In this document: in pieces, positions 1-64,000 of the stretch
How positions within the stretch are numbered: position 1 is the first letter of the stretch
Layout of the letters: every line of letters starts with the position of its first letter
Assembly: GCA_030156255.1 (NCBI GenBank)
Contig: JASGMV010000013.1
Location: forward strand, 1 to 64,000
Reading direction: 5' to 3'
DNA from: Desulfovibrionales bacterium
GTDB taxonomy: Bacteria > Desulfobacterota > Desulfovibrionia > Desulfovibrionales > Desulfovibrionaceae
DNA length: 64,000 bases
The notes under the pieces: generated by a model
What the model was told of the DNA's origin: nothing
Seen by the model: the letters and a program-made list of their open reading frames with translations, nothing else
Database searches by the model: none
Translations under genes and position numbers: made by a program

Positions 1-50
1 AAAGTTGAACCGCCCCAATAGAAAAAGTTTCTCCCCGGGAAAAAACGATA

Positions 51-1106
51 TCAGTCGGATTCGAACGGCCGGCCCCACAACACTTGCCACAGCATCCTTG
101 CGTAGGTCTTTTCGCCCTTGAGCGCAGCCACGGTCATGTTCTTGACCACGCGCCAGTAGATGCCGGGCAGAGCCCGCCGGTTGTGCTTGCGCATGAAGGT
201 CAGCCGCGAGCGGCTCCAATGGTATTTGGAAAACAGGCGCCGGCGCTCGGCGTCCGCGTCCTGGCTGTCCACGGACCCGCCGCGCCGGTGGAAAACCACG
301 GCTCCGGGCGCGCAAGCCTTTGTGAACAGGCCCTTGGCGCGCATCGCCAGATCCATTTCCTCGAAATATAGAAAATAGTCTTCGTCCAGCAAGCCCACTC
401 GTTCGAAAAGCTCCCGCGTCAACATCAGCGACGCGCCGTACATGTAGTCCATGCAGGCCGGGTCCGGAGAAGGATCGTTGGGGCATGGCCGGGGACCGCC
501 ATGCCCGAAGGGCGATACGCGCGCATTCGACATCTTGAACGTGTAGCCGCACAGGCACTCCACCGTGTCCGGCTTGTCGTAGATCATCACGCACGATCCG
601 CACATGCCCGCGCGGGAATCGGCCTGCAGCGCCCGCACCATCTCGCCCGGGGCCTGGGGCTCGGACACGGCGTCGTTGTTCAGCAGCCAGATGTAGTCCT
701 CCTGTCCGCAGGCCAGAACGTGGCGCAGGCCCACGTTGTTGCCGCCGGAAAATCCGAGGTTGGCCCGGTTGCGCACCACGACCAGCTTCGCCTCGCAGCC
801 GACCCGCCCGGACTCCGCCTCCTCGCGCTCAAGCACGACATAATTCACGGGCTTCGGCGCAGGCGGAGAAACCAACCGGCGATGCTCGGCCCGTACGCTC
901 TCGGGATCGAAGGCCTCTTCGCCTCTGGCCCACGCCAGCACCCGATCCACCGGCCCCTGGTCCTCGTTGTTGTCGCACAGCACCACCCGCAGGCGGGGCG
1001 AGTCGATACGCAGCAACGCCTCCAGGCACTCGATGGTCATGCCCACGGCGCGGGTGTTGATCACCACCACGGCCACGCGGGGTTCAAGAGGGGATTCGTT
1101 GCTCAT
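51..1106 (-). CDS. Family 2 (GT-A) glycosyltransferase
   Basis: A 351-residue GT2-type glycosyltransferase, likely transferring a sugar from a nucleotide-sugar donor to a surface polysaccharide. The N-terminal beta-strand VAVVVINTRAVGMTIECLEA, the segment VRNRANLGFSGGNNVGLRH, the acidic metal-binding motif WLLNNDAV and the later DYFLYFEEMDLAMRA block are the hallmarks of rhamnosyltransferase-like GT2 enzymes. No membrane segment is obvious, so it is probably cytosolic. The frame stays open upstream to a TTG at 1238, but I chose the ATG at 1106 because the protein fold starts there; neither start has a good ribosome binding site. No other polysaccharide gene is visible before the window edge, so acceptor and pathway are unknown. 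Confidence 0.85.
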   Translation of the reverse strand: MSNESPLEPRVAVVVINTRAVGMTIECLEALLRIDSPRLRVVLCDNNEDQGPVDRVLAWARGEEAFDPESVRAEHRRLVSPPAPKPVNYVVLEREEAESGRVGCEAKLVVVRNRANLGFSGGNNVGLRHVLACGQEDYIWLLNNDAVSEPQAPGEMVRALQADSRAGMCGSCVMIYDKPDTVECLCGYTFKMSNARVSPFGHGGPRPCPNDPSPDPACMDYMYGASLMLTRELFERVGLLDEDYFLYFEEMDLAMRAKGLFTKACAPGAVVFHRRGGSVDSQDADAERRRLFSKYHWSRSRLTFMRKHNRRALPGIYWRVVKNMTVAALKGEKTYARMLWQVLWGRPFESD

Positions 1107-1278
1107 GGAAAAAGACGCATCGAGCCGGCGTGGGTGAACGGTTGCGGTGAAAACGGCGCATGGCGGAAACACGGCACCGGCGGATCGAAACATGCAGGCA
1201 TGGGCCGTCACATAGCCCGACCCCTCATAAAAAGGCAAGCAGGATCAGGACAGGCGGCGAAAACCGGACCCGACGCCG

Positions 1279-3876
1279 TCAGGCCACTTTCGTTTCGGCG
1301 CAGGCTCTGCCGCAAAGATGGCGCATCAGCCCTTCCGGGCTCAGCACGACCAGCAGTTCACTCTTTTCCGCGCCCGGCTTCGGTTTGATGATGCTCTCCG
1401 TGTACCCCTTGCCGTCCAAAACGGTATGGGACGTATCCACCCGGGAATAGCAAATCTCGGGGATTTCCCCCAGGGCGTCCACGCAAATCCCCACGATCCG
1501 CTCCGTATCGCCTGTGCCCGCGTACTTGACCAGAATAACCTGGAGTTGGGATTCGTCCTGGGGATACGGCAATCTCATCTCCGAATACAATTCAATGATC
1601 GGAATCACTTCATTGCGGTAGACGGTTTTTCCCCGGACGATTTTCGGGGCGCCGGGGATCTCCGTCACCTTTTCATATCGAACCGCCTCCACGACCTGGG
1701 ACGCCTCGATGCCGAGCCACTTGGGCCCGATGTAAAAAGTGGCGATCTCCACGCAGTCGCTGCCGCCGGTGCGCGCGCGGCCGACCTGCATCGAGGCGTC
1801 CCGGCGGCGGACTTGCCGGGCCTGCTGCTCGCGAACCTCGGCGAGCGGCGCGAACACCAGCCCGATGACGTCGTTCTGATAATCGTCATTGACTTTATAT
1901 TCGCGGTAGCCCGAGCTGGCGCCGCCTCCGACAGCGTAATACTGCCCCTCGAAGACGATGATCCTGGACGTCTTTTCGCCGTTCGGCAAAGACAGAAACT
2001 CGGAATCGATGTCCATGTGGTCGCCGACCCGGAGACTCTTGGCCGTCGTGCTGATGATGGCTCCGGAGCGCTCCACGAACACGCCGAAACACCCTTCGCC
2101 GCCGGGCATGGAATCCTCCAGCATGGCGGCGAACTGCGGCTCGCTGTCAAAGACGATGCCGATCCCCCCCAATACTTTTTTGTGGTCGGCGATGTCCGTG
2201 ATCGAGGCGCTGTACACATACGTATGGCGGCCGCCATAAAGCTCCGTAGCTTCAAACGGCGAGACGGTGTACTGCTGGCTGTCGTGAACCGAGAGCGTCT
2301 GGGCGACCCAGCTGTCGCTCAGCGAAACGCCGACAAGCCCCTGATCGTTCTTTTTCGACACGGCGAGGATCCTGCCTCGCGCATCATAGAGGAACAGCGT
2401 GGTGTACACGGTGTACAGCCCATTGATATATGCAAGAATGTCCGAAATCTCCTCCAGGTCCGATGAAGAAATTTCCGGCTGCGCCAGAATACGCCGAAAG
2501 GCGGACGTCAAGGCCCACCAGCGGCAATCGTTGGCTCGTTCATAGAGATTGCGGTCCATGATGTCGACGGCGAGAGCGGCCTGGAACTCCACGTCGGCGA
2601 GCAAGGCGGAAACCACCGTCTCGTGCAGGTTGCCGATCGATTTTTCGAACACCGACTTGGTGCGGGCGCCGGCGTCCGAAATATTCCACAACAAGACCTT
2701 CGACTGGGCGTCGCTTTCCCGGACGTTGCCGTTCCAGACGGTGCGCTCCAGCTCCGCTTGTATGCGATCCGCCTGGACCGGAATGCTGCGCAACGCCTCG
2801 GAAAAAAGTCTCGGATCGTTCATGACGGCGCTCAGCACCCGGTCCTCCACCCGTAAGCCGAGGTCCCGGCCGCCGTTCTGTTCGAACGCATGCTCAAGAG
2901 GCAACATGGCGTGCCCCAGCCAGCCAAGGCCGAAAAAGCCCTCGTATCCGTTGGTCTCGCAGGTCTTGGCCAAATATTCCCGGCCGGCGAAACGGACCAC
3001 GCGGTAATCCGCGCCAAGCGCAAGTTCGATCCGGGCTCCGATGTGCACCTGGTTTTCGTCCGAACTGGCGATGACCCGGCCGCTCTTGTCGAGAAGAGTC
3101 AGTACGGCCCAGTCGCCCTCGCTCCTCAGTTTCTTGAACACCCCTTCCATCTCGTTCTGGAAACGAAAACACAACGCCAGCACTCCCAGCGGCTTGGAGC
3201 CGGCGTCGTTGGACTCGGTCACCCGATATGCGTAGACGAGCGAATCGCCTTCTCCGGGGAGCAGGTCGGTCTCCCGGAAAATCTCGACATAGTCCCGTCT
3301 GGTCGTCAACGCCTCGGAGATGAGCGGGTCGAAGGAACGGGCCTCCGCCCTGGTCCGATCGAGACGGGCCGCGATTTTGCCGGACGTGTCCATCAACACG
3401 ATGTCGAAATACACCGAATACTTTGCGACGTACTCGTGGAACCGGTCCACGATCGAATCCAGGGCGTCCGCCAGGAAGGAGACGTCTTCGTCCGCGTCGA
3501 GTTCGCCGAACGATCTTAAAAATTCACGGATGTCGTCATCCGTCGCCAGAAATCCGATATCGGCGGTTCGCTCGAACAAATTGCGGATCACGATGTCAAC
3601 CGCCACCTGGGCTTTGGCTCCGATATCCTGAGCCGTCTTTTTGAGGGTCTCCAGCCCCAGTTGCCCGAGAAGCTCCGACGTGAGATTCTGGAACCCCTCG
3701 CGGGTGCCGGTCATGTCCGTGCCCGTGCCGCTCATTTGCCCCAGTATCGTCAGGAGATCCCACTGGCTTCCCAAATTGGACAATTCCTCTCGATAACGCT
3801 CCACGCTCCCCATGTAATGAATGATGCCGCGCAGATCTTCCGGAACTCGAACGTCTCTGTACACGAAGCTGGACAT
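1279..3876 (-). CDS. Soluble tandem Cache-like sensor with C-terminal CheW domain
   Basis: An 865-residue protein ending in a CheW domain (about residues 705-855, from CVEIATFYIGPKWLGIEASQ to LLVVLSPEGLMRHL), the adaptor that docks to CheA and receptors. Ahead of it are two long repeats that look like Cache/dCache ligand-sensing modules: about 75-330 (DTSGKIAARL, DKSGRVIASSDENQ) and about 400-690 (YDARGRILAVSKKND, ERSGAIISTT). Cache domains are normally periplasmic, but I see no signal peptide or membrane helix, so the whole protein should be cytoplasmic. The start is supported by GAGGAGAGG 2 nt before the ATG. No cheA is nearby; flgE lies upstream on the same strand. The CheW call is firm; the Cache call rests on pattern only. 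Confidence 0.8.
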   Translation of the reverse strand: MSSFVYRDVRVPEDLRGIIHYMGSVERYREELSNLGSQWDLLTILGQMSGTGTDMTGTREGFQNLTSELLGQLGLETLKKTAQDIGAKAQVAVDIVIRNLFERTADIGFLATDDDIREFLRSFGELDADEDVSFLADALDSIVDRFHEYVAKYSVYFDIVLMDTSGKIAARLDRTRAEARSFDPLISEALTTRRDYVEIFRETDLLPGEGDSLVYAYRVTESNDAGSKPLGVLALCFRFQNEMEGVFKKLRSEGDWAVLTLLDKSGRVIASSDENQVHIGARIELALGADYRVVRFAGREYLAKTCETNGYEGFFGLGWLGHAMLPLEHAFEQNGGRDLGLRVEDRVLSAVMNDPRLFSEALRSIPVQADRIQAELERTVWNGNVRESDAQSKVLLWNISDAGARTKSVFEKSIGNLHETVVSALLADVEFQAALAVDIMDRNLYERANDCRWWALTSAFRRILAQPEISSSDLEEISDILAYINGLYTVYTTLFLYDARGRILAVSKKNDQGLVGVSLSDSWVAQTLSVHDSQQYTVSPFEATELYGGRHTYVYSASITDIADHKKVLGGIGIVFDSEPQFAAMLEDSMPGGEGCFGVFVERSGAIISTTAKSLRVGDHMDIDSEFLSLPNGEKTSRIIVFEGQYYAVGGGASSGYREYKVNDDYQNDVIGLVFAPLAEVREQQARQVRRRDASMQVGRARTGGSDCVEIATFYIGPKWLGIEASQVVEAVRYEKVTEIPGAPKIVRGKTVYRNEVIPIIELYSEMRLPYPQDESQLQVILVKYAGTGDTERIVGICVDALGEIPEICYSRVDTSHTVLDGKGYTESIIKPKPGAEKSELLVVLSPEGLMRHLCGRACAETKVA

Positions 3877-4617
3877 AACCTCTCCTCATCGAACAAAAAC
3901 GGCAATTATTTATCATTCGCGCAAACGGCGCCCTACGCCGCGCGTCTCCCTCCATCCCTTGAGCGCCAACAAAGAACGATTGTCATATCTATCTAAAAAA
4001 AATAATAATATTGTTCAGCGCATCCAATCAATCAGAAGCGTCCGGCGGCATGCGCTGAAAAAAGATCATGCCCGAACCAGTTCTGCAAATCACAAAATTA
4101 GGTTAAAAATCATTCCTCCCGCGCAATGATTTTGACGAACTTTAACATATTCTTCAAAAAGCCGGCAATTTCTTTTCTGCGGCGACCGGTTAGAAAAAAA
4201 GTCTTTTTCGCTAATATGCGTCGAGGACGCCAGCTCCTCCACCCTCCTCGAAGGGCGCGAATACATGGGGCCCGCAAGCAACCAATGATCGTAATATGGG
4301 GAAAAAGACGTGAGCGGCTGGACAAAACAAACGCCGGAGAATTCGTCCCGCCGCAGGCAGGCCTTGCTTGATCAGAAAAGGGGAACCGTCCGCCGCAGGC
4401 CAGGGGAGCGGTCGGGACGAACGTTTGAGCGAAAGCAGGAATTGAAAGCGGTAATCGCCTCCGCCGACCACGCGTTGCGCAACCAAGTCCGAGGTTGCGG
4501 ACGGCGGTCCGGCGGTGGGCGATGCGCCGGCGCATATCGCCGAGGCGAGGCGCGTTGCGAAAGCCCAGGCGGGCTCTTTGCCCGACGCCGGCCGATTACC
4601 AGGAGGGGCCGGCGAGC
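3877..4617. other. Gene-poor gap between flgE and the Cache-CheW gene
   Basis: No convincing gene in 741 bp. The part at 3960-4215 is clearly AT-richer than its surroundings (A-runs near 3996-4012) and probably holds the promoter of the downstream minus-strand Cache-CheW gene, although no clean sigma-70, sigma-28 or sigma-54 motif could be fixed. Next to the flgE stop is a perfect 7-bp hairpin (GCCGGCC at 4587-4593 with GGCCGGC at 4607-4613), but it lacks a U-tract. Short open frames on both strands have no recognisable product. Confidence 0.5.
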
Positions 4618-6225
4618 CTAAGTCTTGACGCCCAGCGCGGTCTGGTACATCTCGTTGCTGGTGGTGACCACCTTGGTGTTCGCCTGGAGCGCCTGCTGGT
4701 TGAGAATCATGGAAGCGAACTCTTCGGCCAAGTCCACATTGGAGCTCTCCAGGGAGGTGGACGCGATGGAGCCGAATCCCATATCCCCGCTGCTCGATCC
4801 GTCGGCCAGGGAGTCGTTGGCCGTTCCCACAATGGCTTCGCCCGACTCGTTCGTCGCCAAGAACATGGTTCCCGCCACCCTCTCCAGACCGGATTCGTTC
4901 CGGAACGAATACAAGGCGACCTGGTAAAGCTCTTGTGTGACGCCGTTGGTGTACCGCCCGCTGATGACGCCGTTGTCGTCGACCTCGAACGTCGACAAGT
5001 ACCCCAAGGTATAGCCGTCCTGCGATTGGGTCTGCGTATAGGAAGAGGTGCTGTGGGCCGTAGTCGGACTCGCCTCAAGATACTTCATCTGCAACGCGGG
5101 GATATTGTCGGCGTTGCTGCCGACATCCGCAGCCGTCCCCGTAGCGCTGTAGGAATTTGTCGCCGACCCGATGCCGAAATCCAGGGAAATGGTCTGCGCA
5201 GCGGGTGAACTGCCGTCTGTGGTGAAAGAGGCGGTGAAGGAGGAGACGCCCGAGGACAGGGGCGAGGTGGACCAACTGGAGAGGTCCTTGGCGTCGGCGC
5301 CCTCGCCCAGCGAATAGGCGGCTTGATTCACAAGCTGGCCTTTCGCGTCGAAGGTCAAGATTCCCATTTGCAGCAGGCCGGCCGAGGAGGTTCCCTGAGC
5401 GGCGGCGCGCCCGTCGTTGGCGGGGTCCGTTGCGACCACATACTCGTAATAGATATTGCCGCTGCCGTCGTCCACGTCCACCTTGTCGTAGTAGACGGTC
5501 ACATCGTAGCTGTCGCCGTTCTCGTCGTACACGGTCAGGCTGGAGGAGTAGGAGTAATCGTCTTCGCTCAGGGGAGTGTCGCTGGTCCCGTTGTAGTTGT
5601 TGAACAAGGCGAAAAACGGATTATCCTCGTCCGTGGACTTGTCCTCCTCGTCCGAGTCGAGGTTGGTGATCATGGAAATGGAGCTGGTGGCCTTGGGCTG
5701 GCACATGGCCGCCATCACGGTCGCGCCGGTGGAGTCGGTGGTCTCGGTCAGGTCCAGATGAATCTGCGTAATGGCGCCGGACTCCTCGCCGGTAATCGGG
5801 TCGATTTGGCGCCCCATGAGATGGAGCCCGGAAGAATTGACCAGGTTGCCGTCCGCATCGAAATGCATGTCGCCGGCCCGGGTATAGTACATCGCGTTTG
5901 AAAGGGAGTCGTAAACGCCGAAATATCCCTTACCGCTGATGGCGAGATCCGTGACGTCGTCGGCGGAGAGGATGCTCCCCTGCGTGTATTGGGTCTCAAT
6001 GGCGGAAATCCCCACGCCGTTGCCGATCTGGCTCGGATAGGTGGTTTCCGAGGACATGTAGTAGTTGGCGCCGGTAATCTCCGTGCTCATCAGGTCGCCG
6101 AAAAGCGTTCGGCTCGACTTGAAGCCCACCGTATTAACATTGGACAGATTATTACTGATGACCTGCATGTTGTCCGAGAAGGCGTTCAACGCTGTCGCGC
6201 CTGTGCTCAAAGAAGAAAAGGCCAT
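4618..6225 (-). CDS. flgE: Flagellar hook protein FlgE
   Basis: A 535-residue hook subunit, exported by the flagellar type III system and polymerised into the hook. The N-terminus MAFSSLSTGATALNAFSDNM followed by QVISNNLSNVNTVGFKSSRT is the conserved axial-protein rod domain. The FlgE core follows (SADDVTDLAISGKGYFGVYD), and the C-terminus has the matching axial motif (ASMILNQQALQANTKVVTTS, then MYQTALGVKT). The middle (about 170-400) is Asp/Ser/Thr-rich and variable, as is usual for hook surface domains. Ribosome binding site CAGGAG lies 6 nt before the ATG. A sigma-54 type promoter precedes it. No other flagellar gene is adjacent, so the hook gene stands alone here. Confidence 0.95.
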   Translation of the reverse strand: MAFSSLSTGATALNAFSDNMQVISNNLSNVNTVGFKSSRTLFGDLMSTEITGANYYMSSETTYPSQIGNGVGISAIETQYTQGSILSADDVTDLAISGKGYFGVYDSLSNAMYYTRAGDMHFDADGNLVNSSGLHLMGRQIDPITGEESGAITQIHLDLTETTDSTGATVMAAMCQPKATSSISMITNLDSDEEDKSTDEDNPFFALFNNYNGTSDTPLSEDDYSYSSSLTVYDENGDSYDVTVYYDKVDVDDGSGNIYYEYVVATDPANDGRAAAQGTSSAGLLQMGILTFDAKGQLVNQAAYSLGEGADAKDLSSWSTSPLSSGVSSFTASFTTDGSSPAAQTISLDFGIGSATNSYSATGTAADVGSNADNIPALQMKYLEASPTTAHSTSSYTQTQSQDGYTLGYLSTFEVDDNGVISGRYTNGVTQELYQVALYSFRNESGLERVAGTMFLATNESGEAIVGTANDSLADGSSSGDMGFGSIASTSLESSNVDLAEEFASMILNQQALQANTKVVTTSNEMYQTALGVKT

Positions 6226-6284
6226 CTTCCGCTCCTGCTGTTTGCGCCCCGCGAGGCGGCAAAAAATTCACCTTGACGGAAGGT

Positions 6285-6302
6285 AAGCAAACACGGCGCC
6301 AA
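6285..6302 (-). promoter_or_regulatory. Sigma-54 (-24/-12) promoter of flgE
   Basis: Read on the minus strand this is TTGGCGCCGTGTTTGCTT, with the diagnostic GG-N10-GC spacing and good matches to both the TTGGC and TTGC elements. The predicted transcript starts near 6275, about 50 nt before the flgE ATG. Sigma-54 control of hook genes is well known in many flagellated bacteria. The enhancer-binding protein is not identifiable from this site. Confidence 0.7.
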
Positions 6303-6502
6303 GCGCGCCTGTTTCGACTGTCTTCATATCGCGCATGCGGCGCCGGGCGAAAAAGGGAGGGGGAGCGCTTACGCTGCAACCAACGCTTCGCGCAGGCCCG
6401 CTCTCTGTGAGAATTCGCAGCCTCCACGGTTGCCCGTGGAACGGGTTTGCGCTACACCCGGAGAGCAACACGGCGAAACCGTCCGCTGCGATGAGGAGGA
6501 GC

Positions 6503-7015
6503 ATGGGAGACCGATATCGCAAGACTTTTCCCGTAACCTGGGATCAGCTTCACAGAGATTGCAAAGCGCTGGCCTGGCGTCTGCTGGAGCTGGCGCCTTT
6601 CGAGGGCATTCTGGCCATAACCCGCGGCGGCCTGGCGCCTGCGGCCATCATCGCCAGAGAACTGGACATCCACCTTGTGGATACGATCTGCGTGTCCAGC
6701 TACGACGGCAAGGCGCAGGGCGACTCCAACGTGCTGAAGCGACCCGCCGTCAGGGACGGGGGCCAGGGGTGGCTCTTGGTGGACGACCTCGTGGATACGG
6801 GCGCCACGGCGAAGCTGGTAAAGGAAATGGTCCCGGCGGCGCATTTCGCCACGGTCTACGCAAAACCCGAGGGACGCCCTCTCGTGGACACGTATATGAC
6901 CGAGGTCAGCCAGGACACGTGGATTCTTTTTCCCTGGGACTCGGCGCCGGCGTTTTCCCGCCCCATTTACAGCGCGCCTTCTCCCGGCGAGCAACCCGAA
7001 CCCTCTCAAGAATAA
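6503..7015 (+). CDS. gpt: Xanthine/guanine phosphoribosyltransferase
   Basis: A 170-residue type I phosphoribosyltransferase that converts xanthine, guanine or hypoxanthine plus PRPP to the nucleotide. The PRPP-binding loop [17 protein letters not shown] is present, as is the early [20 protein letters not shown] segment and the C-terminal [10 protein letters not shown] stretch typical of Gpt. The ATG at 6503 was chosen because AGGAGGA lies just ahead; the longer upstream frame is not expected to be translated. It begins a same-strand run with a nucleoside-type ABC transporter, which suggests coupled uptake and salvage of purines. No purine riboswitch was recognised upstream. Confidence 0.85.
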
Positions 7016-7053
7016 GCAAAGAACAGCAAGCACCCAACGACATGGAGGTAGGC

Positions 7054-8190
7054 ATGTATCGATTCAAACCGTTTCTGATCGTCGCCGTCCTGACCCTGAG
7101 CGCGTTCCTGACGTTCGGATGCGCCAACGAGAAAAAAGAAGCGGAAAATTCCCAAGCCACTACGGAGAAAGCGGAGAAAGCAGAGACGGCGACGCCGAAG
7201 GAGATGCAGGTCGGCTTCATTTACGTCTCGCCCATCGGCGATGCGGGATACTCCTACGCCCACCATCTGGGCGAGCTGGAAGCGGCCAAGCTGCCCGGGG
7301 TCAAAGCTTCCCATGTCGAGGCCGTTCCGGAAGGCGTGGACTCCGAGCGGGTGCTGCGCAACATGGCCCGCAAAGGCTACAAGATCATCTTCGCCACCAG
7401 CTTCGGCTACATGGACTCCGTGATCAAGGTCGCCCAGGAATTTCCGGACATCGTCTTCGAACACTGCTCCGGCTTCAAGCGCGCAGAGAACGCCGGAACC
7501 TATTTCGGCCGCATGTACCAGGCCCGCTATCTCACGGGAATCGTGGCCGGCTCCATGACCAAGTCCAACAAGATCGGCTACGTGGCGGCCTTCCCGATCC
7601 CCGAGGTCATCCGAGGAATCAACGCCTTCACCCTGGGCGCGCGCAAGGCCAATCCCAAGGCCGAAGTCCGCGTCGTATGGACCAAGACATGGTACGATCC
7701 GGCGCTGGAGAAGGACGCCGCCGAGAGCCTGCTCGACGCCGGCTGCGACGTCATCGCCCAGCACCAGGATTCTCCCGGTCCCCAGGAAGCGGCGCAGGAG
7801 CGCGGCGTCTACTCCGTGGGCTACGATTCGGACATGAGTTCCTTCGCTCCCAAGTCCCACCTGACCTCGGCCGTCTGGAACTGGGCGCCGATCTACACCT
7901 ACATCATCAAAGGCGTGCAGAACGGAACGTGGCGCAGTGAAGACATCTGGTGGGGCATGGACAAGGGCGTGGTCGGCCTGGCGCCGTACGGCGACATGGT
8001 TCCGCAGGACGTGCGCGACAAGGTCGGGGCCGAGCAAGCCAAGATCGAGGCCGGTCACGACATCGTCTTCCAAGGCCCCATCAAGGACCAGGCGGGCAAG
8101 GTGGTGGTTCCCCAAGGGGAGACCCCGGACGACGCAGCGCTTTTGGGCATGACCTACTTCGTTGAAGGCGTCGTGGGAACCGCGAACTAG
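7054..8190 (+). CDS. BmpA/PnrA-family nucleoside-binding lipoprotein
   Basis: A 378-residue basic-membrane-protein family solute receptor. The signal sequence ends in a lipobox (LTFGC, lipidated Cys23) followed by a Lys/Glu-rich linker, so it should be anchored in an envelope membrane. The mature part begins QVGFIYVSPIGDAGYSYAHH, the usual BMP start, and contains GTYFGRMYQARYLTGIVAG and GYVAAFPIPEVIRGINAFTL, both typical of the family. Family members bind purine nucleosides or related ligands. GGAGG sits 5 nt before the ATG. It is followed 1 nt later by the first permease, so it is the receptor of the downstream ABC transporter. The exact ligand is not visible from sequence. Confidence 0.9.
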   Translation: MYRFKPFLIVAVLTLSAFLTFGCANEKKEAENSQATTEKAEKAETATPKEMQVGFIYVSPIGDAGYSYAHHLGELEAAKLPGVKASHVEAVPEGVDSERVLRNMARKGYKIIFATSFGYMDSVIKVAQEFPDIVFEHCSGFKRAENAGTYFGRMYQARYLTGIVAGSMTKSNKIGYVAAFPIPEVIRGINAFTLGARKANPKAEVRVVWTKTWYDPALEKDAAESLLDAGCDVIAQHQDSPGPQEAAQERGVYSVGYDSDMSSFAPKSHLTSAVWNWAPIYTYIIKGVQNGTWRSEDIWWGMDKGVVGLAPYGDMVPQDVRDKVGAEQAKIEAGHDIVFQGPIKDQAGKVVVPQGETPDDAALLGMTYFVEGVVGTAN

Positions 8191-8191
8191 C

Positions 8192-9292
8192 ATGGCGCTT
8201 CGGGTCGTCAAACGCCGGAATCCGCCCGCGTGGTCGGCCGCGGCCATTCTGGTTTGCGCCCTGGTTTTGTCGTTGGGGGTGAGCCTGGCCTTGCTGGCCG
8301 CGATCGGCAAATCCCCCGTGCATGGCCTGGTCGCCCTGTGGAACGGGTCGTTCGGCTCCCTCTGGGCGATCGAGGACGCCTTGATCAAGGCCGCGCCCAT
8401 CTTCCTCTGTTCGTTGGGTCTGGCCGTGGCCTTCCGCATGCAGGTATGGAATATCGGCGCCGAGGGCCAGTTCGCCCTCGGCGCCATGGGCGCCACGTGG
8501 GCGGCTTTGACTTTTCCCCACGCGCCGTCCTGGGTATTGCTGCCGCTCATGCTCGTGTACGCCGGGCTGCTCGGCGCGGCGTGGGGGGCCATCCCCGGCC
8601 TGCTCAAGGTCAAACTGAAGGCCAACGAGATCATCACCACGCTGATGCTCAACTACGTGGCGATTTTCCTCCTGGAGTACATGGTCTACGGGCCGTGGAA
8701 GGACCCTGCGAGTTTCGGATTCCCCGTGACCCCGGAGTTTACGCCGTCGGCCGTCATTCCGCTCCTCGGCGTCGGACGCCTGCACGGAGGCGTTCTGCTC
8801 TGCGTGTTCGCCGGCGTCCTGCTCTGGGCCTTTTTGCGCTACACGAGGCTCGGGTATGAGCTCAAGGCGTGCGGCGAAGGCGCCAAGGTGGCGGCCTACG
8901 CCCGCATGCCGTACAACCGGCTGGTGCTCTTCGTGCTCACGGCCAGCGGCGCCTTCGCCGGCGTGGCCGGATTTGTGGAGGTTTCGGCGTCCACCGGCCG
9001 GCTCATGACCAGCATCATGGCGGGATACGGCTATACGGCCATCATCGTGGCCTGGATCGCCCGGCTGCGGCCTGTGCCCATCGCCCTGGCCTCCTTTCTC
9101 CTGGCGGCCCTGCGCGTGGGCGTGGAGAACATTCAGCTGGACATGGAGGTCCCGGCCGCCTTTGGCGACATCATGGAAGGGCTGATCCTGCTGACGATCC
9201 TGTCCGGCCAATTTTTCGAGCAGTACAAGCTGGTGCGCAAGGGAGCGAAAAACGCCCCGGCGCCCTCCGCATCGCAGGAGACCGCACCGTGA
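8192..9292 (+). CDS. ABC transporter permease 1 (nucleoside type)
   Basis: A 366-residue inner-membrane permease of the branched-chain/nucleoside class. It is almost wholly hydrophobic, with about eight to ten predicted membrane spans. The conserved cytoplasmic segment FRMQVWNIGAEGQFALGAMG identifies the BMP-associated permease (YufP/NupP-like). The ATG follows the receptor stop by one base, and the TGA overlaps the GTG start of the second permease, so translation is probably coupled. It pairs with the next gene as the heterodimeric channel of the transporter. Confidence 0.9.
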   Translation: MALRVVKRRNPPAWSAAAILVCALVLSLGVSLALLAAIGKSPVHGLVALWNGSFGSLWAIEDALIKAAPIFLCSLGLAVAFRMQVWNIGAEGQFALGAMGATWAALTFPHAPSWVLLPLMLVYAGLLGAAWGAIPGLLKVKLKANEIITTLMLNYVAIFLLEYMVYGPWKDPASFGFPVTPEFTPSAVIPLLGVGRLHGGVLLCVFAGVLLWAFLRYTRLGYELKACGEGAKVAAYARMPYNRLVLFVLTASGAFAGVAGFVEVSASTGRLMTSIMAGYGYTAIIVAWIARLRPVPIALASFLLAALRVGVENIQLDMEVPAAFGDIMEGLILLTILSGQFFEQYKLVRKGAKNAPAPSASQETAP

Positions 9293-10209
9293 ACTTCGAC
9301 ATGGTCATCGCACTGCTGGCCGCCTCGGTGCAGATGGGAACCCCCATCCTCTACGCCACGCTGGGAGAAATTCTTACGGAAAAAAGCGGTGTGCTCAACC
9401 TGGGCGTCGAGGGCGTGATGGCCGTCTCGGCCCTCGGAGCCTTTGTGGTCGCCCAGGCGACGGGCCAGCCGTGGCTCGGGGTGCTGGCCGGCGGCGCCTG
9501 CGGCGTCTTCATGGCCCTGCTGCACGCCGTCGCCTGCGTGGTCCTGCTGGGCAACCAGGTGGTGTCGGGCCTGGCCGTCACCATCCTGGGCCTTGGACTG
9601 TCGAGCTTCATGGGCCAGCCGTTCATCGGCCTTTCCGCCCCGGGCTTCACGCCTTTCGCCTTTCCCCTGCTGTCCGACATTCCTCTGGTCGGAGACGTTT
9701 TTTTCCGGGGCGACGCGCTGGTCTACTTGAGCTATCTGCTGCCTTTCGCGTTGTGGTTCTTCCTCCAACGCACGCGGCTCGGCCTCGAGATACGCGCCGT
9801 GGGAGAAGAGCCGGAAGCCGCCTTGGCCGCGGGGCTCTCGGCCGAAAGATTGCGCATGATCGCCACCCTGGCCGGAGGCTTTCTCATCGGCATGGGCGGC
9901 GCCTACCTCAGCTTGGCCTACACCCACCTCTGGACCAACGGATTGTCCGGCGGCCGGGGATGGATCGCCGTGGCCCTGGTCATCTTCGCTTTCTGGAATC
10001 CCCAGCGGGCGATCATCGGGGCCTACCTCTTCGGCGGCGTCATGGCCTTCCAACTCAGGCTCCAAGCCACGGGTTCGCATATTTCCTCCTCCCTGCTGCT
10101 CATGCTGCCCTACTTGCTGACCATCGTGGTGTTGGCCGCCTCCGCGGCCCGCGGCCGCGGCGACGAAGCCCCCGCGGGACTCGGCGTCAACACGGCGCCC
10201 GAAGAATAG
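9289..10209 (+). CDS. ABC transporter permease 2 (nucleoside type)
   Basis: A 306-residue partner permease. The segment GEILTEKSGVLNLGVEGVMA is the family signature (YufQ/NupQ-like), followed by repeated hydrophobic helices and TRLGLEIRAVGEEPEAALAA, the usual coupling region. The GTG start at 9289 overlaps the previous stop (GTGA) and has CAGGAG about 8 nt upstream; an in-frame ATG at 9301 is possible but has no better site. Length is normal for the family. Confidence 0.9.
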   Translation: MNFDMVIALLAASVQMGTPILYATLGEILTEKSGVLNLGVEGVMAVSALGAFVVAQATGQPWLGVLAGGACGVFMALLHAVACVVLLGNQVVSGLAVTILGLGLSSFMGQPFIGLSAPGFTPFAFPLLSDIPLVGDVFFRGDALVYLSYLLPFALWFFLQRTRLGLEIRAVGEEPEAALAAGLSAERLRMIATLAGGFLIGMGGAYLSLAYTHLWTNGLSGGRGWIAVALVIFAFWNPQRAIIGAYLFGGVMAFQLRLQATGSHISSSLLLMLPYLLTIVVLAASAARGRGDEAPAGLGVNTAPEE

Positions 10210-10221
10210 ACGGGACCCGCC

Positions 10222-11778
10222 ATGATCGAAGAATACCGCGGATTCGACATCAAAAGCCTTCAGCGCCCCACCCCGGCGCCGCCCAAAAAGACGCCTCTCA
10301 TCCGGATCAGAGGCCTGACCAAGCGCTTCGGCTCCGTGGAGGCCAACAAGGATGTGTCCCTGGACATCCACCCCGGCCGCATCCTGGCCCTGCTGGGCGA
10401 AAACGGCGCGGGCAAGTCCACCCTGATGTCCATGCTCGCGGGGCGCTTGGTTCCGGACGAAGGCTTCATCGAGGCCGACGGCGGGAAGGTGCGCCTGGAG
10501 TCGCCGGCCCAAGCCATCGCGCTCGGCGTGGGCATGGTCTACCAGCACTTCACCCTGGTGGAGGCCATGACCGTGGCCGAAAACGTGTTGCTGGGCCAGA
10601 CCGACTCCTTTTTCGTCTCCCCTCCGCACATGAAACGGCGAGTGGCCGAACTGGCGACCCGGTTCGGACTGGACATCGATCCCGGCGCGCGCGTGGCCGA
10701 CCTGTCCATGGGCGAAAAGCAGCGCGTGGAGATTCTCAAGCTGCTGCACCGCCAAAGCCGCGTGCTCATCCTGGATGAACCCACCACCGTGCTCACTCCG
10801 GCGGAAACGCGCCGGCTGTTCGACGCGCTGTGGTCCATGGCCGCACAGGGCAAAGCCATCGTGTTCATCAGCCACAAGCTGGAGGAGGTCATGGCCGCCT
10901 CGGACGACGTGGCCATTTTGCGCAAGGGCCGCATCACCGCGGTCATGGAGAAGAACGACATCCGCTCCAAGTCGGACCTGGCCCGGTCCATGGTCGGTCG
11001 GGACGTGATTCTCTCGGTGAACAAGCCTCCGGTCGAGCTTGGGGAAGAGGTGCTGGGCATCGACGATCTTTCCGGGCACGGATTGAAGAACGTCAGCCTC
11101 AGCGTCCGGCGGGGTGAAATCCTGGCCCTGACGGGAGTGGCGGGCAACGGGCAAAAGGCCCTGGTGGAGATGGTCTGCGGCCTGGAAACCCCTCCCCGGC
11201 GCAAACTGTTCATCCTTGGCGAACGCTGGCGACGGTTCTACGCCCGAGCGCCTTGGAAGAACGCGCTGTCCTACGTGCCCGAGGACCGCAAAGGCCTCGC
11301 CACCGCGCCGAACCTGGACCTTGTGGACAACGTTTTACTGACCACGCGGCAGGGGTTCGTCAAAGGCCCCTGGCTCATGCGCTCCAAGGCGGCCGACGCC
11401 ACGGACGGACTCATCCTGGACTACAACGTCAGCCCGCCGCGCGCCACGGCCCTGGCCAAGCAGCTCTCGGGCGGCAACTTGCAAAAACTGGTGCTGGGCA
11501 GAGAGCTGTACCGCGGCCCCAGGCTCATTGTGGCCGAGCAGCCCACCCAGGGCCTGGACGTATCCGCCACGGAGGAAGTCTGGACCCAACTGCTCAAGTC
11601 CCGCGAGGACGCCGGCGTGCTTCTGGTGACCGGCGACGTGAACGAGGCCCTGAATCTGGCCGACCGCATCGCCGTGATCTACCGCGGCGAGATCATGGGC
11701 GTGCTGGACGCGAACGACCCGTCCCAGGTGGCGAGGATCGGGCCGCTGATGGCGGGATTGGCCGGGACCGAGGAATAG
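10222..11778 (+). CDS. Dual-domain ABC ATPase of the nucleoside transporter
   Basis: A 518-residue ATPase with two nucleotide-binding domains, as in sugar and nucleoside importers. Domain 1 has Walker A GENGAGKST, signature LSMGEKQR and Walker B VLILDEPT. Domain 2 has a degenerate Walker A (GVAGNGQKAL), signature LSGGNLQK and Walker B LIVAEQPT, so as in related systems only one site probably hydrolyses ATP efficiently. It is the last gene of the gpt-receptor-permease-permease-ATPase run. Placing the ATPase last differs from the receptor-ATPase-permease order I recall for Bacillus yufNOPQ. A short AT-rich inverted repeat follows near 11810-11835, but it is too weak to call a terminator. Confidence 0.92.
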   Translation: MIEEYRGFDIKSLQRPTPAPPKKTPLIRIRGLTKRFGSVEANKDVSLDIHPGRILALLGENGAGKSTLMSMLAGRLVPDEGFIEADGGKVRLESPAQAIALGVGMVYQHFTLVEAMTVAENVLLGQTDSFFVSPPHMKRRVAELATRFGLDIDPGARVADLSMGEKQRVEILKLLHRQSRVLILDEPTTVLTPAETRRLFDALWSMAAQGKAIVFISHKLEEVMAASDDVAILRKGRITAVMEKNDIRSKSDLARSMVGRDVILSVNKPPVELGEEVLGIDDLSGHGLKNVSLSVRRGEILALTGVAGNGQKALVEMVCGLETPPRRKLFILGERWRRFYARAPWKNALSYVPEDRKGLATAPNLDLVDNVLLTTRQGFVKGPWLMRSKAADATDGLILDYNVSPPRATALAKQLSGGNLQKLVLGRELYRGPRLIVAEQPTQGLDVSATEEVWTQLLKSREDAGVLLVTGDVNEALNLADRIAVIYRGEIMGVLDANDPSQVARIGPLMAGLAGTEE

Positions 11779-11985
11779 TTCGGCGCAGGGGCGTAAACCC
11801 GCCGCAGGCGCCGCCAATTTTTTTGGCGCTGAGACCTCACACGATCCTCCGTCCGGCGGCTCATCCCTTTTTTTCACGGGCTTTCAGATTTGGCGCGGTA
11901 ATTGCTTTTCTTTCACTCGGGACGCCTGAAATCCAAAGGTGTTGGCGCCCGCGAGGAAACGCTCAAACGCAAAGGAGACGCAACC

Positions 11986-12390
11986 GTGAGATCGTTCGCC
12001 ATTCTTTCCCTCTGTATCGGAATGTTGCTCGCCGCTTCAGCGGCTTTCGCCGCCGGAACGGGCGTACAGGTGGCGGTCAAAAACGTCGGCTCGGCCGATG
12101 CGCAGGCGACGATCAGCCGCGATGGCATGACGGAGTCGGAGAACCCGGTCACGAAATCCGTCCCGGCCAACAGCGCGGCGACGTTCACCAAACAGGAAAC
12201 CGCCCACGACCCGAGCGAGCAGTTCGCTCTGGGATGGGGACTGGAAATCCGCGCGCCGAGCATCACGAACTGCAAGTACAATATTCTCTTGGAGAACAAC
12301 GCGTGTTCGGTGCAGACCGGAACCGCAAACTGCGCCCAGGTTCAGTCCACCGGCGACTGCAGCTTCGAATTCACCATCAAACCGCAATAA
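11986..12390 (+). CDS. Small secreted protein with four cysteines
   Basis: Family not recognised. A 134-residue protein with a clear Sec signal peptide (VRSFAILSLCIGMLLAASAA, cleavage after AFA) and a hydrophilic mature part of about 110 residues. The mature part has four cysteines in its last third (TNCKYN, NACSV, ANCAQ, GDCSF), enough for two disulfides. The start is GTG, supported by AAGGAG 8 nt upstream. It stands alone between the transporter operon and the convergent cytochrome genes and ends just before a strong terminator. A small periplasmic or extracellular binding domain is plausible but unproven. Confidence 0.75.
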   Translation: MRSFAILSLCIGMLLAASAAFAAGTGVQVAVKNVGSADAQATISRDGMTESENPVTKSVPANSAATFTKQETAHDPSEQFALGWGLEIRAPSITNCKYNILLENNACSVQTGTANCAQVQSTGDCSFEFTIKPQ

Positions 12391-12413
12391 CAAGACTCGC
12401 CAATGTCTCGAAT

Positions 12414-12445
12414 AAAAGGCCGCCCCATATTGGGGCGGCCTTTTT
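12414..12445. terminator. Strong bidirectional rho-independent terminator
   Basis: AAAAGGCCGCCCCA (12414-12427) pairs perfectly with TGGGGCGGCCTTTT (12431-12444) around a 3-nt loop. T-runs stand on the right and A-runs on the left, so it terminates in both directions between the convergent secreted-protein gene and haoA. Confidence 0.92.
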
Positions 12446-12463
12446 CTATTGATCGGCGATCCG

Positions 12464-13864
12464 CTATTGCTTGTTCCCGAAAATCTCCGGCGGCTTGACC
12501 GTACTGCCGCCCGCTCCGGGGAAGTCGGGATATTGGTAGGCCTTCTGGCCGGACTCCAACAGCTTGTGCGTCCCCTCCATGAACTCGCCCAACCGGTGTT
12601 TGCACTCGTAGAACCCGTGCCACCAAGCGTAGTCCGGCGCCATCATCAAGGACCCCATGCGGGCCCGGCGACCTTCGTGGTGCCACAGTTCGTAGAACTG
12701 CCACTCCAGGTTTTCGTCGAAGAAGGGCTTCTTGGTCATGAGGCCCTTGGCGTACATTTCGTCCAACCGGGCCTTGGCCGGCTTGAAGTAGACCTCGTTA
12801 TAGTTGAGGACCGCCGCGTCCGCGTTGACGAAGTGGTCGTCGGTCCAGGCCTTGGAGTGGCATTGCCGGCAGATGGACTTCATCTTTTCCCGCTCCGCCT
12901 TCCAGTCGGTCTTGGCCGGGAACGGCTTGAAGTCCTGCGGCCGCACCGTCAGCGGCGCCTGGCTCTCCCAAGCCAGCCGTTCGGTCACGTCGTGGGTGCT
13001 CTTGACGCCTCCGGAGCCGGACATGTGGCAGGCGGCGCAGGTCGGGGCCCGGTAGTCGACCCCGGGAGTCCAGGTCCCCGGCGCGGAGTCCCATGTGTAG
13101 GAAGCCCCGTCCGTTGCGTAGATGGCCCCGTGCTTGGATTCCGTGTAAATTTCGATCTGCGGGTGGTCCGGTCCCAGGTGGCACTGGCCGCAGGCTTCGG
13201 GCTTGCGCGCTTCGGCGGGCGAGAAGGCGTGCCGGGTGTGGCAACTCGTACAGCTGCCGAGGCTGCCGTCGAAATTGACGCGGCCCACGCCCACGTTGGG
13301 CCAAGTCTCCGGAGACAGCACCCCGTTCTTGTCCAGCTTCAGCACCGTTCCGTGGCAGGCGTAGCAGCCGGTTTTGCGCTCGACCGCGTTGTTCATGCCG
13401 TCGTTGAGCCAGAAATCGATTTTCCAGATGATCTCCAAGGTGTTGGCGTGCTTGCTCCCGGCGTACTGCTCGGCCTGGTCCGGGTGGCAGCGCGAACAGT
13501 CCTTGGGCGTGACCGCGGCGGATATGGGGATGCGATAACGCTCTTCCCCGTACGGCATTTCCTTCTTGCCGTAATAGGCGAAATGCGTTTGCGACACGTC
13601 AGGATCGCTGGGCTGGGCCTGGTGGCAGTCCAGGCAGGTGACGCCGGAGCGGGCGTGGCCGCTGTCGGCCCAGTCGGCGAAAATGCCCGGAGTCTGTTGT
13701 TTATGGCATTCGATGCAGGCCACGGCCTGTTCAGGCATGGCCATCTGCAAGCGGAACTCGCGCACCTTGGGAAAGTTTTGCGCATCGGCCGCAAAAACCG
13801 GCCCGCAAAGCGCGGCCGACAGCACGAACGCGGCCCAGGCCGCCATCAGGTAACCGGCTCTCAT
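12464..13864 (-). CDS. haoA: Octaheme cytochrome c, hydroxylamine oxidoreductase-like
   Basis: A 466-residue periplasmic cytochrome with signal peptide (MRAGYLMAAWAAFVLSAALC, cleavage near VFA-AD). It has exactly eight CXXCH heme sites: CIECH, CLDCH, CSRCH, CYACH, CTSCH, CGQCH, CAACH and CRQCH. The C-terminal helical part (MMAPDYAWWHGFYECKHRLG) is typical of the HAO family. In non-ammonia-oxidisers such enzymes (epsilon-Hao type) are thought to reduce nitrite or hydroxylamine rather than oxidise it. Whether the HAO crosslinking tyrosine is present needs an alignment. GAGGAGG precedes the ATG. It follows haoC by 17 bp, so electrons probably come from menaquinol via that NapC-type partner. Confidence 0.9.
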   Translation of the reverse strand: MRAGYLMAAWAAFVLSAALCGPVFAADAQNFPKVREFRLQMAMPEQAVACIECHKQQTPGIFADWADSGHARSGVTCLDCHQAQPSDPDVSQTHFAYYGKKEMPYGEERYRIPISAAVTPKDCSRCHPDQAEQYAGSKHANTLEIIWKIDFWLNDGMNNAVERKTGCYACHGTVLKLDKNGVLSPETWPNVGVGRVNFDGSLGSCTSCHTRHAFSPAEARKPEACGQCHLGPDHPQIEIYTESKHGAIYATDGASYTWDSAPGTWTPGVDYRAPTCAACHMSGSGGVKSTHDVTERLAWESQAPLTVRPQDFKPFPAKTDWKAEREKMKSICRQCHSKAWTDDHFVNADAAVLNYNEVYFKPAKARLDEMYAKGLMTKKPFFDENLEWQFYELWHHEGRRARMGSLMMAPDYAWWHGFYECKHRLGEFMEGTHKLLESGQKAYQYPDFPGAGGSTVKPPEIFGNKQ

Positions 13865-13881
13865 GAAAACCTCCTCTTTCG

Positions 13882-14484
13882 CTACTCCCGTTCCTCGTTT
13901 CCGGGACCGCGCGCAACGCTCAGGGACGCAAGCCCCTGGGCGCGGTACGGCGCCCCCCGCTCGCGATAGTCGTATATCTCGCGGTCCACGTGCACGAGAT
14001 GGCGATGGCAATCCGTGCATCTGCGCTCCTCGCCGGACGCGGCGTACAAAACGCTGCGATGGGCGAGCATGGCTCCGCGGTTGTACGGGTTGGCGGCGAG
14101 ATTTCTATGGCATTTGAGGCACTGGTCGTTTTTGATGGACGCCCAGGCCTGCCTGCGCATCGCTGCGCGATCGTAAGCGTCTGCGCCTTCGAGAACGTGC
14201 ATGGCCACGTCCTTGGCGCCGTGCAGGGTTTTCATGAAAAAGAAATTGGCCGTATCCTGCGGCGCGGGCAGATGGCAGTCCATGCAGTCGGCCACAAGCC
14301 CCTGAGCGTTGCGGGTGTGGGTCGACGAACACCACGCAGCGGCCGCCGGCTGAATTTCATGGCAGGTTGCGCAAAACTCCGGCGTGGAGGTGCGCACCAT
14401 GGTGTAATAGGCCAAGCTGAACAGAGGAAAGGCCAGAACAAGCCCGAAAACCGTCCACAACACAGGTTTGATGCGCCGCTTCAT
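13882..14484 (-). CDS. haoC: NapC/NirT-type tetraheme quinol dehydrogenase
   Basis: A 200-residue membrane-anchored cytochrome: one N-terminal helix (PVLWTVFGLVLAFPLFSLAY) and four CXXCH heme sites (CATCH, CMDCH, CLKCH, CTDCH). The family takes electrons from menaquinol and hands them to periplasmic reductases. Its position directly before the octaheme gene, with a 17-bp gap, is the haoC-haoA arrangement known from epsilonproteobacteria. The ATG at 14484 is preferred over a longer frame because the membrane helix then sits at the expected place. Upstream DNA (14500-14545) is AT-rich and likely holds the operon promoter, but no regulator site was recognised. Confidence 0.88.
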   Translation of the reverse strand: MKRRIKPVLWTVFGLVLAFPLFSLAYYTMVRTSTPEFCATCHEIQPAAAAWCSSTHTRNAQGLVADCMDCHLPAPQDTANFFFMKTLHGAKDVAMHVLEGADAYDRAAMRRQAWASIKNDQCLKCHRNLAANPYNRGAMLAHRSVLYAASGEERRCTDCHRHLVHVDREIYDYRERGAPYRAQGLASLSVARGPGNEERE

Positions 14485-14705
14485 CACTACCGCCTTGTTG
14501 TGTTGCTGCAATAATATATAGTCGCTTATAAACAATAACACAGCATGGGCTTTGCCTCAAGCGGAATGAAAAAGTTATACGCCCTCTCCTCCACGAACCA
14601 TCCGTGCGGCTCATGAAGCCGCCGCGCTTCGATGCGAAGCATCCAGCCGACGAAGCGCAATGTGCGAAATTCCCGGATCGCGGGTTTCGGCGGAACGCCC
14701 TTCGA

Positions 14706-17039
14706 CTACTCCACCGTGTACGTCACGGCGTCGAGCCGGCCGTCCTGGTCCTGGACCACCAACCGGTGCTCGCCAGGCGTCGGAGGGACGAACAGGGCGG
14801 CGTCCGGGGGGCCGCGCGCGATGAGCCGGCCGTCCTGAAGCCAATACAGCGCAGTGGTCCCGGCCGGCGCCCACGCTTCGAGCCGAATGGATTGGAACGC
14901 CTTGGGCGCCGAGGCCCGGACGTAATACGGCGTTTGCCCGGAAGGCGAGACGATGCGCGGGCCGACGCCGTCCGGCGAGGCTTGGCAATCGGGGTGCAGC
15001 GGCGGAGGCGCGGGGACGCTGAGCCCCACCGAGGCCCACCACGCGGCCAGCCGCGCCGGGTACACGGGCGCCACTACTGCGCTCGTGGCCTTGCCCTGCA
15101 GGCACTCCCCGGACAAGCGCAGGCCCGTGGCCGCATCCACCAGAAACCGTTGGTAGAGATTGCCCGTCGGCAGCCGGCTCACTCCCTCTATGCCCACGGC
15201 CTCGATGGTCTTGGGACAATACGGCCCTGGCGGCAGCCGGCTTTCGTCGCACAGGGTGATGGCGGTCAGCTTCAGCGACGGGTCCGGCGCAAGCGGCGCG
15301 GGGTCGCGGTCCAGCGCCCGCAGCACGTCGAAAAGCAGCGGGCCGGCGCAGCGCGAGCCGGAAATGCCGGGAATGGCCTTGCCTTCCGGGCTGCCCACCC
15401 ACACGCCCACGGCCAGATGCGAGGAGAACCCCACGGCCCAGGCGTCGCGGCGGCCGAAAGAGGTGCCCGTCTTCCAGGCCGCGGGGACCGCGTCCTTGCC
15501 AAGAAACCAGGAATCCGGCAGGTCCGGTCGCCGCACGTCCATGAGCATATCCGTAACCAGCCACGCGGCCTCGGGCGACAGCAGACGCACGCCGGAAGGC
15601 TCCTCCCCGGACGAAGGCGCGGGGTCCAGCCGCAGCGGCCGGTACGCTCCGCCGTCGCCCAACGCCGCATAGAGCCCCGTCAACTCCACCAGGCTCGCCT
15701 GGCAAGCGCCGAGCGCCAACGGCAGGCCGTAATGTTCGGGGGCCGCGAGCGTCAGGCCGCCGCGGGCGAGCAGATCGTGAAAGTCGTCCAGCCCCACGCG
15801 CGCAAGCAGCCGCACGGCCGGAACGTTCAGCGACCGGGCCAGGGCTTCGCGCACCGTGACCCGGCCGTGGTAGGTCTGATCGTAGTTCACCGGAACGTAG
15901 CCCGAGAAATCCGTGGGCGTGTCTAGCACATAGCTGTCCGGAACGATAAGCCCTTTGTCCAGGGCCAGCCCGTAGAGAAAGGGTTTCAGGGTCGATCCCG
16001 GCGATCGCCGGGCCAGAGCCAGATTCATGCGCCCGGCGTATCCGTCCTCCAGATAATCGACCGATCCGGCCAGAGCCAGGATGCGCCGGGTTTTGAGGTC
16101 CGCGACCACGCAAGCCGCATTGCCCACGCCCAAGGCCCGCAGGCCGGGCGCGCGCCGTTTGACGAGCGCTCGCACGGCGCGCTGCATCTCCGCGTCCAAA
16201 GAGGTGCGAATGCGCGGCGCCGGACCCAATTCCTCCAGGGCCATGCGCGCGGCGTGCGGCGCCGCGAAGGGAAACGGTCTTCGCTGAAGCGGCAGCGGCC
16301 GGGTTTCGGCCAGCGCGGCCTCCTTACGGATTAAAAGACCGAGGTCGGCAAACTCACGCAGCAGGCGATCCCGCGCCCGTTTGGCCGCTTCGGGATGGCG
16401 CAGGGGGTCGTAGGCGTTCGGCGCGCGGGGAATGACGATCAGCAACGCGGTTTCGGCCCAGGACAGTTCCTTGGGCTCCTTGCCGAACCAGGCCCAACTG
16501 GCCGCGGCCGCGCCCACCAGGTTGCCGCCGAAAGGCAACAGATTCACGTACCGCTCCAGGATTTCCTCGCGGCGCATGCCCACGGTCATTTGCACGGCCC
16601 GGAAGGCCTCGCGGAGCTTGGACCACAGGGTGCGGGGTTTGGGGTCGGCCAGCCGGGCGAGCTGCATAGGAATGGTCGAGGCGCCGCTCACCACGCGGCC
16701 GGCGCGCAGGTTGGACACGGCCGCCCGCAGCACGGCGACGGGGTTCACGCCCGGATGCAGGCCGAACCAGCGGTCCTCCGAAGCGATGAGCCCGCGCACG
16801 AGTAACGGCGAGACGTCCTGGAGCGGAGTCTGCAGCCGCAACTGCCCGTCGGCCGGAACGAACACCCGCAGCCACTCGCCTCGGCGGTCCGTGACCAGCG
16901 TCGCCGGCTCGGGATGCAGGGCGGCCCGGTCCAGGGGATACAGCGCATCCAGGACGAGAAAAACGGCTGCGCCAAGAACCGCCGCGCCGCCCAGCGCCAG
17001 CAAAAGCCGTGCGCCCCACGCCGCCAACCGCCGCGACAC
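14706..17039 (-). CDS. pbpC: Penicillin-binding protein 1C
   Basis: A bifunctional peptidoglycan synthase of about 777 residues. After one N-terminal membrane helix comes the GT51 glycosyltransferase domain (LIASEDRWFGLHPG, GASTIPMQLARL, LERYVNLLPFGGNLVGA), then the transpeptidase with SXXK (SPGSTLKPF), SXN (ARSLNVPAV) and KTG (AWKTGTSFGRRD). A C-terminal BiPBP-type beta domain ends the protein. I chose GTG at 17039, 7 nt after the alpha-2-macroglobulin stop, with GAGGTAG ahead; a TTG at 17096 would overlap that gene. The pbpC-macroglobulin pair is a recurring bacterial operon thought to link wall repair with protease trapping. Confidence 0.92.
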   Translation of the reverse strand: MSRRLAAWGARLLLALGGAAVLGAAVFLVLDALYPLDRAALHPEPATLVTDRRGEWLRVFVPADGQLRLQTPLQDVSPLLVRGLIASEDRWFGLHPGVNPVAVLRAAVSNLRAGRVVSGASTIPMQLARLADPKPRTLWSKLREAFRAVQMTVGMRREEILERYVNLLPFGGNLVGAAAASWAWFGKEPKELSWAETALLIVIPRAPNAYDPLRHPEAAKRARDRLLREFADLGLLIRKEAALAETRPLPLQRRPFPFAAPHAARMALEELGPAPRIRTSLDAEMQRAVRALVKRRAPGLRALGVGNAACVVADLKTRRILALAGSVDYLEDGYAGRMNLALARRSPGSTLKPFLYGLALDKGLIVPDSYVLDTPTDFSGYVPVNYDQTYHGRVTVREALARSLNVPAVRLLARVGLDDFHDLLARGGLTLAAPEHYGLPLALGACQASLVELTGLYAALGDGGAYRPLRLDPAPSSGEEPSGVRLLSPEAAWLVTDMLMDVRRPDLPDSWFLGKDAVPAAWKTGTSFGRRDAWAVGFSSHLAVGVWVGSPEGKAIPGISGSRCAGPLLFDVLRALDRDPAPLAPDPSLKLTAITLCDESRLPPGPYCPKTIEAVGIEGVSRLPTGNLYQRFLVDAATGLRLSGECLQGKATSAVVAPVYPARLAAWWASVGLSVPAPPPLHPDCQASPDGVGPRIVSPSGQTPYYVRASAPKAFQSIRLEAWAPAGTTALYWLQDGRLIARGPPDAALFVPPTPGEHRLVVQDQDGRLDAVTYTVE

Positions 17040-17046
17040 GGCTCGG

Positions 17047-20000
17047 CTACCTCGACGCCGTGACCCGGACGCTCTCCACCTCGCCCGACCCGACAAGCGA
17101 CGGGTCGTACATGGATTCGGCCCGCACCGGCGGGAGGGTGTAAACGCCTTCGGTCACGGCCCGGAGCAGCACGTAGGCCCGCACCGCCTCGCCTTCGGGC
17201 AAACGGGTGAAGATCAGCACCCTGTCGTCGCGCGTATCCACGTAGTCGGGCTGAAGGGCGCTGGCCTGTTCGACCCACGGCAGGGTCTCGCGCGAAGCGA
17301 GCCGGCCGTTCTCCACTTCCAGGCCGGCGGGGAGCAGGCAGCTCACCACCACGTTGTCCACCGGGCCGGCCTGGCTCTGCGCCGAGACCTCCAAAACCGC
17401 CAGATCGCCCTGCTGGATCGAAAGCGGCGTCAGGGGCCGGCCCTGCTTGTCCAACAGCCGACGCGAGGCCGCAATGCCCGCCGAGACGGGCTGGTAGGCG
17501 TTCAAGGAAGGCGCGCCCCGCGTCTCCAAGCTGTAGAAGATGGTTCCGGGCTCCGGCGTCTTGTCCAGAACCACCGCTACGCCGGCGTCGCCCGGCAACC
17601 CGGCCAGGGACAGCGGCGCGTCCTGATTGAACGCCGCGCGCATCTCGCCTTCCACGAGCGCCTTGCCGGCGTAGACGCCGGCAAGGGACTGCCGACCGTA
17701 CCAGGCGCCAAGCGCCATCAAACCGAAGGCGTTCTCCTGCGTGGAGTACGACGGCCTGGCCTCCAGCATCGACGCCACCTTCGCCGCCAGCTCCGGAACC
17801 ATGGGGTCGGATGGATCGGTCCGGACCAAGGCGGCGAGAGTCAGGGCCGCGTCGCGCAGGGGCGAGCCCAGGTTTTCTCGGTCCTGCTTCCGGGTATCGG
17901 ACGGCGCGTCCAAGGGCGCCAGGCCGGTCAACATCTCCTGAAACACCTTGGTCTCCCCGGCCAAGGCGTAGCTCCCGGCGAGCAGAATCTTGGCCGAACG
18001 GGGAGCGTCGGCGCCGAGTCCGGCCCGCAAAGAGTCCATGGCGCCGCGGTCCGCTTGTCCGGCCAAGGCCAGAACGTAGCAGGCGTAGGACGCCCGGAAC
18101 AACTCCGGCGCTTTGGACCGCCGCCCCGGACGGGTCTCGCCGCGAATGAAGCCAAGCAGCTGGTGCAGCAGAAAATCCGGAACGTGGAACCCGGCCTGTT
18201 TGGCCGATGCCAGGAAGTGGGCTGCGTAGATGGACACGTAGGCGTCCGGCTCTTCCCCTCCCGGCCACATGGCCAACCCGTCCCCGGCCTGCATGGCGCA
18301 CAGCCGGCCGATGGCCGACTGGACCAGGGCCGCGGGATCGGTCTTGTCCAGCAATCCGGGCGCCAGGGCCTTGGCCAAATCCCCGAAGCGGATGAGCGGA
18401 AAGGCCCGGGAAACGGTCTGTTCGGCGCAGCCGTAAGGATAACCCAGAAGCTCGCGCAAATTGTGGGTGAATCGAACCATGGGCAGCCGACCCACGGCCA
18501 GTTCGCGGGACACGGTTCCGGCCGCGTAACGGTCGGCCTGGACCGGAGGAAAAACGGTCGTGCTGTTGTCCAGACTTCCGGCCTGCGCGACGGTCTCATA
18601 GGGCAGCGGCCCCCGCAACGGCAGCTCGGCCGAAGCGCGGCTCGACTCCTTGTTTCCCTCGGCCTGCGCCGTAAGCTTGACCACGCCCGCGCCGTCGCCT
18701 GTCTTCAGCGCAAACCGCACCGTCTCCTGCGTTCCTTTGGCCACGGAAATCGACTGCACAGGGTCCGCCGCAACGGCCGAGCCTTCAGCGGACAACCGCA
18801 CCGTGAAGTTGCCGTCCTCGGGCGTATCGTTGCGCAGGCTGACGGGGATCACCAACTCCTCGTTGGTCCCCAAAAAGCGGGGGAAGCTTGGGGTCAGCAC
18901 CAGGGGGCTCTTCACCCGGACCGTGGTTTGGGACGATCCGAAATCGTTCTTGTCCGCGGACACGGCCATAACCCGCAACGCGCCCTGGAAGTCCGGCACG
19001 TCCACCTTGAAACGCGCAACGCCCTTCTTGTCCGCGGTGAGCACGCCCGAGAAAAAGGCCACGGGTTTGACCCGCCGCAGGGAGTCGGCGTTCATGAACC
19101 GGCCCATGCGCTCGGCCTCGCCTCCGCCGGGCGCGGCCTTGTGGGTCGCAAGGTCCGGCAACAGCAGGGAGAAGCTGTCCATCCAGCGCACGTCCAGAGA
19201 GCGTTTGGCGTAGAAGAAGTCGAAAGGATCGGGCGTCTTCTGGTCGATCAGCTGCAAAATGCCCTCGTCCACGGCCGCGATGGTCACGCGGGCGCCCGGC
19301 TTGGTCCTGGCTTCCATGACCAAGCCGGTCTCGGGCCGAACCTCTTCGGGGGCCGACACCCTTGTCGCCAGCCGGTGGCTCTCCCGGTCCACGAACAAAG
19401 GCGCCGCGCCGATGGCCCGGGCCGCCTCGCCCGGCGCCAGATCGCCTGCCGGCCGAACCAGCGTGGCGCAGACGTAGACGTTGGGCGAGTCCGAAGCCTC
19501 CACCGGAATGCGGACCTCGGCGGTATTGCCCTTGATCTCCACCACCTGAGCGCGCTTGACCCCGCGCTGCTCCACCGTGACCAGGACCTCGCCCGGGAAC
19601 GGCGTGCGCAGCTGCACCCTGGCCGTTTCGCCCGGAGCGTATTCGTTCTTGTCCGGAACCACCTCCAGCCGCGCCGGATTGCTCAGGGCCCAGGGAGAAT
19701 AACCGTAGCCGCCGGCGAAGAACGAAACCTGCGTCGCAGCTCCGTGGGAGTCCCGAAGCACCACGCGGTAGGCGCCCACGTCCGGGGCGGACATCTCGAA
19801 CTCCCCTTGTCCCTGCGTCCCGACCTGCTTGCTCTCCATCAACTTCGCGTCGCGCACGGACTCGTAGCGGAATCCGCCCGAAGGCGTTCGGCGCATGATG
19901 GTGCGCCAGCGATCCTTGTACAACTCCGCCGTGAGCTTGCCCGGCGCGGCCGGCGCTCCGTCCGGCGCGACGGTCGCATACTGGAGCTTGACCTCCTCGC

Positions 20001-22461
20001 CGGGCTGGTAGCCCTGGCGAACCAAACGCTTCAGCCCCACGTACACGGGGTAGGCGTGCGCGACGACCGGCTTCATGGCCGAAACGCCGCGGCCGCCGGT
20101 CTCCAACACCGTAGCCGCGATCTCGGCGCGCAGGGCCGAAGGCGGCTTGAGCCCCGAGGGAATGTCGGCCTCAAAACCGGCGAGCCCCTGGGCGTCCAGA
20201 ACGGCCTCGGCGTCCATGATCTTTCTGGCGTCGAAAACTTGCGGGCCCTCGAACACGTAGTCGGGGAAGGAGGAGGAAGTAAACGTCTCGGGAACAAGGC
20301 GTACGACCGTGGAGACGCGCAAGTCCGCGGCCGGAGCCCCGAACAGGTAGTCGCCCTCCACCTTGAAGCGCAAACGCTTCCCGGCCTCGGCCGCGGATTT
20401 CTCCGGATCGATCCGCACATGGATGCGGTCCGGGATGAAGTCCTCCACCTGAAAACGATATTGCCCTATCGACTCCTCGCCCAACAGAAGCTCCAGGGTG
20501 TGCGTCCCGGTGAGGGCGTACTCCGGAAGGTCGACGGTCAAGGCGGCCATGCCCCGCAAATCCGGCGTCGCGGTGCGCCGGGAAAGCAGCCGCCCCTGAG
20601 GGTCGCGGTGCTCAAGAATCAAAGGCGACGGAACCGGCGCCTTGAGCCGCTCGTCCCGTACGATGGCCATCGCCTCGACCTTTTCTCCCGGCCTGTAGAT
20701 GTTGCGCTCGCCGTACAGAAACGCGCTGTAGCCTTTGCGGGAAATCTCCTGTCCTCCCACGGGCAGGCCGGCCATGTCGTCCTGGAACTGGTCCGGAAGC
20801 AGAAAGGACATGTCCGCCCCTTTTTCGGCCAACACCATGAACGGGCGGCCTTGAGCTTCCTCAGGGGGCAGCTTGATGCGAGTGAGCCCCGAGGCGTCCG
20901 TCCGGCCTTGGCCGATGACCTGATTCTGGTCGCTCAGCAGGGACACGGCCACGTTGCGCAGGGGTTTGGCCTCCGAGAAGGACGCGGCCCAGATCAACAA
21001 TTCGCCGCCGCCTTCCTTGGCCGCCAAGCCGATGTCCGTGGACAGCACCCAGCGCTCGACGCCTTCCCAGGTGTTGGGCAGCTTGGCCGAGACCTTGTAC
21101 AAGCCGCGCCCGCCCTTGCGCATGGCGTCGTTCAGGTCGATGACGGTTCGGGCTTCCTCATTGGGTTTGCCTTGTATCCGAATCAGGCGCGACGCCACCT
21201 GGCCGCCCAGTACATGGGCGACGTCGCCGCTGAATCCTCCGCCGAACACGCTGTAGCCGTAGTTCTGGAAAAGCAGGAAAAGATTGTTGCGGTACACGCG
21301 GTCGATGGACAGCTCCACGCGGTTCACGTTCACGGTCTGCAAGGCCAGGGCCTGCGCCCCTTCTCTGGCCAGGAACATGCCCTGGCTCTGGAAATCCAGA
21401 CGCGGAGGAACATCCGGCATGGACAGCTTGCGCTCGATCCTGTCGTGCAGCGCCGCGCCGTCCTCGGCCGCGAGCCCCTGCGCCACAACCACGGTGTACG
21501 TCTTGCGGGGGAGAAAGGCGCCGCTCAAGGTCACTTCCTGGCCGCTGGAGGCGGTCTGGAAATCCACCTCGGGCGACACCGAAACCGCAGCCGCGGCCGC
21601 AGACGCGGCCACGGGGGAGGAGAAGCGCAAGGTGACCACGCCCTGGCCGGGCTGGCTTTCGGCCTTGGTCTGGTCCAGCCTCAAATCGGGATCAAGCTGC
21701 AGCGGAATGCTCCATTCGTGCGGCTGGCCCAGAAGAACATCCGATCCGGCCGGGGTGAGGCCCTTGTCCACGGAGAGGATCAGCACGCGCTCCTTGGCCG
21801 TCTTGGTCACCGGCGCACTGACGAATCGGGGCGAACGGGTGTTGTAGAAGGTCTCCAGGGACAACTCCACGGTGGCGTTGCGCTCGGGGTCCCGCAGGCT
21901 CAAATGATTCAGCAACTCTTTGGGCGACACGGGTTCGTTGAACTGCAGACGCCCGGCGAGCACCGTTTCCGCACCGCCGCCCGGAGCGGAGCGCTCCTCG
22001 ACGTGCATGGACGCGAGCTCGAAGGGGGTGGTCTCCAGATAATGCGGAGCGGCGTCCACCGCATACGCCGGCGTGTCGAGCGCCTTGGGGTTCAAGCGTA
22101 TTTCGTAACGGGTTCTGGGTTGGAAGGTCTCGTTGGAGCTGAACATGAGGGTGTAGGGATTGAGAAAGCTCCACGCTCCGGGAAGAGCCGGCTCGATGGC
22201 GCCCGCGTCGTCCGGCAGCGCGCCGGTGCGGTTGGCGCCCAGAGGTTCGCTCAAGGCCGCCAACAAATGCTGGTTCTTGGGGCTGTCCAGAATCAGCTCC
22301 TTCACAACGACCGTGCTGGCCGCCGGCGCCGCGGCGTCGCGGGAAAAGCCCCGGCCGCCGCGCACCAGCAGGTATCCCTGCACCAAAACCGCTGCGGCCA
22401 GCACAATGATGGCCCAGTCCTTGCCTTTCGGTTTGAATTTCCCGCCGGATTCCTGCGTCAT
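17047..22461 (-). CDS. yfhM: Bacterial alpha-2-macroglobulin (thioester protease trap)
   Basis: An 1804-residue periplasmic alpha-2-macroglobulin. The reactive thioester motif CAEQ is intact (Cys1345, context YPYGCAEQTVSRAFP), so it should trap attacking proteases covalently. Bait/MG domains fill the first 1200 residues, and the alpha-alpha toroid follows the thioester. Instead of the lipobox of the E. coli homologue it has an uncleaved-looking hydrophobic anchor (WAIIVLAAAVLVQGYLLV, residues 16-33), so it is probably held in the inner membrane by a helix. A Shine-Dalgarno-like GGAGTTGAGG precedes the ATG. It is co-transcribed with pbpC, 7 nt downstream. Confidence 0.93.
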   Translation of the reverse strand: MTQESGGKFKPKGKDWAIIVLAAAVLVQGYLLVRGGRGFSRDAAAPAASTVVVKELILDSPKNQHLLAALSEPLGANRTGALPDDAGAIEPALPGAWSFLNPYTLMFSSNETFQPRTRYEIRLNPKALDTPAYAVDAAPHYLETTPFELASMHVEERSAPGGGAETVLAGRLQFNEPVSPKELLNHLSLRDPERNATVELSLETFYNTRSPRFVSAPVTKTAKERVLILSVDKGLTPAGSDVLLGQPHEWSIPLQLDPDLRLDQTKAESQPGQGVVTLRFSSPVAASAAAAAVSVSPEVDFQTASSGQEVTLSGAFLPRKTYTVVVAQGLAAEDGAALHDRIERKLSMPDVPPRLDFQSQGMFLAREGAQALALQTVNVNRVELSIDRVYRNNLFLLFQNYGYSVFGGGFSGDVAHVLGGQVASRLIRIQGKPNEEARTVIDLNDAMRKGGRGLYKVSAKLPNTWEGVERWVLSTDIGLAAKEGGGELLIWAASFSEAKPLRNVAVSLLSDQNQVIGQGRTDASGLTRIKLPPEEAQGRPFMVLAEKGADMSFLLPDQFQDDMAGLPVGGQEISRKGYSAFLYGERNIYRPGEKVEAMAIVRDERLKAPVPSPLILEHRDPQGRLLSRRTATPDLRGMAALTVDLPEYALTGTHTLELLLGEESIGQYRFQVEDFIPDRIHVRIDPEKSAAEAGKRLRFKVEGDYLFGAPAADLRVSTVVRLVPETFTSSSFPDYVFEGPQVFDARKIMDAEAVLDAQGLAGFEADIPSGLKPPSALRAEIAATVLETGGRGVSAMKPVVAHAYPVYVGLKRLVRQGYQPGEEVKLQYATVAPDGAPAAPGKLTAELYKDRWRTIMRRTPSGGFRYESVRDAKLMESKQVGTQGQGEFEMSAPDVGAYRVVLRDSHGAATQVSFFAGGYGYSPWALSNPARLEVVPDKNEYAPGETARVQLRTPFPGEVLVTVEQRGVKRAQVVEIKGNTAEVRIPVEASDSPNVYVCATLVRPAGDLAPGEAARAIGAAPLFVDRESHRLATRVSAPEEVRPETGLVMEARTKPGARVTIAAVDEGILQLIDQKTPDPFDFFYAKRSLDVRWMDSFSLLLPDLATHKAAPGGGEAERMGRFMNADSLRRVKPVAFFSGVLTADKKGVARFKVDVPDFQGALRVMAVSADKNDFGSSQTTVRVKSPLVLTPSFPRFLGTNEELVIPVSLRNDTPEDGNFTVRLSAEGSAVAADPVQSISVAKGTQETVRFALKTGDGAGVVKLTAQAEGNKESSRASAELPLRGPLPYETVAQAGSLDNSTTVFPPVQADRYAAGTVSRELAVGRLPMVRFTHNLRELLGYPYGCAEQTVSRAFPLIRFGDLAKALAPGLLDKTDPAALVQSAIGRLCAMQAGDGLAMWPGGEEPDAYVSIYAAHFLASAKQAGFHVPDFLLHQLLGFIRGETRPGRRSKAPELFRASYACYVLALAGQADRGAMDSLRAGLGADAPRSAKILLAGSYALAGETKVFQEMLTGLAPLDAPSDTRKQDRENLGSPLRDAALTLAALVRTDPSDPMVPELAAKVASMLEARPSYSTQENAFGLMALGAWYGRQSLAGVYAGKALVEGEMRAAFNQDAPLSLAGLPGDAGVAVVLDKTPEPGTIFYSLETRGAPSLNAYQPVSAGIAASRRLLDKQGRPLTPLSIQQGDLAVLEVSAQSQAGPVDNVVVSCLLPAGLEVENGRLASRETLPWVEQASALQPDYVDTRDDRVLIFTRLPEGEAVRAYVLLRAVTEGVYTLPPVRAESMYDPSLVGSGEVESVRVTASR

Positions 22462-22652
22462 GCCTCAACTCCAGGCTGAAAAGTGATCGAACGAACCGCT
22501 CCATCAACCTGTACACGATCCGCTTGCGTCCCGAAAGGTCCGAAGAATAAATTCGGCGTGTCAACAAAACTCCGCTCCCCCTAATATTCTGGACCAACAA
22601 GCGAGCCCCGTAGTATGGGGTGAGAAAACCTGAACGACTTCGAGGAGGAATC

Positions 22653-23738
22653 ATGGCGCCTTCGTTCCACAATGACGACAAGGTGTTGATGCGAGGCGTG
22701 GAGGAAATGCTTGCGTCGCGCCGCAAACTGGGTCTCGAAGGGCTTGCCGGGGACCTCTCCGCCGCGACCATCTGCGTCGAACAGGACAGGCTGCAGCCGG
22801 CCGCGGAGGAATTGCTCGCCTCCACCGGATTCGACGTCCGGTCGGCCTTTGAAGACGATCGGGCTTTCTGCATCGTGCTGGGCCTGGACGGCTCGGCCGA
22901 TCTGATCCTCTACGCCCGCAAAGAACAGGACAACCCTTTCCGGGCGTTCAACACCCGGCCAAAATCCGGACATCTGCCCAACACCCGTCTTGAGACCTTC
23001 ATCTTCGAAACGCCCGATCTGGCGCGCTACGTCCATATTCAGCAACTGCGCGGAACCCAGTTCCACGAAGCGGGAGTGGTCGAAACGCCCGGTTATTTCT
23101 ACATCCAGACTCAGCCCAGCCGGTACACGGGCGCAGCCCTGGGGTTCATCCAGTGGAAAGGCCAAAAGGGCGCCTACGAGACCCGCGGCGCCAAAGCGCT
23201 GGACGTCCGGATCGAAAAGCCCGACGCCGCCCACCTGCGCAACATCGGGGCGTTGGACCACACCGCGACCAGGGTGCGCGCCCAGGACCGCGACAAGGCC
23301 ATTCTGGAGTTCATGAGCTTGACCAACTACGACTTCCAGTTCGCCATCTACGTGAACTCGTTGAACTCCATCACCAGCGTGGCCCGGCTTGCGGGCGCGG
23401 GCTACGCCCAGGTTTTCACCTCGGGCGTGGAGCCGTTCACCACCGTGGAAGCGTCCGGCCCCACGGAGCGCTTCATCCTCAACTATGGGACCCGCGTGCA
23501 CCACATGGCCTTCGTCGCGGAAGACATCGACGAAACGGTGGCGAAGCTCAAGGCGGACGGAATGGGCTTTCTCTCCGACCTGGTGGGCTCGCCGGAAGAA
23601 GGGCTCCAGCAAGCGTTTTCCGACGCCTCGCCCCACACGCTGCTGGTGAACGAATATATTCGCCGGTACGGCGACTTCGACGGATTCTTCACCAAATCCA
23701 ACGTCACAGCGCTGACCCGGGCCACGGACAAACAATAA
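22653..23738 (+). CDS. HPPD-like VOC-fold protein (putative non-heme iron dioxygenase)
   Basis: A 361-residue two-module vicinal-oxygen-chelate protein resembling 4-hydroxyphenylpyruvate dioxygenase. The likely iron ligands are in place: His203 (GALDHTATRV), His283 or His284 (RVHHMAFVAEDID) and Glu334 (LLVNEYIRRYG). The region AGYAQVFTSGVEPFTTVEAS also fits the family. The usual C-terminal GNF-ALF segment is only loosely matched, so another VOC reaction is possible. GAGGAGGAA precedes the ATG. An oxygen-consuming enzyme would be unexpected in a strict anaerobe. It lies divergent from the macroglobulin operon and upstream of lemA. Confidence 0.7.
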   Translation: MAPSFHNDDKVLMRGVEEMLASRRKLGLEGLAGDLSAATICVEQDRLQPAAEELLASTGFDVRSAFEDDRAFCIVLGLDGSADLILYARKEQDNPFRAFNTRPKSGHLPNTRLETFIFETPDLARYVHIQQLRGTQFHEAGVVETPGYFYIQTQPSRYTGAALGFIQWKGQKGAYETRGAKALDVRIEKPDAAHLRNIGALDHTATRVRAQDRDKAILEFMSLTNYDFQFAIYVNSLNSITSVARLAGAGYAQVFTSGVEPFTTVEASGPTERFILNYGTRVHHMAFVAEDIDETVAKLKADGMGFLSDLVGSPEEGLQQAFSDASPHTLLVNEYIRRYGDFDGFFTKSNVTALTRATDKQ

Positions 23739-23789
23739 CGAACGGAAGAGGAAAACGACGAACTTTCCGCTCCGGCGATAAGCTCGGGG

Positions 23790-23818
23790 TTGACAGATTC
23801 GGTTCGGGCGCCCACATT
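23790..23818 (+). promoter_or_regulatory. Possible sigma-70 promoter of lemA
   Basis: A perfect -35 hexamer TTGACA (23790-23795) is followed after 17 bp by a weak -10 (CACATT, 23813-23818), about 42 bp before the lemA ATG. The -10 is poor, so this is tentative. Confidence 0.35.
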
Positions 23819-23859
23819 GCAGAGACCGACCCACACGTCACCTTTATGGAGAAACGCGC

Positions 23860-24462
23860 ATGAATCGACGCATCGCTCTCATGGTTTTGCTGGCCTTGTG
23901 CCTGGCGCCCGTTCTGTCCGGCTGCGGCTACAACTCCATGCAGAAAAACGAAGAAACCGTGAACGCAGCCTGGGGCGACCTGGAGGCCGCCCTGCAGCGC
24001 CGGGCCGACCTCATCCCCAATCTGGTGCAAACGGTCAAGGCCGCCGCGGCTCACGAAAAAGACACGTTGGAGGCTGTAACCCAAGCCCGGGCCAAGGCGA
24101 CCCAGACCACCATCTCGCCGGACAACCTCAGCGATCCGCAGGCCCTGGCGAGATTCCAGGCGGCCCAAAGCGGATTAAGCCAGGCCCTTTCCCGCCTCAT
24201 GGTGGTGGTGGAGCGCTATCCCGACCTCAAGGCCAACCAGAATTTCCTCGGGCTGCAGCACCAGCTCGAAGGCGCGGAGAACCGCATCAACGTCGCCCGG
24301 CAGCGCTACAACGAGGCGGTGAGGATATTCAACACCTCCATCCGGACCTTCCCCAACTCCATGACCAACAGCCTGTTCCTGCACTTGGACCGCAAGGAGT
24401 TTTACCAGGCGGACGAAGCCGCCCACCAAGCGCCCAAAGTCGATTTCGGGAAGGGGAGTTAA
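23860..24462 (+). CDS. lemA: LemA family lipoprotein
   Basis: A 200-residue LemA protein. The signal sequence ends in a lipobox (LSGC, Cys22). The conserved LemA core follows: [40 protein letters not shown], then [19 protein letters not shown] and [19 protein letters not shown]. The fold is a long helical bundle exposed at the membrane surface; its biochemical role is not established. GGAG lies 9 nt before the ATG. Two TPM-domain genes follow immediately, and lemA-TPM pairs recur across bacteria, suggesting a common envelope function. Confidence 0.92.
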
Positions 24463-24468
24463 GGTTTC

Positions 24469-25263
24469 ATGCGCTCTTTGCAACGACTCGCCGCCCTGCT
24501 CTTCGTCCTGGCCGTCCTGGCCGCCCCTGCGACGGCCCGGGCCTTGGAGGTCCCTCAGCTTCAGGGCTACGTCAACGACTATGCGGGCATGATCTCCGCC
24601 CCGGCCAAGCGTGAGCTGGCTGCGATGCTGTCCGATCTGGAGCGTACGGACTCCACCCAGATCGTCGTGCTGACCATCCCCTCCCTGGATGGCGACAACC
24701 TGGAGGATTTCTCCATCCGGGTCGCCGAGGCCTGGAAAATCGGCCAGAAAAACAAGGATAACGGCGCGCTTTTGCTGGTCAGCAAGGCCGACCATAAAAT
24801 CCGCATCGAGGTGGGCTACGGGCTGGAAGGCCGGCTGACCGACATCCTGTCCGGAGCCATCATCGACAACGTCATCTCCCCGGACTTTCGATCCGGGAAC
24901 TTCGACCTGGGATTTCTCCAGGGCGCCCAGGCCATGATCCAGGCCGTGCGGGGCGAGTACACGGCCCCGCCGCCCAAGCCCCGCGCTCGAAGCGGCGGAG
25001 GCGGCGGACTGTTCTTCTTCATCCTCATCGTCCTGTTCCTCTTCGGAGGATTGGGCCGTAGCTTCGCCGGCCGCAGGCGCACGGGCTCGGGGTTGACCTG
25101 GCTGCTTTTGGGCATGTTCATGGGCGGCTTCGGGCGCGGAGGACGCGGCGGCTTCGACGGCGGCGGATTTGGCGACGGCGGATTCGGCGGCGGAGGCTTC
25201 GGAGGTTTCGGCGGAGGCGGCGGCGGAGGCTTCGGAGGCGGCGGCGCCTCAGGCGGCTGGTAA
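24469..25263 (+). CDS. TPM-domain membrane protein, YgcG-like, with glycine-rich tail
   Basis: A 264-residue protein with signal peptide (cleavage near ARA-LEV), a periplasmic TPM domain (about 27-165: VNDYAGMISAPAKRELAAML, SKADHKIRIEVGYGLEGRLT, DILSGAIIDNVISPDFRSGN), one membrane helix (LFFFILIVLFLFGGL) and an extremely Gly/Phe-rich C-terminus. TPM domains include plant thylakoid acid phosphatases and Psb32, and bacterial YgcG proteins share this layout. The glycine tail is low complexity and common in the family. It starts 6 nt after lemA with AAGG before the ATG. Confidence 0.9.
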   Translation: MRSLQRLAALLFVLAVLAAPATARALEVPQLQGYVNDYAGMISAPAKRELAAMLSDLERTDSTQIVVLTIPSLDGDNLEDFSIRVAEAWKIGQKNKDNGALLLVSKADHKIRIEVGYGLEGRLTDILSGAIIDNVISPDFRSGNFDLGFLQGAQAMIQAVRGEYTAPPPKPRARSGGGGGLFFFILIVLFLFGGLGRSFAGRRRTGSGLTWLLLGMFMGGFGRGGRGGFDGGGFGDGGFGGGGFGGFGGGGGGGFGGGGASGGW

Positions 25264-25284
25264 GAGCTTGAAACGGGATAGCAT

Positions 25285-25953
25285 ATGAAACACTTGGCGA
25301 AAAAATTTTTGAGCGACCAGGAACGCGAGCGGCTTGTCCGCTGCGTGGAGGAAGTGGAGAAAACCACCTCCGGCGAAATCGTCCCCGTCGTGATCTCGGC
25401 CAGCTACCACTACCCCACGGCCACGCACCTGGCCGCGCTGACTCTGGGTATCCCCCTGGCCCTGCTTTTCTGCTGGATCATCGGCGCAACCAACATGCTC
25501 GCCTTCGCCGCGGTTTTCCTGACGATCTACGGAATTACGCTTCTGGCGGTGAACGTCAAACCCGGCCTCAAACGCCCGTTCATCGCCCGCCAGGCCATGG
25601 ACGAAGAGGTCCACGAGGCCGCCCTGGTCAACTTTTACACCCTGGGGCTGCATCGCACCCGCGACCTGACCGGAATCATCATTCTGGTCTCCGTGTTCGA
25701 ACGCAAGGTGCAAATTCTGGCGGACAAGGGAATCAACGACAAAGTCCCGCCCCTTGCGTGGGAGAGCGTCGCCGAGGAGCTGACCCGCGGCATTCGGGAA
25801 AACAGAGCCGGTGAGGCCTTGTGCGCCGCCGTGCGCCGGTGCGGAGAAATCATCGCCGAGCACTTCCCCATCAAGGCCGACGACACGAACGAGCTTCCGA
25901 ACCTGATCATCGAAGGAGAACCCGTCGACCCGGACTCCCGCTCCTCTTCTTGA
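25285..25953 (+). CDS. Second TPM-domain membrane protein
   Basis: A 222-residue protein with an N-terminal helix (FLSDQERERLVRCVEEVEKT), two adjacent membrane spans (about 47-90) and a TPM-like part (HRTRDLTGIIILVSVFERKV, QILADKGINDKVPPLAWESV). Unlike its neighbour it has no signal peptide or glycine tail, so it may present the domain on the cytoplasmic side or as a hairpin-anchored protein. It ends the lemA-TPM-TPM operon. Enzymatic activity is unproven. Confidence 0.85.
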   Translation: MKHLAKKFLSDQERERLVRCVEEVEKTTSGEIVPVVISASYHYPTATHLAALTLGIPLALLFCWIIGATNMLAFAAVFLTIYGITLLAVNVKPGLKRPFIARQAMDEEVHEAALVNFYTLGLHRTRDLTGIIILVSVFERKVQILADKGINDKVPPLAWESVAEELTRGIRENRAGEALCAAVRRCGEIIAEHFPIKADDTNELPNLIIEGEPVDPDSRSSS

Positions 25954-26006
25954 CCAGGAAGGTTCTGCGGCGTCACAATCCGCCAGGTTCTAATATCCTT
26001 AACCTG

Positions 26007-26157
26007 CTGACGGTTGAAAAACTCATTGCTGCAGGCCGATCAAAAATGGTGAGATGCGAGGAAGCGAACAAATCCAGGGCGCGCAGTGTATGGCGCATAC
26101 ATAAGCGGTCTGGATCTGTTCACTGACGAAGCAAATCGCCATTTTGGGGCGGCCTGC
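26007..26157 (+). repeat. Interspersed imperfect-palindrome element, copy A
   Basis: About 150 bp with long terminal arms: GCAGGCCGATCAAAAATGG (26031-26049) is nearly the reverse complement of CCATTTTGGGGCGGCCTGC (26139-26157). The left arm is preceded by CTGACGGTTGAAAAACTCAT (from 26007). A related left flank and arm occur inverted at 35912-35963, so this is a dispersed family. It looks like a non-coding MITE/REP-like element. Its right end abuts the ribosome binding site of the next gene. Confidence 0.65.
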
Positions 26158-26169
26158 CGAGGGAGCAAC

Positions 26170-28059
26170 GTGACCGAAGATCTGGTGCTGCGCGCCGAGC
26201 AGGCGTTTGAGGCCGGGGACTTTCAACTCGCCGAAGACCTACTTCGGCGAGCCGGGGACGATCCTGAAACAAAGCTGATGCTCGGGCGCACGCTTCGGGA
26301 GCAGGGACGCTTCGCCGAATCCGGGGAGGCTTACGCCCAGGCCATGGAGTCCGAAGAACCCGGCCTGGCCGCCAGAGCCCGCTCCGGCTGGGGTTTCGCC
26401 CTCTTGGCGCAGGGCAGAATCAAAGAGGCCCAAGATTTTTTTGAACAGGCCGCCAATCTGGACGACGGCCTTGGCGAGGCGCATCGCGGACTAGGGCTCT
26501 GCCGGCTGCGGGCCGGCCGGCTCAGCGAGGCCGAAGCGAGCATCGAACGCTGCATGGTTCAAGCCCCGGACGATCCGGCCGCCCTCTCCGCTCTGGCCCA
26601 GCTGCGGCTCCGCCAGAGCCGAAGCGAAGAAGCCGAAGCCGCGTTGCGCCGGGTCGTGGACGCCGCTCCCGCCGCGGCGACCGCCTGGGCCAACCTCGGC
26701 TTCATCCATCGCCAGACGGGCCGCGTTCAGGAAGCGGTGGAGGACCTGCAAAAAGCCGCGGACCTGCGCCCCCGGGACGCCATGATCCGCAACAGCCTGG
26801 CTTTGGCCCTGCAGGCGGCGGGCCGATCCGAGCAGGCGCTGGAGCAAATGCGCCAAGCCGTCGCCTTGGACGAGTCCAACGCCGGCTTCCGGGACAACCT
26901 GAGCCGCCTGCTGCAGGCGGCCGGCCTGCTGGACGAAGCCGTAGACCAGACCCGCCGCGCGGCGAGCCTCGATCCATCCAATTTGTACGCTCTTTCCAGG
27001 CTGCCCGTGCTGCTCATGGCCCAGGGCCGCACCCAGGAGGCGGTCCAGGCGGCCGACGAGGCGGCCAAGGCCAATCCCGAGCACCCGGAGGCCCAGCTCA
27101 ATCTGGCGGTGGCTCTGCTCAACGCCGGGCGCCCCTTCGAGGCCGTCCACGCCGCGGACAAAGCCGTGAAGCTCGCGCCGAACCTGCGCGACGCCCGCCT
27201 GTGCCTGTCCCAGGCCTTCCTGATGTCCGGCCGGCTGGACAAGGCCCTGGGCGAAGCCCTGGCCGCCCAGGCCCTCGGCAAGGACGAGAAAAGCCATTTC
27301 CTCATCGGCATGGTCCAAAAGGAACTGGGCCTCAAGAAGGAGGCGGCGGAGAACTTTCGGGCCTGCCTGCAGTACGATCCGGAAGACCGGCAAGGCGCCG
27401 GCGCCTTTCTGGCCTCCATCGAAGGTTCGCCCGCTCCGGACGGCCCGTCCAAGGCCTACGTCAGCAACGTTTTCAACCAATACGCCGAACGCTACGACGA
27501 GCACATGGTCAAGGAACTGGGCTACCGGGCGCCCCAGGCCCTCATGGAGGCTCTTGCGCCCCACCTGCCGCACCGGCGGGACCTGCGCGTCCTGGACGCC
27601 GGATGCGGCGCCGGCCTGTTCGGAGGCCTGCTCAGGCCCCTGGCGGCGGAGCTCACGGGCGTGGACCTCTCCGGCGGCATGGTTCGCATGGCTCTCCAAA
27701 CCGGCCAGTACGACAACCTCCTCGAATCCGACCTGCGCGAATACCTGGAGTCCGGCGTCGGGCCGTTCGACCTCGCGGCGGCCGCGGACGTTTTCGTCTA
27801 CATGGGCGATCTGGCGCCGGTGTTCAAAGCGATGCGCCACGCCATGGCGCCGGGAGGGCTTTTCGCCTTCAGCGTGGAGAAATCCGAATCCGCGGACTAC
27901 GAGATATCCCCGGCCGGCCGTTGCCGGCACTCGGAGGCCTATCTGCGCCGCTTGGCCGAGGCGGCCGGGTTCGAAGTGCTGGAGCTCCAGGACGCCGTCC
28001 TGCGCCGCGAGGCGGGGCGGGACGTCCTCGGCGCGGTCGCGGTGTTGAGAGCCGCGTGA
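26170..28059 (+). CDS. TPR-repeat protein with C-terminal SAM methyltransferase
   Basis: A 629-residue fusion. Residues 1-420 are about eleven to twelve 34-residue TPR units (for example TAWANLGFIHRQTGRVQEAV). Residues 435-629 form a class I methyltransferase with motif I VLDAGCGAGLFG, acidic loop ELTGVDLSGGM and the later FDLAAAADVFVYMGD. The GTG start is preferred because GAGGGAG lies 4-5 nt ahead; an upstream in-frame start would read through the repeat element. The TPR half probably binds the protein substrate. Such fusions occur in several proteobacteria, with substrates mostly unknown. Confidence 0.85.
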   Translation: MTEDLVLRAEQAFEAGDFQLAEDLLRRAGDDPETKLMLGRTLREQGRFAESGEAYAQAMESEEPGLAARARSGWGFALLAQGRIKEAQDFFEQAANLDDGLGEAHRGLGLCRLRAGRLSEAEASIERCMVQAPDDPAALSALAQLRLRQSRSEEAEAALRRVVDAAPAAATAWANLGFIHRQTGRVQEAVEDLQKAADLRPRDAMIRNSLALALQAAGRSEQALEQMRQAVALDESNAGFRDNLSRLLQAAGLLDEAVDQTRRAASLDPSNLYALSRLPVLLMAQGRTQEAVQAADEAAKANPEHPEAQLNLAVALLNAGRPFEAVHAADKAVKLAPNLRDARLCLSQAFLMSGRLDKALGEALAAQALGKDEKSHFLIGMVQKELGLKKEAAENFRACLQYDPEDRQGAGAFLASIEGSPAPDGPSKAYVSNVFNQYAERYDEHMVKELGYRAPQALMEALAPHLPHRRDLRVLDAGCGAGLFGGLLRPLAAELTGVDLSGGMVRMALQTGQYDNLLESDLREYLESGVGPFDLAAAADVFVYMGDLAPVFKAMRHAMAPGGLFAFSVEKSESADYEISPAGRCRHSEAYLRRLAEAAGFEVLELQDAVLRREAGRDVLGAVAVLRAA

Positions 28060-28112
28060 GCGGGCGACTCCCAGTGATCGGAATGAACGGCCGCGAGGCC
28101 AATGGAGATTTC

Positions 28113-28808
28113 ATGGCCGAATGGGCCGCTCTTTTCGATATGGACGGCGTCATCGCAGACACCAATCCCTTTCATCGCAGTTCATGGAGAGCGTTCTGCG
28201 CCAAGCACGGCCTATCCCTCTCGGAAAAGGACCTCGAACGGCGGGTCTACGGCAGAACCAACACCGACACCCTGCGGGACTTGTTCGGTCCGGAGCTGTC
28301 CCCCGAACGCATACACGACCTGTCCGAAGAGAAGGAGCGGCTGTTCCGCCAAATGGCGACAGGCAAACTCTCGCCCTTACCCGGGCTGGCGGAGCTGATT
28401 GCTGAATTGCAACGCTCTGGAACGCTCTTGGCCGTCGCCACGTCCGCACCGCCGGACAACGCGTCGATGGTCCTGCGGGAAACGGGCTTGGCCCAGGCGT
28501 TCGCGACCGTGGTGGACGCCTCCATGGTCGCCCGCGGCAAACCCGCTCCTGACGTCTACCTCGCCGCCTCCGCGCGTCTGGACGTCCCGCCGCGAGCCTG
28601 TGTGGTTTTCGAGGACTCCCTGTCGGGCGTGGCGGCAGGGCGCTCGGCCGGCATGGCTGTCGTCGGCCTAGCCACGACCCACCCAGTCAGCGAGCTTGCT
28701 CCCTTGACCGACCTGTGCGCTCAGGATTTCCGGGAGATCGGGTGGAACAGCATCAAGACCCTGCTTGCCGACCGACGCAGAAATCCGAACGCGCCCGGAC
28801 CGGCTTGA
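28113..28808 (+). CDS. HAD-family phosphatase, beta-phosphoglucomutase-like
   Basis: A 231-residue haloacid dehalogenase-like hydrolase. Motif I is FDMDGVIADTNPFH (nucleophile Asp and acid Asp), motif II LLAVATSAPP, motif III RGKPAPDVYLAA and motif IV CVVFEDSLSGVAAG, all intact. A helical cap sits between motifs I and II (C1 cap). Related enzymes are sugar-phosphate phosphatases or phosphoglucomutases. TGGAGA is 6 nt before the ATG. It starts about 50 bp after the TPR-methyltransferase and may share its transcript. Confidence 0.88.
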   Translation: MAEWAALFDMDGVIADTNPFHRSSWRAFCAKHGLSLSEKDLERRVYGRTNTDTLRDLFGPELSPERIHDLSEEKERLFRQMATGKLSPLPGLAELIAELQRSGTLLAVATSAPPDNASMVLRETGLAQAFATVVDASMVARGKPAPDVYLAASARLDVPPRACVVFEDSLSGVAAGRSAGMAVVGLATTHPVSELAPLTDLCAQDFREIGWNSIKTLLADRRRNPNAPGPA

Positions 28809-28957
28809 CGCAACGCCGCCTCCGGCTCTACGCCGGTTGCAGCCCGGTCTTTCTGAGTTCGCGGCAGTTTCAACCGGCTTGAGAGTGTCGCCCTTGCAAG
28901 CTTGAAACGCGCGGGGCAAGCAGCGCTCGCTGTCCGCCCACTATTCCGGCGCGGGGA

Positions 28958-28988
28958 TGTAACTTTTTGGTAGGGCCAGCCGTCTGTA
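28958..28988 (+). promoter_or_regulatory. ECF-sigma type promoter of the sigma operon
   Basis: TGTAAC (-35, 28958-28963), 17-bp spacer, then CGTCTGTA (-10, 28981-28988). This GTAAC/CGTC pattern is the typical autoregulated promoter of ECF sigma factors and stands upstream of the ECF gene. The same 11-base TGTAACTTTTT block and CGTCT occur at identical spacing upstream of the EF-hand gene. Confidence 0.72.
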
Positions 28989-29009
28989 TAGACGACAGGA
29001 GGCGGCCAA

Positions 29010-29195
29010 ATGGTTGTACTGCAATTTGACCCGAACGCTCGGCGACGGCGCCAACCGACCCCGATTTCGCCCGGCTGCAAAAAAGCCTTGGAACGAATCC
29101 TCGACAAGACCTTGCTTCGGAAAAGGAAAAATGCGGAGGCGAAATTCGAAAGCCTGCAGCCGCGCGCTCAGCCGCCAGGAGACTCTGCGGCGTAG
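29010..29195 (+). CDS. Small basic ORF leading the ECF operon
   Basis: Family not recognised. A 61-residue, Arg/Lys-rich protein (MVVLQFDPNARRRRQPTPIS at the start) whose ATG has an ideal AGGAGG 7 nt upstream, placed right after the ECF-type promoter. It has no signal peptide or membrane helix. The perfect ribosome binding site is the main support; codon periodicity cannot be judged over so short a stretch. It could be a true small protein or a translated leader that tunes expression of the sigma gene about 50 bp downstream. Confidence 0.5.
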   Translation: MVVLQFDPNARRRRQPTPISPGCKKALERILDKTLLRKRKNAEAKFESLQPRAQPPGDSAA

Positions 29196-29246
29196 CCCGG
29201 CCGGCGGGAGGGGAGTCCCACGAAGCCGACAACGCCGATGGAATGA

Positions 29247-29792
29247 ATGCGTCAACGAAGCAGCCGAACCGATGCAGACCTGGTCGAACTGTGCAAAAGT
29301 GGAGAGACTGAGGCTTTCGAAGAGCTGGTCCGCCGGCGCAAACGAGAGATTCTCGGGTTCATCTCGAAATTTTGCGACACTCCCGACGAGGTGGATGACC
29401 TGGGCCAGGAGGTTTTCCTCAAGGCGTACCAGGGTCTTTCCGGTTTTCGCGCCTCCAGCAGCTTTCGAACGTGGCTGTACCGGATTACGTCCAACGTTTG
29501 CCTCGACCACTTGAGACGCAAGCGAAGAGAGCCTATCACGTTTGTAGAGGATGTGACGCTATGGGAGCAGGGCGAAGACTCGAACGTTCAGGAGCAAAGA
29601 GTCCTGGTGGAGTCCCTGTTGAACGCCTTGTCGCCCATGGACCGGATGATCGTGACGATGCTGCACATCGAAGGATTCAGTGTGCAACAAACCGCTGAGC
29701 GCCTCGGCGTCACCGGCGTCAGCGTCCGGGTGCGGGCGCATAGGGCGAGGAAGCGGCTTAAATCGCTCATGGAGGAGCGGCATGACCAGTAA
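29247..29792 (+). CDS. ECF-type RNA polymerase sigma factor
   Basis: A 181-residue sigma-70 family factor with only regions 2 and 4. Region 2 runs from about 9 to 82 (EAFEELVRRRKREILGFISK, DEVDDLGQEVFLKAYQGL, FRTWLYRITSNVCLDHLRR). Region 4 is about 118-172 (VESLLNALSPMDRMIVTMLH, FSVQQTAERLGVTGVSVRVR, HRARKRLKSL). It likely drives its own promoter upstream and that of the EF-hand gene. The stop overlaps the next gene by 11 nt, the usual arrangement for a sigma and its membrane-bound regulator. The signal is probably envelope stress or metals, judging from the Spy-like gene that follows. Confidence 0.93.
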   Translation: MRQRSSRTDADLVELCKSGETEAFEELVRRRKREILGFISKFCDTPDEVDDLGQEVFLKAYQGLSGFRASSSFRTWLYRITSNVCLDHLRRKRREPITFVEDVTLWEQGEDSNVQEQRVLVESLLNALSPMDRMIVTMLHIEGFSVQQTAERLGVTGVSVRVRAHRARKRLKSLMEERHDQ

Positions 29793-30072
29793 TCCCAGAA
29801 ACATTCATGAACTCGCGGAGCTGGCGCGCGCGACCGCGCCGGACATCCGAAGCGTGGAGAACGGCTTCGAACGCCGCGTGAGGCGGCGGATCGAATCCGA
29901 GCCCATCGCGCTCCCCGTTTCGAATTTGTTCAGCATGGCCTGGAAAGCCGCTCCGGTGTGCGCCGCGGCCCTGGCCGCCGTCATGGTCCTGACGTGGCTC
30001 CACGGCGCGGGAGCCGACAGCGCAACGAGCCAAACCTACGCGTTTTTGAATTTATTCTACCCCGGTTATTGA
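29782..30072 (+). CDS. Small single-pass membrane protein, candidate anti-sigma
   Basis: A 96-residue protein with a charged N-terminal half (about 50 residues) and one membrane helix (AAPVCAAALAAVMVLTWLHG). No conserved anti-sigma zinc motif (HxxxCxxC) is visible. Its position, overlapping the sigma gene by 11 nt with GGAGGAG before the ATG, and its cytoplasmic-helix-plus-anchor shape suggest a short anti-sigma factor. The short exported tail (SQTYAFLNLFYPGY) leaves little room for a sensor, so sensing may fall to the next gene product. Confidence 0.7.
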   Translation: MTSNPRNIHELAELARATAPDIRSVENGFERRVRRRIESEPIALPVSNLFSMAWKAAPVCAAALAAVMVLTWLHGAGADSATSQTYAFLNLFYPGY

Positions 30073-30082
30073 GGGAAGCGCC

Positions 30083-30499
30083 ATGTCCTCTACATTGAAA
30101 GGCGCGGTCGGTGTTGCGTTAATTTTCATCCTCGGCGCAATCACGGGCGCCGTCGTTACAGACCATTTCGAAAGGCCTCGCATCGGCCCCGGAGACCCCC
30201 AAGCCATGGAGCGCCAGATGCGGGAGTCCATGGTCCGCGATCTTCAAATCACCGACGAACAGCTCCCGGCCTTTAACGACATCATGGATGAAAAGCAGGT
30301 CTTTTTCCTGGGGATCATACGGGAGACGGCCCCACGCGTCGACGCAGGCATGCAAAAGATCAATCGGAAACTCTATGAAATCTTCACGCCCGAGCAGCGA
30401 GCCCGTTTCGAGGAAATGGAAAAGCGCCGCCGGGAAGACATGCGCAAGATGTCGGAATCAGGCCGGAACAAAACCGGCGAACGGCGCGCGCCTCAATAA
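30083..30499 (+). CDS. Spy/CpxP-like periplasmic protein
   Basis: A 138-residue protein with an N-terminal signal or anchor helix (GAVGVALIFILGAITGAVV) and a helical periplasmic part. The paired LTXXQ-like motifs ITDEQLPAFNDIMDEK and FTPEQRARFEEMEKRR are the mark of the Spy/CpxP/CnrX-type family, which includes chaperones and metal sensors. GAGGGAA precedes the ATG. In metal-resistance systems such a protein sits with an ECF sigma and anti-sigma (CnrYXH), so it may be the sensing partner of the two genes before it. No metal-binding His/Cys cluster is evident. Confidence 0.78.
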   Translation: MSSTLKGAVGVALIFILGAITGAVVTDHFERPRIGPGDPQAMERQMRESMVRDLQITDEQLPAFNDIMDEKQVFFLGIIRETAPRVDAGMQKINRKLYEIFTPEQRARFEEMEKRRREDMRKMSESGRNKTGERRAPQ

Positions 30500-30510
30500 T
30501 CCACCGGAAA

Positions 30511-30530
30511 GGCGAAGGTTGCGCTTCGCC
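30511..30530. terminator. Hairpin between convergent genes
   Basis: GGCGAAG (30511-30517) pairs with CTTCGCC (30524-30530) around a 6-nt loop, 12 bp after the Spy-like gene and before the convergent receiver gene. There is no T-tract, so it is a possible but weak terminator. Confidence 0.4.
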
Positions 30531-30567
30531 CGGCGCCGTTGGCCCGATTCGCCCGCCAAAGAGGCTG

Positions 30568-31071
30568 TTACGCTCCGGATTCGCCGCCCGATTCTCCTTC
30601 GAGCACGATGACCAGCTCCTCGCTTGAGGAAAAGAGCGCTTCGTCCTGGACGGCGAGTCCGGCGTCGGCCCAGAGGCGTTTCTTCGAACCCGGAAGTTTC
30701 CGCCCCGGTCCGTCGTCCAGCAGCCGGACCATTTCCTCCAGCAACTCGTTCAAGTCATAGGGCTTGGCCACCAGGCTGTCCAAACCGGAATTTCGCATGA
30801 CCTCAAGCCGCTCGGGGTCGGCGCAGGAGGTGGCGCCGATGACCAGAGTCCTCTTATTGGGGCCGCCGCTGCGAAGCGTGTGCATCGCCGACACGCCGTC
30901 CGGCCAGGGCTGGTCCATGTCCATGAGCACGAGATCAAAAGCCGCGTTGCGCAGCAGATCGGCCGCAAGGCTGCGGCCGTCGGCCGCGTGGGCGGTGAAT
31001 CCGATGTCCCGCGCCAATGTCGTTACGGTGAGTCTCATGACCGGATCCTTTTCAACAATAAGCAGACGCAT
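30568..31071 (-). CDS. Single-domain response regulator with altered acidic pocket
   Basis: A 167-residue CheY-like receiver (1-120) plus a 45-residue C-terminal tail of unknown role. The phosphoacceptor is present (LVLMDMDQPWPDG) and so is the invariant Lys (LVAKPYDL). The first strand reads LLIVEKDPVMR: aligned with CheY VVDDFSTMR, the residue at CheY Asp13 is Lys. In E. coli CheY, Asp13-to-Lys is a well-known activating change. AGGAGA is 8 nt before the ATG. No kinase is adjacent; it sits between the ECF operon and the EF-hand gene. Confidence 0.85.
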   Translation of the reverse strand: MRLLIVEKDPVMRLTVTTLARDIGFTAHAADGRSLAADLLRNAAFDLVLMDMDQPWPDGVSAMHTLRSGGPNKRTLVIGATSCADPERLEVMRNSGLDSLVAKPYDLNELLEEMVRLLDDGPGRKLPGSKKRLWADAGLAVQDEALFSSSEELVIVLEGESGGESGA

Positions 31072-31189
31072 ATGTTGTCTCCTGCAAGATCACCCGCTGT
31101 AGGTCCGGACGACGCGCATCGCGAATGGCCCCCTCGCGGGGGGCCATTCCGGTCGCGCCATCGCTTTTTCGGGTCGAGCGCCCGGGTCG

Positions 31190-31672
31190 TCAAATGGATA
31201 AATCAAGGACGTAGTCGGCGTAATCGCTGATATCGAGATAGTTCGCAGCGCTGCTGCTGTCGCCGAACACGCTGTCGAGCAGGGTCGACGTCAGGTCGTA
31301 TTGCTCCTGATACGCGGAGGCCGCGCCTGCCTGGTTCATGGGCGGAGGGGCCATGCCCTCTTCCGCCATCTTGGCCATCAATTCCTGGTCGAACTGCTCC
31401 TGGTTGTTCGTGACGCCGGCGGACAATTCCTCTTCGGTGAGCAATCCATCGCCGTCCGTGTCCATGGCCTCGTACAGTTCGTCCGAGAAACCGAGTTCGT
31501 CGACGGATAGATTGCCGTCTCCATCCGTGTCGTTGTTGTTGATCAGCATGCTGGCGGTCTCAGCAGCCGTCGGTTTCTCGCTCTCCTCCGAACTCGAAGA
31601 TATTTTGAGGTTGTTTAAGATTTCCGAGGAAAATAGCGACGAATACCCACTGACCGAGTCGATCGAGCTCAT
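31190..31672 (-). CDS. EF-hand calcium-binding protein
   Basis: A 160-residue acidic protein with two canonical EF-hand loops: NDTDGDGNLSVDEL and MDTDGDGLLTEEEL (about residues 47-80). All calcium-ligand positions are filled, so it should bind calcium. No signal peptide or membrane helix is seen; the N-terminus is Ser-rich and the C-terminus (DISDYADYVLDLSI) is acidic. Related small EF-hand proteins are frequent in Desulfovibrio-like genomes, with unknown roles. AAGGAG precedes the ATG. Upstream are a hairpin-forming palindrome and an ECF-type promoter matching that of the nearby sigma operon. Confidence 0.85.
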   Translation of the reverse strand: MSSIDSVSGYSSLFSSEILNNLKISSSSEESEKPTAAETASMLINNNDTDGDGNLSVDELGFSDELYEAMDTDGDGLLTEEELSAGVTNNQEQFDQELMAKMAEEGMAPPPMNQAGAASAYQEQYDLTSTLLDSVFGDSSSAANYLDISDYADYVLDLSI

Positions 31673-31686
31673 TCCCGTACTCCTTG

Positions 31687-31703
31687 GGGATAAGGGTTAT
31701 CCC
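31687..31703. promoter_or_regulatory. Perfect palindrome in the EF-hand gene leader
   Basis: GGGATAA-GGG-TTATCCC: a perfect 7-bp inverted repeat with a 3-nt spacer, 15-31 bp before the EF-hand ATG and abutting its ribosome binding site. It could be a protein operator or an RNA hairpin affecting translation. Confidence 0.4.
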
Positions 31704-31791
31704 TCCCGTAAGCGAAGGCGGGAGCGGACCAGGTCGATCGATGGGGGGGAAGGACTGAAGAACGCCCTGCCCGCTCCGCCTCACTTGTTCA

Positions 31792-31822
31792 TGTAGACGA
31801 AGGAGGAGGGGAAAAAGTTACA
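31792..31822 (-). promoter_or_regulatory. ECF-sigma type promoter of the EF-hand gene
   Basis: On the minus strand: TGTAAC (complement of 31817-31822), 17-bp spacer, CGTCTACA (complement of 31792-31799). It matches the ECF operon promoter at 28958-28988 in both elements, in spacing and in the TTTTT after the -35. The predicted leader to the EF-hand ATG is about 110 nt. Confidence 0.68.
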
Positions 31823-31861
31823 ATGAAAATCAAAATGCGGCCGCCCGGAGGACCTCGGATT

Positions 31862-32548
31862 TCATCCTCCGGATGAAACCCTCTCAAGCCCCGGCGCGTC
31901 CAGTATGCGGACAATGGGACCGTCCACCTTGATGCATCCCTCTTCGATCAGCTTCCTGAACACGCGGGACAGCGTCTCCTGGATGGTTCCAAGGTAGGCG
32001 GCCGTCTGGCCCTTGGTCAGGTCCAATCGAAACTCGTCGCGGCCGTGGGAGTCGCGCAACAGCAGCAGATACCCGGCCAGCCTGGCCGGAACCTCCTTCA
32101 GGCTCACGGCCTCCAGTTTCTCGACGAACCCCCGCAGCCGCCCGGCCAGCAAAGCCAGCATGGCCATGGCCAGTTCGGGGTCCTGCGACACGGCTTGCTT
32201 CAGGCTCGTCCGGGACCAATAGGCCAAGCGAGATTCGCCAAGAGTCGCGGCGCAGGCCGGGAACGTTCCGCCTTGAAAAACCGGGACCTCTCCGAAGACC
32301 TCTCCCGGCCCGAAAACGTGAAGAATCAATTCCTTGCCCGAAGTCGAAGCCTTGAAGACTTTCACCCGTCCCTCGACGACCATGTAAAAACCCGCCGCAT
32401 CCTCCCCGGAGCGAAAAATTTCGAACCCGCCCGGCCGCTCGCGCACAACGGCCAATGCGGCGAGTTCATCCAGCATCCCGTCCGAAAGTCCTCGAAACAA
32501 GGGAGTTTCAGCCATGGCCGCGATCAACGGCGCAGCTTCGTTGTCCAT
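31862..32548 (-). CDS. hcpR: Crp/Fnr-family regulator, HcpR-type
   Basis: A 228-residue regulator. The N-terminal cNMP-fold effector domain (RPGGFEIFRSGEDAAGFYMV, FGPGEVFGEVPVF) is joined by a long dimer helix to a C-terminal winged HTH (LTKGQTAAYLGTIQETLSRV, the recognition helix). No N-terminal Fnr cysteine cluster is present, consistent with HcpR, which is reported to sense NO or nitrosative stress through another cofactor. It is divergent from hcp, the classic HcpR target, with a palindromic operator between them. Two consecutive ATGs (32551 and 32548) are possible starts; AAGGGG spacing favours the second. Confidence 0.85.
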   Translation of the reverse strand: MDNEAAPLIAAMAETPLFRGLSDGMLDELAALAVVRERPGGFEIFRSGEDAAGFYMVVEGRVKVFKASTSGKELILHVFGPGEVFGEVPVFQGGTFPACAATLGESRLAYWSRTSLKQAVSQDPELAMAMLALLAGRLRGFVEKLEAVSLKEVPARLAGYLLLLRDSHGRDEFRLDLTKGQTAAYLGTIQETLSRVFRKLIEEGCIKVDGPIVRILDAPGLERVSSGG

Positions 32549-32608
32549 CATCGCCCCTTCCGTGAAATCCGCCGTGGGTTTGCCTTTTTCACACAAAATG
32601 CCTCTCTT

Positions 32609-32622
32609 CTGACTCAAGTCAA
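32609..32622 (+). promoter_or_regulatory. Probable HcpR operator
   Basis: CTGACTCAAGTCAA is a near-perfect TTGAC-N4-GTCAA palindrome, as recalled for HcpR sites in Desulfovibrio. Its centre (32615.5) lies about 41.5 bp upstream of the transcription start predicted from the TATCAT -10 at 32645-32650, the standard class II activator position. Confidence 0.72.
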
Positions 32623-32644
32623 AGCCTGAGCGGCCGGCCCGTCC

Positions 32645-32650
32645 TATCAT
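32645..32650 (+). promoter_or_regulatory. -10 element of hcp
   Basis: TATCAT, with predicted start near 32657 and a 44-nt leader to the hcp ATG. There is no good -35, as expected for an activator-dependent promoter with the regulator bound over that region. Confidence 0.55.
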
Positions 32651-32700
32651 GCTTTCCATACGGAAGCACAGGCTGAAACGCCAACCCAAAAGGAGGCTCC

Positions 32701-34344
32701 ATGTTTTGCCACCAGTGTGAACAGACCGCCAAAGGCCAAGGATGCACCAAGATCGGCGTATGCGGCAAGCAACCCGACGTCGCAGCCTTGCAAGACTTGC
32801 TCGTCCACCTGCTCAAAGGATTGTCCGTGGCCGCCGTAGCCGCCGACGAGGGCGGGCTGGAGGCGGACCCGTCCGTGGACCGCTTCATCATGGAAGCCAT
32901 GTTTTCCACCCTGACCAACGTCAATTTCGATCCCGAACGCTTTCCGCCGTTGATCCATCAAGCGGCCGGACTCCGCGACCGGCTGCTGGACGCCTTGCGC
33001 AACGCCAAGTGCGCCGTTCCGCAAGGCGCCGCCGTAAGCCTCCAGCCGGCCCAAGACCTGGCCGAACTCGTGGAGCAGGGCGAAGCCTGCGGAATCGAGC
33101 AGGATCCCGAGCCCGACGAGGACATCAAGTCCCTCAAGTGGACCGTAATTTTCGGCCTCAAAGGCATCGCCGCCTACGCCGACCACGCCCGAATCCTGGG
33201 CAAAACCGATCCCGAAGTGGACCGCTTCGTAAAACGCGCCCTGGCCGCGGCCACCCGGAGCGACATGAACTTGGAGGACTGGATCGGCATGGCGCTCAAA
33301 ACCGGAGAAGCCAACCTCAAGGCCATGGCGGCTCTGGACGACGCCAACACCTCGGCCTACGGCCCGCCCGCGCCCACCATGGTTCCTCTGGGACCCAAGG
33401 CGGGCAAGGCCATTCTGGTCTCCGGGCACGACCTCAAGGACCTGGCCATGCTCCTGGAGCAGACCGCGGGCAAAGGGATCAACGTTTACACCCACGGTGA
33501 AATGCTGCCGTGCCACGGGTATCCCGCATTGAACAAACATCCCCATTTCCACGGGCACTACGGCACGGCCTGGCAAAACCAGCTCAAGGAATTCGCCGCA
33601 TTCCCCGGGGCCATCCTCATGACCACCAACTGCATTCAAAAACCCGGCAAGGCGTATGCGGGCAACATCTTCACCACAGGCTTGGTGGGGTGGCCGGGGG
33701 TGGAGCACATCTCCGCCGAGGCCGACGGAAGCAAGGATTTCACGCCCGTCATCCAACGCGCCTTGGAGCTTCCGGGCTTTGCGGCGGACGAGGCGAAAGG
33801 TTCGGTCATGGTGGGATTCGCCCACGACGCCGTGCTTTCCGTAGCCGACAAGGTCATCGAAGCGGTCAAAGCCGGGGCCGTGCGCCATTTCTTCCTGGTG
33901 GCGGGCTGCGACGGCGCCAAGCCCGGCCGCAACTACTACACGGAATTCGTGGAAAAGGTCCCCAAGGACTGCATCGTGCTGACTCTGGCCTGCGGAAAAT
34001 TCCGCTTCTTCGACAAGGACCTGGGCGACATCGGCGGCATTCCTCGGCTTCTGGACGTGGGGCAGTGCAACGACGCCTATTCGGCCATCCGCATCGCCAC
34101 GGCCCTGGCCGAGGCCTTCGAGTGTTCGGTCAACGACCTGCCTTTGTCCATGGTCCTGTCGTGGTACGAGCAAAAGGCCGTGGCCATCCTGCTCACCCTC
34201 CTCCATCTCGGCGTCAAGGACATCCGGTTGGGCCCCAGTCTGCCGGCCTTCCTGAGCCCCAATGTGCTCGACTTTCTGGTCAAGACCTTCGACATCAAAC
34301 CGATCTCCACCCCGGACGAAGACCTCAAGGCCATTCTGGGTTAG
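32701..34344 (+). CDS. hcp: Hybrid cluster protein (hydroxylamine/NO reductase)
   Basis: A 547-residue class I Hcp. The N-terminal cluster ligands Cys3, Cys6, Cys15 and Cys21 (MFCHQCEQTAKGQGCTKIGV, then C) have the CX2CX8CX5C spacing of the anaerobe type that binds a [4Fe-4S] cluster. The hybrid-cluster region is present (LVAGCDGAKPGRNYYTEF, VLTLACGKFRFF, LLDVGQCNDAYSAI, SWYEQKAVAILLTLLHLG). Hcp reduces NO or hydroxylamine and protects anaerobes from nitrosative stress. AGGAGG is 4 nt before the ATG. It is followed by a dedicated ferredoxin-like gene and preceded by an HcpR operator. Confidence 0.96.
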   Translation: MFCHQCEQTAKGQGCTKIGVCGKQPDVAALQDLLVHLLKGLSVAAVAADEGGLEADPSVDRFIMEAMFSTLTNVNFDPERFPPLIHQAAGLRDRLLDALRNAKCAVPQGAAVSLQPAQDLAELVEQGEACGIEQDPEPDEDIKSLKWTVIFGLKGIAAYADHARILGKTDPEVDRFVKRALAAATRSDMNLEDWIGMALKTGEANLKAMAALDDANTSAYGPPAPTMVPLGPKAGKAILVSGHDLKDLAMLLEQTAGKGINVYTHGEMLPCHGYPALNKHPHFHGHYGTAWQNQLKEFAAFPGAILMTTNCIQKPGKAYAGNIFTTGLVGWPGVEHISAEADGSKDFTPVIQRALELPGFAADEAKGSVMVGFAHDAVLSVADKVIEAVKAGAVRHFFLVAGCDGAKPGRNYYTEFVEKVPKDCIVLTLACGKFRFFDKDLGDIGGIPRLLDVGQCNDAYSAIRIATALAEAFECSVNDLPLSMVLSWYEQKAVAILLTLLHLGVKDIRLGPSLPAFLSPNVLDFLVKTFDIKPISTPDEDLKAILG

Positions 34345-34355
34345 GAGCCCCCTGC

Positions 34356-34380
34356 GGGGCGGGCCGCAAAGGCCCGCCCC
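34356..34380. other. Intercistronic GC hairpin between hcp and ferredoxin
   Basis: GGGGCGGGCC pairs perfectly with GGCCCGCCCC around loop GCAAA (10-bp stem), 12 bp after the hcp stop. There is no U-tract, so it is more likely an mRNA stability or processing element than a full terminator. Confidence 0.6.
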
Positions 34381-34394
34381 ATCGGAGCAATCTT

Positions 34395-35144
34395 ATGGAA
34401 AAAAGACTGGTGATTCATATCGACGAAGACAAGTGCGACGGCTGCGGGCAATGCATTCCCGGTTGCCAGGAAGGCGCCCTGGCCATTGTGGACGGCAAGG
34501 CCCGGCTCGTGAGCGACGTGTATTGCGACGGACTCGGCGCCTGTCTGGGAGAATGCCCCAACGGCGCGCTGACCCTTGTTGAGCGGGAAGCCGCGGCCTT
34601 TGATGAAGCCGCCGTGGAAAAACGCCTGCAGGCGCTGCAAGGACCGCCTCCGACGGCGGCCCCCCTGGCCTGCGGTTGTCCGTCCAGCGAAATAAAAACG
34701 CTGACGCCCTGTCAGCAGGCCAACCGGCCGGCCCGGAACACCGACGGCTCGGCCCTCGGGCATTGGCCCGTCAAGCTGCGTCTGGTCCCGCCCGAAGCGC
34801 CGTTCCTGCAAGGCGCCGATCTTCTGCTGGTCTCGGACTGCGCTCCCGTGGCCATGGGAGACTTCCAGACGCGGCTGGCCGGGAAGGCCGTGCTGATAGG
34901 TTGTCCGAAATTCGACGACACGCAGCTCTATCTGGACCGCCTGACGGCCATTTTGCGTCGGGCGAAGCCCTCCTCCCTCACGGTGATGGAGATGGAGGTT
35001 CCCTGCTGCTCGGCCTTGGGGCGCATCGCGGCCAAGGCGCTGGAGCTGTCGGACGCGGATATCCCCGCCAAGCGGCTGGTCGTCGCCCGCAACGGGGAGC
35101 TTGGAGAAGTTGCGCTGGGAAACGGCGAGGGCAAACGGGGCTGA
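34395..35144 (+). CDS. Ferredoxin-like electron-transfer partner of Hcp
   Basis: A 249-residue iron-sulfur protein. The N-terminal ferredoxin domain carries two clusters' worth of cysteines (DKCDGCGQCIPGCQEGAL and YCDGLGACLGECPNGAL). After a linker with further cysteines (LACGCPS, TPCQQ) comes a domain with LLVSDCAPVAMGDFQTRL, AVLIGCPKFDDTQLY and MEVPCCSALGRI, features shared with Hcp-associated proteins in sulfate reducers. It probably feeds electrons to Hcp. GGAG is 7 nt before the ATG; it is separated from hcp only by the hairpin. Confidence 0.85.
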   Translation: MEKRLVIHIDEDKCDGCGQCIPGCQEGALAIVDGKARLVSDVYCDGLGACLGECPNGALTLVEREAAAFDEAAVEKRLQALQGPPPTAAPLACGCPSSEIKTLTPCQQANRPARNTDGSALGHWPVKLRLVPPEAPFLQGADLLLVSDCAPVAMGDFQTRLAGKAVLIGCPKFDDTQLYLDRLTAILRRAKPSSLTVMEMEVPCCSALGRIAAKALELSDADIPAKRLVVARNGELGEVALGNGEGKRG

Positions 35145-35278
35145 ACGTGTTATGATCCCGAACACGCTCTCGCGATCGATCACATCATGGAAGGAAGCGC
35201 GCCTTCCGGCGCAACGGAGTTCGGCCGCGCCCCGAACAATCTCCGATCATCGGGACCAAACCGGCCGCCGGAGCGTCT

Positions 35279-35866
35279 TCACGGCGCCCAGGCGACGATA
35301 CCCGACTCCGGATGTTGTTCTCTCCATCGCCAAAAGGAATCGACATCCCGAACGCCGCCTTCCAGTACGGCCCTATAGATATGAATCCCCGGGACATGCT
35401 GCTCATTCGGGATGGAGTGCTTGATCTTGAGTATCGCCGTCCGCGTCTCTTTCGTCAAAGCGTCGGAAATACGTTCGGCCACATTTTCAAAATAACCCGC
35501 GTAAGGGGACTCCTGGAGAATATGCATCATATCGATCCGCCAGGACTGTCCGGCGCCGTCATCATAGAACGCATGCCACTCGATGCACTGATCCTCGGCT
35601 TCAAGCAGATTCGCATACTCAATCTTTCTCACATGCTTGTTTTCCGCAAGTCTGGAAAGAACCAAAAAACTATCGGCGAGGACAAACGGATTCGTATAGA
35701 CATGAAGATCAATATCTCGATTATTTATCAATAATCCTGTTTTTACGGAGCCCACCAGATTGGCTGTCGCCCCGATGGAAGACCAGAGGTTGATGATATT
35801 TGTCTCTTCAATAATCTTCCAAGCCTGTTGCTGCATCTGCTCTGCAATGTCAAAAAAATGATCCAT
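35279..35866 (-). CDS. Nucleotidyltransferase-fold protein, lower GC
   Basis: A 195-residue protein with the nucleotidyltransferase signature: GSV followed by TGLLINNRDIDLHVYT, where the two Asp of DID are metal ligands, preceded by the helix IINLWSSIGATANLVGSV. The substrate is unknown; relatives modify small molecules or proteins, and some are toxin-like. CAGGAGG is 8 nt before the ATG. Base composition is visibly lower in GC than its neighbours, with more A/T-ending codons, and a repeat copy lies just upstream, so recent transfer is likely. It is convergent with the ferredoxin gene. Confidence 0.7.
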   Translation of the reverse strand: MDHFFDIAEQMQQQAWKIIEETNIINLWSSIGATANLVGSVKTGLLINNRDIDLHVYTNPFVLADSFLVLSRLAENKHVRKIEYANLLEAEDQCIEWHAFYDDGAGQSWRIDMMHILQESPYAGYFENVAERISDALTKETRTAILKIKHSIPNEQHVPGIHIYRAVLEGGVRDVDSFWRWREQHPESGIVAWAP

Positions 35867-35911
35867 GGCTGACGCCTCCTGCGCCTGCACCATCACGGAA
35901 GCCGGGTCTTA

Positions 35912-35963
35912 GCAGACCGCCGTTTCGGGGCGGCCTGCGTTCAATGAGTTGTTCAACAGTCAG
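35912..35963 (-). repeat. Interspersed repeat, truncated copy B
   Basis: An inverted partial copy of the element at 26007-26157. It has the GGGCGGCCTGC arm (35928-35938) and flank ending TTCAATGAGTTGTTCAACAG, while the long central part is lost. The remaining arms form a compact hairpin (35912-35921 with 35929-35938, one mismatch) between the nucleotidyltransferase gene and the end of the signalling cluster. Confidence 0.6.
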
Positions 35964-35968
35964 TGGAA

Positions 35969-37687
35969 TCAGTCTCTTGGATCAATATCCGAAGCGGCGC
36001 CCGGCAGCTCCACGGTGAAAACGCTGCCGACGCCCGGCTCGGACTCGGCGTAGATGCGTCCGTCGTAATGGTCCACGATCTGCCGGCAGATGGCCAGTCC
36101 CAGGCCTGTGCCTTCGGGTTTGTCGCGCAGGGTGTCGTCGTAGACGACCTGGTGGAACTTGTCGAAGATGCGCTCCAGGTCGGCGGGCAAAATGCCTTCC
36201 CCCGTGTCTTTCACCTGGAAACGCAGCCAGCCGTCGGACATGGCCTGCGTCCGGATGACCACCTCGCCCTCGGAAGTGAACTTGCCGGCGTTGTTCAAAA
36301 GATTGATGAGCACTTGCAACACGCGGTCCGGATCGGCGTAGAGGCGCGGGGCGTCGCTTTGCGTCTCAACATTCAGGCGCACATCCGGCTTTTGGTCGAA
36401 CTGCCCGCGAACGGACTTGACCGCGCGGTCCACCAGTACGGCGGGGTCGAGCAGCACGTCGCGCCAGTGCATACGGCCGGCCTCGATCTTGCTCAAATCC
36501 AACACGTCGTTGATGAGCCGCGTCAGACGCTCGCCTTCAAAGGCGATGACTTCAAGGTTCTCGGAAATCCTCTCGCCCTTCGGCTTCAGCTCCGGGCTGC
36601 GGCTCGACAACGGCGAAAAATGGCGGGCGAATTCCTTGCCGGTGATTTTGGCGAAGCCCATGATGGAGGTCAACGGGGTTCGCAGTTCGTGGGACACCGA
36701 CGACAGGAAGGCGGATTTCATGTTGTCCAGATCCTTGAGCCGGATGTTGGCCTTTTCGAGTTCACGGGCCTTGCGGGCCAGTTCCTGGGTGCGCTCCTCC
36801 ACCAGTTCATCGAGTTGCTGGTTGATGGTCCGCAACGCCTCCTCCGCCCGCTTGCGCTCGGTGATGTCGCTGACCAGCACGAAAATTCCGCGCACCTGGT
36901 CGGCGGACTCCCCGTTCGCCACTTCGCCCGAAGCCAAATGCGGAACGTAGGCGACCTGAACCCGGCGATTGCCGGCCAAAGGCAGAAACGTTTCGAAATT
37001 CACGGCCCTACCGCCCAGCGCCGTTTGCAAATGTGCGGCGAACTCGGGACAGCCCAACTCGATCCAGACTTTTTCCGCCTGCCGGCCCAAGACTTCGGAG
37101 GGCGAAACCCCGAACCAGTCCTCCAGGGTCTGGTTGTTGAACAACAACCGGCCGTCCGCGTCGATGTGGGAAATAAGCACCGGCAGGTTGTCGGAGATAA
37201 GCCGGATATGCTCTTCGCTTTTACGCAGCTCTTCGTCCGATATTTGCAGCAGGGCCACGGCCTGCTTCAGCTCCCGGGTCGTGGCCTCCATCATCCGGCG
37301 CTGCCTATGCAAATCCGCAAAGACCCGCACCTTGCTCTTGAGCACCAGCGGATCGATGGGTTTGAACAAGTAGTCCACGGCTCCGGCCTCGTAGCCGCGA
37401 AACACGTGGCGCTCCTCCTTGTTGATGGCCGTGATGAAAATAATGGGAGTTTCCTGGGTTTTCTTCCTGCTGCGCAAGAGGGTGGCCGTCTCGAATCCAT
37501 CCATCTCCGGCATCTGCACGTCGAGCAGGATGAGCGCAAAATCGTATTTAAGCGCCAGGCCGAGGGCCTCCAGCCCGGACTTCGCCGTGTGCGTCTGCAC
37601 GCACAGGTCGGCCAACACGGCTTCCATGGCCATGAGGTTTTCCGCGTGGTCGTCGACCACCAGCACGTCAACAGAGGAATCCTTCAT
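35969..37687 (-). CDS. Receiver-PAS-histidine kinase (last gene of signalling cluster)
   Basis: A 572-residue cytoplasmic kinase. It has an N-terminal receiver (Asp56 in LILLDVQMPEMDG, Lys109 in DYLFKPIDP), a PAS domain (about 155-280), a coiled coil (280-325), HisKA (His333 in SSVSHELRTPLTS) and an ATPase domain with N box LINLLNNAGKF, G1 VKDTGEGI and G2 GTGLGLAI. All key residues are intact. A receiver in front of a kinase lets an upstream phosphodonor tune kinase activity. Its ATG overlaps the CheB-like stop (ATGA), so translation is coupled. The receiver closely resembles that of the enhancer-binding protein at 47440-50013. Confidence 0.92.
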   Translation of the reverse strand: MKDSSVDVLVVDDHAENLMAMEAVLADLCVQTHTAKSGLEALGLALKYDFALILLDVQMPEMDGFETATLLRSRKKTQETPIIFITAINKEERHVFRGYEAGAVDYLFKPIDPLVLKSKVRVFADLHRQRRMMEATTRELKQAVALLQISDEELRKSEEHIRLISDNLPVLISHIDADGRLLFNNQTLEDWFGVSPSEVLGRQAEKVWIELGCPEFAAHLQTALGGRAVNFETFLPLAGNRRVQVAYVPHLASGEVANGESADQVRGIFVLVSDITERKRAEEALRTINQQLDELVEERTQELARKARELEKANIRLKDLDNMKSAFLSSVSHELRTPLTSIMGFAKITGKEFARHFSPLSSRSPELKPKGERISENLEVIAFEGERLTRLINDVLDLSKIEAGRMHWRDVLLDPAVLVDRAVKSVRGQFDQKPDVRLNVETQSDAPRLYADPDRVLQVLINLLNNAGKFTSEGEVVIRTQAMSDGWLRFQVKDTGEGILPADLERIFDKFHQVVYDDTLRDKPEGTGLGLAICRQIVDHYDGRIYAESEPGVGSVFTVELPGAASDIDPRD

Positions 37688-38058
37688 GCTCTTCCCCGTC
37701 GGTCCCCGTCCTGCAACGTATTGATTAAATCCGCGATCCCGGCCAGGTCCGGCGTGAAGTCGGCCCCGGCCGCCTCCAGGCTGGCGCGGGACGCTGCGGC
37801 AAAGCGGTAGTCCAGCGGCGCACCACAGACCACGCCGAGCCGTAAGACTTCTTTGTCCTCCGCTTCCTTGGCTGTCAACCCGGTCCGACCAGCCAACGGC
37901 CCCGCAACAGCGGAGTCCGGGCCGGGACGCAGAGGCTGCACCGCCACGGGCAAAGCCAGGCCTTCCCGCAGCCCACCCAGTAAACGGGCCAAAGCGGAGA
38001 ATCCGCCCGCCGACGCATCCTTCGCCGCCGCCTGGAATCGCCCCGCCTTCGCCGTCAT
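37684..38058 (-). CDS. Catalytically degenerate CheB methylesterase remnant
   Basis: A 124-residue fragment of the CheB methylesterase domain. The start matches CheB (DASAGGFSALARLLGGL, including the nucleophile-Ser motif SAGG), then LPVAVQPLRPGPDSAVAGPL, where the catalytic His of the usual QHL motif is Pro. After GVVCGAPLDYRF the sequence jumps to the usual C-terminal end (DLAGIADLINTL); about 80 central residues, which would carry the catalytic Asp, are missing. It cannot be an active esterase. Yet it starts and ends with intact 4-nt ATGA overlaps with cheR and the kinase gene, so the frame is kept. It may be decaying or serve as a small docking protein. Confidence 0.8.
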   Translation of the reverse strand: MTAKAGRFQAAAKDASAGGFSALARLLGGLREGLALPVAVQPLRPGPDSAVAGPLAGRTGLTAKEAEDKEVLRLGVVCGAPLDYRFAAASRASLEAAGADFTPDLAGIADLINTLQDGDRRGRA

Positions 38059-38909
38059 GACGGCTCCGTGTCGAAACGCCTGCGAAAAATACGCTGGCTT
38101 TCGACCGCCGGCTCGAACAATTCGCCGCTGCGGCAGAACTTGAGGCTCTCCTTGGAGCCCAGACAGAGAAACCCGCCGGGAATCAAGCTCTCGCCGAACA
38201 AACGAACAACCTTGTTCTGCAACTCCCGATTGAAATAAATGAGCACGTTGCGGCAAACGATCAGATGCATCTCCCCGAAAGGGCCGTCCGTGGCCAGGTT
38301 GTGCGTGGTGAAAACCGCATTCCTGCGCAGCCGCGCGGCCATGATCACCGCGTCGTACCGGGCCGTGTAGTAGTCGCAGAAGGACCGCAGGCCTCCCGCC
38401 TTCTGGTAGTTTCGCGTGTAGGCTTGGATCAACTCCACGGGATAGATGCCCTCCCGCGCCTGCTCCACCGAGGCGTCGTTGAAATCCGTGGCGTAGAGGC
38501 GCGCCCGGTCCAACAATCCCTCTTCCTCCAGCAGAACGGACATGGAGTAGACTTCCTCTCCGGTGGAGCATCCGGCGTGCCAGATCTTGAGAAAGGGATA
38601 GGTGCGCAGGATCGGGGCGATCTCCCGGCGCAAGTGGAGATAAAACTCCGGATCGCGAAACATTTCGGTGACGTTGATGGACAGGTCCGTCAGCAGCGTC
38701 TGGAGGGCTTCGGGCTCGTTCAGCACGGCGTGGGTCAGTTCGGAGATGGTGCCCAAACCGCCCAGGAGCATGCGTTGGCGAGCCCGACGCATCAGGTGGG
38801 CGCGGGAGTACCCCCGGAAGTCATACCCGTATTTCCTGTAAACGGCCTCCAGCAGCAATTCGAGTTCAATGGACTCGTTTTCGTTGATTTCAGAAGGATC
38901 GGCGCTCAT
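38055..38909 (-). CDS. cheR: CheR-type protein-glutamate methyltransferase
   Basis: A 284-residue CheR. The N-terminal helical domain (YDFRGYSRAHLMRRARQRML) precedes the SAM-binding fold (FLKIWHAGCSTGEEVYSMSV), then RLYATDFNDASVEQAREGIY and the conserved HLIVCRNVLIYFN. It methylates glutamates, normally on chemoreceptors, but here it sits among kinases with no receptor or CheA beside it. Its ATG overlaps the hybrid kinase stop and its stop overlaps the CheB-like start (both ATGA). The long coiled coil of the upstream kinase is a plausible substrate, as has been suggested for CheR-kinase pairs elsewhere. Confidence 0.93.
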   Translation of the reverse strand: MSADPSEINENESIELELLLEAVYRKYGYDFRGYSRAHLMRRARQRMLLGGLGTISELTHAVLNEPEALQTLLTDLSINVTEMFRDPEFYLHLRREIAPILRTYPFLKIWHAGCSTGEEVYSMSVLLEEEGLLDRARLYATDFNDASVEQAREGIYPVELIQAYTRNYQKAGGLRSFCDYYTARYDAVIMAARLRRNAVFTTHNLATDGPFGEMHLIVCRNVLIYFNRELQNKVVRLFGESLIPGGFLCLGSKESLKFCRSGELFEPAVESQRIFRRRFDTEPS

Positions 38910-41900
38910 CGGTGCAGCCAGACCCGAAGCAAGGACAAGAGCTTGCCGTTTTCCACCGGCTTGGACAGATAATCGTTGGCCCCGGCCTCGATGCACTTGG
39001 CCTTGTCGCCTTTCATGGCCTTGGCGGTCAAAGCGATGATCGGCAGATCCTTGTAGGCCTCGGCCGCCCGAATACGACGCATGGTTTCAAACCCGTCCAT
39101 CTCCGGCATCATGATGTCCATCAGCACGATGTCCACGTCTTCGTACTGCGCGAGCTTGCGCAAGGCCTCTTTGCCGTTTTCCGCTTCGCGCACCTTCATG
39201 CCCTTGGCTTCGAGCACGCTGCCCAAGGCGAAGACGTTGCGCAAATCATCGTCCACAATCAGCACGGTCTTGCCCTGGAAAATCTCTTCGGGATCGTGGA
39301 AGGTCCGGGGCGTCTTCCGCCGCAGCCCGGGCGCCTTCTCCTGCATCTGGTGGAGGAACAGCGTCGCCTCGTCCAAAAGCCTCTCCGGGGAGCGCGCGCC
39401 CTTGACGATGATGGAGCTGGCGTTGCGGGCCAGCCGGGCCTCCTCTTCGCGGGTCAAATCCCGACCCGTGTAAACAATGACGGGGGCCTTTTGCACATCC
39501 TCCCGCGCGGCCATGGCCTCCAGCAAATCGAATCCGGACATGTCGTTGAGCCCCAAGTCCATGATGACGCAGTCGAAAGCCTCCCGGGACAGCGACTCCA
39601 AAGCCTCTCGCCCGGACGCCACGGCCGTAGCCGCCACGCCGTCGGAAGCGACGAGCTCCAGAATGCTCCGGCGCTGGGCTTCGTCGTCCTCCACCACCAG
39701 CAAGGTCTTCACCGGCTTGTGGATCGCATCCTCGATGCGCCCGAAGGCCGCCTCGATATCCTCCGGCTCCACGGGCTTCGCCAGATACCCCACCGCCCCC
39801 ATGCGCAAGGCCCGCCAGGGCGATTCGTCCGCCGAGGAAATGAAATGCACCGGGATGCGCCGGGTGCGGGGGTTTTCCTTGAGCCGCTCCATGACCGAAA
39901 ATCCATCGACGCCGGGCAGTTTCACGTCCAGCAACATCCCGTCGGGTCGATGGAGGTCCGCCAGATGCAGGCCTGTTTCACCATCATGGGCCAGCAGCGT
40001 CTCGAAGCCTCGCCGGCGCGCCAAATCCTCCAAAAGCTCGGCGAAGACCGGATCGTCCTCCACGATGAGCAGCAAATTGGACGATCGCTCGGAAACGGGA
40101 TCGGCGTCGCGCTCCGCGCCGTCCTTTGAAGGCGGCTCCAAACCCGAGCCGGCTCGGTCCGTGTCGGCCACAGCGCCCACATCCGCGACGAAGCCGGTCT
40201 CGGAAGCATCCCCGGCGTCTTCCTCGCCGTCCATCAAGCGCTCCGGCAAACACAGAGTGAAGACGGAGCCCTTGCCCACTTCGCTTTCCATCTGGATCTC
40301 GCCGCCCAACAACCTGGCGAATTCTCGCGAAATCGACAGCCCCAGGCCCGTGCCGCCGAACTTTCGGCTAATAGCGCCATCGGCCTGCCGGAAGGCCTCG
40401 AAAATGACCTCCCGCTTCTCTTCGGGGACGCCGACGCCAGTGTCCGCCACCGCAAAGACGACGGCGACATCGGAAGACAGCGTCTCCGTGGCAAATCTTT
40501 GATCCGGACCGGGCCGGCCGGCCACAAGGGAAATCTCACCCTGCTCCGTGAACTTGAATGCGTTGGCGAGCAGGTTGCGCAGAATCTGCGTCAACCGCTG
40601 CGAATCCGAGTACAGGAATTTAGGGCAGTCCGGCGATTGGCGCACGGTGAGCGCGAGGCCTTTGCGCTCCGCCTGGGGTTCGAACATTCGGCGCAGGGCC
40701 TCAAGCAGCTCCGCCACGTCCACGCGGCTGATGCGGACCTCCATCCGGCCGGACTCCACTTTGGCCAGGTCCAGAATTTCATTGATCAACGTCAGCAAAT
40801 CCTTGCCGGAGCCGTGCACGGTTTGAACGAACTCCACTTGCTTGTCCGTCAGGTTGCCTTCCTGGTTCTCCGACAGGATGCGGGAGAGAATCAGAATGCT
40901 GTTCAGAGGGGTGCGCAGCTCATGGGACATGTTCGCCAGGAATTCGGACTTGTACCGGCTGGCCCGCTCCACGGCGTCGGCCTGCTCCTGAATCTCCTCC
41001 TGCGCTTTCTTGAGCGCCACATTTTTATTCTGGATGGCGTTGTGCTGCTCCTCCAAAACCTGCGCGCGCTCCTCCAACTCCTCGTTGGCCGTCCGCAGTT
41101 CCTCCTGCTGCTGCTGCAACTGCGACTCGGAGGCCATGAGCGCCTTGGTTTGTCCGGCCAGTTCCTCGTTGGTGACGCGCAGTTCCTCCTGCTGCTGCTG
41201 CAGCGTCGACTCGGACTCCCTCAGGGCCTTGGCCTGCTCCTCCAACTCCTCGTTCTTGAGCCGCAGTTCACGCTGTTGCTCGCGTAGCGCCTCGGCCTGC
41301 CGCCGGGTCTGGTCCAGCAGGTCCTCCACCTGCAGGCGGGAGCCCGCGACCTGCAGGGCGATGGCCACGGACTCCAGGTTCTCCTCCATGAAACTCCGCG
41401 CGGACTCCGGAAACGGCTGCATCGAACCGATCAGCAGCACCCCCTCCAACCCCTCACGGTAAACCAGCGGGGCGGCCATGAAATGGGCCGGCGTCGCTTC
41501 GCCGGCTCCGAAGTTGTATTTCGGCGCGAGCTGCTCCGACACGTCGTGGAAAAAGATGATCCTGCGCTCCCGGCCGGCCTGCCCCACCAGCCCCTCTCCA
41601 GGTTCGAACTCCTGGAAGCCGCCGCCGCGGTAGCTGAAGGCGTGGCCGACCGCAAACCGCAGACGGCCGGATGGGTCGCTGAGATACATGGCCCCAAGCT
41701 GGGCCTCGAAATAATTGACCAAAAACGTGACCACCCCCAGGCTCAACTCCCGCAAATCCTGCTGGCCCCGGAGACGGTCGTCCAGCCCGGCCTTGCCGGC
41801 GCGAATCCAGTCCTGCCGGCGCAAAGTGGAGACCATATGGTCCAGAGCCCGGGACAAGTCGCCGACCTCGTCGTGCTGGTCCATCTCCAGGCTCGCGTTC

Positions 41901-43057
41901 AAGTCCCCCCTGGAGACGGCCTCGGCGAAAGCTACGCCCCGCTCCAGCGGTCTGGCGATGCTGCGATTGATGAGGTAGGAAAAGCCGCCGCCGGACAGCA
42001 GCAGGAGCGCGAAAACAGCGCCAACGGCCGTCAACTGTCCCTTCGCGTCCTGCATGGTCGAGGCGGCCACGCGCTCCGCGCTGAGCTCCATGTCCGACGC
42101 GATCTCCGCCGCCATGCTGACAATTTGCATGATGCGTTGGGAGGCGGAGTCCATGGCCCCCTCATAGGCCTTCCAGGCATGGAGCACCTGCAGTTGCAAG
42201 GTGATCACGCCGTCGCGCCCTACAAGCTTCGTCTCCAGCGAAGCCAACTGCCGTTGCAGCGTTTCAATGCTCTTGAGCTCCCTTCCGTCCAACACCTTGC
42301 GCAACCCGCCCAGGTTGCGGCTGATTTCGTCGGCAATGGAGACGATCCGCTCTCGATCCGACAAGACGAGGGCTTCATCTCGTTTGGGAATCGCGGAGCG
42401 CGCCAGAACCTCCAAGCCGTTCAAGCCGTTCAGCACGTCCAGAATCGATTTGACGGGGAAATGATAACGACTGAGCAGATTGTCCACGGACTGATTCAAC
42501 GCGCCGCTCTTGTGCGCCTTGATCTTTTCGGCCGCCAGATAAATATCCAGCTCGTTGTCGTCCAAAACGGTCAGCAGCAGCCGCCTGGCCGAGTCGAGTT
42601 GCGCCGAGGCGTCGTTCAGAGCGTGGGTTCGGCGCACATCCAGGCATAAAGCCTCGGACTTGAGCCGCTTCACTCGCGCGAACAGCTTCTGCAACACTCC
42701 CGGGGCCTTGGAGATGTCCTCCGGCGCGCTCCCGCCGCGATCCTCAATGTCGGCGAGAATCCCTTTCATCGCATTCCACGATTGGCGAAACTCTATGTCG
42801 GCTTCGGCCAAGTCCAGCTCGTTGCGGGCCGACAAAAGGTCGTGGAAGGAGCCCTCACTGCGTGATATGTAGAATTGTATTTCCTTGTAAGCGATGTTCT
42901 GCCGGTTGGTGGTGTAGATCAGCTTCTCCAACACCGAACGGAACTGGATCATGCCGAACGCCGTGACCCCGCTGATGATCATGATGCCGGCGATCATGAC
43001 AGCAAAGTTGAACAGCAGCTTTCGCTTGATGGTGATGTCTTTGAAACGTAAATGCAC
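38906..43057 (-). CDS. HAMP-GAF hybrid histidine kinase with three receivers
   Basis: About 1383 residues. Order: membrane helix (FNFAVMIAGIMIISGVTAFG), a helical periplasmic sensor of about 280 residues, second membrane helix (LTAVGAVFALLLLSGGGFSY), HAMP, GAF (about 430-590), a coiled coil of three 28-residue repeats, HisKA (LANMSHELRTPLNS), ATPase (LLANAFKFTE, ADTGVGVP, GGTGLGLSI) and three receivers with Asp in GMLLDVKLPG, CVIMDLGLND and IVLMDIMMPEMDG. GTG at 43057 is preferred, with GGAGG 5 nt ahead. This layout resembles kinases that control adhesion or biofilm through a phosphorelay. It is translationally coupled to cheR. Confidence 0.92.
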   Translation of the reverse strand: MHLRFKDITIKRKLLFNFAVMIAGIMIISGVTAFGMIQFRSVLEKLIYTTNRQNIAYKEIQFYISRSEGSFHDLLSARNELDLAEADIEFRQSWNAMKGILADIEDRGGSAPEDISKAPGVLQKLFARVKRLKSEALCLDVRRTHALNDASAQLDSARRLLLTVLDDNELDIYLAAEKIKAHKSGALNQSVDNLLSRYHFPVKSILDVLNGLNGLEVLARSAIPKRDEALVLSDRERIVSIADEISRNLGGLRKVLDGRELKSIETLQRQLASLETKLVGRDGVITLQLQVLHAWKAYEGAMDSASQRIMQIVSMAAEIASDMELSAERVAASTMQDAKGQLTAVGAVFALLLLSGGGFSYLINRSIARPLERGVAFAEAVSRGDLNASLEMDQHDEVGDLSRALDHMVSTLRRQDWIRAGKAGLDDRLRGQQDLRELSLGVVTFLVNYFEAQLGAMYLSDPSGRLRFAVGHAFSYRGGGFQEFEPGEGLVGQAGRERRIIFFHDVSEQLAPKYNFGAGEATPAHFMAAPLVYREGLEGVLLIGSMQPFPESARSFMEENLESVAIALQVAGSRLQVEDLLDQTRRQAEALREQQRELRLKNEELEEQAKALRESESTLQQQQEELRVTNEELAGQTKALMASESQLQQQQEELRTANEELEERAQVLEEQHNAIQNKNVALKKAQEEIQEQADAVERASRYKSEFLANMSHELRTPLNSILILSRILSENQEGNLTDKQVEFVQTVHGSGKDLLTLINEILDLAKVESGRMEVRISRVDVAELLEALRRMFEPQAERKGLALTVRQSPDCPKFLYSDSQRLTQILRNLLANAFKFTEQGEISLVAGRPGPDQRFATETLSSDVAVVFAVADTGVGVPEEKREVIFEAFRQADGAISRKFGGTGLGLSISREFARLLGGEIQMESEVGKGSVFTLCLPERLMDGEEDAGDASETGFVADVGAVADTDRAGSGLEPPSKDGAERDADPVSERSSNLLLIVEDDPVFAELLEDLARRRGFETLLAHDGETGLHLADLHRPDGMLLDVKLPGVDGFSVMERLKENPRTRRIPVHFISSADESPWRALRMGAVGYLAKPVEPEDIEAAFGRIEDAIHKPVKTLLVVEDDEAQRRSILELVASDGVAATAVASGREALESLSREAFDCVIMDLGLNDMSGFDLLEAMAAREDVQKAPVIVYTGRDLTREEEARLARNASSIIVKGARSPERLLDEATLFLHQMQEKAPGLRRKTPRTFHDPEEIFQGKTVLIVDDDLRNVFALGSVLEAKGMKVREAENGKEALRKLAQYEDVDIVLMDIMMPEMDGFETMRRIRAAEAYKDLPIIALTAKAMKGDKAKCIEAGANDYLSKPVENGKLLSLLRVWLHR
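41040..41290 (-). repeat. Three 28-residue coiled-coil repeats within the kinase
   Basis: The signalling helix contains three tandem units spaced 28 residues (84 bp) apart around the core LQQQQEELR..NEEL. At DNA level a stretch of about 25 bases recurs at 41095 and 41179. Four heptads per unit would keep the helical phase if units were gained or lost. Confidence 0.75.
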
Positions 43058-43176
43058 GGCCCCTCCGACCACGCGTCCCGCAAAACTTACGTTATTGCCT
43101 CGATTCCTGCAATATTGTCAGCTGGTTTCGAGGCTTGTAGCAGACGTCAGGGAAATTGCAAAGAAAGGGCGGAAGA

Positions 43177-45183
43177 TCAATTCCGCGGCTTGCAGGCTTC
43201 GTTGATGGCTTCGATCAGATTGTTCTCTCGGTAGGGTTTGACCAAATGCCCGTCCATGCCCGCCTTCAGGCACTGCTCCCGATCTTCTTCCCGGGCGTAG
43301 GCGGTGAGGGCCACGATGGGGACGGCGACGCCCTCTGCGCGCAAGGCCCTGGTCGCGGCGAGTCCGTCCATGAAAGGCATCTGCACGTCCATGAGCACCA
43401 ACCCCACCGAGGCGGTGTTCTCCATGACGGCGTGCACGGCCTTGCGCCCGTCCTCCACCAGCACGACATCCGTAAACCCGATGCGCTTTAATATTTTTTG
43501 CAGCAAAATCCGATTGTAATCACTGTCTTCCGCAGCCACCACCCGCTTGGCGAGAATTTCCTTCGACACTGTGGGCTTCCGGTCCCAGGCCGCTTCGTCG
43601 GAGGCGGCTTTCTTCGGCGAAGTCTCCGGGGCGGCGTCCAGACTGGCCGGAAGTTCGAACGAAAAAACCGACCCTTGGCCGGGGTTGCTTTGCACGTCAA
43701 CGCCCTTGCCGCCAAGCAGGCGCGCAAGCCCCAAAGAGATGGACAGCCCCAACCCGGAGCCTCCGTAGCGCCGGGAGTGGGCGCCGTCCGCCTGCTCGAA
43801 CGCTTCGAATATGCGCGTGACCACGCTGGGGGAAATGCCGGGGCCGGTGTCCGCGACCTCGTAGCGCACCCACCCCGCCTGGTCCGGGGTCTCCAAAGGC
43901 CAGGCGGAAAGGCGAACCTCTCCTTGCTCCGTAAACTTCACGGCGTTGCCCAACAGGTTGAACAAAATCTGGCGCAACCGGAAAGGATCGGTGAAAGACT
44001 CGGGGAGCGGCCGCGGAATGTGCAGCGTCAAAACGAGCCCCTTGCCCTCGGCTCGATTCCGGAAGACCAGCGCCGTTTCGGTCAGCAACTCGGCCAAATC
44101 GACCCGCTCCAGCCGAATCTTCAGCCTGCCGGCCTCGATTCGGGAAAAATCGAGAACGTCGTCGATGACCATGAGCAGCGAGTCTCCGGAGGCCTTCAAC
44201 AGCCTCACCAACTCCGGCTGCTCGCGGTCCAGCCGGGTGGCCGCCAGCAAATCGGACATGCCGAGCATGGCGTTGAGCGGCGTTCTGATCTCGTGGCTCA
44301 CGTTGGCCAGAAACATGCTTTTGGCCTTGTTTGCAGCCTCGGCCTGGGCTTTTGCCGCGCTCAGCGCCGTATTGATCTCGCTGAGCTTTCGGCCGACGAC
44401 CTCGGCCCGTTCCTTGGCCTTGCGCAACTCGGACTCGGCGTTGCGGCGGTCGTCGATTTCCTTCACCAGACGCGAATTGGCCACCTGCAGCCGATTGGTG
44501 CGCCAGCGAACCAGATCCTCCAAGTGGAGCCGGTGCTCCGTGAGCTCGCGTTCGGATGCGGCCAGCCTGGCGACCTTGTCCTCCAGCTCGCGGTTCATGT
44601 TCCGAATGAGGCTGAAAAGTTCGTAACTCTGCAAGGCGCCGGCGCTGCTGTTGAGAATAAGCGTCATGAGCGTCAGCATGATGTCGCTGATATCGGCTCG
44701 GGCCTGGCCCAACACTCCAACGAAAAGCCCCATGATCCGGGAGGGCGTGGCCAAGGCGTGAACGCACAGCTCCTCCCGGCCCGAAGCGTCCAGACGATGC
44801 ATCATCCCGCGCTTGCCCAACGCTTCGGCGGCCGCCCCCGTTTCGATCAAGCGCTCCAACTCGCGCTCCATGACGGAGGTCGCGCTCTCGGGGCGCACCA
44901 GCGTCAACCGAAGATCGCCGTCCGCAGGGTCCACCATGCAGAAGCCCGTGACCTTGAAGGTGGAGAGCTTGCGCAGCCGCCGGTCCGTCTCTTCAAGAAT
45001 GTCCGCCGGGGTCTCCATCCGGTTGACCCGCTGGTCGAACTCTCCCAGCGTGACGGCCAGCTCCAGCGCGTCCTGGGTGTAGCGCTGCAACGTCTCCAGC
45101 ATCCGGTTGCGCTGCTCCAGCCGGCCGGTGCGCTCTTCCAGGCGCCGCGTGTAGTCTTGCAGTGTCGGGTCGTGGTCAGTCAT
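43177..45183 (-). CDS. Soluble hybrid histidine kinase
   Basis: A 668-residue kinase with no membrane helix. An N-terminal coiled coil (1-40) and a GAF-like sensor (about 60-190) are followed by a second coiled coil, HisKA ([20 protein letters not shown]), ATPase ([28 protein letters not shown]) and a C-terminal receiver ([20 protein letters not shown]). All catalytic residues look intact. The ATG at 45183 overlaps the HDOD stop by 8 nt. A 119-bp gap separates it from the next kinase, so an internal promoter there is possible. The free Hpt protein upstream may relay its phosphate. Confidence 0.92.
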
Positions 45184-46408
45184 CATCGTGAAAGAAGACC
45201 CGCTCCAGGTCCTCAACGTATCCGTCCACCACGCGGGAGAGGTGCTCCACGGCCCGCGGGGAGACATTGAGCCGCCGCCAGGCTTGCATATCCAGCTTGG
45301 GGGCGACAGGAGTTCCGCTGGATCCCAGCATCATGGCGTGGGCCATGATGTCGGCCACATGCAGGATGGACGTTTCCCTGGGGTCGTCGGCCCGGCCCGG
45401 GGCGTGGTGCAGCCCCACGTTTTGCAGCAGTTGCTGAGGAAGACGCCAGGCTTTAAGCAACTGGCCCGCCAGGGTTCCGTGGTTAAACCCCCAAGCCGTG
45501 CGCTCCGTCTTGTACAAAGGCTCCAAGTCCGCATGGGACTTGGTCAACACCGCCGCTGCCTGCCCCGGAAAATTTCTGAGCATGACGAGGCGTCCCACGT
45601 CGTGCAGCAGGCCGGAGACGAAAACACGCTCCGCGTCGTCTATCCCGATGTTGCGCGCCAGCAGCCGCGCCAACGCCCCGCAGCCTATGGAGTGCCGCCA
45701 AAACAACCGCATGTCCAGCAGAACTGCGGGCACGTCCTGAAACAAGGTGATCACGGAAATGCCCATGGCCAGATTGGTCAGCTGATTGGCGCCCACGATG
45801 GCGACAGCCCGAGGCAGCGTATCGATGCGATTGGGAAAGCCGTAGAAAGGACTGTTGACCATCTTCAAAAGCTTGGCCGAAAGGCTCATGTCCTGCCCGA
45901 TGACTTCCGCGACGTAGCTGGCGGAACTGCGGGGGCTCTTGAGGGCCTCCACAACGCGGTAGAAAACGTCGGGCAGGGAGGCCAGGGTCAACTCTTGCCG
46001 GATGATGGCCTCCGCGTCGCAGCCCAGCGGAGGGATGGACGCAGGAGACTGGGGAGGAGACTGCGCCGCATCCGGGTCGCGTTCAAGGCGCTTGGCGTAT
46101 CTCGAAACGTAAACTTTTCGGAGCTCCTGGACCACATCCAGGCCTGGGTCCGACAAAGAAAAAAAAACGTTTGCAGCCTGTTCGGCCTGCGCCAGCGCAT
46201 CCGGATCGGAGCCTCCGGCCTCGAGCGACGCATCCTCGCCCGAAGGCTCCTCCACCATGGCCTCGGTCACGCCCCAGACTTTGCAAACGCGCAATCGGCG
46301 CTCGTCCAGACGCTCTCCCTTCTGCGCCAATCGTCGGCCCTGTGGGGAGAACAGATCGGCCGCCAACACCATGCCTGGTCGAAGCTGATCCAAACTCACG
46401 ACGACCAT
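45176..46408 (-). CDS. HDOD-domain signalling protein
   Basis: A 410-residue protein. The N-terminal region (residues 1-60, [20 protein letters not shown]) resembles the DUF3391-like start of HD-GYP proteins. The HDOD domain follows (about 135-340: [74 protein letters not shown]). HDOD proteins are non-catalytic or weakly conserved HD relatives that serve as signalling scaffolds. AGGAGG precedes the ATG. It sits between the Hpt gene and a hybrid kinase, overlapping the latter, so it probably modulates that kinase or an output. Confidence 0.88.
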
Positions 46409-46516
46409 GCGTCCTGTCCTCCTCTTTCGGCCGGGATGTAACGTTCCCGCATGGCGAAAAGGCTTAGCATGGCCCGGGGACGCCGTCATCCCCCGCAAAA
46501 GACAGAAATGAAATAA

Positions 46517-46867
46517 TTACAATCCTGCCAAATCGTTTTCCAGGCGAAACAAAAGCTCCGCCGCCAGGTTGATCTGACCGGACTTGGCTGCGCGCTCCAT
46601 GGCTTTCGCCCGCGCAGCCAGGTCCGATAATCCCATATTGATCAGATTGCCTTTCAGCGCGTGCGCGTGCGCCGCGAATTCGTCGTTGTCGAGGGTCCGC
46701 CGCGCGCTCTCCAGGCAGGCCCGCACATTGGAGGAGCCAACCGACAGCAGCTCCTTCACATCTCCTTCATCCAGGTTCAGGACGAACCGTAAATAACTGG
46801 CCGCCGCCTCGCGGACGTCATCGATCGGACCTGGGCCCTCGTCTGGAGGGGTCGAAACGGCGTGCAT
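46517..46867 (-). CDS. Stand-alone histidine phosphotransfer (Hpt) protein
   Basis: A 116-residue helical protein with the Hpt motif AHALKGNLINMGL; His69 is the phosphoacceptor and the Lys and Gly after it are conserved. It starts 2 nt after the CII-like gene stops. A free Hpt next to two hybrid kinases and a receiver-kinase is the expected middle step of a His-Asp-His-Asp phosphorelay, so it likely shuttles phosphate between the receivers encoded in this cluster. No other domain is present. Confidence 0.88.
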   Translation of the reverse strand: MHAVSTPPDEGPGPIDDVREAAASYLRFVLNLDEGDVKELLSVGSSNVRACLESARRTLDNDEFAAHAHALKGNLINMGLSDLAARAKAMERAAKSGQINLAAELLFRLENDLAGL

Positions 46868-46869
46868 GG

Positions 46870-47175
46870 CTACGCAGCGCAGCGCTTGAGCTGGTCGGGG
46901 CGCAGATAGACGATCCCGTCCTTGCTGAGGTCCACGCTGTGCACCAGCATGAATCCCAATTCCTTGGCCATTTCCTGCAACGGCGAAATGTCTCCGGTGC
47001 GCTTCATGATTTCAAACAGCGTTTCGACGCCCAGCTTGGCGCTGGAGTCGTACGGATTCAGCTCCCGCAGCAACGTGGAGTAAGGCTTGTTGATTTCGCG
47101 AGCCAGGACCTTCGCCGGCTTCTCGCCGTCGAGCACAATAGATTGGGCGATCTTGGTAATGTGGTTGTTTTCCAT
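46870..47175 (-). CDS. Phage CII-like regulatory protein
   Basis: A 101-residue HTH protein. AKVLAREINKPYSTLLRELN then KLGVETLFEIMKRTGDISPL and EMAKELGFMLV match the phage-regulatory CII-like family found in prophages and scattered on delta-proteobacterial chromosomes. It is the first gene after the sigma-54 promoter at 47258-47274 and is tightly joined to hpt (2-nt gap). No phage genes surround it, so it has probably been co-opted as a regulator of this signalling cluster. Its DNA target is unknown; the AGTGTAAA palindromes upstream are one candidate. Confidence 0.72.
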   Translation of the reverse strand: MENNHITKIAQSIVLDGEKPAKVLAREINKPYSTLLRELNPYDSSAKLGVETLFEIMKRTGDISPLQEMAKELGFMLVHSVDLSKDGIVYLRPDQLKRCAA

Positions 47176-47257
47176 GCCCGTCTTCCTCCTTGCGGCTCTT
47201 TGTCTTCAAGCAACCTCAGGCCCGCGCCCCGATGCGCCCGCCTGACAGGCCACTAAA

Positions 47258-47274
47258 GGCAAGAAGGGCGCCAA
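47258..47274 (-). promoter_or_regulatory. Sigma-54 promoter of the signalling cluster
   Basis: On the minus strand TTGGCGCCCTTCTTGCC: GG-N10-GC spacing with full TTGGC and TTGC elements. Predicted start near 47247, leader about 72 nt to the CII-like gene. Together with the palindromes 100-165 bp upstream and the adjacent sigma-54 activator gene it forms a complete enhancer-dependent promoter. Confidence 0.75.
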
Positions 47275-47372
47275 ACTCGCAAATTTCGACAATTTATTAT
47301 TAAAACGCTGTAAATTTATTATGTTACGGCGGTCGCCTCCAAGGACGAATCAAATTTCACGCCTCCCCCAAA

Positions 47373-47414
47373 AGTGTAAACTTTACACTACAGTGTAATG
47401 TCACACTTTACACT
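47373..47414. promoter_or_regulatory. Cluster of AGTGTAAA palindromes (putative enhancer)
   Basis: A perfect 17-bp palindrome AGTGTAAA-C-TTTACACT (47373-47389) is followed by AGTGTAAT (47392-47399) and a second TTTACACT (47407-47414), giving four half-sites in 42 bp. It lies about -125 to -167 from the predicted sigma-54 start, the normal place for an activator-binding enhancer. A weak hairpin ending the activator transcript is the alternative reading. Confidence 0.65.
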
Positions 47415-47439
47415 TTCCAGGCGCCACACCTCCGCACGC

Positions 47440-50013
47440 TCAAGACCGCTCGCCCACTCCGAACTCACGCATTTTGCGGTACAGAGTCGGCCGGCTCACG
47501 CCGAGCGCCCGCGCCGCCGGGGCCTTCTTCCAGCCGGACTGCTCCAGGGCCGCCACCAACTGCTCGCGCGTCACGTCCTCTCGTGCGAAATTTCCCGTTC
47601 CGGAGGGTTGCCCACCCACGTCACGAGGCAAATGCCACGGCTGTATTTGTCCCTCGCGGCACAGGACGCAAGCGTGCTCCACGGCGTGGCGCAATTGCCG
47701 CACATTGCCCGGCCAACGCGCGTTCAGCAGCATGGCCCAGGCCTGCTCGCCCACGCCTTCCACCCGCGCGCCAAGCTCGGCGTTGAACAGCTCGATGAAA
47801 TGCTCCACCAGCAGGGGAATATCCCCGCTACGGTCGCGCAACGGCGGCAGGTGCAGATTGACCACCATCAATCGGAAGTAGAGGTCCTGCCGGAACAAGC
47901 CCTGGGCGACCTTTCGGCCCAAGTCGACGTTGGTGGCGGCCAGGATGCGCACGTTGGCCCTTCGGGTCCGGGAGTCGCCCACCCGTTCGTATTCCTTGTA
48001 ATCCAAAAATCGCAACAACTTGAGCTGCACATGCGGCGGGATGTCTCCGATTTCGTCCAGCACCACCGTTCCGCCTTCGGCGGCTTCGAAGCGGCCGACC
48101 TTGTCGCGGTCCGCCCCGGAAAAAGCCCCGCGCACGTGCCCGAACAGTTCGCTTTCAAGCAGGCTTTCCGCCAAAGCCGAGCAATTGACTTTGATCAGCG
48201 GCCCCGAAGAGCGTCGCCCCTGGTCGTGCAAGGCCTCGGCCGCCAGCTCCTTGCCGGTGCCGGACTCCCCGGTGATCAACACCGTTGTGTCGACCGGCGC
48301 AAGCTGCCCCACCATGTCGAACAAACGCTGCATGGGCTCGCTGCGCCCCACCAGCCGGCCGAGCCCCCGCCGTTGGCCGACTCTGGCCTCCAGGTCGGCC
48401 AGCCGGGTGACGTCGCGCGCCAGCAGCACGGCGCCGGCGAACTCTCCCTGCTCGTCCAGCAGCGGACTGGCTCGCAGCGCCACGCACTGGCCACGCACCT
48501 TGCCCCGGCGGCAGGTGAACCGCTGCTCCGCGACCCGTTGCCGCGTGGCGAGGACCTTGGCCAGAACGTCGTGGCAGTGGCAACTCGCCCCGCCCTTGGC
48601 GGACGCAAGCGTCTTCCCCGGGCGAAGCTCTGCAGCCAGGCCGCAGATGGCGTCCAGGGTCTCGTTGGTCTCCAGGATTCGCAAATTGCGGTCCACGGTC
48701 ACCACGGCGTCGGGCAGGCTTTGGAAAATGGCCTGAAGCTGGCGCCGCGACCGCTCCCGCTCCCGCACCGCCTGCATGGCCTCCTCCCGAGCCGCCTCCC
48801 GCATCAGCACGGACACGGCCTGGGAGGCCAACGCCTCGATGGACCGCAACGACGAGTTGGGCAGGCTGGATAACGTGGTCGAGCCCATATTCAGACTTCC
48901 GGCCACGACGCCGTCATGCACCAAAGGAACCACGGAGCAAGAAAGCATGCCGCAATCGCGAGCAAAGTCGAGAGGCTCCCCGACCATATCCTCCCGGTCG
49001 TAATGAAGGACTTTCTTCTGCATGATCAACTTCGTCCAGGAGCTCTGGGCGTCACACCAGGCGCCCTCTTCCAGAAACCTCCGGGACAATCCCATGGAGT
49101 GCCGCATCTCCAGCCCGCCGTCCTTGACCAGATAGACCGCTGCGCAATCCACGCCCTCAATCCGCAGCATGGCCTGGACGCATTGCTGCAAGCCCGAATC
49201 CAGATCCGGAGAAGCGGCCAGGGCCAGCCCCAGATCCCTTTGGTTGACCAGCAGCCGCTCGGAACGAACCTGCTCGGTGATGTCCCTGGAAAAAATGGCG
49301 CAGGCGCTGACCTCGCCGTCGAACGGGGCCGGCTGCATGGACACGTCCCACAACCTGCCCTCGCGTTCAAGCTGGAAGCGCGCGGGCTGGCCGTCCTGGA
49401 ACAGTCTTTCCCTGAAGGCCCTGTTGCGTTCCGCCGTCTCGGAGTCCATGAACTCTCGAACGAACCGGCCGGTCAAATCCTGGGAGGAGATTCCGAAACT
49501 GGCGGCGCATTCATCGTTGGCCGCCAAAACCCGGCCGGCGCGGTCCACAATCATGGAGGATTCGGTGGATGCATCCAGCAAGGCCCGCAGCAGGCCTTCG
49601 CGCGCCGCCAGTTCGCGGCGCATGCGGTGCAGGTCCACGAACACCCGCACCTTGGAGCGCAACACCTCGGGATTGATGGGCTGCATCAGATAGTCCACAG
49701 CCCCGGCTTCATAGCCTTGGAACACGGCGCGCTCATCCGTGGACACCGCCGTGGCGAACAGAATGGGCAGATGACGCGTGGGGGGGGCGGCCCGCAGGCG
49801 GCGTGCTACTTCGAAGCCGTCCATGATCGGCATGCTGACGTCGAGCAGCACGACGGCCGGATCGATCGCCCCGGCCAGCGCGAGGCCTTGTTCGCCGCTG
49901 GCCGCGGTCTGAATGTCCAGATCCATGCCGGCCAGCATCTTCTTCATCAGCAACAACTGATACGGCTGATCGTCCACCAGCAAAACCGGCGTCAGGTCCT
50001 GTGAAACCTTCAT
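47440..50013 (-). CDS. Sigma-54 enhancer-binding protein (REC-PAS-GAF-PAS-AAA-Fis)
   Basis: An 857-residue activator. Order: receiver (Asp58 in VVLLDVSMPIMDG; the usual Lys is Gln111 in DYLMQPINP), PAS (about 150-260), GAF (about 265-430), PAS (about 440-545), AAA+ domain and Fis-type HTH (LVAALEQSGWKKAPAARALG). The AAA+ part has Walker A GESGTGKE, the sigma-54 contact loop GAFSGA (usually GAFTGA) and Walker B VVLDEIGD. GGAGG is 6 nt before the ATG. It is followed by the palindrome cluster and a sigma-54 promoter, so it very likely activates the downstream CII-like/Hpt/kinase operon. The Gln for Lys suggests altered phospho-control. Confidence 0.92.
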   Translation of the reverse strand: MKVSQDLTPVLLVDDQPYQLLLMKKMLAGMDLDIQTAASGEQGLALAGAIDPAVVLLDVSMPIMDGFEVARRLRAAPPTRHLPILFATAVSTDERAVFQGYEAGAVDYLMQPINPEVLRSKVRVFVDLHRMRRELAAREGLLRALLDASTESSMIVDRAGRVLAANDECAASFGISSQDLTGRFVREFMDSETAERNRAFRERLFQDGQPARFQLEREGRLWDVSMQPAPFDGEVSACAIFSRDITEQVRSERLLVNQRDLGLALAASPDLDSGLQQCVQAMLRIEGVDCAAVYLVKDGGLEMRHSMGLSRRFLEEGAWCDAQSSWTKLIMQKKVLHYDREDMVGEPLDFARDCGMLSCSVVPLVHDGVVAGSLNMGSTTLSSLPNSSLRSIEALASQAVSVLMREAAREEAMQAVRERERSRRQLQAIFQSLPDAVVTVDRNLRILETNETLDAICGLAAELRPGKTLASAKGGASCHCHDVLAKVLATRQRVAEQRFTCRRGKVRGQCVALRASPLLDEQGEFAGAVLLARDVTRLADLEARVGQRRGLGRLVGRSEPMQRLFDMVGQLAPVDTTVLITGESGTGKELAAEALHDQGRRSSGPLIKVNCSALAESLLESELFGHVRGAFSGADRDKVGRFEAAEGGTVVLDEIGDIPPHVQLKLLRFLDYKEYERVGDSRTRRANVRILAATNVDLGRKVAQGLFRQDLYFRLMVVNLHLPPLRDRSGDIPLLVEHFIELFNAELGARVEGVGEQAWAMLLNARWPGNVRQLRHAVEHACVLCREGQIQPWHLPRDVGGQPSGTGNFAREDVTREQLVAALEQSGWKKAPAARALGVSRPTLYRKMREFGVGERS

Positions 50014-50140
50014 GCGCGCCTCCAGATGCATATTACCACAAGATGGCCCCGCGCACAAAGCGCCGCACCCGTCGAGTTCTCCGGAATCAAGGTCGGCGGG
50101 CGCGGACGCCGTTTTTCCATACGACGTGAAGAACAAGCGG

Positions 50141-50169
50141 TTGTCAACAGACTGTCTATCGTATATTTT
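50141..50169 (+). promoter_or_regulatory. Sigma-70-like promoter of the DHH gene
   Basis: TTGTCA (50141-50146), 17-bp spacer, TATTTT (50164-50169), in an AT-rich stretch 66 bp before the DHH gene start. Confidence 0.5.
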
Positions 50170-50234
50170 TAGCTTCAAATTTCTTTCTGTTTATAGAAGC
50201 CGGCTCCAGCCGCAAAAGAGAAGGAGCTTTGCGA

Positions 50235-51146
50235 ATGCGCCTTGTGACCAGATCGGATTTCGACGGACTCGCCTGCGCCGCCCTGCTCACCGAAGTCGGA
50301 GTGGTGGACAGCTGCCTGTACTCCCATCCCAAAGACCTGCAGGACGGATTGGTGGAAATCACGGACGAAGACGTTCTCGCCAACGTTCCCTACGTCTGCG
50401 GCTGCGGCCTGTGGTTCGACCACCACTCCAGCGAATCCGAACGCCTCGGCTTCGACTTCACGTACGAGGGAGCCTCCAGACAGGCCCCAAGCTGCGCGCG
50501 GGTCATCTACGACTATTATCGGGAGTCCCACGCGTTCCCGGGGCACATCGAAGAAATGCTGGAGGCCGTGGACAAACTCGACAGCGCCAAACTTACCCGC
50601 GAAGAAATCCGCAAACCACAGGGATGGGTTCTCCTCGGTTATCTCATGGACCCCCGCACGGGCCTGGGGCGCATCCACTCCTTCCGCATCAGCAACTTCG
50701 ACCTGATGAAGCGCATGCCCCAGCTGATCGCCCAAAAGCCCCTGGATGAAATTCTCGGCGACAAAGACGTCGCGGAGCGTGTGGAGGTCTACCGCCGGGA
50801 GCAGGCCCCCTTCGAGCGCATGCTCCGCGAAAACACTTCGGTGCACGGCAATCTCGTGGTTTTGGACCTGCTGGGCCGGGAGACCGTCCACGCGGGCAAC
50901 AGATTTTTGCTGTACGACCTCTATCCCGAATGCAACGTCTCCCTGACCCTCCTCTGGGGCAAACAAAAACAAAATGTCGTTTTCTCCGTAGGATACAGCA
51001 TCCTGAATTGTTCCTGCGAGACGGACGTAGGATCGTTGATGCTGCACTACGGCGGCGGCGGGCACAAGGCGGTTGGAACATGCCAGATCCCGACGCATGA
51101 CGTCGAGCGAGTGAAGCAGGAGTTGATCGCCGCCATCATCGGTTAA
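50235..51146 (+). CDS. DHH-family phosphoesterase
   Basis: A 303-residue DHH phosphoesterase. The metal-binding motifs are TRSDFDGLACAALL and GLWFDHHSSESE, and the C-terminal DHHA1-like nucleic-acid/phosphate site is HYGGGGHKAVGTCQIP. The family includes exopolyphosphatases, nanoRNases and cyclic-dinucleotide hydrolases; which applies here cannot be told. No GGDEF or membrane part is present, so it is a compact cytosolic form. AAGGAG is 8 nt before the ATG. It is divergent from the sigma-54 activator gene. Confidence 0.88.
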   Translation: MRLVTRSDFDGLACAALLTEVGVVDSCLYSHPKDLQDGLVEITDEDVLANVPYVCGCGLWFDHHSSESERLGFDFTYEGASRQAPSCARVIYDYYRESHAFPGHIEEMLEAVDKLDSAKLTREEIRKPQGWVLLGYLMDPRTGLGRIHSFRISNFDLMKRMPQLIAQKPLDEILGDKDVAERVEVYRREQAPFERMLRENTSVHGNLVVLDLLGRETVHAGNRFLLYDLYPECNVSLTLLWGKQKQNVVFSVGYSILNCSCETDVGSLMLHYGGGGHKAVGTCQIPTHDVERVKQELIAAIIG

Positions 51147-51781
51147 ACGGCATACTGCATTTTGCTGCGGTCCTGAGCCGCCCCTCCCGCTTTCTCTGGC
51201 TTTTCGAAAGCAACTGCATTATTCTATCAGTATGTCCGATACAATCGGCGCGCCCGTCGCCCAAGGGGAGCCCTTCCACGGCGCAGCCCCTCTGGCGACC
51301 AGCGCCATCAAACATAGACCCGCCGGCGTTTTGGCCGCGGGACGCCATCCTTTCCCGGCCGCTCGATATCCCGCAACGTTGCGGGAAACCGGTCTGTCGA
51401 CGAAAAAAATTCTCGGGGAAAGAATCCAACGCCTCGCCGAAGCGCCAAGCTTCGTCTTTGGGCGCGGCCGTTGCCAATATTTGCAGAGGCGTCGGCCCTG
51501 CGAACCGAGGATCGCGGCGCCAACAGAGGAGTGTGCGGCAAGGCGCTCGCCCGTAGCGGCGCGTCCGCCCCGGATACAGGCCGCGCGCAACATCTCGGGT
51601 TCCGCAACTGTCCTTGCCGGCTTCGTCCGAATACGCAGCTCCGGGCGCAGGTTGCGAAAGACGAACCAACAGACAGAGGCGCGCCTCCGCGTCCCAGCCC
51701 ACGATCCGGCGCGGACGAATGCGCCCCGAGCGCCCGCAGGCTCCAGCTTGCGAGCCGAAACCAGGAGCCGATGCAAAGGCG
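51147..51781. other. 635-bp gap before a truncated kinase gene
   Basis: No recognisable gene on either strand. The stretch is GC-rich with long chance open frames. Because the next gene is a kinase lacking its phosphoacceptor helix, this may be the eroded remains of its front part, but no H-box-like sequence was found in any frame. Confidence 0.45.
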
Positions 51782-52765
51782 ATGAACAACTTGCGGGATT
51801 TCTCCAAATGCAAGGCGGCGCGCGAACCGTTTAGCCTTCGCGAAACGTTGGATACGGTCGTCAAATCTTTCCAAGCCCGGATGTTGGCCAGAAACGTCTT
51901 GCTCTGCGTCCGGTTTCTCGGACCGGCGCCGGAACGACTCGTCGGAGACGCCGGCAAACTGAAGCAAATCCTGCTCAACATCGTCGGCGACGCCATGAAA
52001 TGCACGGAAGGCGGCGATGTGGACATTACCGTGAAAACCTCCGAGGCGGAGGCTTCGCCCGGCGAAATCAGGCTGGAGTTCACCATCGCCGGCGCCGGCC
52101 TCCCTTCGGACAAACTGCGCAGCCTGCTCGAACCCGTCACGCAAACCGGCGGCTCCTCCTCTCTCCTCAAGCGCCAAGACGCCGGATTCGGGCTGGCGGC
52201 GGCCAAACGGCTCGTCAACCTGCTGGGCGGCGAGATGTCCATCCAACCTACGCCGGGAGCAGGGACAACGATCAGGTTCCATGTCCGCGCCGAGCCGGCC
52301 GAAGCCCACCCCTCCTCGCCGCAGACGCGAGCCGCCCGTTTCCCGGGTTCAGCGCGCCAAACTCCCGACCACCCCCTGCGTATCCTTGTGGTGGAGGACA
52401 ACGTAGTCAATTTGACCGTGGCCAAACGGTTCATCGAACGCATCGGGCATCAGGCCGCAACCGCCGAGAACGGCCAGGACGCGCTGGACATGCTGTCGGA
52501 GGCGCATTACGACCTGATCCTCATGGATGTGCAGATGCCGATCATGGACGGGGTGGAGGCCACCCGCCGCATTCGCGCCGGCGAAACACTGAACAGCCGG
52601 GCGCCCATCGTGGCCATGACGGCCCATACGCTCGAGGACGACCGCGACCGATTCCTCGAGGCGGGCATGGATGATTACTTGCCCAAGCCTATGAGCCTCA
52701 ATTCGCTGGACGAGCTTATCCAGAGAATTGCAGCCCGGGAGAGCGCGGCCCGGGAGAAGGTGTGA
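51782..52765 (+). CDS. Kinase-dead hybrid protein: degenerate ATPase plus receiver
   Basis: A 327-residue protein starting in the tail of a HisKA domain (NNLRDFSKCKAAREPFSL, equivalent to DFSKIEAG), so the phosphoacceptor His helix is missing. The ATPase domain is degraded: the N-box Asn is Asp (LLNIVGDAMKCTE) and the G1 Asp is lost (FTIAGAGLP). The C-terminal receiver is intact (ILVVEDNVVNLTVAKRF, LILMDVQMPIMDG, YLPKPMS). It cannot autophosphorylate but could accept phosphate. The ATG at 51782 has only a short AAAGG close ahead; a longer in-frame start at 51614 adds no domain. It may be a decaying gene or a repurposed receiver. Confidence 0.75.
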   Translation: MNNLRDFSKCKAAREPFSLRETLDTVVKSFQARMLARNVLLCVRFLGPAPERLVGDAGKLKQILLNIVGDAMKCTEGGDVDITVKTSEAEASPGEIRLEFTIAGAGLPSDKLRSLLEPVTQTGGSSSLLKRQDAGFGLAAAKRLVNLLGGEMSIQPTPGAGTTIRFHVRAEPAEAHPSSPQTRAARFPGSARQTPDHPLRILVVEDNVVNLTVAKRFIERIGHQAATAENGQDALDMLSEAHYDLILMDVQMPIMDGVEATRRIRAGETLNSRAPIVAMTAHTLEDDRDRFLEAGMDDYLPKPMSLNSLDELIQRIAARESAAREKV

Positions 52766-52864
52766 AGCGCCGAGGCGCTCCATTCGCCATGCGCCCGCAG
52801 CGGCGATCCCCGACGCGGCTCGCTCGGAAAGGAGCGGGCGATCCCGAGACGGCAGGCGCCGGAG

Positions 52865-53872
52865 TCATCCCCCTATGGCGCTCATCCTAGAATCGCAGTA
52901 CCCGCCCGGTCCGCGCGCGGCCATGAGTTCGCTGCCCATCGGCTTGGTCTTCAACGCCCCCTGCATGATGCGCTGGACGCTCCGGTCCCCGAGCTTCGGG
53001 TGGCGCAAGGCCCGTTTCAAGTCGAAAGTCCTTTCGGAAAACAGGCACGTGCGAAGTCTGCCGTCCGCCGTCACGCGCAGCCTGTTGCAGAGTCCGCAAA
53101 AATGGTCGGTGAGGGGAGCGATGACGCCGAACCGGCCCTTGCCGCCCGCAATCTCGTAAACGTCGGCCGGCCCGCTGGAAGGGCCGCGCCGGTCCAAGGG
53201 GCGAAGCTCGGCGAGCTTTTTCGCCCGCTCCAGTATATCCGCCGCCGGCCAGAGATGCTCCTTGGTCCACGTCGTGCATGGCCCTATGGGCATGAGTTCG
53301 ATGAACCGCACGTCCAGGGAATGCTCCGCCGCAACGCGCAAGAAACTCTCCAGTTCGTCGTCGTTGACTCCCCGCAGCCCCACGGCGTTGATCTTGACCC
53401 GAACGCCCAGCCGCAAGGCCTCGTGAATGGACTCCAACACCGCGCCCAACAGGTCCCTGCCGGTAATGGCGCGAAATTTTTTCGCATTCAGCGTGTCCAG
53501 GGAGACGTTCACACGGCGGAAGCCGGCCAAGGCCAAAGAGGCCAGGCGCGGCGCCAGCATGGAGCCGTTGGTCGTCAAGCGGACGTCCAGGGCGGGGCGC
53601 ACGGCGAGCAGCCTTTGGACGAAATCGATACAGCCCTTGCGCACCAGCGGTTCGCCCCCGGTCAGGCGGACTTTGGAAATCCCAAGCTGTTGCGCAAGAA
53701 AAACCAGGCGCTGCATTTCTTCGAAACGCAAAATCTCTTGGTGCGGAATGAATTGCGGATTTTCCCGTACGCAATAACGGCACGCCAAATTGCAACGGTC
53801 CGTCACACTGAGCCGCAAATAGCTGACGCGCCGACCCCGGCCGTCCACCAAACCGGTCTCCATGCTGTCCAC
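52865..53872 (-). CDS. moaA: GTP 3',8-cyclase MoaA
   Basis: A 335-residue radical SAM enzyme making the molybdenum-cofactor precursor from GTP. The SAM cluster motif is DRCNLACRYC, followed by VRLTGGEPLVRKG. The second [4Fe-4S] site is HFCGLCNRLRVTADGRLRTC, and the protein ends in the required double glycine (SAIGG). I chose GTG at 53872, with GGAGG just ahead; ATG at 53863 is an alternative. No other moa/moe gene is adjacent. Its product would serve molybdenum or tungsten enzymes such as formate dehydrogenase. Confidence 0.94.
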   Translation of the reverse strand: MDSMETGLVDGRGRRVSYLRLSVTDRCNLACRYCVRENPQFIPHQEILRFEEMQRLVFLAQQLGISKVRLTGGEPLVRKGCIDFVQRLLAVRPALDVRLTTNGSMLAPRLASLALAGFRRVNVSLDTLNAKKFRAITGRDLLGAVLESIHEALRLGVRVKINAVGLRGVNDDELESFLRVAAEHSLDVRFIELMPIGPCTTWTKEHLWPAADILERAKKLAELRPLDRRGPSSGPADVYEIAGGKGRFGVIAPLTDHFCGLCNRLRVTADGRLRTCLFSERTFDLKRALRHPKLGDRSVQRIMQGALKTKPMGSELMAARGPGGYCDSRMSAIGG

Positions 53873-53990
53873 GACGCCTCCCAAGCTCGCGTTATTCTCG
53901 CTGTCGCCCCAGCATACGCGTTCACACGGGCGCCGTCCACGGAAATGCTCCGATTCCGGCTCCAGCCATGCCTCCCGAGGAATATTTCAT

Positions 53991-54019
53991 TTGACCCGTC
54001 ATCCTTTTTAGTCCACATT
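53991..54019 (+). promoter_or_regulatory. Possible sigma-70 promoter of the 157-residue protein gene
   Basis: TTGACC (53991-53996), 17-bp spacer, weak -10 CACATT (54014-54019), about 52 bp before the start codon. Confidence 0.35.
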
Positions 54020-54070
54020 TCCTATGGCCCGCCAACGGAGACCACGCTGACCCCAGAGCCGGAGGAAAAC

Positions 54071-54544
54071 ATGGAACTCGTGAAATACGCCCTGTCGCTC
54101 AACATCAAACCGGACAAGATCGACGAGGTCAAAAAAGAGATTCAGGAGCTGTTCAAAAGTTGGAGCCAGCAGAGTGAAGCGAACGGATGGGAGGCCAATG
54201 GAACCGGCCGAATCGTCCAGAGCTTCGACGAACAAACAGGTGATTTCGCGTTTGATACGGGTGAAGAACGCGACATCCCCATCTGGCTTCGGGACGACAC
54301 CCTCGCCGCCTTGCGGGATATGGGCCGCTACGCCACCAGCGGGGCCATTGTCCATCGGACCATCAACGGCAAACCGGCGGACTTCGCCGTCGGCCCGAGC
54401 GATCTGGCCATGAAGCAGGCCACCCAGAGCGAACGCATCCACCGCGCACTGGAGGCCCTGGCCAACATCCGGGACGCCGTGCCCGAGGACGTCCTGACCG
54501 ACATCGACAACCTCAGCGCAAGCCTCAAGCAACTCATCCAATAG
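54071..54544 (+). CDS. Conserved-looking cytosolic protein of unknown function
   Basis: Family not recognised. 157 residues, acidic, without signal peptide or membrane helix. The N-terminus MELVKYALSLNIKPDKIDEV and the central GRIVQSFDEQTGDFAFDTGE look like a small alpha/beta domain. The C-terminal third (ERIHRALEALANIRDAVPED, then LTDIDNLSASLKQLIQ) is probably helical and may oligomerise. A perfect GGAGGA lies ahead of the ATG and a strong hairpin terminator follows, so it is a well-defined monocistronic unit. Confidence 0.75.
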   Translation: MELVKYALSLNIKPDKIDEVKKEIQELFKSWSQQSEANGWEANGTGRIVQSFDEQTGDFAFDTGEERDIPIWLRDDTLAALRDMGRYATSGAIVHRTINGKPADFAVGPSDLAMKQATQSERIHRALEALANIRDAVPEDVLTDIDNLSASLKQLIQ

Positions 54545-54561
54545 CCTACCCGAGAAGTCTT

Positions 54562-54594
54562 GCCCGAGGCGGAGGCGTGATCGCCGCCTCGGGC
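54562..54594 (+). terminator. Hairpin terminator after the 157-residue protein gene
   Basis: GCCCGAGGCGG (54562-54572) pairs perfectly with CCGCCTCGGGC (54584-54594) over an 11-nt loop; ACTTTTCCCC follows. The rest of the gap to 54845 shows no gene. Confidence 0.75.
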
Positions 54595-54845
54595 GGAACT
54601 TTTCCCCATGTTCCGCGAAGCGACGTTGGACGAATCGGGAAAGCGCAACGCTCGTCGAAAAAAGCAGCGCCGCGAAACGTCCATGCGGAGGCTACGGAAG
54701 GCGCCCTGACCATCGGCGTGGCGGCGGCGTTCAAGAAACTTCCGCAACGCGCCTTCCCGGCGCGTTTGGGACGCGAAGCATCTCACCGCACAGACAACAT
54801 GACGTTTTTGCTTTGCGTGCTCCATCAAAACCGCAGGGCTCGGTT

Positions 54846-55085
54846 TTATCGGAGGGGGTCCATTTCGTACACCTGGTACTCCATCAACTTGAGCCGGTTG
54901 TGCAGTTCATGCAGCTTCAGGGACAAAACGCGTTTGGTTCTGATCTCCACGCTCAACGAAACCTGCAACTCCGCCTCCCGCCGTCTGATGGTCGCCAGGC
55001 GTTCGAGCTCCCAAGCGCTGATCTTGCGCATGACGTACAACGTAAAGAAAATCAGGATCAGCGATCCGGTCATGGCGTAAATCAT
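54846..55085 (-). CDS. Small membrane-anchored coiled-coil protein B
   Basis: Family not recognised. 79 residues: an N-terminal membrane helix (MTGSLILIFFTLYVMRK) and a charged, heptad-like cytoplasmic helix (LERLATIRRREAELQVSLSV, then KLHELHNRLKLMEYQVYEMD). Its ATG overlaps the stop of the preceding gene (ATGA at 55082-55085), whose product has the same design, so the two may form a complex. The layout recalls phage-shock-like or cell-division accessory proteins, but no assignment is justified. Confidence 0.65.
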   Translation of the reverse strand: MIYAMTGSLILIFFTLYVMRKISAWELERLATIRRREAELQVSLSVEIRTKRVLSLKLHELHNRLKLMEYQVYEMDPLR

Positions 55086-55453
55086 GTCGGGTCCTCCACG
55101 TTGAAGTCGTCAAAACCGGACTCTGACGCGGGAGATGCCGCCGAGGAGACCTCGGCATCCAAAGGCGGCGCCTGCGCCTTGCCGAGCGGTTTTCCGGATT
55201 CGTCCGCGGCGTAGGTTTCCGACGAATCCTGAAGCTGCCGCTCCAACTTCTCGATCTCTCCCCTTGTCGCCTGAATCTCTCTTTTGAGATGCGCGTTAGC
55301 GGCCTGCAGCCCTTTGATCCGCCGGGAAATTTTATCCTGAAAAATCTCAAACTTCTCATTGCGCCGGTTCACGACGCCAAGCGCGCGCATGTATCTGGCG
55401 TAAACCAGGACGAACATCAAAAGCCCAAACACCAACGCGAAAATTAGATACAT
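55082..55453 (-). CDS. Small membrane-anchored coiled-coil protein A
   Basis: Family not recognised. 123 residues: an N-terminal membrane helix (YLIFALVFGLLMFVLVYARY), a strongly heptad-like coiled coil (about 35-78: IKGLQAANAHLKREIQATRG, EIEKLERQLQD) and a disordered acidic tail (ESGFDDFNVEDPT). It is translationally coupled to the similar 79-residue protein. It is probably an inner-membrane protein with a cytoplasmic coiled coil that pairs with its neighbour. The ribosome binding site is weak. Confidence 0.7.
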   Translation of the reverse strand: MYLIFALVFGLLMFVLVYARYMRALGVVNRRNEKFEIFQDKISRRIKGLQAANAHLKREIQATRGEIEKLERQLQDSSETYAADESGKPLGKAQAPPLDAEVSSAASPASESGFDDFNVEDPT

Positions 55454-55562
55454 CGAAAATCCCGTGTAGCGCGTTAGTTATTCTGCGGACAACACATGCA
55501 CCCGGAGTTTATTGCGCTAGCCAAGCTCAGCGGCGCTGTCAATGCATTGCTCCCGCCAGCCG

Positions 55563-56432
55563 TCACAATCTCCTCGCGGATTCCGAGCGCAACGGCTCTT
55601 CTCCGCGAAGCGCCCGGTCAATGCGCTCCAAGGCCGCCGCCTTGTCTTTGGGCAGCCGCACCCTCAAAGGGAGATGGTTCGACGCATGGTTGGAGAAGAA
55701 AATCCCCTTTTCCAACTCCACGCAGGCCAGCAATTCCCGCAGCTCCCACAGCAAACCGGAAGAAGTCAGTTCCCGGAACCGGCCGGCCTCCCTCTCGGCG
55801 TGCAGCGGCGTTCCCGGAATCAGCATCAGACTCAGCGCCCCGATGCAGTCCGGCTGCAAACGCGAAAGCAGCCTCCCGGTCGCCCGGGCGTGGGGCAAAG
55901 AGTCCGAAACGCCCCCCAGTCCGAGCAATACGGTCACGAACAGTTTCATTCCGGCGGCTATGGCGCGCCGCCCCTGCTCCAAAATGAACTCCGCATCGCC
56001 ATACTTGCCCATGCGGGACAACACGCCGTTGTCTCCGGACTCCACGCCCATATGCACGAGCCCAAGCCCCTGCGCATGCAGTTGAAGAAGCTCATCGTCG
56101 CTTTTCCGGCTCAAAGCTTTGGCGTTGGCGTAGGCCCCTACTCGCCGCACCCAGGGCAACCTCTCCCGAACGCGCTCCAAAAGACGCAGCAGCCGTTCCT
56201 GCGGGATGATCAGAGGGTCTCCGTCCACCAGGAACAGTCGCCGGACCTCTGTAAAGGACTCCCGCGCGAACTCGATGTCCCGGAAAACCTGCGCCTCGTC
56301 CTTGATGCTGAACCGCTTGCCCCGGTACGCTCCGCAAAAGGAGCACTTTCCATGGGAGCACCCCAGCGTGACCTGCAACAAAATAGAGTCGGCTTCGCTC
56401 GGCGGCCGGATGACCATGCCCTGATAGTCCAT
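55563..56432 (-). CDS. Radical SAM protein of unknown substrate
   Basis: A 289-residue radical SAM protein. The cluster motif is LQVTLGCSHGKCSFCGAYRG (CX3CX2C variant: CSHGKCSFC), followed by RLFLVDGDPLIIPQERLL, the GGE-equivalent region, and GLGLVHMGVESGDNGVLSRM, typical of Elp3/HemN-like radical SAM cores. The motif IPGTPLHAERE also occurs in this group. No extra cluster or substrate domain is evident. ATG at 56432 is chosen because the conserved part begins there; AAGG is about 12 nt upstream. The neighbours give no hint of the pathway. Confidence 0.85.
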   Translation of the reverse strand: MDYQGMVIRPPSEADSILLQVTLGCSHGKCSFCGAYRGKRFSIKDEAQVFRDIEFARESFTEVRRLFLVDGDPLIIPQERLLRLLERVRERLPWVRRVGAYANAKALSRKSDDELLQLHAQGLGLVHMGVESGDNGVLSRMGKYGDAEFILEQGRRAIAAGMKLFVTVLLGLGGVSDSLPHARATGRLLSRLQPDCIGALSLMLIPGTPLHAEREAGRFRELTSSGLLWELRELLACVELEKGIFFSNHASNHLPLRVRLPKDKAAALERIDRALRGEEPLRSESARRL

Positions 56433-56934
56433 ACCGATAAAGTACCTTATTGTTGCACAAGAGGAAACGGTAACGGCGGGGGACGGGCCGCGGCCGCGCT
56501 CCTGCTCCTGCGGTTGCAAAAATCGATTTGATTTTAATGCATTTCAGAGCGTTCGGGCGTCGAACCGGGGCGTACGCCATGGACTCGCAGCGAAATCGGA
56601 AAGATTCTTTTTATTATTTTCATCTTCTTTTTTACTCATAACAGAAGCTTCGCGTTATAAGAAATCGAAATTATTACTATAATACTGCATTTTTTAAAGC
56701 TTCAAAAGCATGAATCGACGATTTTCCCCTTATTTTACGGCCCAAAAAGCGAACCGGCGGCGCAAATCCATGCGGATGCATCTCGCATTAAGAAGAACAT
56801 CTCCGTGAAATCGTTGCCGTTATACATCTAAGTTGTTAATCTCGCCTAATCTTGGAAATCCCCTCGCCAAAAGCGATGGAGGCCGACGGGCCATCCGGCC
56901 GGTGTGGACTTACAACCACTGCAAGAGGTGCAAG
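56433..56934 (+). promoter_or_regulatory. Divergent AT-rich promoter region of the MCP gene
   Basis: No gene in about 500 bp. The stretch 56590-56720 is strikingly AT-rich and contains a perfect -10 hexamer TATAAT (56678-56683), with no good -35 (TTATAA at about 17 bp). If used, the MCP leader would be about 245 nt. No sigma-28 or sigma-54 motif was convincing. Confidence 0.45.
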
Positions 56935-58965
56935 ATGAAGAATCTCAAGCTTGGATGGAAAATCGGCGGTGGGTTCGGCGTACTCATCGCCATCAGCCTG
57001 GCCTTGGGCGTTGTCGCCATGTTAAGCATGAAGGGCGTGGAGCGCGATGCAGTGGAGATGGCCAACGCATACGTGCCGGAAGTCACCATAGCGGGCGATA
57101 TCCAACAAAATACGTTTTCCGCCATGTACAACATGCGCGGCTTCGTCTTGAGCGAAGAGCACGAGTACCTTGACCTGGCCCGCAAGAACCTGGACGAGGT
57201 GCGCAAGCTCCTTGCCGAAGCGAAACAGCTCGCGGCCTCTCAAAAAAGCCTGGTCAAACTCGAAAGCCTCGTCGCGGAGACGGAAAAAAAGGTCGCCACC
57301 TATGCGCAACTGGCGGACCAGACCGAGTCGCTGATCACTGCGCTTCACGGCAACCTGGACGCGTTGAGCAAGGCCGGGGCGTTCTACATGAAAAACTGTT
57401 CGGATTTCCTGGAGGACCAGCGGCGAAAAATGGCCCAAGAAATCTCGCAAGGCCTGCCTCCCGCCAAATTGGAGGAGAGGTTGCGCAAAATCACCATCAT
57501 CAGCACGATTGTTGAAGACACATACAGCAAAATCAGGCTGACGGTGCTCAACTCGCAGGTTACCCGCAACCCCGAGCTCATCAATAAAGCCAAGGAAGCC
57601 TTCTCCGGCATTCGCACCTTGCTTGACCAGGTCCAGGCCATGACCCGGCAACAAGTCAACTTGGATCAAATCGCCAACATCCGCAATACGGCGGGCGGCT
57701 ATGAGCAGGAAATGCTCAAACTGCAAACGAACTGGCTCACGTTGCAAGAGGTCGCCAAAAAACTGATGGAGACCGGCGACAAGACGCTTGAGGACGCCCA
57801 GAGCATGTCCCTGGCGGGCGTGTCCCAGACCCGGCAGGGCGCCAATGACGCCGTTACGAATTTGAGCGCCGCCGCAATGACCATGATCGTCGGCCTGATT
57901 GTAGCCGTGCTGATCGGCGTGATCGTGGCTTTCATCCTCACCCGGGGCATCACCCGGCCGGTGGCCCAAGGCGTGCGCTTCGCCCAAGCCATGGCCGAAG
58001 GCGATTTCACCAGAACCCTGGACATCGACCAGCGCGATGAAATCGGCGTCCTGGCCAAAGCGTTGAACGAAATGGTCCACCGGTTGCGAGGCGTCGTCCA
58101 CGAAATTCAAAACGCCACCTCCAACGTCGCCTCCGGCAGCGAGGAGCTTTCGGCTTCGTCGGAATCCATGTCCCAGGGCGCAACGGAGCAGGCCGCGTCC
58201 ATCGAGGAAGTCTCGTCCTCCATGGAGGAAATGACTTCGAACGTCCAGCAAAACACGGAAAACGCCAAGCAGACGGAGCAAATCTCCATCAAGGCGGCCG
58301 AGGACGCCGAAAAAGGCGGGGCCGCCGTGTCCCAGGCCGTGGACGCCATGAAGAACATCGCCGAAAAGATCACCGTCATCGAAGAGATCGCCCGGCAAAC
58401 CAACCTGCTGGCCCTCAACGCGGCCATCGAGGCGGCGCGGGCCGGCGAGCATGGAAAAGGCTTCGCCGTGGTGGCGGCCGAAGTTCGAAAGCTGGCGGAG
58501 CGCAGCGGCTCGGCCGCCGCCGAGATCAGCGAACTCTCCAGCAACACCGTACACGTCGCCGACGAGGCCGGCCAGATGTTGACCAAGCTCGTGCCGGACA
58601 TTCAAAGGACCGCGGAGCTCGTTCAGGAAATCTCTGCGGCCTCCAGCGAACAAAGCGCCGGGGCGGAGCAGATCAACAAAGCCATCCAACAGCTCGACCA
58701 AGTGGTGCAGCAGAACGCCTCGGCCGCGGAAGAAATGGCCTCCACGTCCGAGGAGCTGGCCAGCCAAGCGCAACAACTGCAGCAGACAATGTCCTTCTTC
58801 CATGTGGACGCGTCGGGGTCGGGATCGCGCGAGGGCCTTCGCAGGCCGGCGCATCGCGGATCCGAGCCGGCGCCCAAGAAAGTCCGGCAGCTTCCCGGCG
58901 GCGGCGCCCCCGCCCCGAAAGTCCTGGACATGGGGGAAGACGACGAGGAATTCGAACGGTTTTGA
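56935..58965 (+). CDS. Methyl-accepting chemotaxis protein
   Basis: A 676-residue chemoreceptor. It has membrane helix 1 (GGGFGVLIAISLALGVVAML), a helical periplasmic sensor of about 290 residues (4HB/HBM-like), membrane helix 2 (AAMTMIVGLIVAVLIGVIVA), HAMP (ITRPVAQGVRFAQAMAEGDF) and a long signalling domain with the conserved hairpin tip IEEIARQTNLLALNAAIEAA and RAGEHGKGFAVVAAEVRKLA. The C-terminal tail ends DDEEFERF, resembling the aromatic pentapeptide that tethers CheR. GAGGTG precedes the ATG. It is followed 46 bp later by a kinase with a solute-binding sensor. The ligand is unknown. Confidence 0.95.
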   Translation: MKNLKLGWKIGGGFGVLIAISLALGVVAMLSMKGVERDAVEMANAYVPEVTIAGDIQQNTFSAMYNMRGFVLSEEHEYLDLARKNLDEVRKLLAEAKQLAASQKSLVKLESLVAETEKKVATYAQLADQTESLITALHGNLDALSKAGAFYMKNCSDFLEDQRRKMAQEISQGLPPAKLEERLRKITIISTIVEDTYSKIRLTVLNSQVTRNPELINKAKEAFSGIRTLLDQVQAMTRQQVNLDQIANIRNTAGGYEQEMLKLQTNWLTLQEVAKKLMETGDKTLEDAQSMSLAGVSQTRQGANDAVTNLSAAAMTMIVGLIVAVLIGVIVAFILTRGITRPVAQGVRFAQAMAEGDFTRTLDIDQRDEIGVLAKALNEMVHRLRGVVHEIQNATSNVASGSEELSASSESMSQGATEQAASIEEVSSSMEEMTSNVQQNTENAKQTEQISIKAAEDAEKGGAAVSQAVDAMKNIAEKITVIEEIARQTNLLALNAAIEAARAGEHGKGFAVVAAEVRKLAERSGSAAAEISELSSNTVHVADEAGQMLTKLVPDIQRTAELVQEISAASSEQSAGAEQINKAIQQLDQVVQQNASAAEEMASTSEELASQAQQLQQTMSFFHVDASGSGSREGLRRPAHRGSEPAPKKVRQLPGGGAPAPKVLDMGEDDEEFERF

Positions 58966-59011
58966 AAACGGGCCGCAGGGACCCGGCTCCGGCGATCGCC
59001 AAGGAATGGCC

Positions 59012-62000
59012 ATGCGCGCATTGCAATGCTCAGCCCTGCTGATGGCGTGGCTTGCATGCCTTGGGACCGTTGGAGCTTTTGCGAGGGACGCTCCGCTACG
59101 GGTGGGGGTCCCTCGTAATTTCCCTCCCCACGTCTTCATCGACTCGTCGGGCCGCCCCCAAGGCTTCGCCATCGAGCTCTTCGAGCGGATCGCCCGCCAA
59201 GAAGGGCTGCAATACGAATATCGTATCTACAACAATTGGCCCGCAACGCTGCACGCTCTGCGCAAAGGAGACATCGACCTGATCCCCAATATCGGGATCA
59301 CTCCCGACCGGGAGCAGTGGTTCGACTTCACGCGCCCTGCAGAGGCCTTCCGCATCAACGTCTTCGTCAGAAAATCCACACCGGAAATCGTCACCCTCGA
59401 CGATCTGGCCGGCCGAAAAGTCGGCGCCGTTCAATCGAACCAAGGACTTTTTCTCATCCGGAACAAAACGGATTGGGACATTCAGGTCCACATCACTCCG
59501 AACGAGGCTCTCACGTATCTTATCGCGGCCGAGGACGACGCCGTGGTCTACCCCGCCCCCGTGATGTGGCGCCTCGCCAAAGAGAACGGCGTCGCCGGCC
59601 AAATTCGGACGGTCGGCCCCGCCCTGGCCGAAGTCAAACGGGGTATGGCCGTCAGAAAAGGCGACGAGCATCTTCGAAACGTCCTGGACAACGGAGTGGA
59701 AAAGTTTCTCGCGTCGCCGGAGTACAACGAGCTCTACGCAAAGTGGTTTGGCGCTCCGCACCACTTCTGGACGGCGTGGCGCGTATTCTGGCTGTTCCTC
59801 GTACTCCTCGCCTCCGCCGTGTTGGCCGCGCTGCTGGTGCGCTACCGCACGGCGAGCCGTCTGAACAAAAGGCTGGCGCAGTCGCTGGATGAAGCCCACA
59901 CCACGGTGAAGGAGCGGGAAGCGCTTCTGGAAGCGACCGAAGCCGTGCTTGTTCAGGATCGATTTGAAGACGCGGCCATAGCCGTCCTGGAGCAATGCCG
60001 AAAAACCATCGACACCGCACGGGGCTACGTTTTTCTGACCCAAAAGGACGGTTCGTGGGGTGAACAGGCCATCGCAGCTTCCGGCGCCGGGGACCACCCT
60101 GCGTCATCCGAGGTCTTCGCAACGGTCGGAAACCTGCTCGAACAGATCGGCTTGCGCGGAAGCGCCGTAAGCGGAAGCGGCTTCGGCGCCGACGCCGGAT
60201 CGAAACGCCGTCGGGAAGGCCCCGCCCTGCGCAACGCGCTTTTGGCGCCGCTCAAAGTTGAGGGAAAAATCGTCGGATTGGTCGCCCTGGCCGACAAAAA
60301 GGGGGAGTTCACCGAACGCGATCTACGCATGGGCGAAGCGTTCGCAGACCTCGCCGCCATTTCCCTGACCCAGGATCTGCACCTGAGGCGACTGGCCGAA
60401 AGCGAAAAAAAATACCGCATCCTCTTCGACCAGGCTCCAGTAGCCCTCTGGGAGAAGGATTTTTCCGAAATCAAACCGCAACTGGATGCGTTGCTGGAGC
60501 GCGGCCTGGAGCAGGCCGTCGAGTACTTCGAAACCCGGCCGGAAGAAGGAAAGCAACTTCTAGGCAAAGTCCGCCTTCTGGATATCAACCAAGCGGGGTT
60601 GGCCCTGCATCAGGCCGAATCAAAAGAACAGTTCATGGACCACGCCATGGAGATGCTCACCCAAAAACCCATGGAGGATTTCCTGCGGACCATGCACGGC
60701 CTGGCCCGCAACAGCGGCGCCGTGGTGGACCAGCGGTCGCACCGCACCCTGACCGGCCGCCGCCTCGACGTACAGATGAGCTGGCTCGTCGCGCCCGGGC
60801 ACGAACAACGATGGGACAGGGTGCTCGTATCCATGCACGATTTGACCGCCCTGCGCAAAGCGGAGGAGGAGCAGCGATTCATGTCCTTCGCGCTGGACCA
60901 GGCCCCTACCCCGGCTTTCGTCACACGGCCCGACGGCTCCATCCGCTACGCCAACCAGACCGCCTGCCTGCGCCTCGGCTACAGCAGAAACGAACTTCTG
61001 CAAATGAACCTGGTCGATCTTGATCCCAATTTCCCAAACGGAATACCCAGCTCCCTTGAGAAAGAACTCCAGAGCAGCGAGATCAAATTCGAATCCACCC
61101 ACCGCACCAAGGACGGCCAGGCCTTTCCCGTGGAGATCACCGCCCGGCAGGCCCACTACGGAGATGAGAATTGCGTGATCAGTTTCGCCGTGGACATCAG
61201 CGAAAGAAGGCGCTCCTTGCAGTTGCTCCAGGAAAGCGAGACCCGCTTCAGGGAGCTTTTCGGGGCCATGACCAACGGCGCGGCCGTCTACCGCATGGTC
61301 GGCGACGGCGAAGACTTCCTCTTCCAGGATTTGAATCGGGCGGGTGAAAAAATCACGGGGAAAAACCGCGGCCAGTTGGCCGGCCGATCATTGCTCGACG
61401 TTTTTCCCGGCGCTCTGGAGTTGGGACTGATTGGCGCCCTGCAGCGCGTCGGGCGCACCGGCCAGCCGGAAACGCTGAGCATGAAGCAATACCAGGATCG
61501 CCGACTGTCCATGTGGGTCAGCAACTCCCTGTATCGACTGCCCTCCGGCGAAGTGGTGGCCGTGTTCAACGACGAGACGGAGCGCAAGCGCGCCGAAGAC
61601 GAACTCCGCCGACTGGCCGCGGCCGTGGAGCAGGCCGGAGAATCCATTGTCATCTTCGACGCTGAGGGAATCGTCCAGTACGTCAACCCCGCATTTCTGC
61701 AATTGAGCGGCTACCCGCAAGAGGATCTCCTCGGTAAAGAATTCAGCATCCTGCGCAAAGGGCTGGATGAAGACGAATTGCACAAGAAGTTATGGGAGTT
61801 CGTACAAACCGGGAAAACCTGGCGCGGCCGGGTGACCAACCGCCGCAAGGACGGATCCCTTTACGCGGTCGAGATGACCACCTCGCCGGTGGCCGACGCC
61901 GAGGACGCCATCACGCATTTCGTAGCGATCATGCGAGACGTCGCCCAGCAGGAGGCCCTGGAGCGCCAGCTCCGGCAGGCCCAGAAGATGGAGGCCATCG

Positions 62001-63109
62001 GGGCTTTGGCCGGGGGCATCGCCCACGATTTCAACAATATTCTCATGTCCATCATGGGATTTTGCGACCTCGCCTCCAGAAACATCCACGACGTCTCCAA
62101 AGCCTCCACGTACCTGCAGCACGTCAAGACCTCCAGCGAACGCGGCGCCGACCTGGTGCGGAGGATACTCACCTTCAGCCGGCCATCGGATTCCGAGAAG
62201 TCCTCCCTGGACCCGGAGCCCGTCATCCACGAGGCCATGCGCCTGCTCCAGGCCACCATGCCCGGCAACATTTCCGTCATCGAAGAAACAGGCCAGGATT
62301 TGCCCCGCATCTTGAGCAATCCCACAGCCCTGCATCAGATCGTCATCAACCTGGGCGCCAACGCCATGCACGCCATGAGCGACCGAGGGGGAAGGCTCAC
62401 CATGCGGCTCGCGGCCGCCTCCGCCGACGAAGTCAAATCCTCCCAGTCGAAAAATCCGGCGAAAAGGTGGCTGCTGATCGAAGTTACGGACACGGGCTGC
62501 GGCATGTCCGAAGAAGTCGCCGAACGGGCCTTTGAGCCCTTTTTCACCACCAAAGGGCCCGGCAAAGGCACGGGACTCGGCCTGTCCGTCGTGCACGGTC
62601 TTGTCCAGGACCATCAGGGAGCGGCGAACATCGAATCCAGTCCCGGACAGGGGACGAAAGTGAGCATCTACCTCCCGGCTTTCTCCGGCGAAACCCAATT
62701 CCGGCCTCTTGAGGACAGCGCCGAGGACCCGACGGGAAACGAGCGAGTTTTGTTCGTCGACGATGAGCAAGCCATCCGCACCATGGTCGAGGAAGGCCTT
62801 TCGGCCCTGGGATACGCCGTACGCGTCTGCGCCTCCGGGGACGAGGCTTTGAGACTTTTCTTCGCGGACGCCAAAGCGTTCGATATCGTGGTGACGGATC
62901 TCTCCATGCCCGGCCTGGGTGGGATGGAGCTGGCCGAGGCCATCCGCGCCCAGGAGCCGCAACTACCGGTGATTATTTGTTCGGGATACGCCGAGGCCGT
63001 ACCCGGCCGCGGGGCGGTGCACGCCATGGCGGCCAAACCCTTCACCGCTGCAACGTTAGCCGGCCGCATTCGAAGGACGCTGACTGACAGGAGGAAACTC
63101 TATGGCTAA
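59012..63109 (+). CDS. Solute-binding-domain hybrid histidine kinase
   Basis: A 1365-residue sensor. It has a signal peptide ([20 protein letters not shown]), a periplasmic family 3 solute-binding domain (about 28-255: [40 protein letters not shown]), a membrane helix ([20 protein letters not shown]), GAF (about 310-460) and about four PAS domains. HisKA follows (His in [17 protein letters not shown]), then ATPase ([28 protein letters not shown]) and a C-terminal receiver ([13 protein letters not shown]). It should sense a small polar ligand such as an amino acid in the periplasm. AAGGAA favours ATG 59012 over 59006. Its stop overlaps the next receiver gene by 8 nt. Confidence 0.93.
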
Positions 63110-63506
63110 CATTCTGATCATCGAAGACGACGAAATGGTCGGCCTGCTCATCAAGGAAACCCTCGAGGGGGCAGGGCACAGCGCCCGGCTTGCCTCCCAC
63201 GGCAAGGAAGGGCTAAACATGATCGCGAAGCAGCCGGCCGATCTGGTCATCACGGACATCGTCATGCCGGAAATGGACGGGTTGGAGACGATCTCCAGAC
63301 TACGGGAGAGCAATCCCGGCCTGCGGGTCATCGCCATCTCCGGCGGAGGACGCTGGATGAGCGCCGAGAGCAATCTCAGGCTTTCCGGGCTCATGGGCGC
63401 CAACCGCACCCTGCACAAGCCCATTTCACCAGACCTGCTGCTCACCGAAGTGGAGGCAGTGCTGATGGAGCCCGTAAAACCGCGGACCGGCGCCGGCAAA
63501 GGCTGA
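63102..63506 (+). CDS. CheY-like single-domain response regulator
   Basis: A 134-residue receiver with a complete active site: acidic pair IIEDDEMVG, phosphoacceptor LVITDIVMPEMDG and Lys in TLHKPISPD. There is no output domain; the C-terminal tail is short and basic. It overlaps the hybrid kinase stop by 8 nt and has AGGAGG ahead, so it is the dedicated downstream receiver of that kinase. It may pass phosphate on to an unlinked Hpt or bind a motor or enzyme target. Confidence 0.93.
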   Translation: MANILIIEDDEMVGLLIKETLEGAGHSARLASHGKEGLNMIAKQPADLVITDIVMPEMDGLETISRLRESNPGLRVIAISGGGRWMSAESNLRLSGLMGANRTLHKPISPDLLLTEVEAVLMEPVKPRTGAGKG

Positions 63507-63522
63507 CCCGTTCGTCTTGCGC

Positions 63523-64000
63523 ATGAAGAACTTTCGAATCGTGGATTTGTCCTGGCCCATCGAACCCGGCGGTCCGGCATTCCCCGGAGACCCGTCTTTC
63601 GACTGGAGTTTGTCCGGCGACTACCCATCGCACGGATACCGGGACCGCGTCCTTCGCCTGCACTCCCACGCCGCGACCCACGTGGACGCGCCGGCCCACG
63701 TCCTGCCCGGCGGCCTCAGCCTGGACCGGCTTCCCCTCGACCATTTCTTCGGCCCGGCCTGCGTTGCGGACGTGCGCGGGGCGCCGAACATCCGCAGGGA
63801 GCATTTGCAGCCTTACCAAAACATTCTCGCCCAGTGCGACTTCGTCTTGTTGCGCACGGGCATGGAGAAATCATGGGGGTCGCCGGAATACTTCGAAAGC
63901 TGGCCGGCCCTGTCGCCCGAAGCGGCCCAATGGCTCGCCGGCCTCGGGCTCAAGGGGGTGGGCGTGGACGCCGCGTCCGTGGATTCGCCGGAGGCGGCGG
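63523..64000 (+). CDS. Cyclase/kynurenine formamidase-like protein (cut by window end)
   Basis: The first 159 residues of a cyclase-family hydrolase, open to the window edge. The start FRIVDLSWPIEPGGPAFPGD and the metal-binding motif HSHAATHVDAPAHVLPGG (family pattern HxGTHxDxPxH, with Ala for Gly) identify it. GVGVDAASVDSPEA is also typical. Members hydrolyse formylkynurenine or cyclic amides and need a divalent metal. The ATG lies 17 bp after the receiver gene with no clear ribosome binding site. The C-terminal half is outside the window. Confidence 0.85.
   Translation, partial: MKNFRIVDLSWPIEPGGPAFPGDPSFDWSLSGDYPSHGYRDRVLRLHSHAATHVDAPAHVLPGGLSLDRLPLDHFFGPACVADVRGAPNIRREHLQPYQNILAQCDFVLLRTGMEKSWGSPEYFESWPALSPEAAQWLAGLGLKGVGVDAASVDSPEAA

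Follow-up and report, generated by a model that had tools for sequence, protein, structure and literature searches.

A predicted cytoplasmic tandem dCache-CheW protein from a Desulfovibrionales bacterium and its ties to nitrogen-fixing bacteria

The gene and its surroundings

The window, by which is meant the whole stretch of 64,000 nucleotides analysed here (positions 1 to 64,000 of contig JASGMV010000013.1, Desulfovibrionales assembly GCA_030156255.1), carries near its start a gene for a protein in which two tandem dCache sensor modules are followed by a CheW domain. The gene and the parts of its product are laid out as follows.

1279..3876, minus strand: the tandem dCache-CheW gene, 865 aa from ATG
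3712..3876, minus strand: N-terminal helical region, residues 1-55 (model and hydropathy), with no signal peptide visible
2872..3711, minus strand: first dCache module, residues ~56-335, with a long helix at 56-111 (model; DctB match at Z 18.3)
3559..3585, minus strand: signature RNLFERTAD, residues 98-106, each position at least 95% conserved among 78 fused proteins
2710..2871, minus strand: helical linker between the modules, residues 336-389 (AlphaFold model)
1837..2709, minus strand: second dCache module, residues ~390-680, with a long helix at 390-454 (model; DctB match at Z 18.0)
2527..2556, minus strand: second signature DRNLYERAND, residues 441-450 (family sequence comparison)
1759..1836, minus strand: low-confidence linker, residues 681-706 (pLDDT below 50 at 685-691)
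1303..1758, minus strand: CheW domain, residues 707-858 (Pfam and fold match), containing E730 and R754

Downstream, after a gap of about 40 bp, comes a glycosyltransferase-like gene on the same strand (51-1238, minus), which could be co-transcribed with the dCache-CheW gene. Some 740 bp upstream, again on the same strand, is a hook protein-like gene (FlgE_D2, Flg_bbr_C; 4618-6225, minus); no hook-like neighbour was noticed by eye at the 7 other fused copies of the class. Farther along, the window holds two very long frames that overlap on opposite strands, one of 2015 aa on the plus strand (16432-22479), which has no Pfam match at 1e-5, and one of 1804 aa on the minus strand (17047-22461), as well as an 84-bp tandem repeat of 2.4 copies (41068-41269) within the frame of a 1388-aa hybrid sensor kinase.

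Across the 80 family loci described below, MCPsignal domains were found in 2 of 135 immediate neighbours (among the matches listed, 25 of 156 families), a set without neighbours longer than 800 aa and without one piece of a family gene that is split; on this count a conserved che operon was ruled out. With three genes taken per side, no neighbour family apart from the nif-type ones recurs widely across lineages, and the dCache-CheW gene is mostly an orphan.

Folds and cellular location

The first-pass annotation had placed two Cache-like repeats, at residues 75-330 and 400-690, ahead of a CheW domain, and had proposed structure prediction and fold search as the means of checking them. An AlphaFold model of the full protein, built with 78 family sequences, reached a mean pLDDT of 87.3 and a pTM of 0.83 (the N half, modelled separately, reached pLDDT 93.1) and, together with the fold searches and the Pfam CheW match, bore out this arrangement. 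Both repeats are Cache-type and are complete dCache modules, with modelled limits (~56-335 and 390-680) close to those first given. In a fold search of the model, the N module aligns with DctB and further dCache sensors at Z 18.3, a match that Foldseek also gave, while the C module matches DctB at Z 18.0; because each half matches a DctB-type dCache at Z ~18, each repeat amounts to an entire double Cache. Homology between the two modules (HHalign 98.9%, E 2.8e-17, 23% identity) marks them as an internal duplication. Among their fold neighbours are sensors of dicarboxylates, amino acids and citrate.

By Pfam, dCache_1 scores 33.3 bits in the window protein, under its cut-off of 45, with the best stretch at 108-274, and Cache_WalK scores 28.2 bits at residues 476-538, slightly above its cut-off of 27. 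Among five relatives scanned, two exceed the dCache_1 cut-off (L031 with 47.4 and L101 with 57.4) and three fall below it (L063, L100 and L038). A sequence search of solved structures with the whole protein matched CheW chains alone (E up to 1). The CheW domain at the C-terminal end proved to be a genuine fold, with PF01584 at residues 711-853 scoring 62.4 bits (cut-off 23.5) and the modelled part matching solved CheW structures at Z 16-17. Domains that accompany or replace CheW in other chemosensory proteins were sought by Pfam in the window protein, with no match at E up to 1 for MCPsignal, for Response_reg (the CheV receiver) or for CheR.

The claim that the protein has neither signal peptide nor membrane helix also held, as judged by hydropathy in the window protein and in 107 family rows. 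Neither feature is visible in the window protein, the best 19-residue mean among its first 60 residues being 0.33. No N-terminal anchor appears in the family, where the same 19-residue maximum is at most 1.07 across the 107 rows, three of which have no found start (L036, L045b and L079); the comparison covers the relatives as read from the start nearest to that of the window protein. Over the whole protein, the window's maximum is 1.56, at residues 421-439 within the helix of the second dCache, and a maximum of at least 1.6 occurs in 23 of the 107 family rows, always at residue 217 or beyond. A hidden membrane anchor was ruled out as not seen by hydropathy. A CheW domain at the C-terminus needs the cytoplasm. 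By hydropathy the window protein lacks the extracytoplasmic placement beside a membrane helix by which dCache sensors are also recognised; the protein is dCache by fold, not by location.

The family and its nitrogen-fixation link

A profile built from the sensor part, run against genome contigs, returned at least 567 encoded relatives. The best 80 loci, ranked by similarity to the window protein, were read, and 77 of them encode a full-length CheW-fused protein, a share in which fused forms are favoured because the ranking is by likeness to the window protein. In all 77 full-length proteins a tail of 161-214 aa follows the sensor, and the CheW region of the window protein matches that tail in 77 of 77 (domain E 1.7e-5 or better). 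The other three loci are one split by a stop (L045) and two that run off their contigs (L048 and L096). The split copy, at 4992-7604 of L045 (Glaciecola), is a CheW-fused gene broken by an in-frame TAG. With full-length fusions in 77 of the best 80 loci, a unique or recent fusion was ruled out, as were plasmid-borne copies, for which there was no match at E 1e-40. The genera represented include Desulfatibacillum, Seleniivibrio, Allochromatium, Rhodocyclus, Zoogloea, Thauera, Sulfurimonas and Malaciobacter, and the CheW-fused relatives span Pseudomonadota, Campylobacterota, Deferribacterota and Desulfobacterota.

Within the window's own class, a family match was found in 59 of 348 genomes, the positives including partial matches (e.g., G014, G224 and G331). 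Eight fused copies were found there, namely the window gene and seven loci that were read; at 20 further loci (L118-L137) the protein is CheW-less, ending no more than 4 residues after the sensor match, and the remaining copies of the class were assigned by open-frame length only. One CheW-less paralog, of 683 aa, belongs to the window's own genome (L118, the same locus as L031) and lies at 7881-9929 of L031, on another contig than the window gene.

A tree of 106 sequences, 85 fused and 21 CheW-less, gathered the CheW-less sequences into a single clade (support 1.0), showing that the sensor is able to function in the absence of CheW, and grouped the window protein with the fused proteins of its own class and with Desulfatibacillum (support 0.998). 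The tree is midpoint-rooted and does not fix which form, fused or CheW-less, came first. Left out of it were the stop-split L045, the fragments L036, L048 and L096, and L119, L121 and L126, which come from the same genomes as L032, L033 and L034. Sensor and CheW distances are correlated (r 0.81 over 1500 random pairs), as expected from one old fusion; the mean pair distance is 3.03 for CheW and 1.56 for the sensor, a rate of change roughly double in CheW.

Among the neighbours scanned were NifT, NifZ and proteins of nitrogenase type. By tblastn with nif references, core nif markers are no more than 5 kb away at 13 of the 80 loci (the best 80 of at least 567), set against a chance rate of 1-3% that is an assumption; these loci are L046, where the match sits at the locus edge, L050, where NifX scores 97.3 bits against an NCBIfam cut-off of 112, L060, L063, L067, L069, L071, L075, L077, L082, L085, L098 and L100. 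NCBIfam names nif markers above cut-off at L063, L082 and L060. At L063 the order on one strand is nifN, a NifX-associated gene, fdxN, the dCache-CheW gene, iscA, nifU and nifS, with 15 bp between fdxN and the dCache-CheW gene and with nifN, the NifX-associated protein, fdxN, NifU and NifS all above their NCBIfam cut-offs; the genes from fdxN to nifS (fdxN-dCache-CheW-iscA-nifU-nifS) form an apparent operon. At L100 the dCache-CheW gene stands between nifEN and nifHDK, as seen by eye and by cross-match. Two conserved proteins recur beside the dCache-CheW and nif genes at L100 (2939-4722), L077, L082 and L085, one of ~320 aa and one of ~250-275 aa, the latter HEAT-repeat-like by eye; the product of L100 3901-4722 has no NCBIfam match at 1e-10.

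No nif gene lies close to the copy in the window. Against the nif references, the window gave two weak matches, a ferredoxin-like one at 34365-34580 (31% identity) and a NifB-like one at 53279-53818 (24% identity), both at least 30 kb from the dCache-CheW gene, and nifH is found in this genome on two contigs as separate loci (L161 and L172; contigs 45 and 101). No nif neighbours were seen in the stretches read at the seven fused loci of the class, nor at the CheW-less loci, where the stretches of L118-L137 extend only ~1.5 kb per side; the CheW-less paralog at L031 has no nif reference match within the 18 kb read.

At the level of genomes, with nifH called by the TIGR01287 cut-off, the window's class has nifH in 54 of the 59 genomes with a family match and in 107 of the 289 without one, a difference with p 1.5e-15 by Fisher's test and 2.4e-8 by a Mantel-Haenszel test stratified by genus. 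In the largest genus of the class the figures are 11 of 12 positives and 7 of 67 negatives. A second taxonomic family, that of L054 (Rhodocyclus tenuis), has nifH in 28 of 35 positive vs 79 of 214 negative genomes (p 2e-6), where 2 of the 35 (G457 and G458) are weak partial matches, without which the count is 27 of 33. Relatives thus tend to occur in nitrogen-fixing bacteria, sometimes inside nif gene clusters, suggesting that what the protein would sense is, in many of its hosts, connected with nitrogen fixation.

Promoters were searched with the sigma-54, sigma-28 and NifA consensus patterns. In the 350 bp upstream, a sigma-54-like site is present for 12 of 77 family genes and for 7 of 370 genes beside them, a difference with p 5.7e-6; 6 of the 7 positive neighbours are at nif-marker loci. 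Sigma-54 serves flagellar genes too in many bacteria, so these sites do not single out nif. Upstream of the window copy there is no good sigma-54 site, the best matching 7 of 11 positions. Flagellar sigma-28 control was ruled out (2 of 110 upstream regions vs 0.32 in shuffles, and none for the window), and NifA-type upstream sites (14 of 77 vs 33 of 370) were rejected as weak.

Proposed function and relation to known systems

The reading that best accounts for these data, with a probability of about 0.6, is a cytoplasmic tandem-dCache sensor docked through CheW in the CheA/CheW ring. One or both dCache modules would probably bind a small intracellular molecule or molecules, the C-terminal CheW would dock the protein into the ring of the chemosensory array, and ligand binding would change the output of the kinase CheA with no membrane receptor of the protein's own. 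The part of this supported by computation is the architecture, the folds, the lack of a visible anchor, the conserved family and the presence of CheA in every host genome tested. CheA (PF02895) is above cut-off in 43 of 43 genomes with fused loci, drawn from 45 loci of which L097 was left out and two (L055 and L107) share a genome; the same search found it in 7 of 14 well-known genomes used as a control, making it a common but not a universal trait. The window's genome has 17 CheW-domain and 3 CheA matches. Weighing against the reading are the faster divergence of CheW, the scarcity of the R62-equivalent arginine in the family (see below), the CheW-less clade, a nif link that some hosts lack, and the absence of nif genes and of a good sigma-54 site near the window copy. 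CheW adaptors normally occupy rings alongside receptors, so the dCache-CheW protein is more likely to feed a further signal into an array already present than to take the place of receptors.

What such a sensor would report is proposed with less confidence. Its most likely role would be to signal some internal condition connected with nitrogen fixation, such as nitrogen status, redox or energy, which would let nitrogen-fixing cells adjust where they swim. The broader form of this idea, in which a widespread cytoplasmic tandem dCache family reports a nitrogen-fixation signal to the array, diazotrophs steer by the state of nitrogenase or of nitrogen, and the CheW-less clade passes the signal to another partner, is a tentative one, with the odds leaning somewhat against it. 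If causal, the nif link would connect nitrogen fixation to motility by a direct path open to testing; CheA has been tied to nitrogen metabolism in Azospirillum (PMC8561660).

The strongest alternative, which is quite possible though short of an even chance, is that the nif link reflects lifestyle only, versatile free-living bacteria with larger genomes keeping both nitrogenase and many sensors, with a general metabolite being sensed. It gains from the fused-type genomes, where nifH is above cut-off in 29 of 43 and not in 14, two of the latter carrying partial matches (G363 and G389), so that the nif link is not universal, as well as from the lack of nif genes near the window gene and its seven fused relatives in the class, and from the class association being weaker once the largest genus is removed (p 0.045). 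Lifestyle accounts poorly, however, for the 13 of 80 loci at which the gene lies physically within nif clusters, including the apparent fdxN/iscA/nifU/nifS operon, and for the persistence of the association within the largest genus among genomes of at least 3.0 Mb, where nifH is present in 9 of 9 positives vs 2 of 13 negatives.

A second alternative, unlikely on present evidence, takes CheW to be a docking tether or an array-shaping part and not a signal relay, comparable to the divergent CheW FrzB. E. coli CheW has an R62-E38 salt bridge, and an R62A protein keeps its affinity for partners and is impaired in chemotaxis (PMC3828127). The equivalent of E38 is E in 71 of 85 family rows vs 13 of 15 reference CheW domains, and that of R62 is R in 16 of 85 (lost in 69) vs 14 of 15; the references are 14 domains from the window's genome plus that of E. 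coli, gathered by an E. coli CheW-seeded search that favours canonical ones. With the R62 equivalent mostly lost, many family members may, judging from these residues, dock without the standard signal relay. Against a tether, the window protein retains the pair as E730 (E38) and R754 (R62) and has no deletion resembling the 20-residue loss reported for FrzB (PMC6952110), and the conservation of the sensor modules is well above what a mere tether requires. More doubtful still is a main job outside chemotaxis, with dCache acting on a metabolic partner, as it would have to in the CheW-less clade, and CheW only positioning the protein at the cell pole, which would suit the CheW-less clade (21 sequences, support 1.0) and the nifH of 54 of 59 class positives, mostly of the CheW-less form (assigned partly by open-frame length only), but not the retention of CheW in fused relatives of the four phyla named above.

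The proposed cytoplasmic, CheW-docked sensor can be set beside several known systems. DctB-type sensor domains are extracytoplasmic. They (PDB 3e4o, 3by9 and 2zbb) share the fold of each module at Z ~18, and differ in being histidine-kinase sensor domains, one per protein, where here two stand in tandem in the cytoplasm. Passages of PMC8694187 and PMC10767990 likewise describe Cache domains as periplasmic or extracellular sensors. The soluble chemoreceptors TlpD and McpB are alike in cytoplasmic sensing for a chemosensory pathway, but they are chemoreceptors, whereas the dCache-CheW protein is without an MCPsignal domain. FrzB is alike as a CheW-type protein off the canonical adaptor pattern; it is small, sensorless and without the CheA-binding segment, which is present in the window protein (PMC6952110 for FrzB). 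No account of a Cache-CheW family was found in the open-access literature, and the available portions of PMC10767990, PMC7184735 and PMC11940527 hold no description of one.

The closest published precedent is CheWS of Treponema denticola, in which CheW is fused to a SAM-sensing CheR-like domain, as described in PMC10653840, where CheW is said to have long been viewed as a linker. Like CheWS, the dCache-CheW protein would be a soluble CheW-fused sensor placed in the array for an intracellular molecule. The two differ in that CheWS has an N-terminal CheW and a CheR-like sensor and belongs to spirochetes, while the family described here has a C-terminal CheW and two dCache modules and lives in other hosts. 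The same paper mentions 30 undescribed CheW architectures, naming CZB and PAS fusions, and these (Fig. S10, PMC10653840) may include the tandem dCache-CheW form. The dCache-CheW family would work like CheWS, yet it lacks the features that define CheWS, and with four intracellular Cache subdomains and a CheW output it would link intracellular sensing directly to the array in many genomes.

Follow-up and report, generated by a model that had tools for sequence, protein, structure and literature searches.

An ECF sigma factor operon and a nearby EF-hand gene very probably share a conserved promoter in a Desulfovibrionales bacterium

The locus studied here raises the question whether two near-identical promoter-like sequences, one facing an operon that encodes an ECF sigma factor and the other facing a gene for an EF-hand protein, bring both under the control of that sigma factor. 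An initial annotation of the window (i.e. the complete 64,000-nucleotide stretch of DNA that was analyzed) had predicted such a local regulon. Both motif copies were recovered exactly as claimed there, at 28958 on the forward strand (TGTAACTTTTTGGTAGGGCCAGCCGTCT) and at 31822 on the reverse strand (TGTAACTTTTTCCCCTCCTCCTTCGTCT), with the same spacing of 17 bp, and both are indeed intergenic and oriented toward their genes, the latter at 123 bp from the EF-hand ATG. The placement of the former before the sigma operon holds as well, although it had been overlooked that the first ORF behind the site is one of 61 aa and that the sigma gene starts at 29247. This short ORF matched no Pfam family and was rejected as a conserved gene, only chance-level matches being retrieved in 39 genomes. 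The 12 bases that separate the two blocks differ between the sites; since the agreement is thus limited to the promoter-like blocks, a recent duplication of a longer stretch does not account for the pair. Sigma-70 promoters were sought at both sites and none were found. The features of the locus are listed in the table.

Table. Features of the sigma operon, the EF-hand gene and their surroundings (positions within the window; promoter, anti-sigma and protein functions as predicted)
Feature	Position	Strand	Basis or remark
ECF-type promoter, sigma operon	28958..28985	+	exact match TGTAACTTTTT-N12-CGTCT; -35 TGTAAC, 17 bp, -10 CGTC
61-aa ORF, first in operon	29010..29195	+	AGGAGG ribosome site shortly 5' of ATG
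ECF sigma factor, 181 aa	29247..29792	+	Sigma70_r2 5e-18 and Sigma70_r4_2 2.4e-14 (Pfam); TIGR02937 4.3e-28
Candidate anti-sigma factor, 96 aa, single TM	29782..30072	+	position, hydrophobic stretch
Membrane-anchored LTXXQ (Spy/CpxP-like) periplasmic protein, 138 aa	30083..30499	+	LTXXQ 25.8 bits vs cut-off 24.3
Receiver-domain protein	30568..31071	-	sits between sigma operon and EF-hand gene
EF-hand protein, 160 aa, two EF loops	31190..31672	-	EF-hand_1 9.2e-8; AAGGAG ribosome site 5' of ATG
ECF-type promoter, EF-hand gene	31795..31822	-	exact match TGTAACTTTTT-N12-CGTCT
CRP/FNR-type regulator	31862..32569		adjoins the site at 31822

The gene products are compatible with a small sigma factor switch. 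The sigma factor contains sigma-70 regions 2 and 4 only, which together with its length assigns it to the ECF (group 4) type, and it is the single member of its ECF group in this genome. The ATG of the candidate anti-sigma gene overlaps the sigma stop codon; its product showed a weak match to an NCBIfam 'antisigma' model (E 0.022) and none to a Pfam family. The anchored LTXXQ protein, a probable sensor or co-regulator, scored below the cut-off of the Metal_resist family (PF13801; 15.9 bits vs 29.2) and was predicted to be all-helical (pLDDT 86.6), and a fold search with this model yielded nothing significant (best match Spy, E 4.3). The two EF stretches of the EF-hand protein (DTDGDGNLSVDE and DTDGDGLLTEEE) form canonical Ca-binding loops, and binding of Ca2+ is predicted; the score for the XopAW calcium-binding effector family (NF041410) stayed below the cut-off (39.9 vs 120).

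The motif pair stands out from its background. Within the 64-kb window TGTAAC-N17-CGTC occurs twice, where 0.03 copies were expected and no shuffled sequence reached two. The initial annotation had named many random matches in a genome-wide scan as an outcome that would speak against the regulon, and this outcome did not occur: six copies were recovered in the 3.84-Mb genome, as compared to one for the reversed-pattern control. With at most two mismatches to TGTAACTTTTT-N12-CGTCT the window pair was the only hit in the genome, and all remaining matches carried three mismatches (17 vs 38 in the control). The looser pattern nGTAACnTTTT-N12-CG was found three times, including the pair; the third match lies antisense within a modA-like coding frame and was rejected.

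We then analyzed the conservation of the site among relatives. The ECF group was delimited with a profile of eight orthologs over 247 genomes of the family, which separated its members (E < ~1e-45) clearly from the other ECF sigma factors (next gap to 1e-37), and 89 loci of the group were extracted from the same family. The pattern nGTAAC-N17-CG was present within 1.5 kb upstream of the sigma gene, on the same strand, at 72 of these loci (shuffles: mean 7.4, maximum 15), a count that expresses conservation and not independent events, the loci being phylogenetically related. This is as expected for an autoregulated ECF promoter, with -35 and -10 elements at a fixed spacing, here 17, that is kept among orthologs. 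Among the spacings scanned (8 to 27) 17 stood out: a match within 900 bp upstream was seen at 60/89 loci, while the reverse strand gave 1/89 and the downstream side 2/89. At loci of other ECF groups the site was not found (0/19), and within the group the exact motif was absent upstream of 17 of the 89 sigma genes. The family consensus upstream of the sigma operons reads TGTAACC-N16-CG(A/T)(C/T); the T-run of the window pair deviates from it, the first position being C in 93%. Beyond this family, the site is present in others of the phylum, often with the T-run (L212 with TGTAACTTTTT..., L214, L215, L217, L221). The -10 element tracks the sigma tree: the window sigma clusters with those of G014, L057 and L163, and all have CGTC.

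The operon behind the site is likewise conserved. Its third gene encodes an LTXXQ-like protein in 82/89 relatives, and at least 59 of these 82 have a TM-bearing ORF at the place of the anti-sigma factor. An EF-hand ORF lies directly upstream of the sigma gene, on the same strand, in some 16 relatives (15/89 by motif, plus G022, where the contig is cut). These sigma-linked EF-hand ORFs are nearly always preceded by the site, typically 50-185 bp before the start; in G022 it lies between the EF-hand and sigma genes, and at one linked locus (L164) no exact site was found. Many other loci carry in the first slot a Sec-type secreted LTXXQ/Spy-like protein (MKKLLYGLLTLAILVGSAYAVAAGP...). The first gene of the closest operon relative, G014, was considered as a relative of the EF-hand gene and rejected as unrelated. 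Across the family the promoter-proximal slot holds either an EF-hand or a secreted Spy/LTXXQ protein, implying that promoter and sensor are constant and that the effector is exchangeable. The sigma-linked EF-hand proteins have a common type of N-terminus (M-x-I-S/N-S) and a short C-terminal tail with alternating hydrophobic residues (SVSLSA, LDLSI, LNLTI). No hydrophobic N-terminal (Sec) signal is visible by eye in these proteins or in that of the window, for which reason both non-Sec export and a cytoplasmic role are possible. Because the same promoter is conserved before the same operon in many relatives, sometimes with the EF-hand gene first behind it, the two sequences of the window, which are real, are very probably both used by the sigma factor, as judged from sequence comparison, and the predicted regulon is supported accordingly.

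In its layout (sigma, one-TM ORF, anchored helical protein) the operon agrees with the CnrYXH/NccYXH systems that respond to nickel and cobalt in Cupriavidus metallidurans, in which an ECF sigma factor, a short single-TM anti-sigma factor and an anchored periplasmic LTXXQ/Metal_resist-type protein are likewise encoded in one operon. In these systems CnrY, about 95 aa long, is the anti-sigma factor, and CnrX is the periplasmic sensor that gates the sigma factor. The resemblance of the candidate anti-sigma factor to CnrY is one of layout; the binding mode of CnrY illustrates how a short anti-sigma factor gates its sigma factor (PMC7406223). The window operon differs in its order (sigma, anti-sigma candidate, LTXXQ), in the Metal_resist match, which is under cut-off, and in that EF-hand or Spy-like effectors take the place of adjacent efflux genes. 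The nearest functional precedent, a partial one, is CaBP-SigV of Caulobacter vibrioides, where the EF-hand gene cabp adjoins sigV and overexpression of SigV induces the cabp promoter (PMC13171946). There too, an EF-hand gene is found near an ECF sigma gene, but CaBP carries a Sec signal and resides in the periplasm, the promoter (GGAAA / CGTTCA) is unlike TGTAAC / CGTC, and the sigV promoter is located inside cabp (PMC13171946). Moreover, no anti-sigma or LTXXQ partner was identified for SigV, whereas the window operon encodes candidates for both. The Cpx/Spy envelope stress proteins are comparable in that periplasmic members of the LTXXQ family serve as sensor or effector, but they are controlled by the CpxAR two-component system and not by an ECF sigma factor. 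A literature search on this ECF group in Desulfovibrio-like bacteria retrieved nothing relevant.

The EF-hand gene of the window stands apart from the operon and is inverted relative to it, but retains a promoter of its own. It could be argued that only the site at 28958 is a real, autoregulatory promoter and that the one at 31822 is a coincidental or decayed copy, the EF-hand gene then lying outside the control of the sigma factor. Detached EF-hand genes indeed mostly lack the site: it was found at 1 of 20 sigma-unlinked genes in genomes having the group sigma (the exception lies in G254; among the unlinked EF-hand genes, L178 has the motif) and at 0 of 20 in genomes drawn mostly without it, and the motif is absent from the EF-hand gene (L064) of the closest relative, G014. 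Against this, the site at 31822 is identical to the autoregulatory one over TGTAACTTTTT and CGTCT at equal spacing, a combination unique in the genome, and the site is present at the sigma-linked EF-hand genes of relatives. Furthermore, the layout of the window is repeated in G254, where a detached EF-hand gene has TGTAAC-N17-CGAC behind a terminator-like hairpin and the sigma operon promoter also reads TGTAAC-N17-CGAC. We therefore regard a coincidental or decayed copy as unlikely. The window is best read as a rearranged form, in which the EF-hand gene would have left the operon and retained a promoter copy of its own; that the change went in this direction is our inference. In G021 the motif occurs 5' of the sigma gene and twice 5' of a separate Spy-like gene.

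Two further readings accept both sites as functional and assign them to another protein. Another ECF sigma factor with overlapping specificity could be their main user, with the window sigma as a downstream target, much like the SigT-over-SigV hierarchy that has been reported for sigV and cabp of Caulobacter (PMC13171946). Yet the genome contains one sigma factor of this group, and the motif tracks the operons of the group while being absent at the 19 other ECF loci, which makes such a hierarchy rather improbable here. Even less credible is a role as transcription factor binding sites, for instance for the CRP/FNR-type regulator whose gene adjoins the site at 31822, because the conserved pattern consists of two asymmetric, non-palindromic blocks that face the gene at a fixed spacing. 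Such a pattern instead resembles the promoter of Caulobacter sigma-F, GTAACC-N16-CGAA, which is very similar to GTAAC-N17-CG and has the same distance (PMC3511200). Sigma-F controls a small heavy-metal-related regulon (PMC3511200), and differs from the window system in its target genes and in the last bases of the -10 element.

It is thus quite likely, judging from the sequences, that both sites act as promoters read by the window sigma factor, with the operon being autoregulated and the EF-hand gene being an effector of the switch. We take the whole to be a stress switch of the CnrYXH kind, concerned with the envelope or with metals, that is autoregulated and whose effectors can be exchanged. 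What the sequences show directly is the two sites, their spacing and conservation with the operon, the linkage to EF-hand genes and the operon layout; recognition of the promoters by the sigma factor, the action of the anti-sigma candidate, the sensing step with its signal (which may be a metal, Ca2+ or misfolding), the binding of ions and localisation are inferred. In the mechanism that we propose, the anti-sigma candidate with its single TM would keep the sigma factor bound at the membrane under resting conditions. Release would come from the anchored LTXXQ protein once it senses metal load or misfolding in the periplasm, much as CnrX or CpxP do. The freed sigma factor would then transcribe the EF-hand gene as well as its own operon with the sigma, anti-sigma candidate and LTXXQ genes. 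The EF-hand protein would, for its part, bind a metal ion, be it Ca2+ or a different one. The initial annotation had called the sigma factor 'envelope-stress type'; this fits the anti-sigma and LTXXQ partners, but a metal-sensing, CnrYXH-like role would fit equally well. That EF-hand and Spy-like proteins replace each other behind one promoter suggests that both answer the same stress. To our knowledge, bacterial EF-hand proteins are common yet seldom tied to a regulator; in many related genera, the conserved promoter and operon would place one subfamily of them under the control of a defined stress sigma factor. More tentatively, and with considerable doubt, the locus may represent an undescribed, phylum-wide ECF switch in which promoter and sensor are constant and the effectors are functional substitutes, either a chaperone of the Spy type or an EF-hand protein that lacks a Sec signal and uses another export route; the EF-hand protein would then be an ion buffer or a chaperone acting in the envelope.

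The other four TGTAAC-N17-CGTC matches in the genome lack the T-run and were taken as chance occurrences. One is found beside a tRNA-like stretch, one is an unlinked site, one lies 5' of a thiC-like gene and one lies 5' of a gene for an ABC-transporter binding protein (L004), a weak candidate.

The motif TGTAAC-N17-CGTC occurs three times in genome G021 (L061:5450-7250), once before the sigma gene and twice before a separate downstream gene encoding a Spy-like protein, a second case of one sigma factor with matched separate promoters. In the window's own genome, a copy of TGTAAC-N17-CGTCT was found upstream of a gene for an ABC-transporter substrate-binding protein (G000:C17:3166-3192, minus strand; locus L004), possibly a weak third target or a chance occurrence. 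The exact TGTAAC-N17-CG site is absent from the orthologous sigma operons of loci L093, L095, L100, L144, L145, L159-L162 and L165, mostly of genus g10, and the promoter appears to have been changed or lost in this branch.

In G014, the closest operon relative, the first gene behind the promoter encodes a protein of no known family that is unrelated to EF-hand and Spy proteins, and would represent a third effector type. The sigma-linked EF-hand proteins of L104, L108, L119, L121, L125, L132, L134, L139 and the window (31190-31672) have in common an N-terminus that is Sec-less as judged from sequence (MQIS/MEIS) and an alternating hydrophobic C-terminal tail (SVSLSA, LDLSI), perhaps a non-Sec export signal.

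Features near the sigma operons
Feature	Coordinates	Strand	Remark
61-aa ORF	29010-29195	+	AGGAGG; directly behind sigma-operon promoter
Receiver-domain protein	30568-31071	-	between sigma operon and EF-hand gene
Strong GC-rich inverted repeat	31117-31152		GAATGGCCCCC...GGGGGGCCATTC; between EF-hand and receiver genes
153-aa protein (MAIDGIGAGSG...)	L056:9157-9618 (G014)	-	first gene behind promoter

The 61-aa ORF had no relatives in 39 related genomes and no family match, and no output domain is evident in the receiver-domain protein. The inverted repeat, which has no T-run, is a possible terminator or attenuator.
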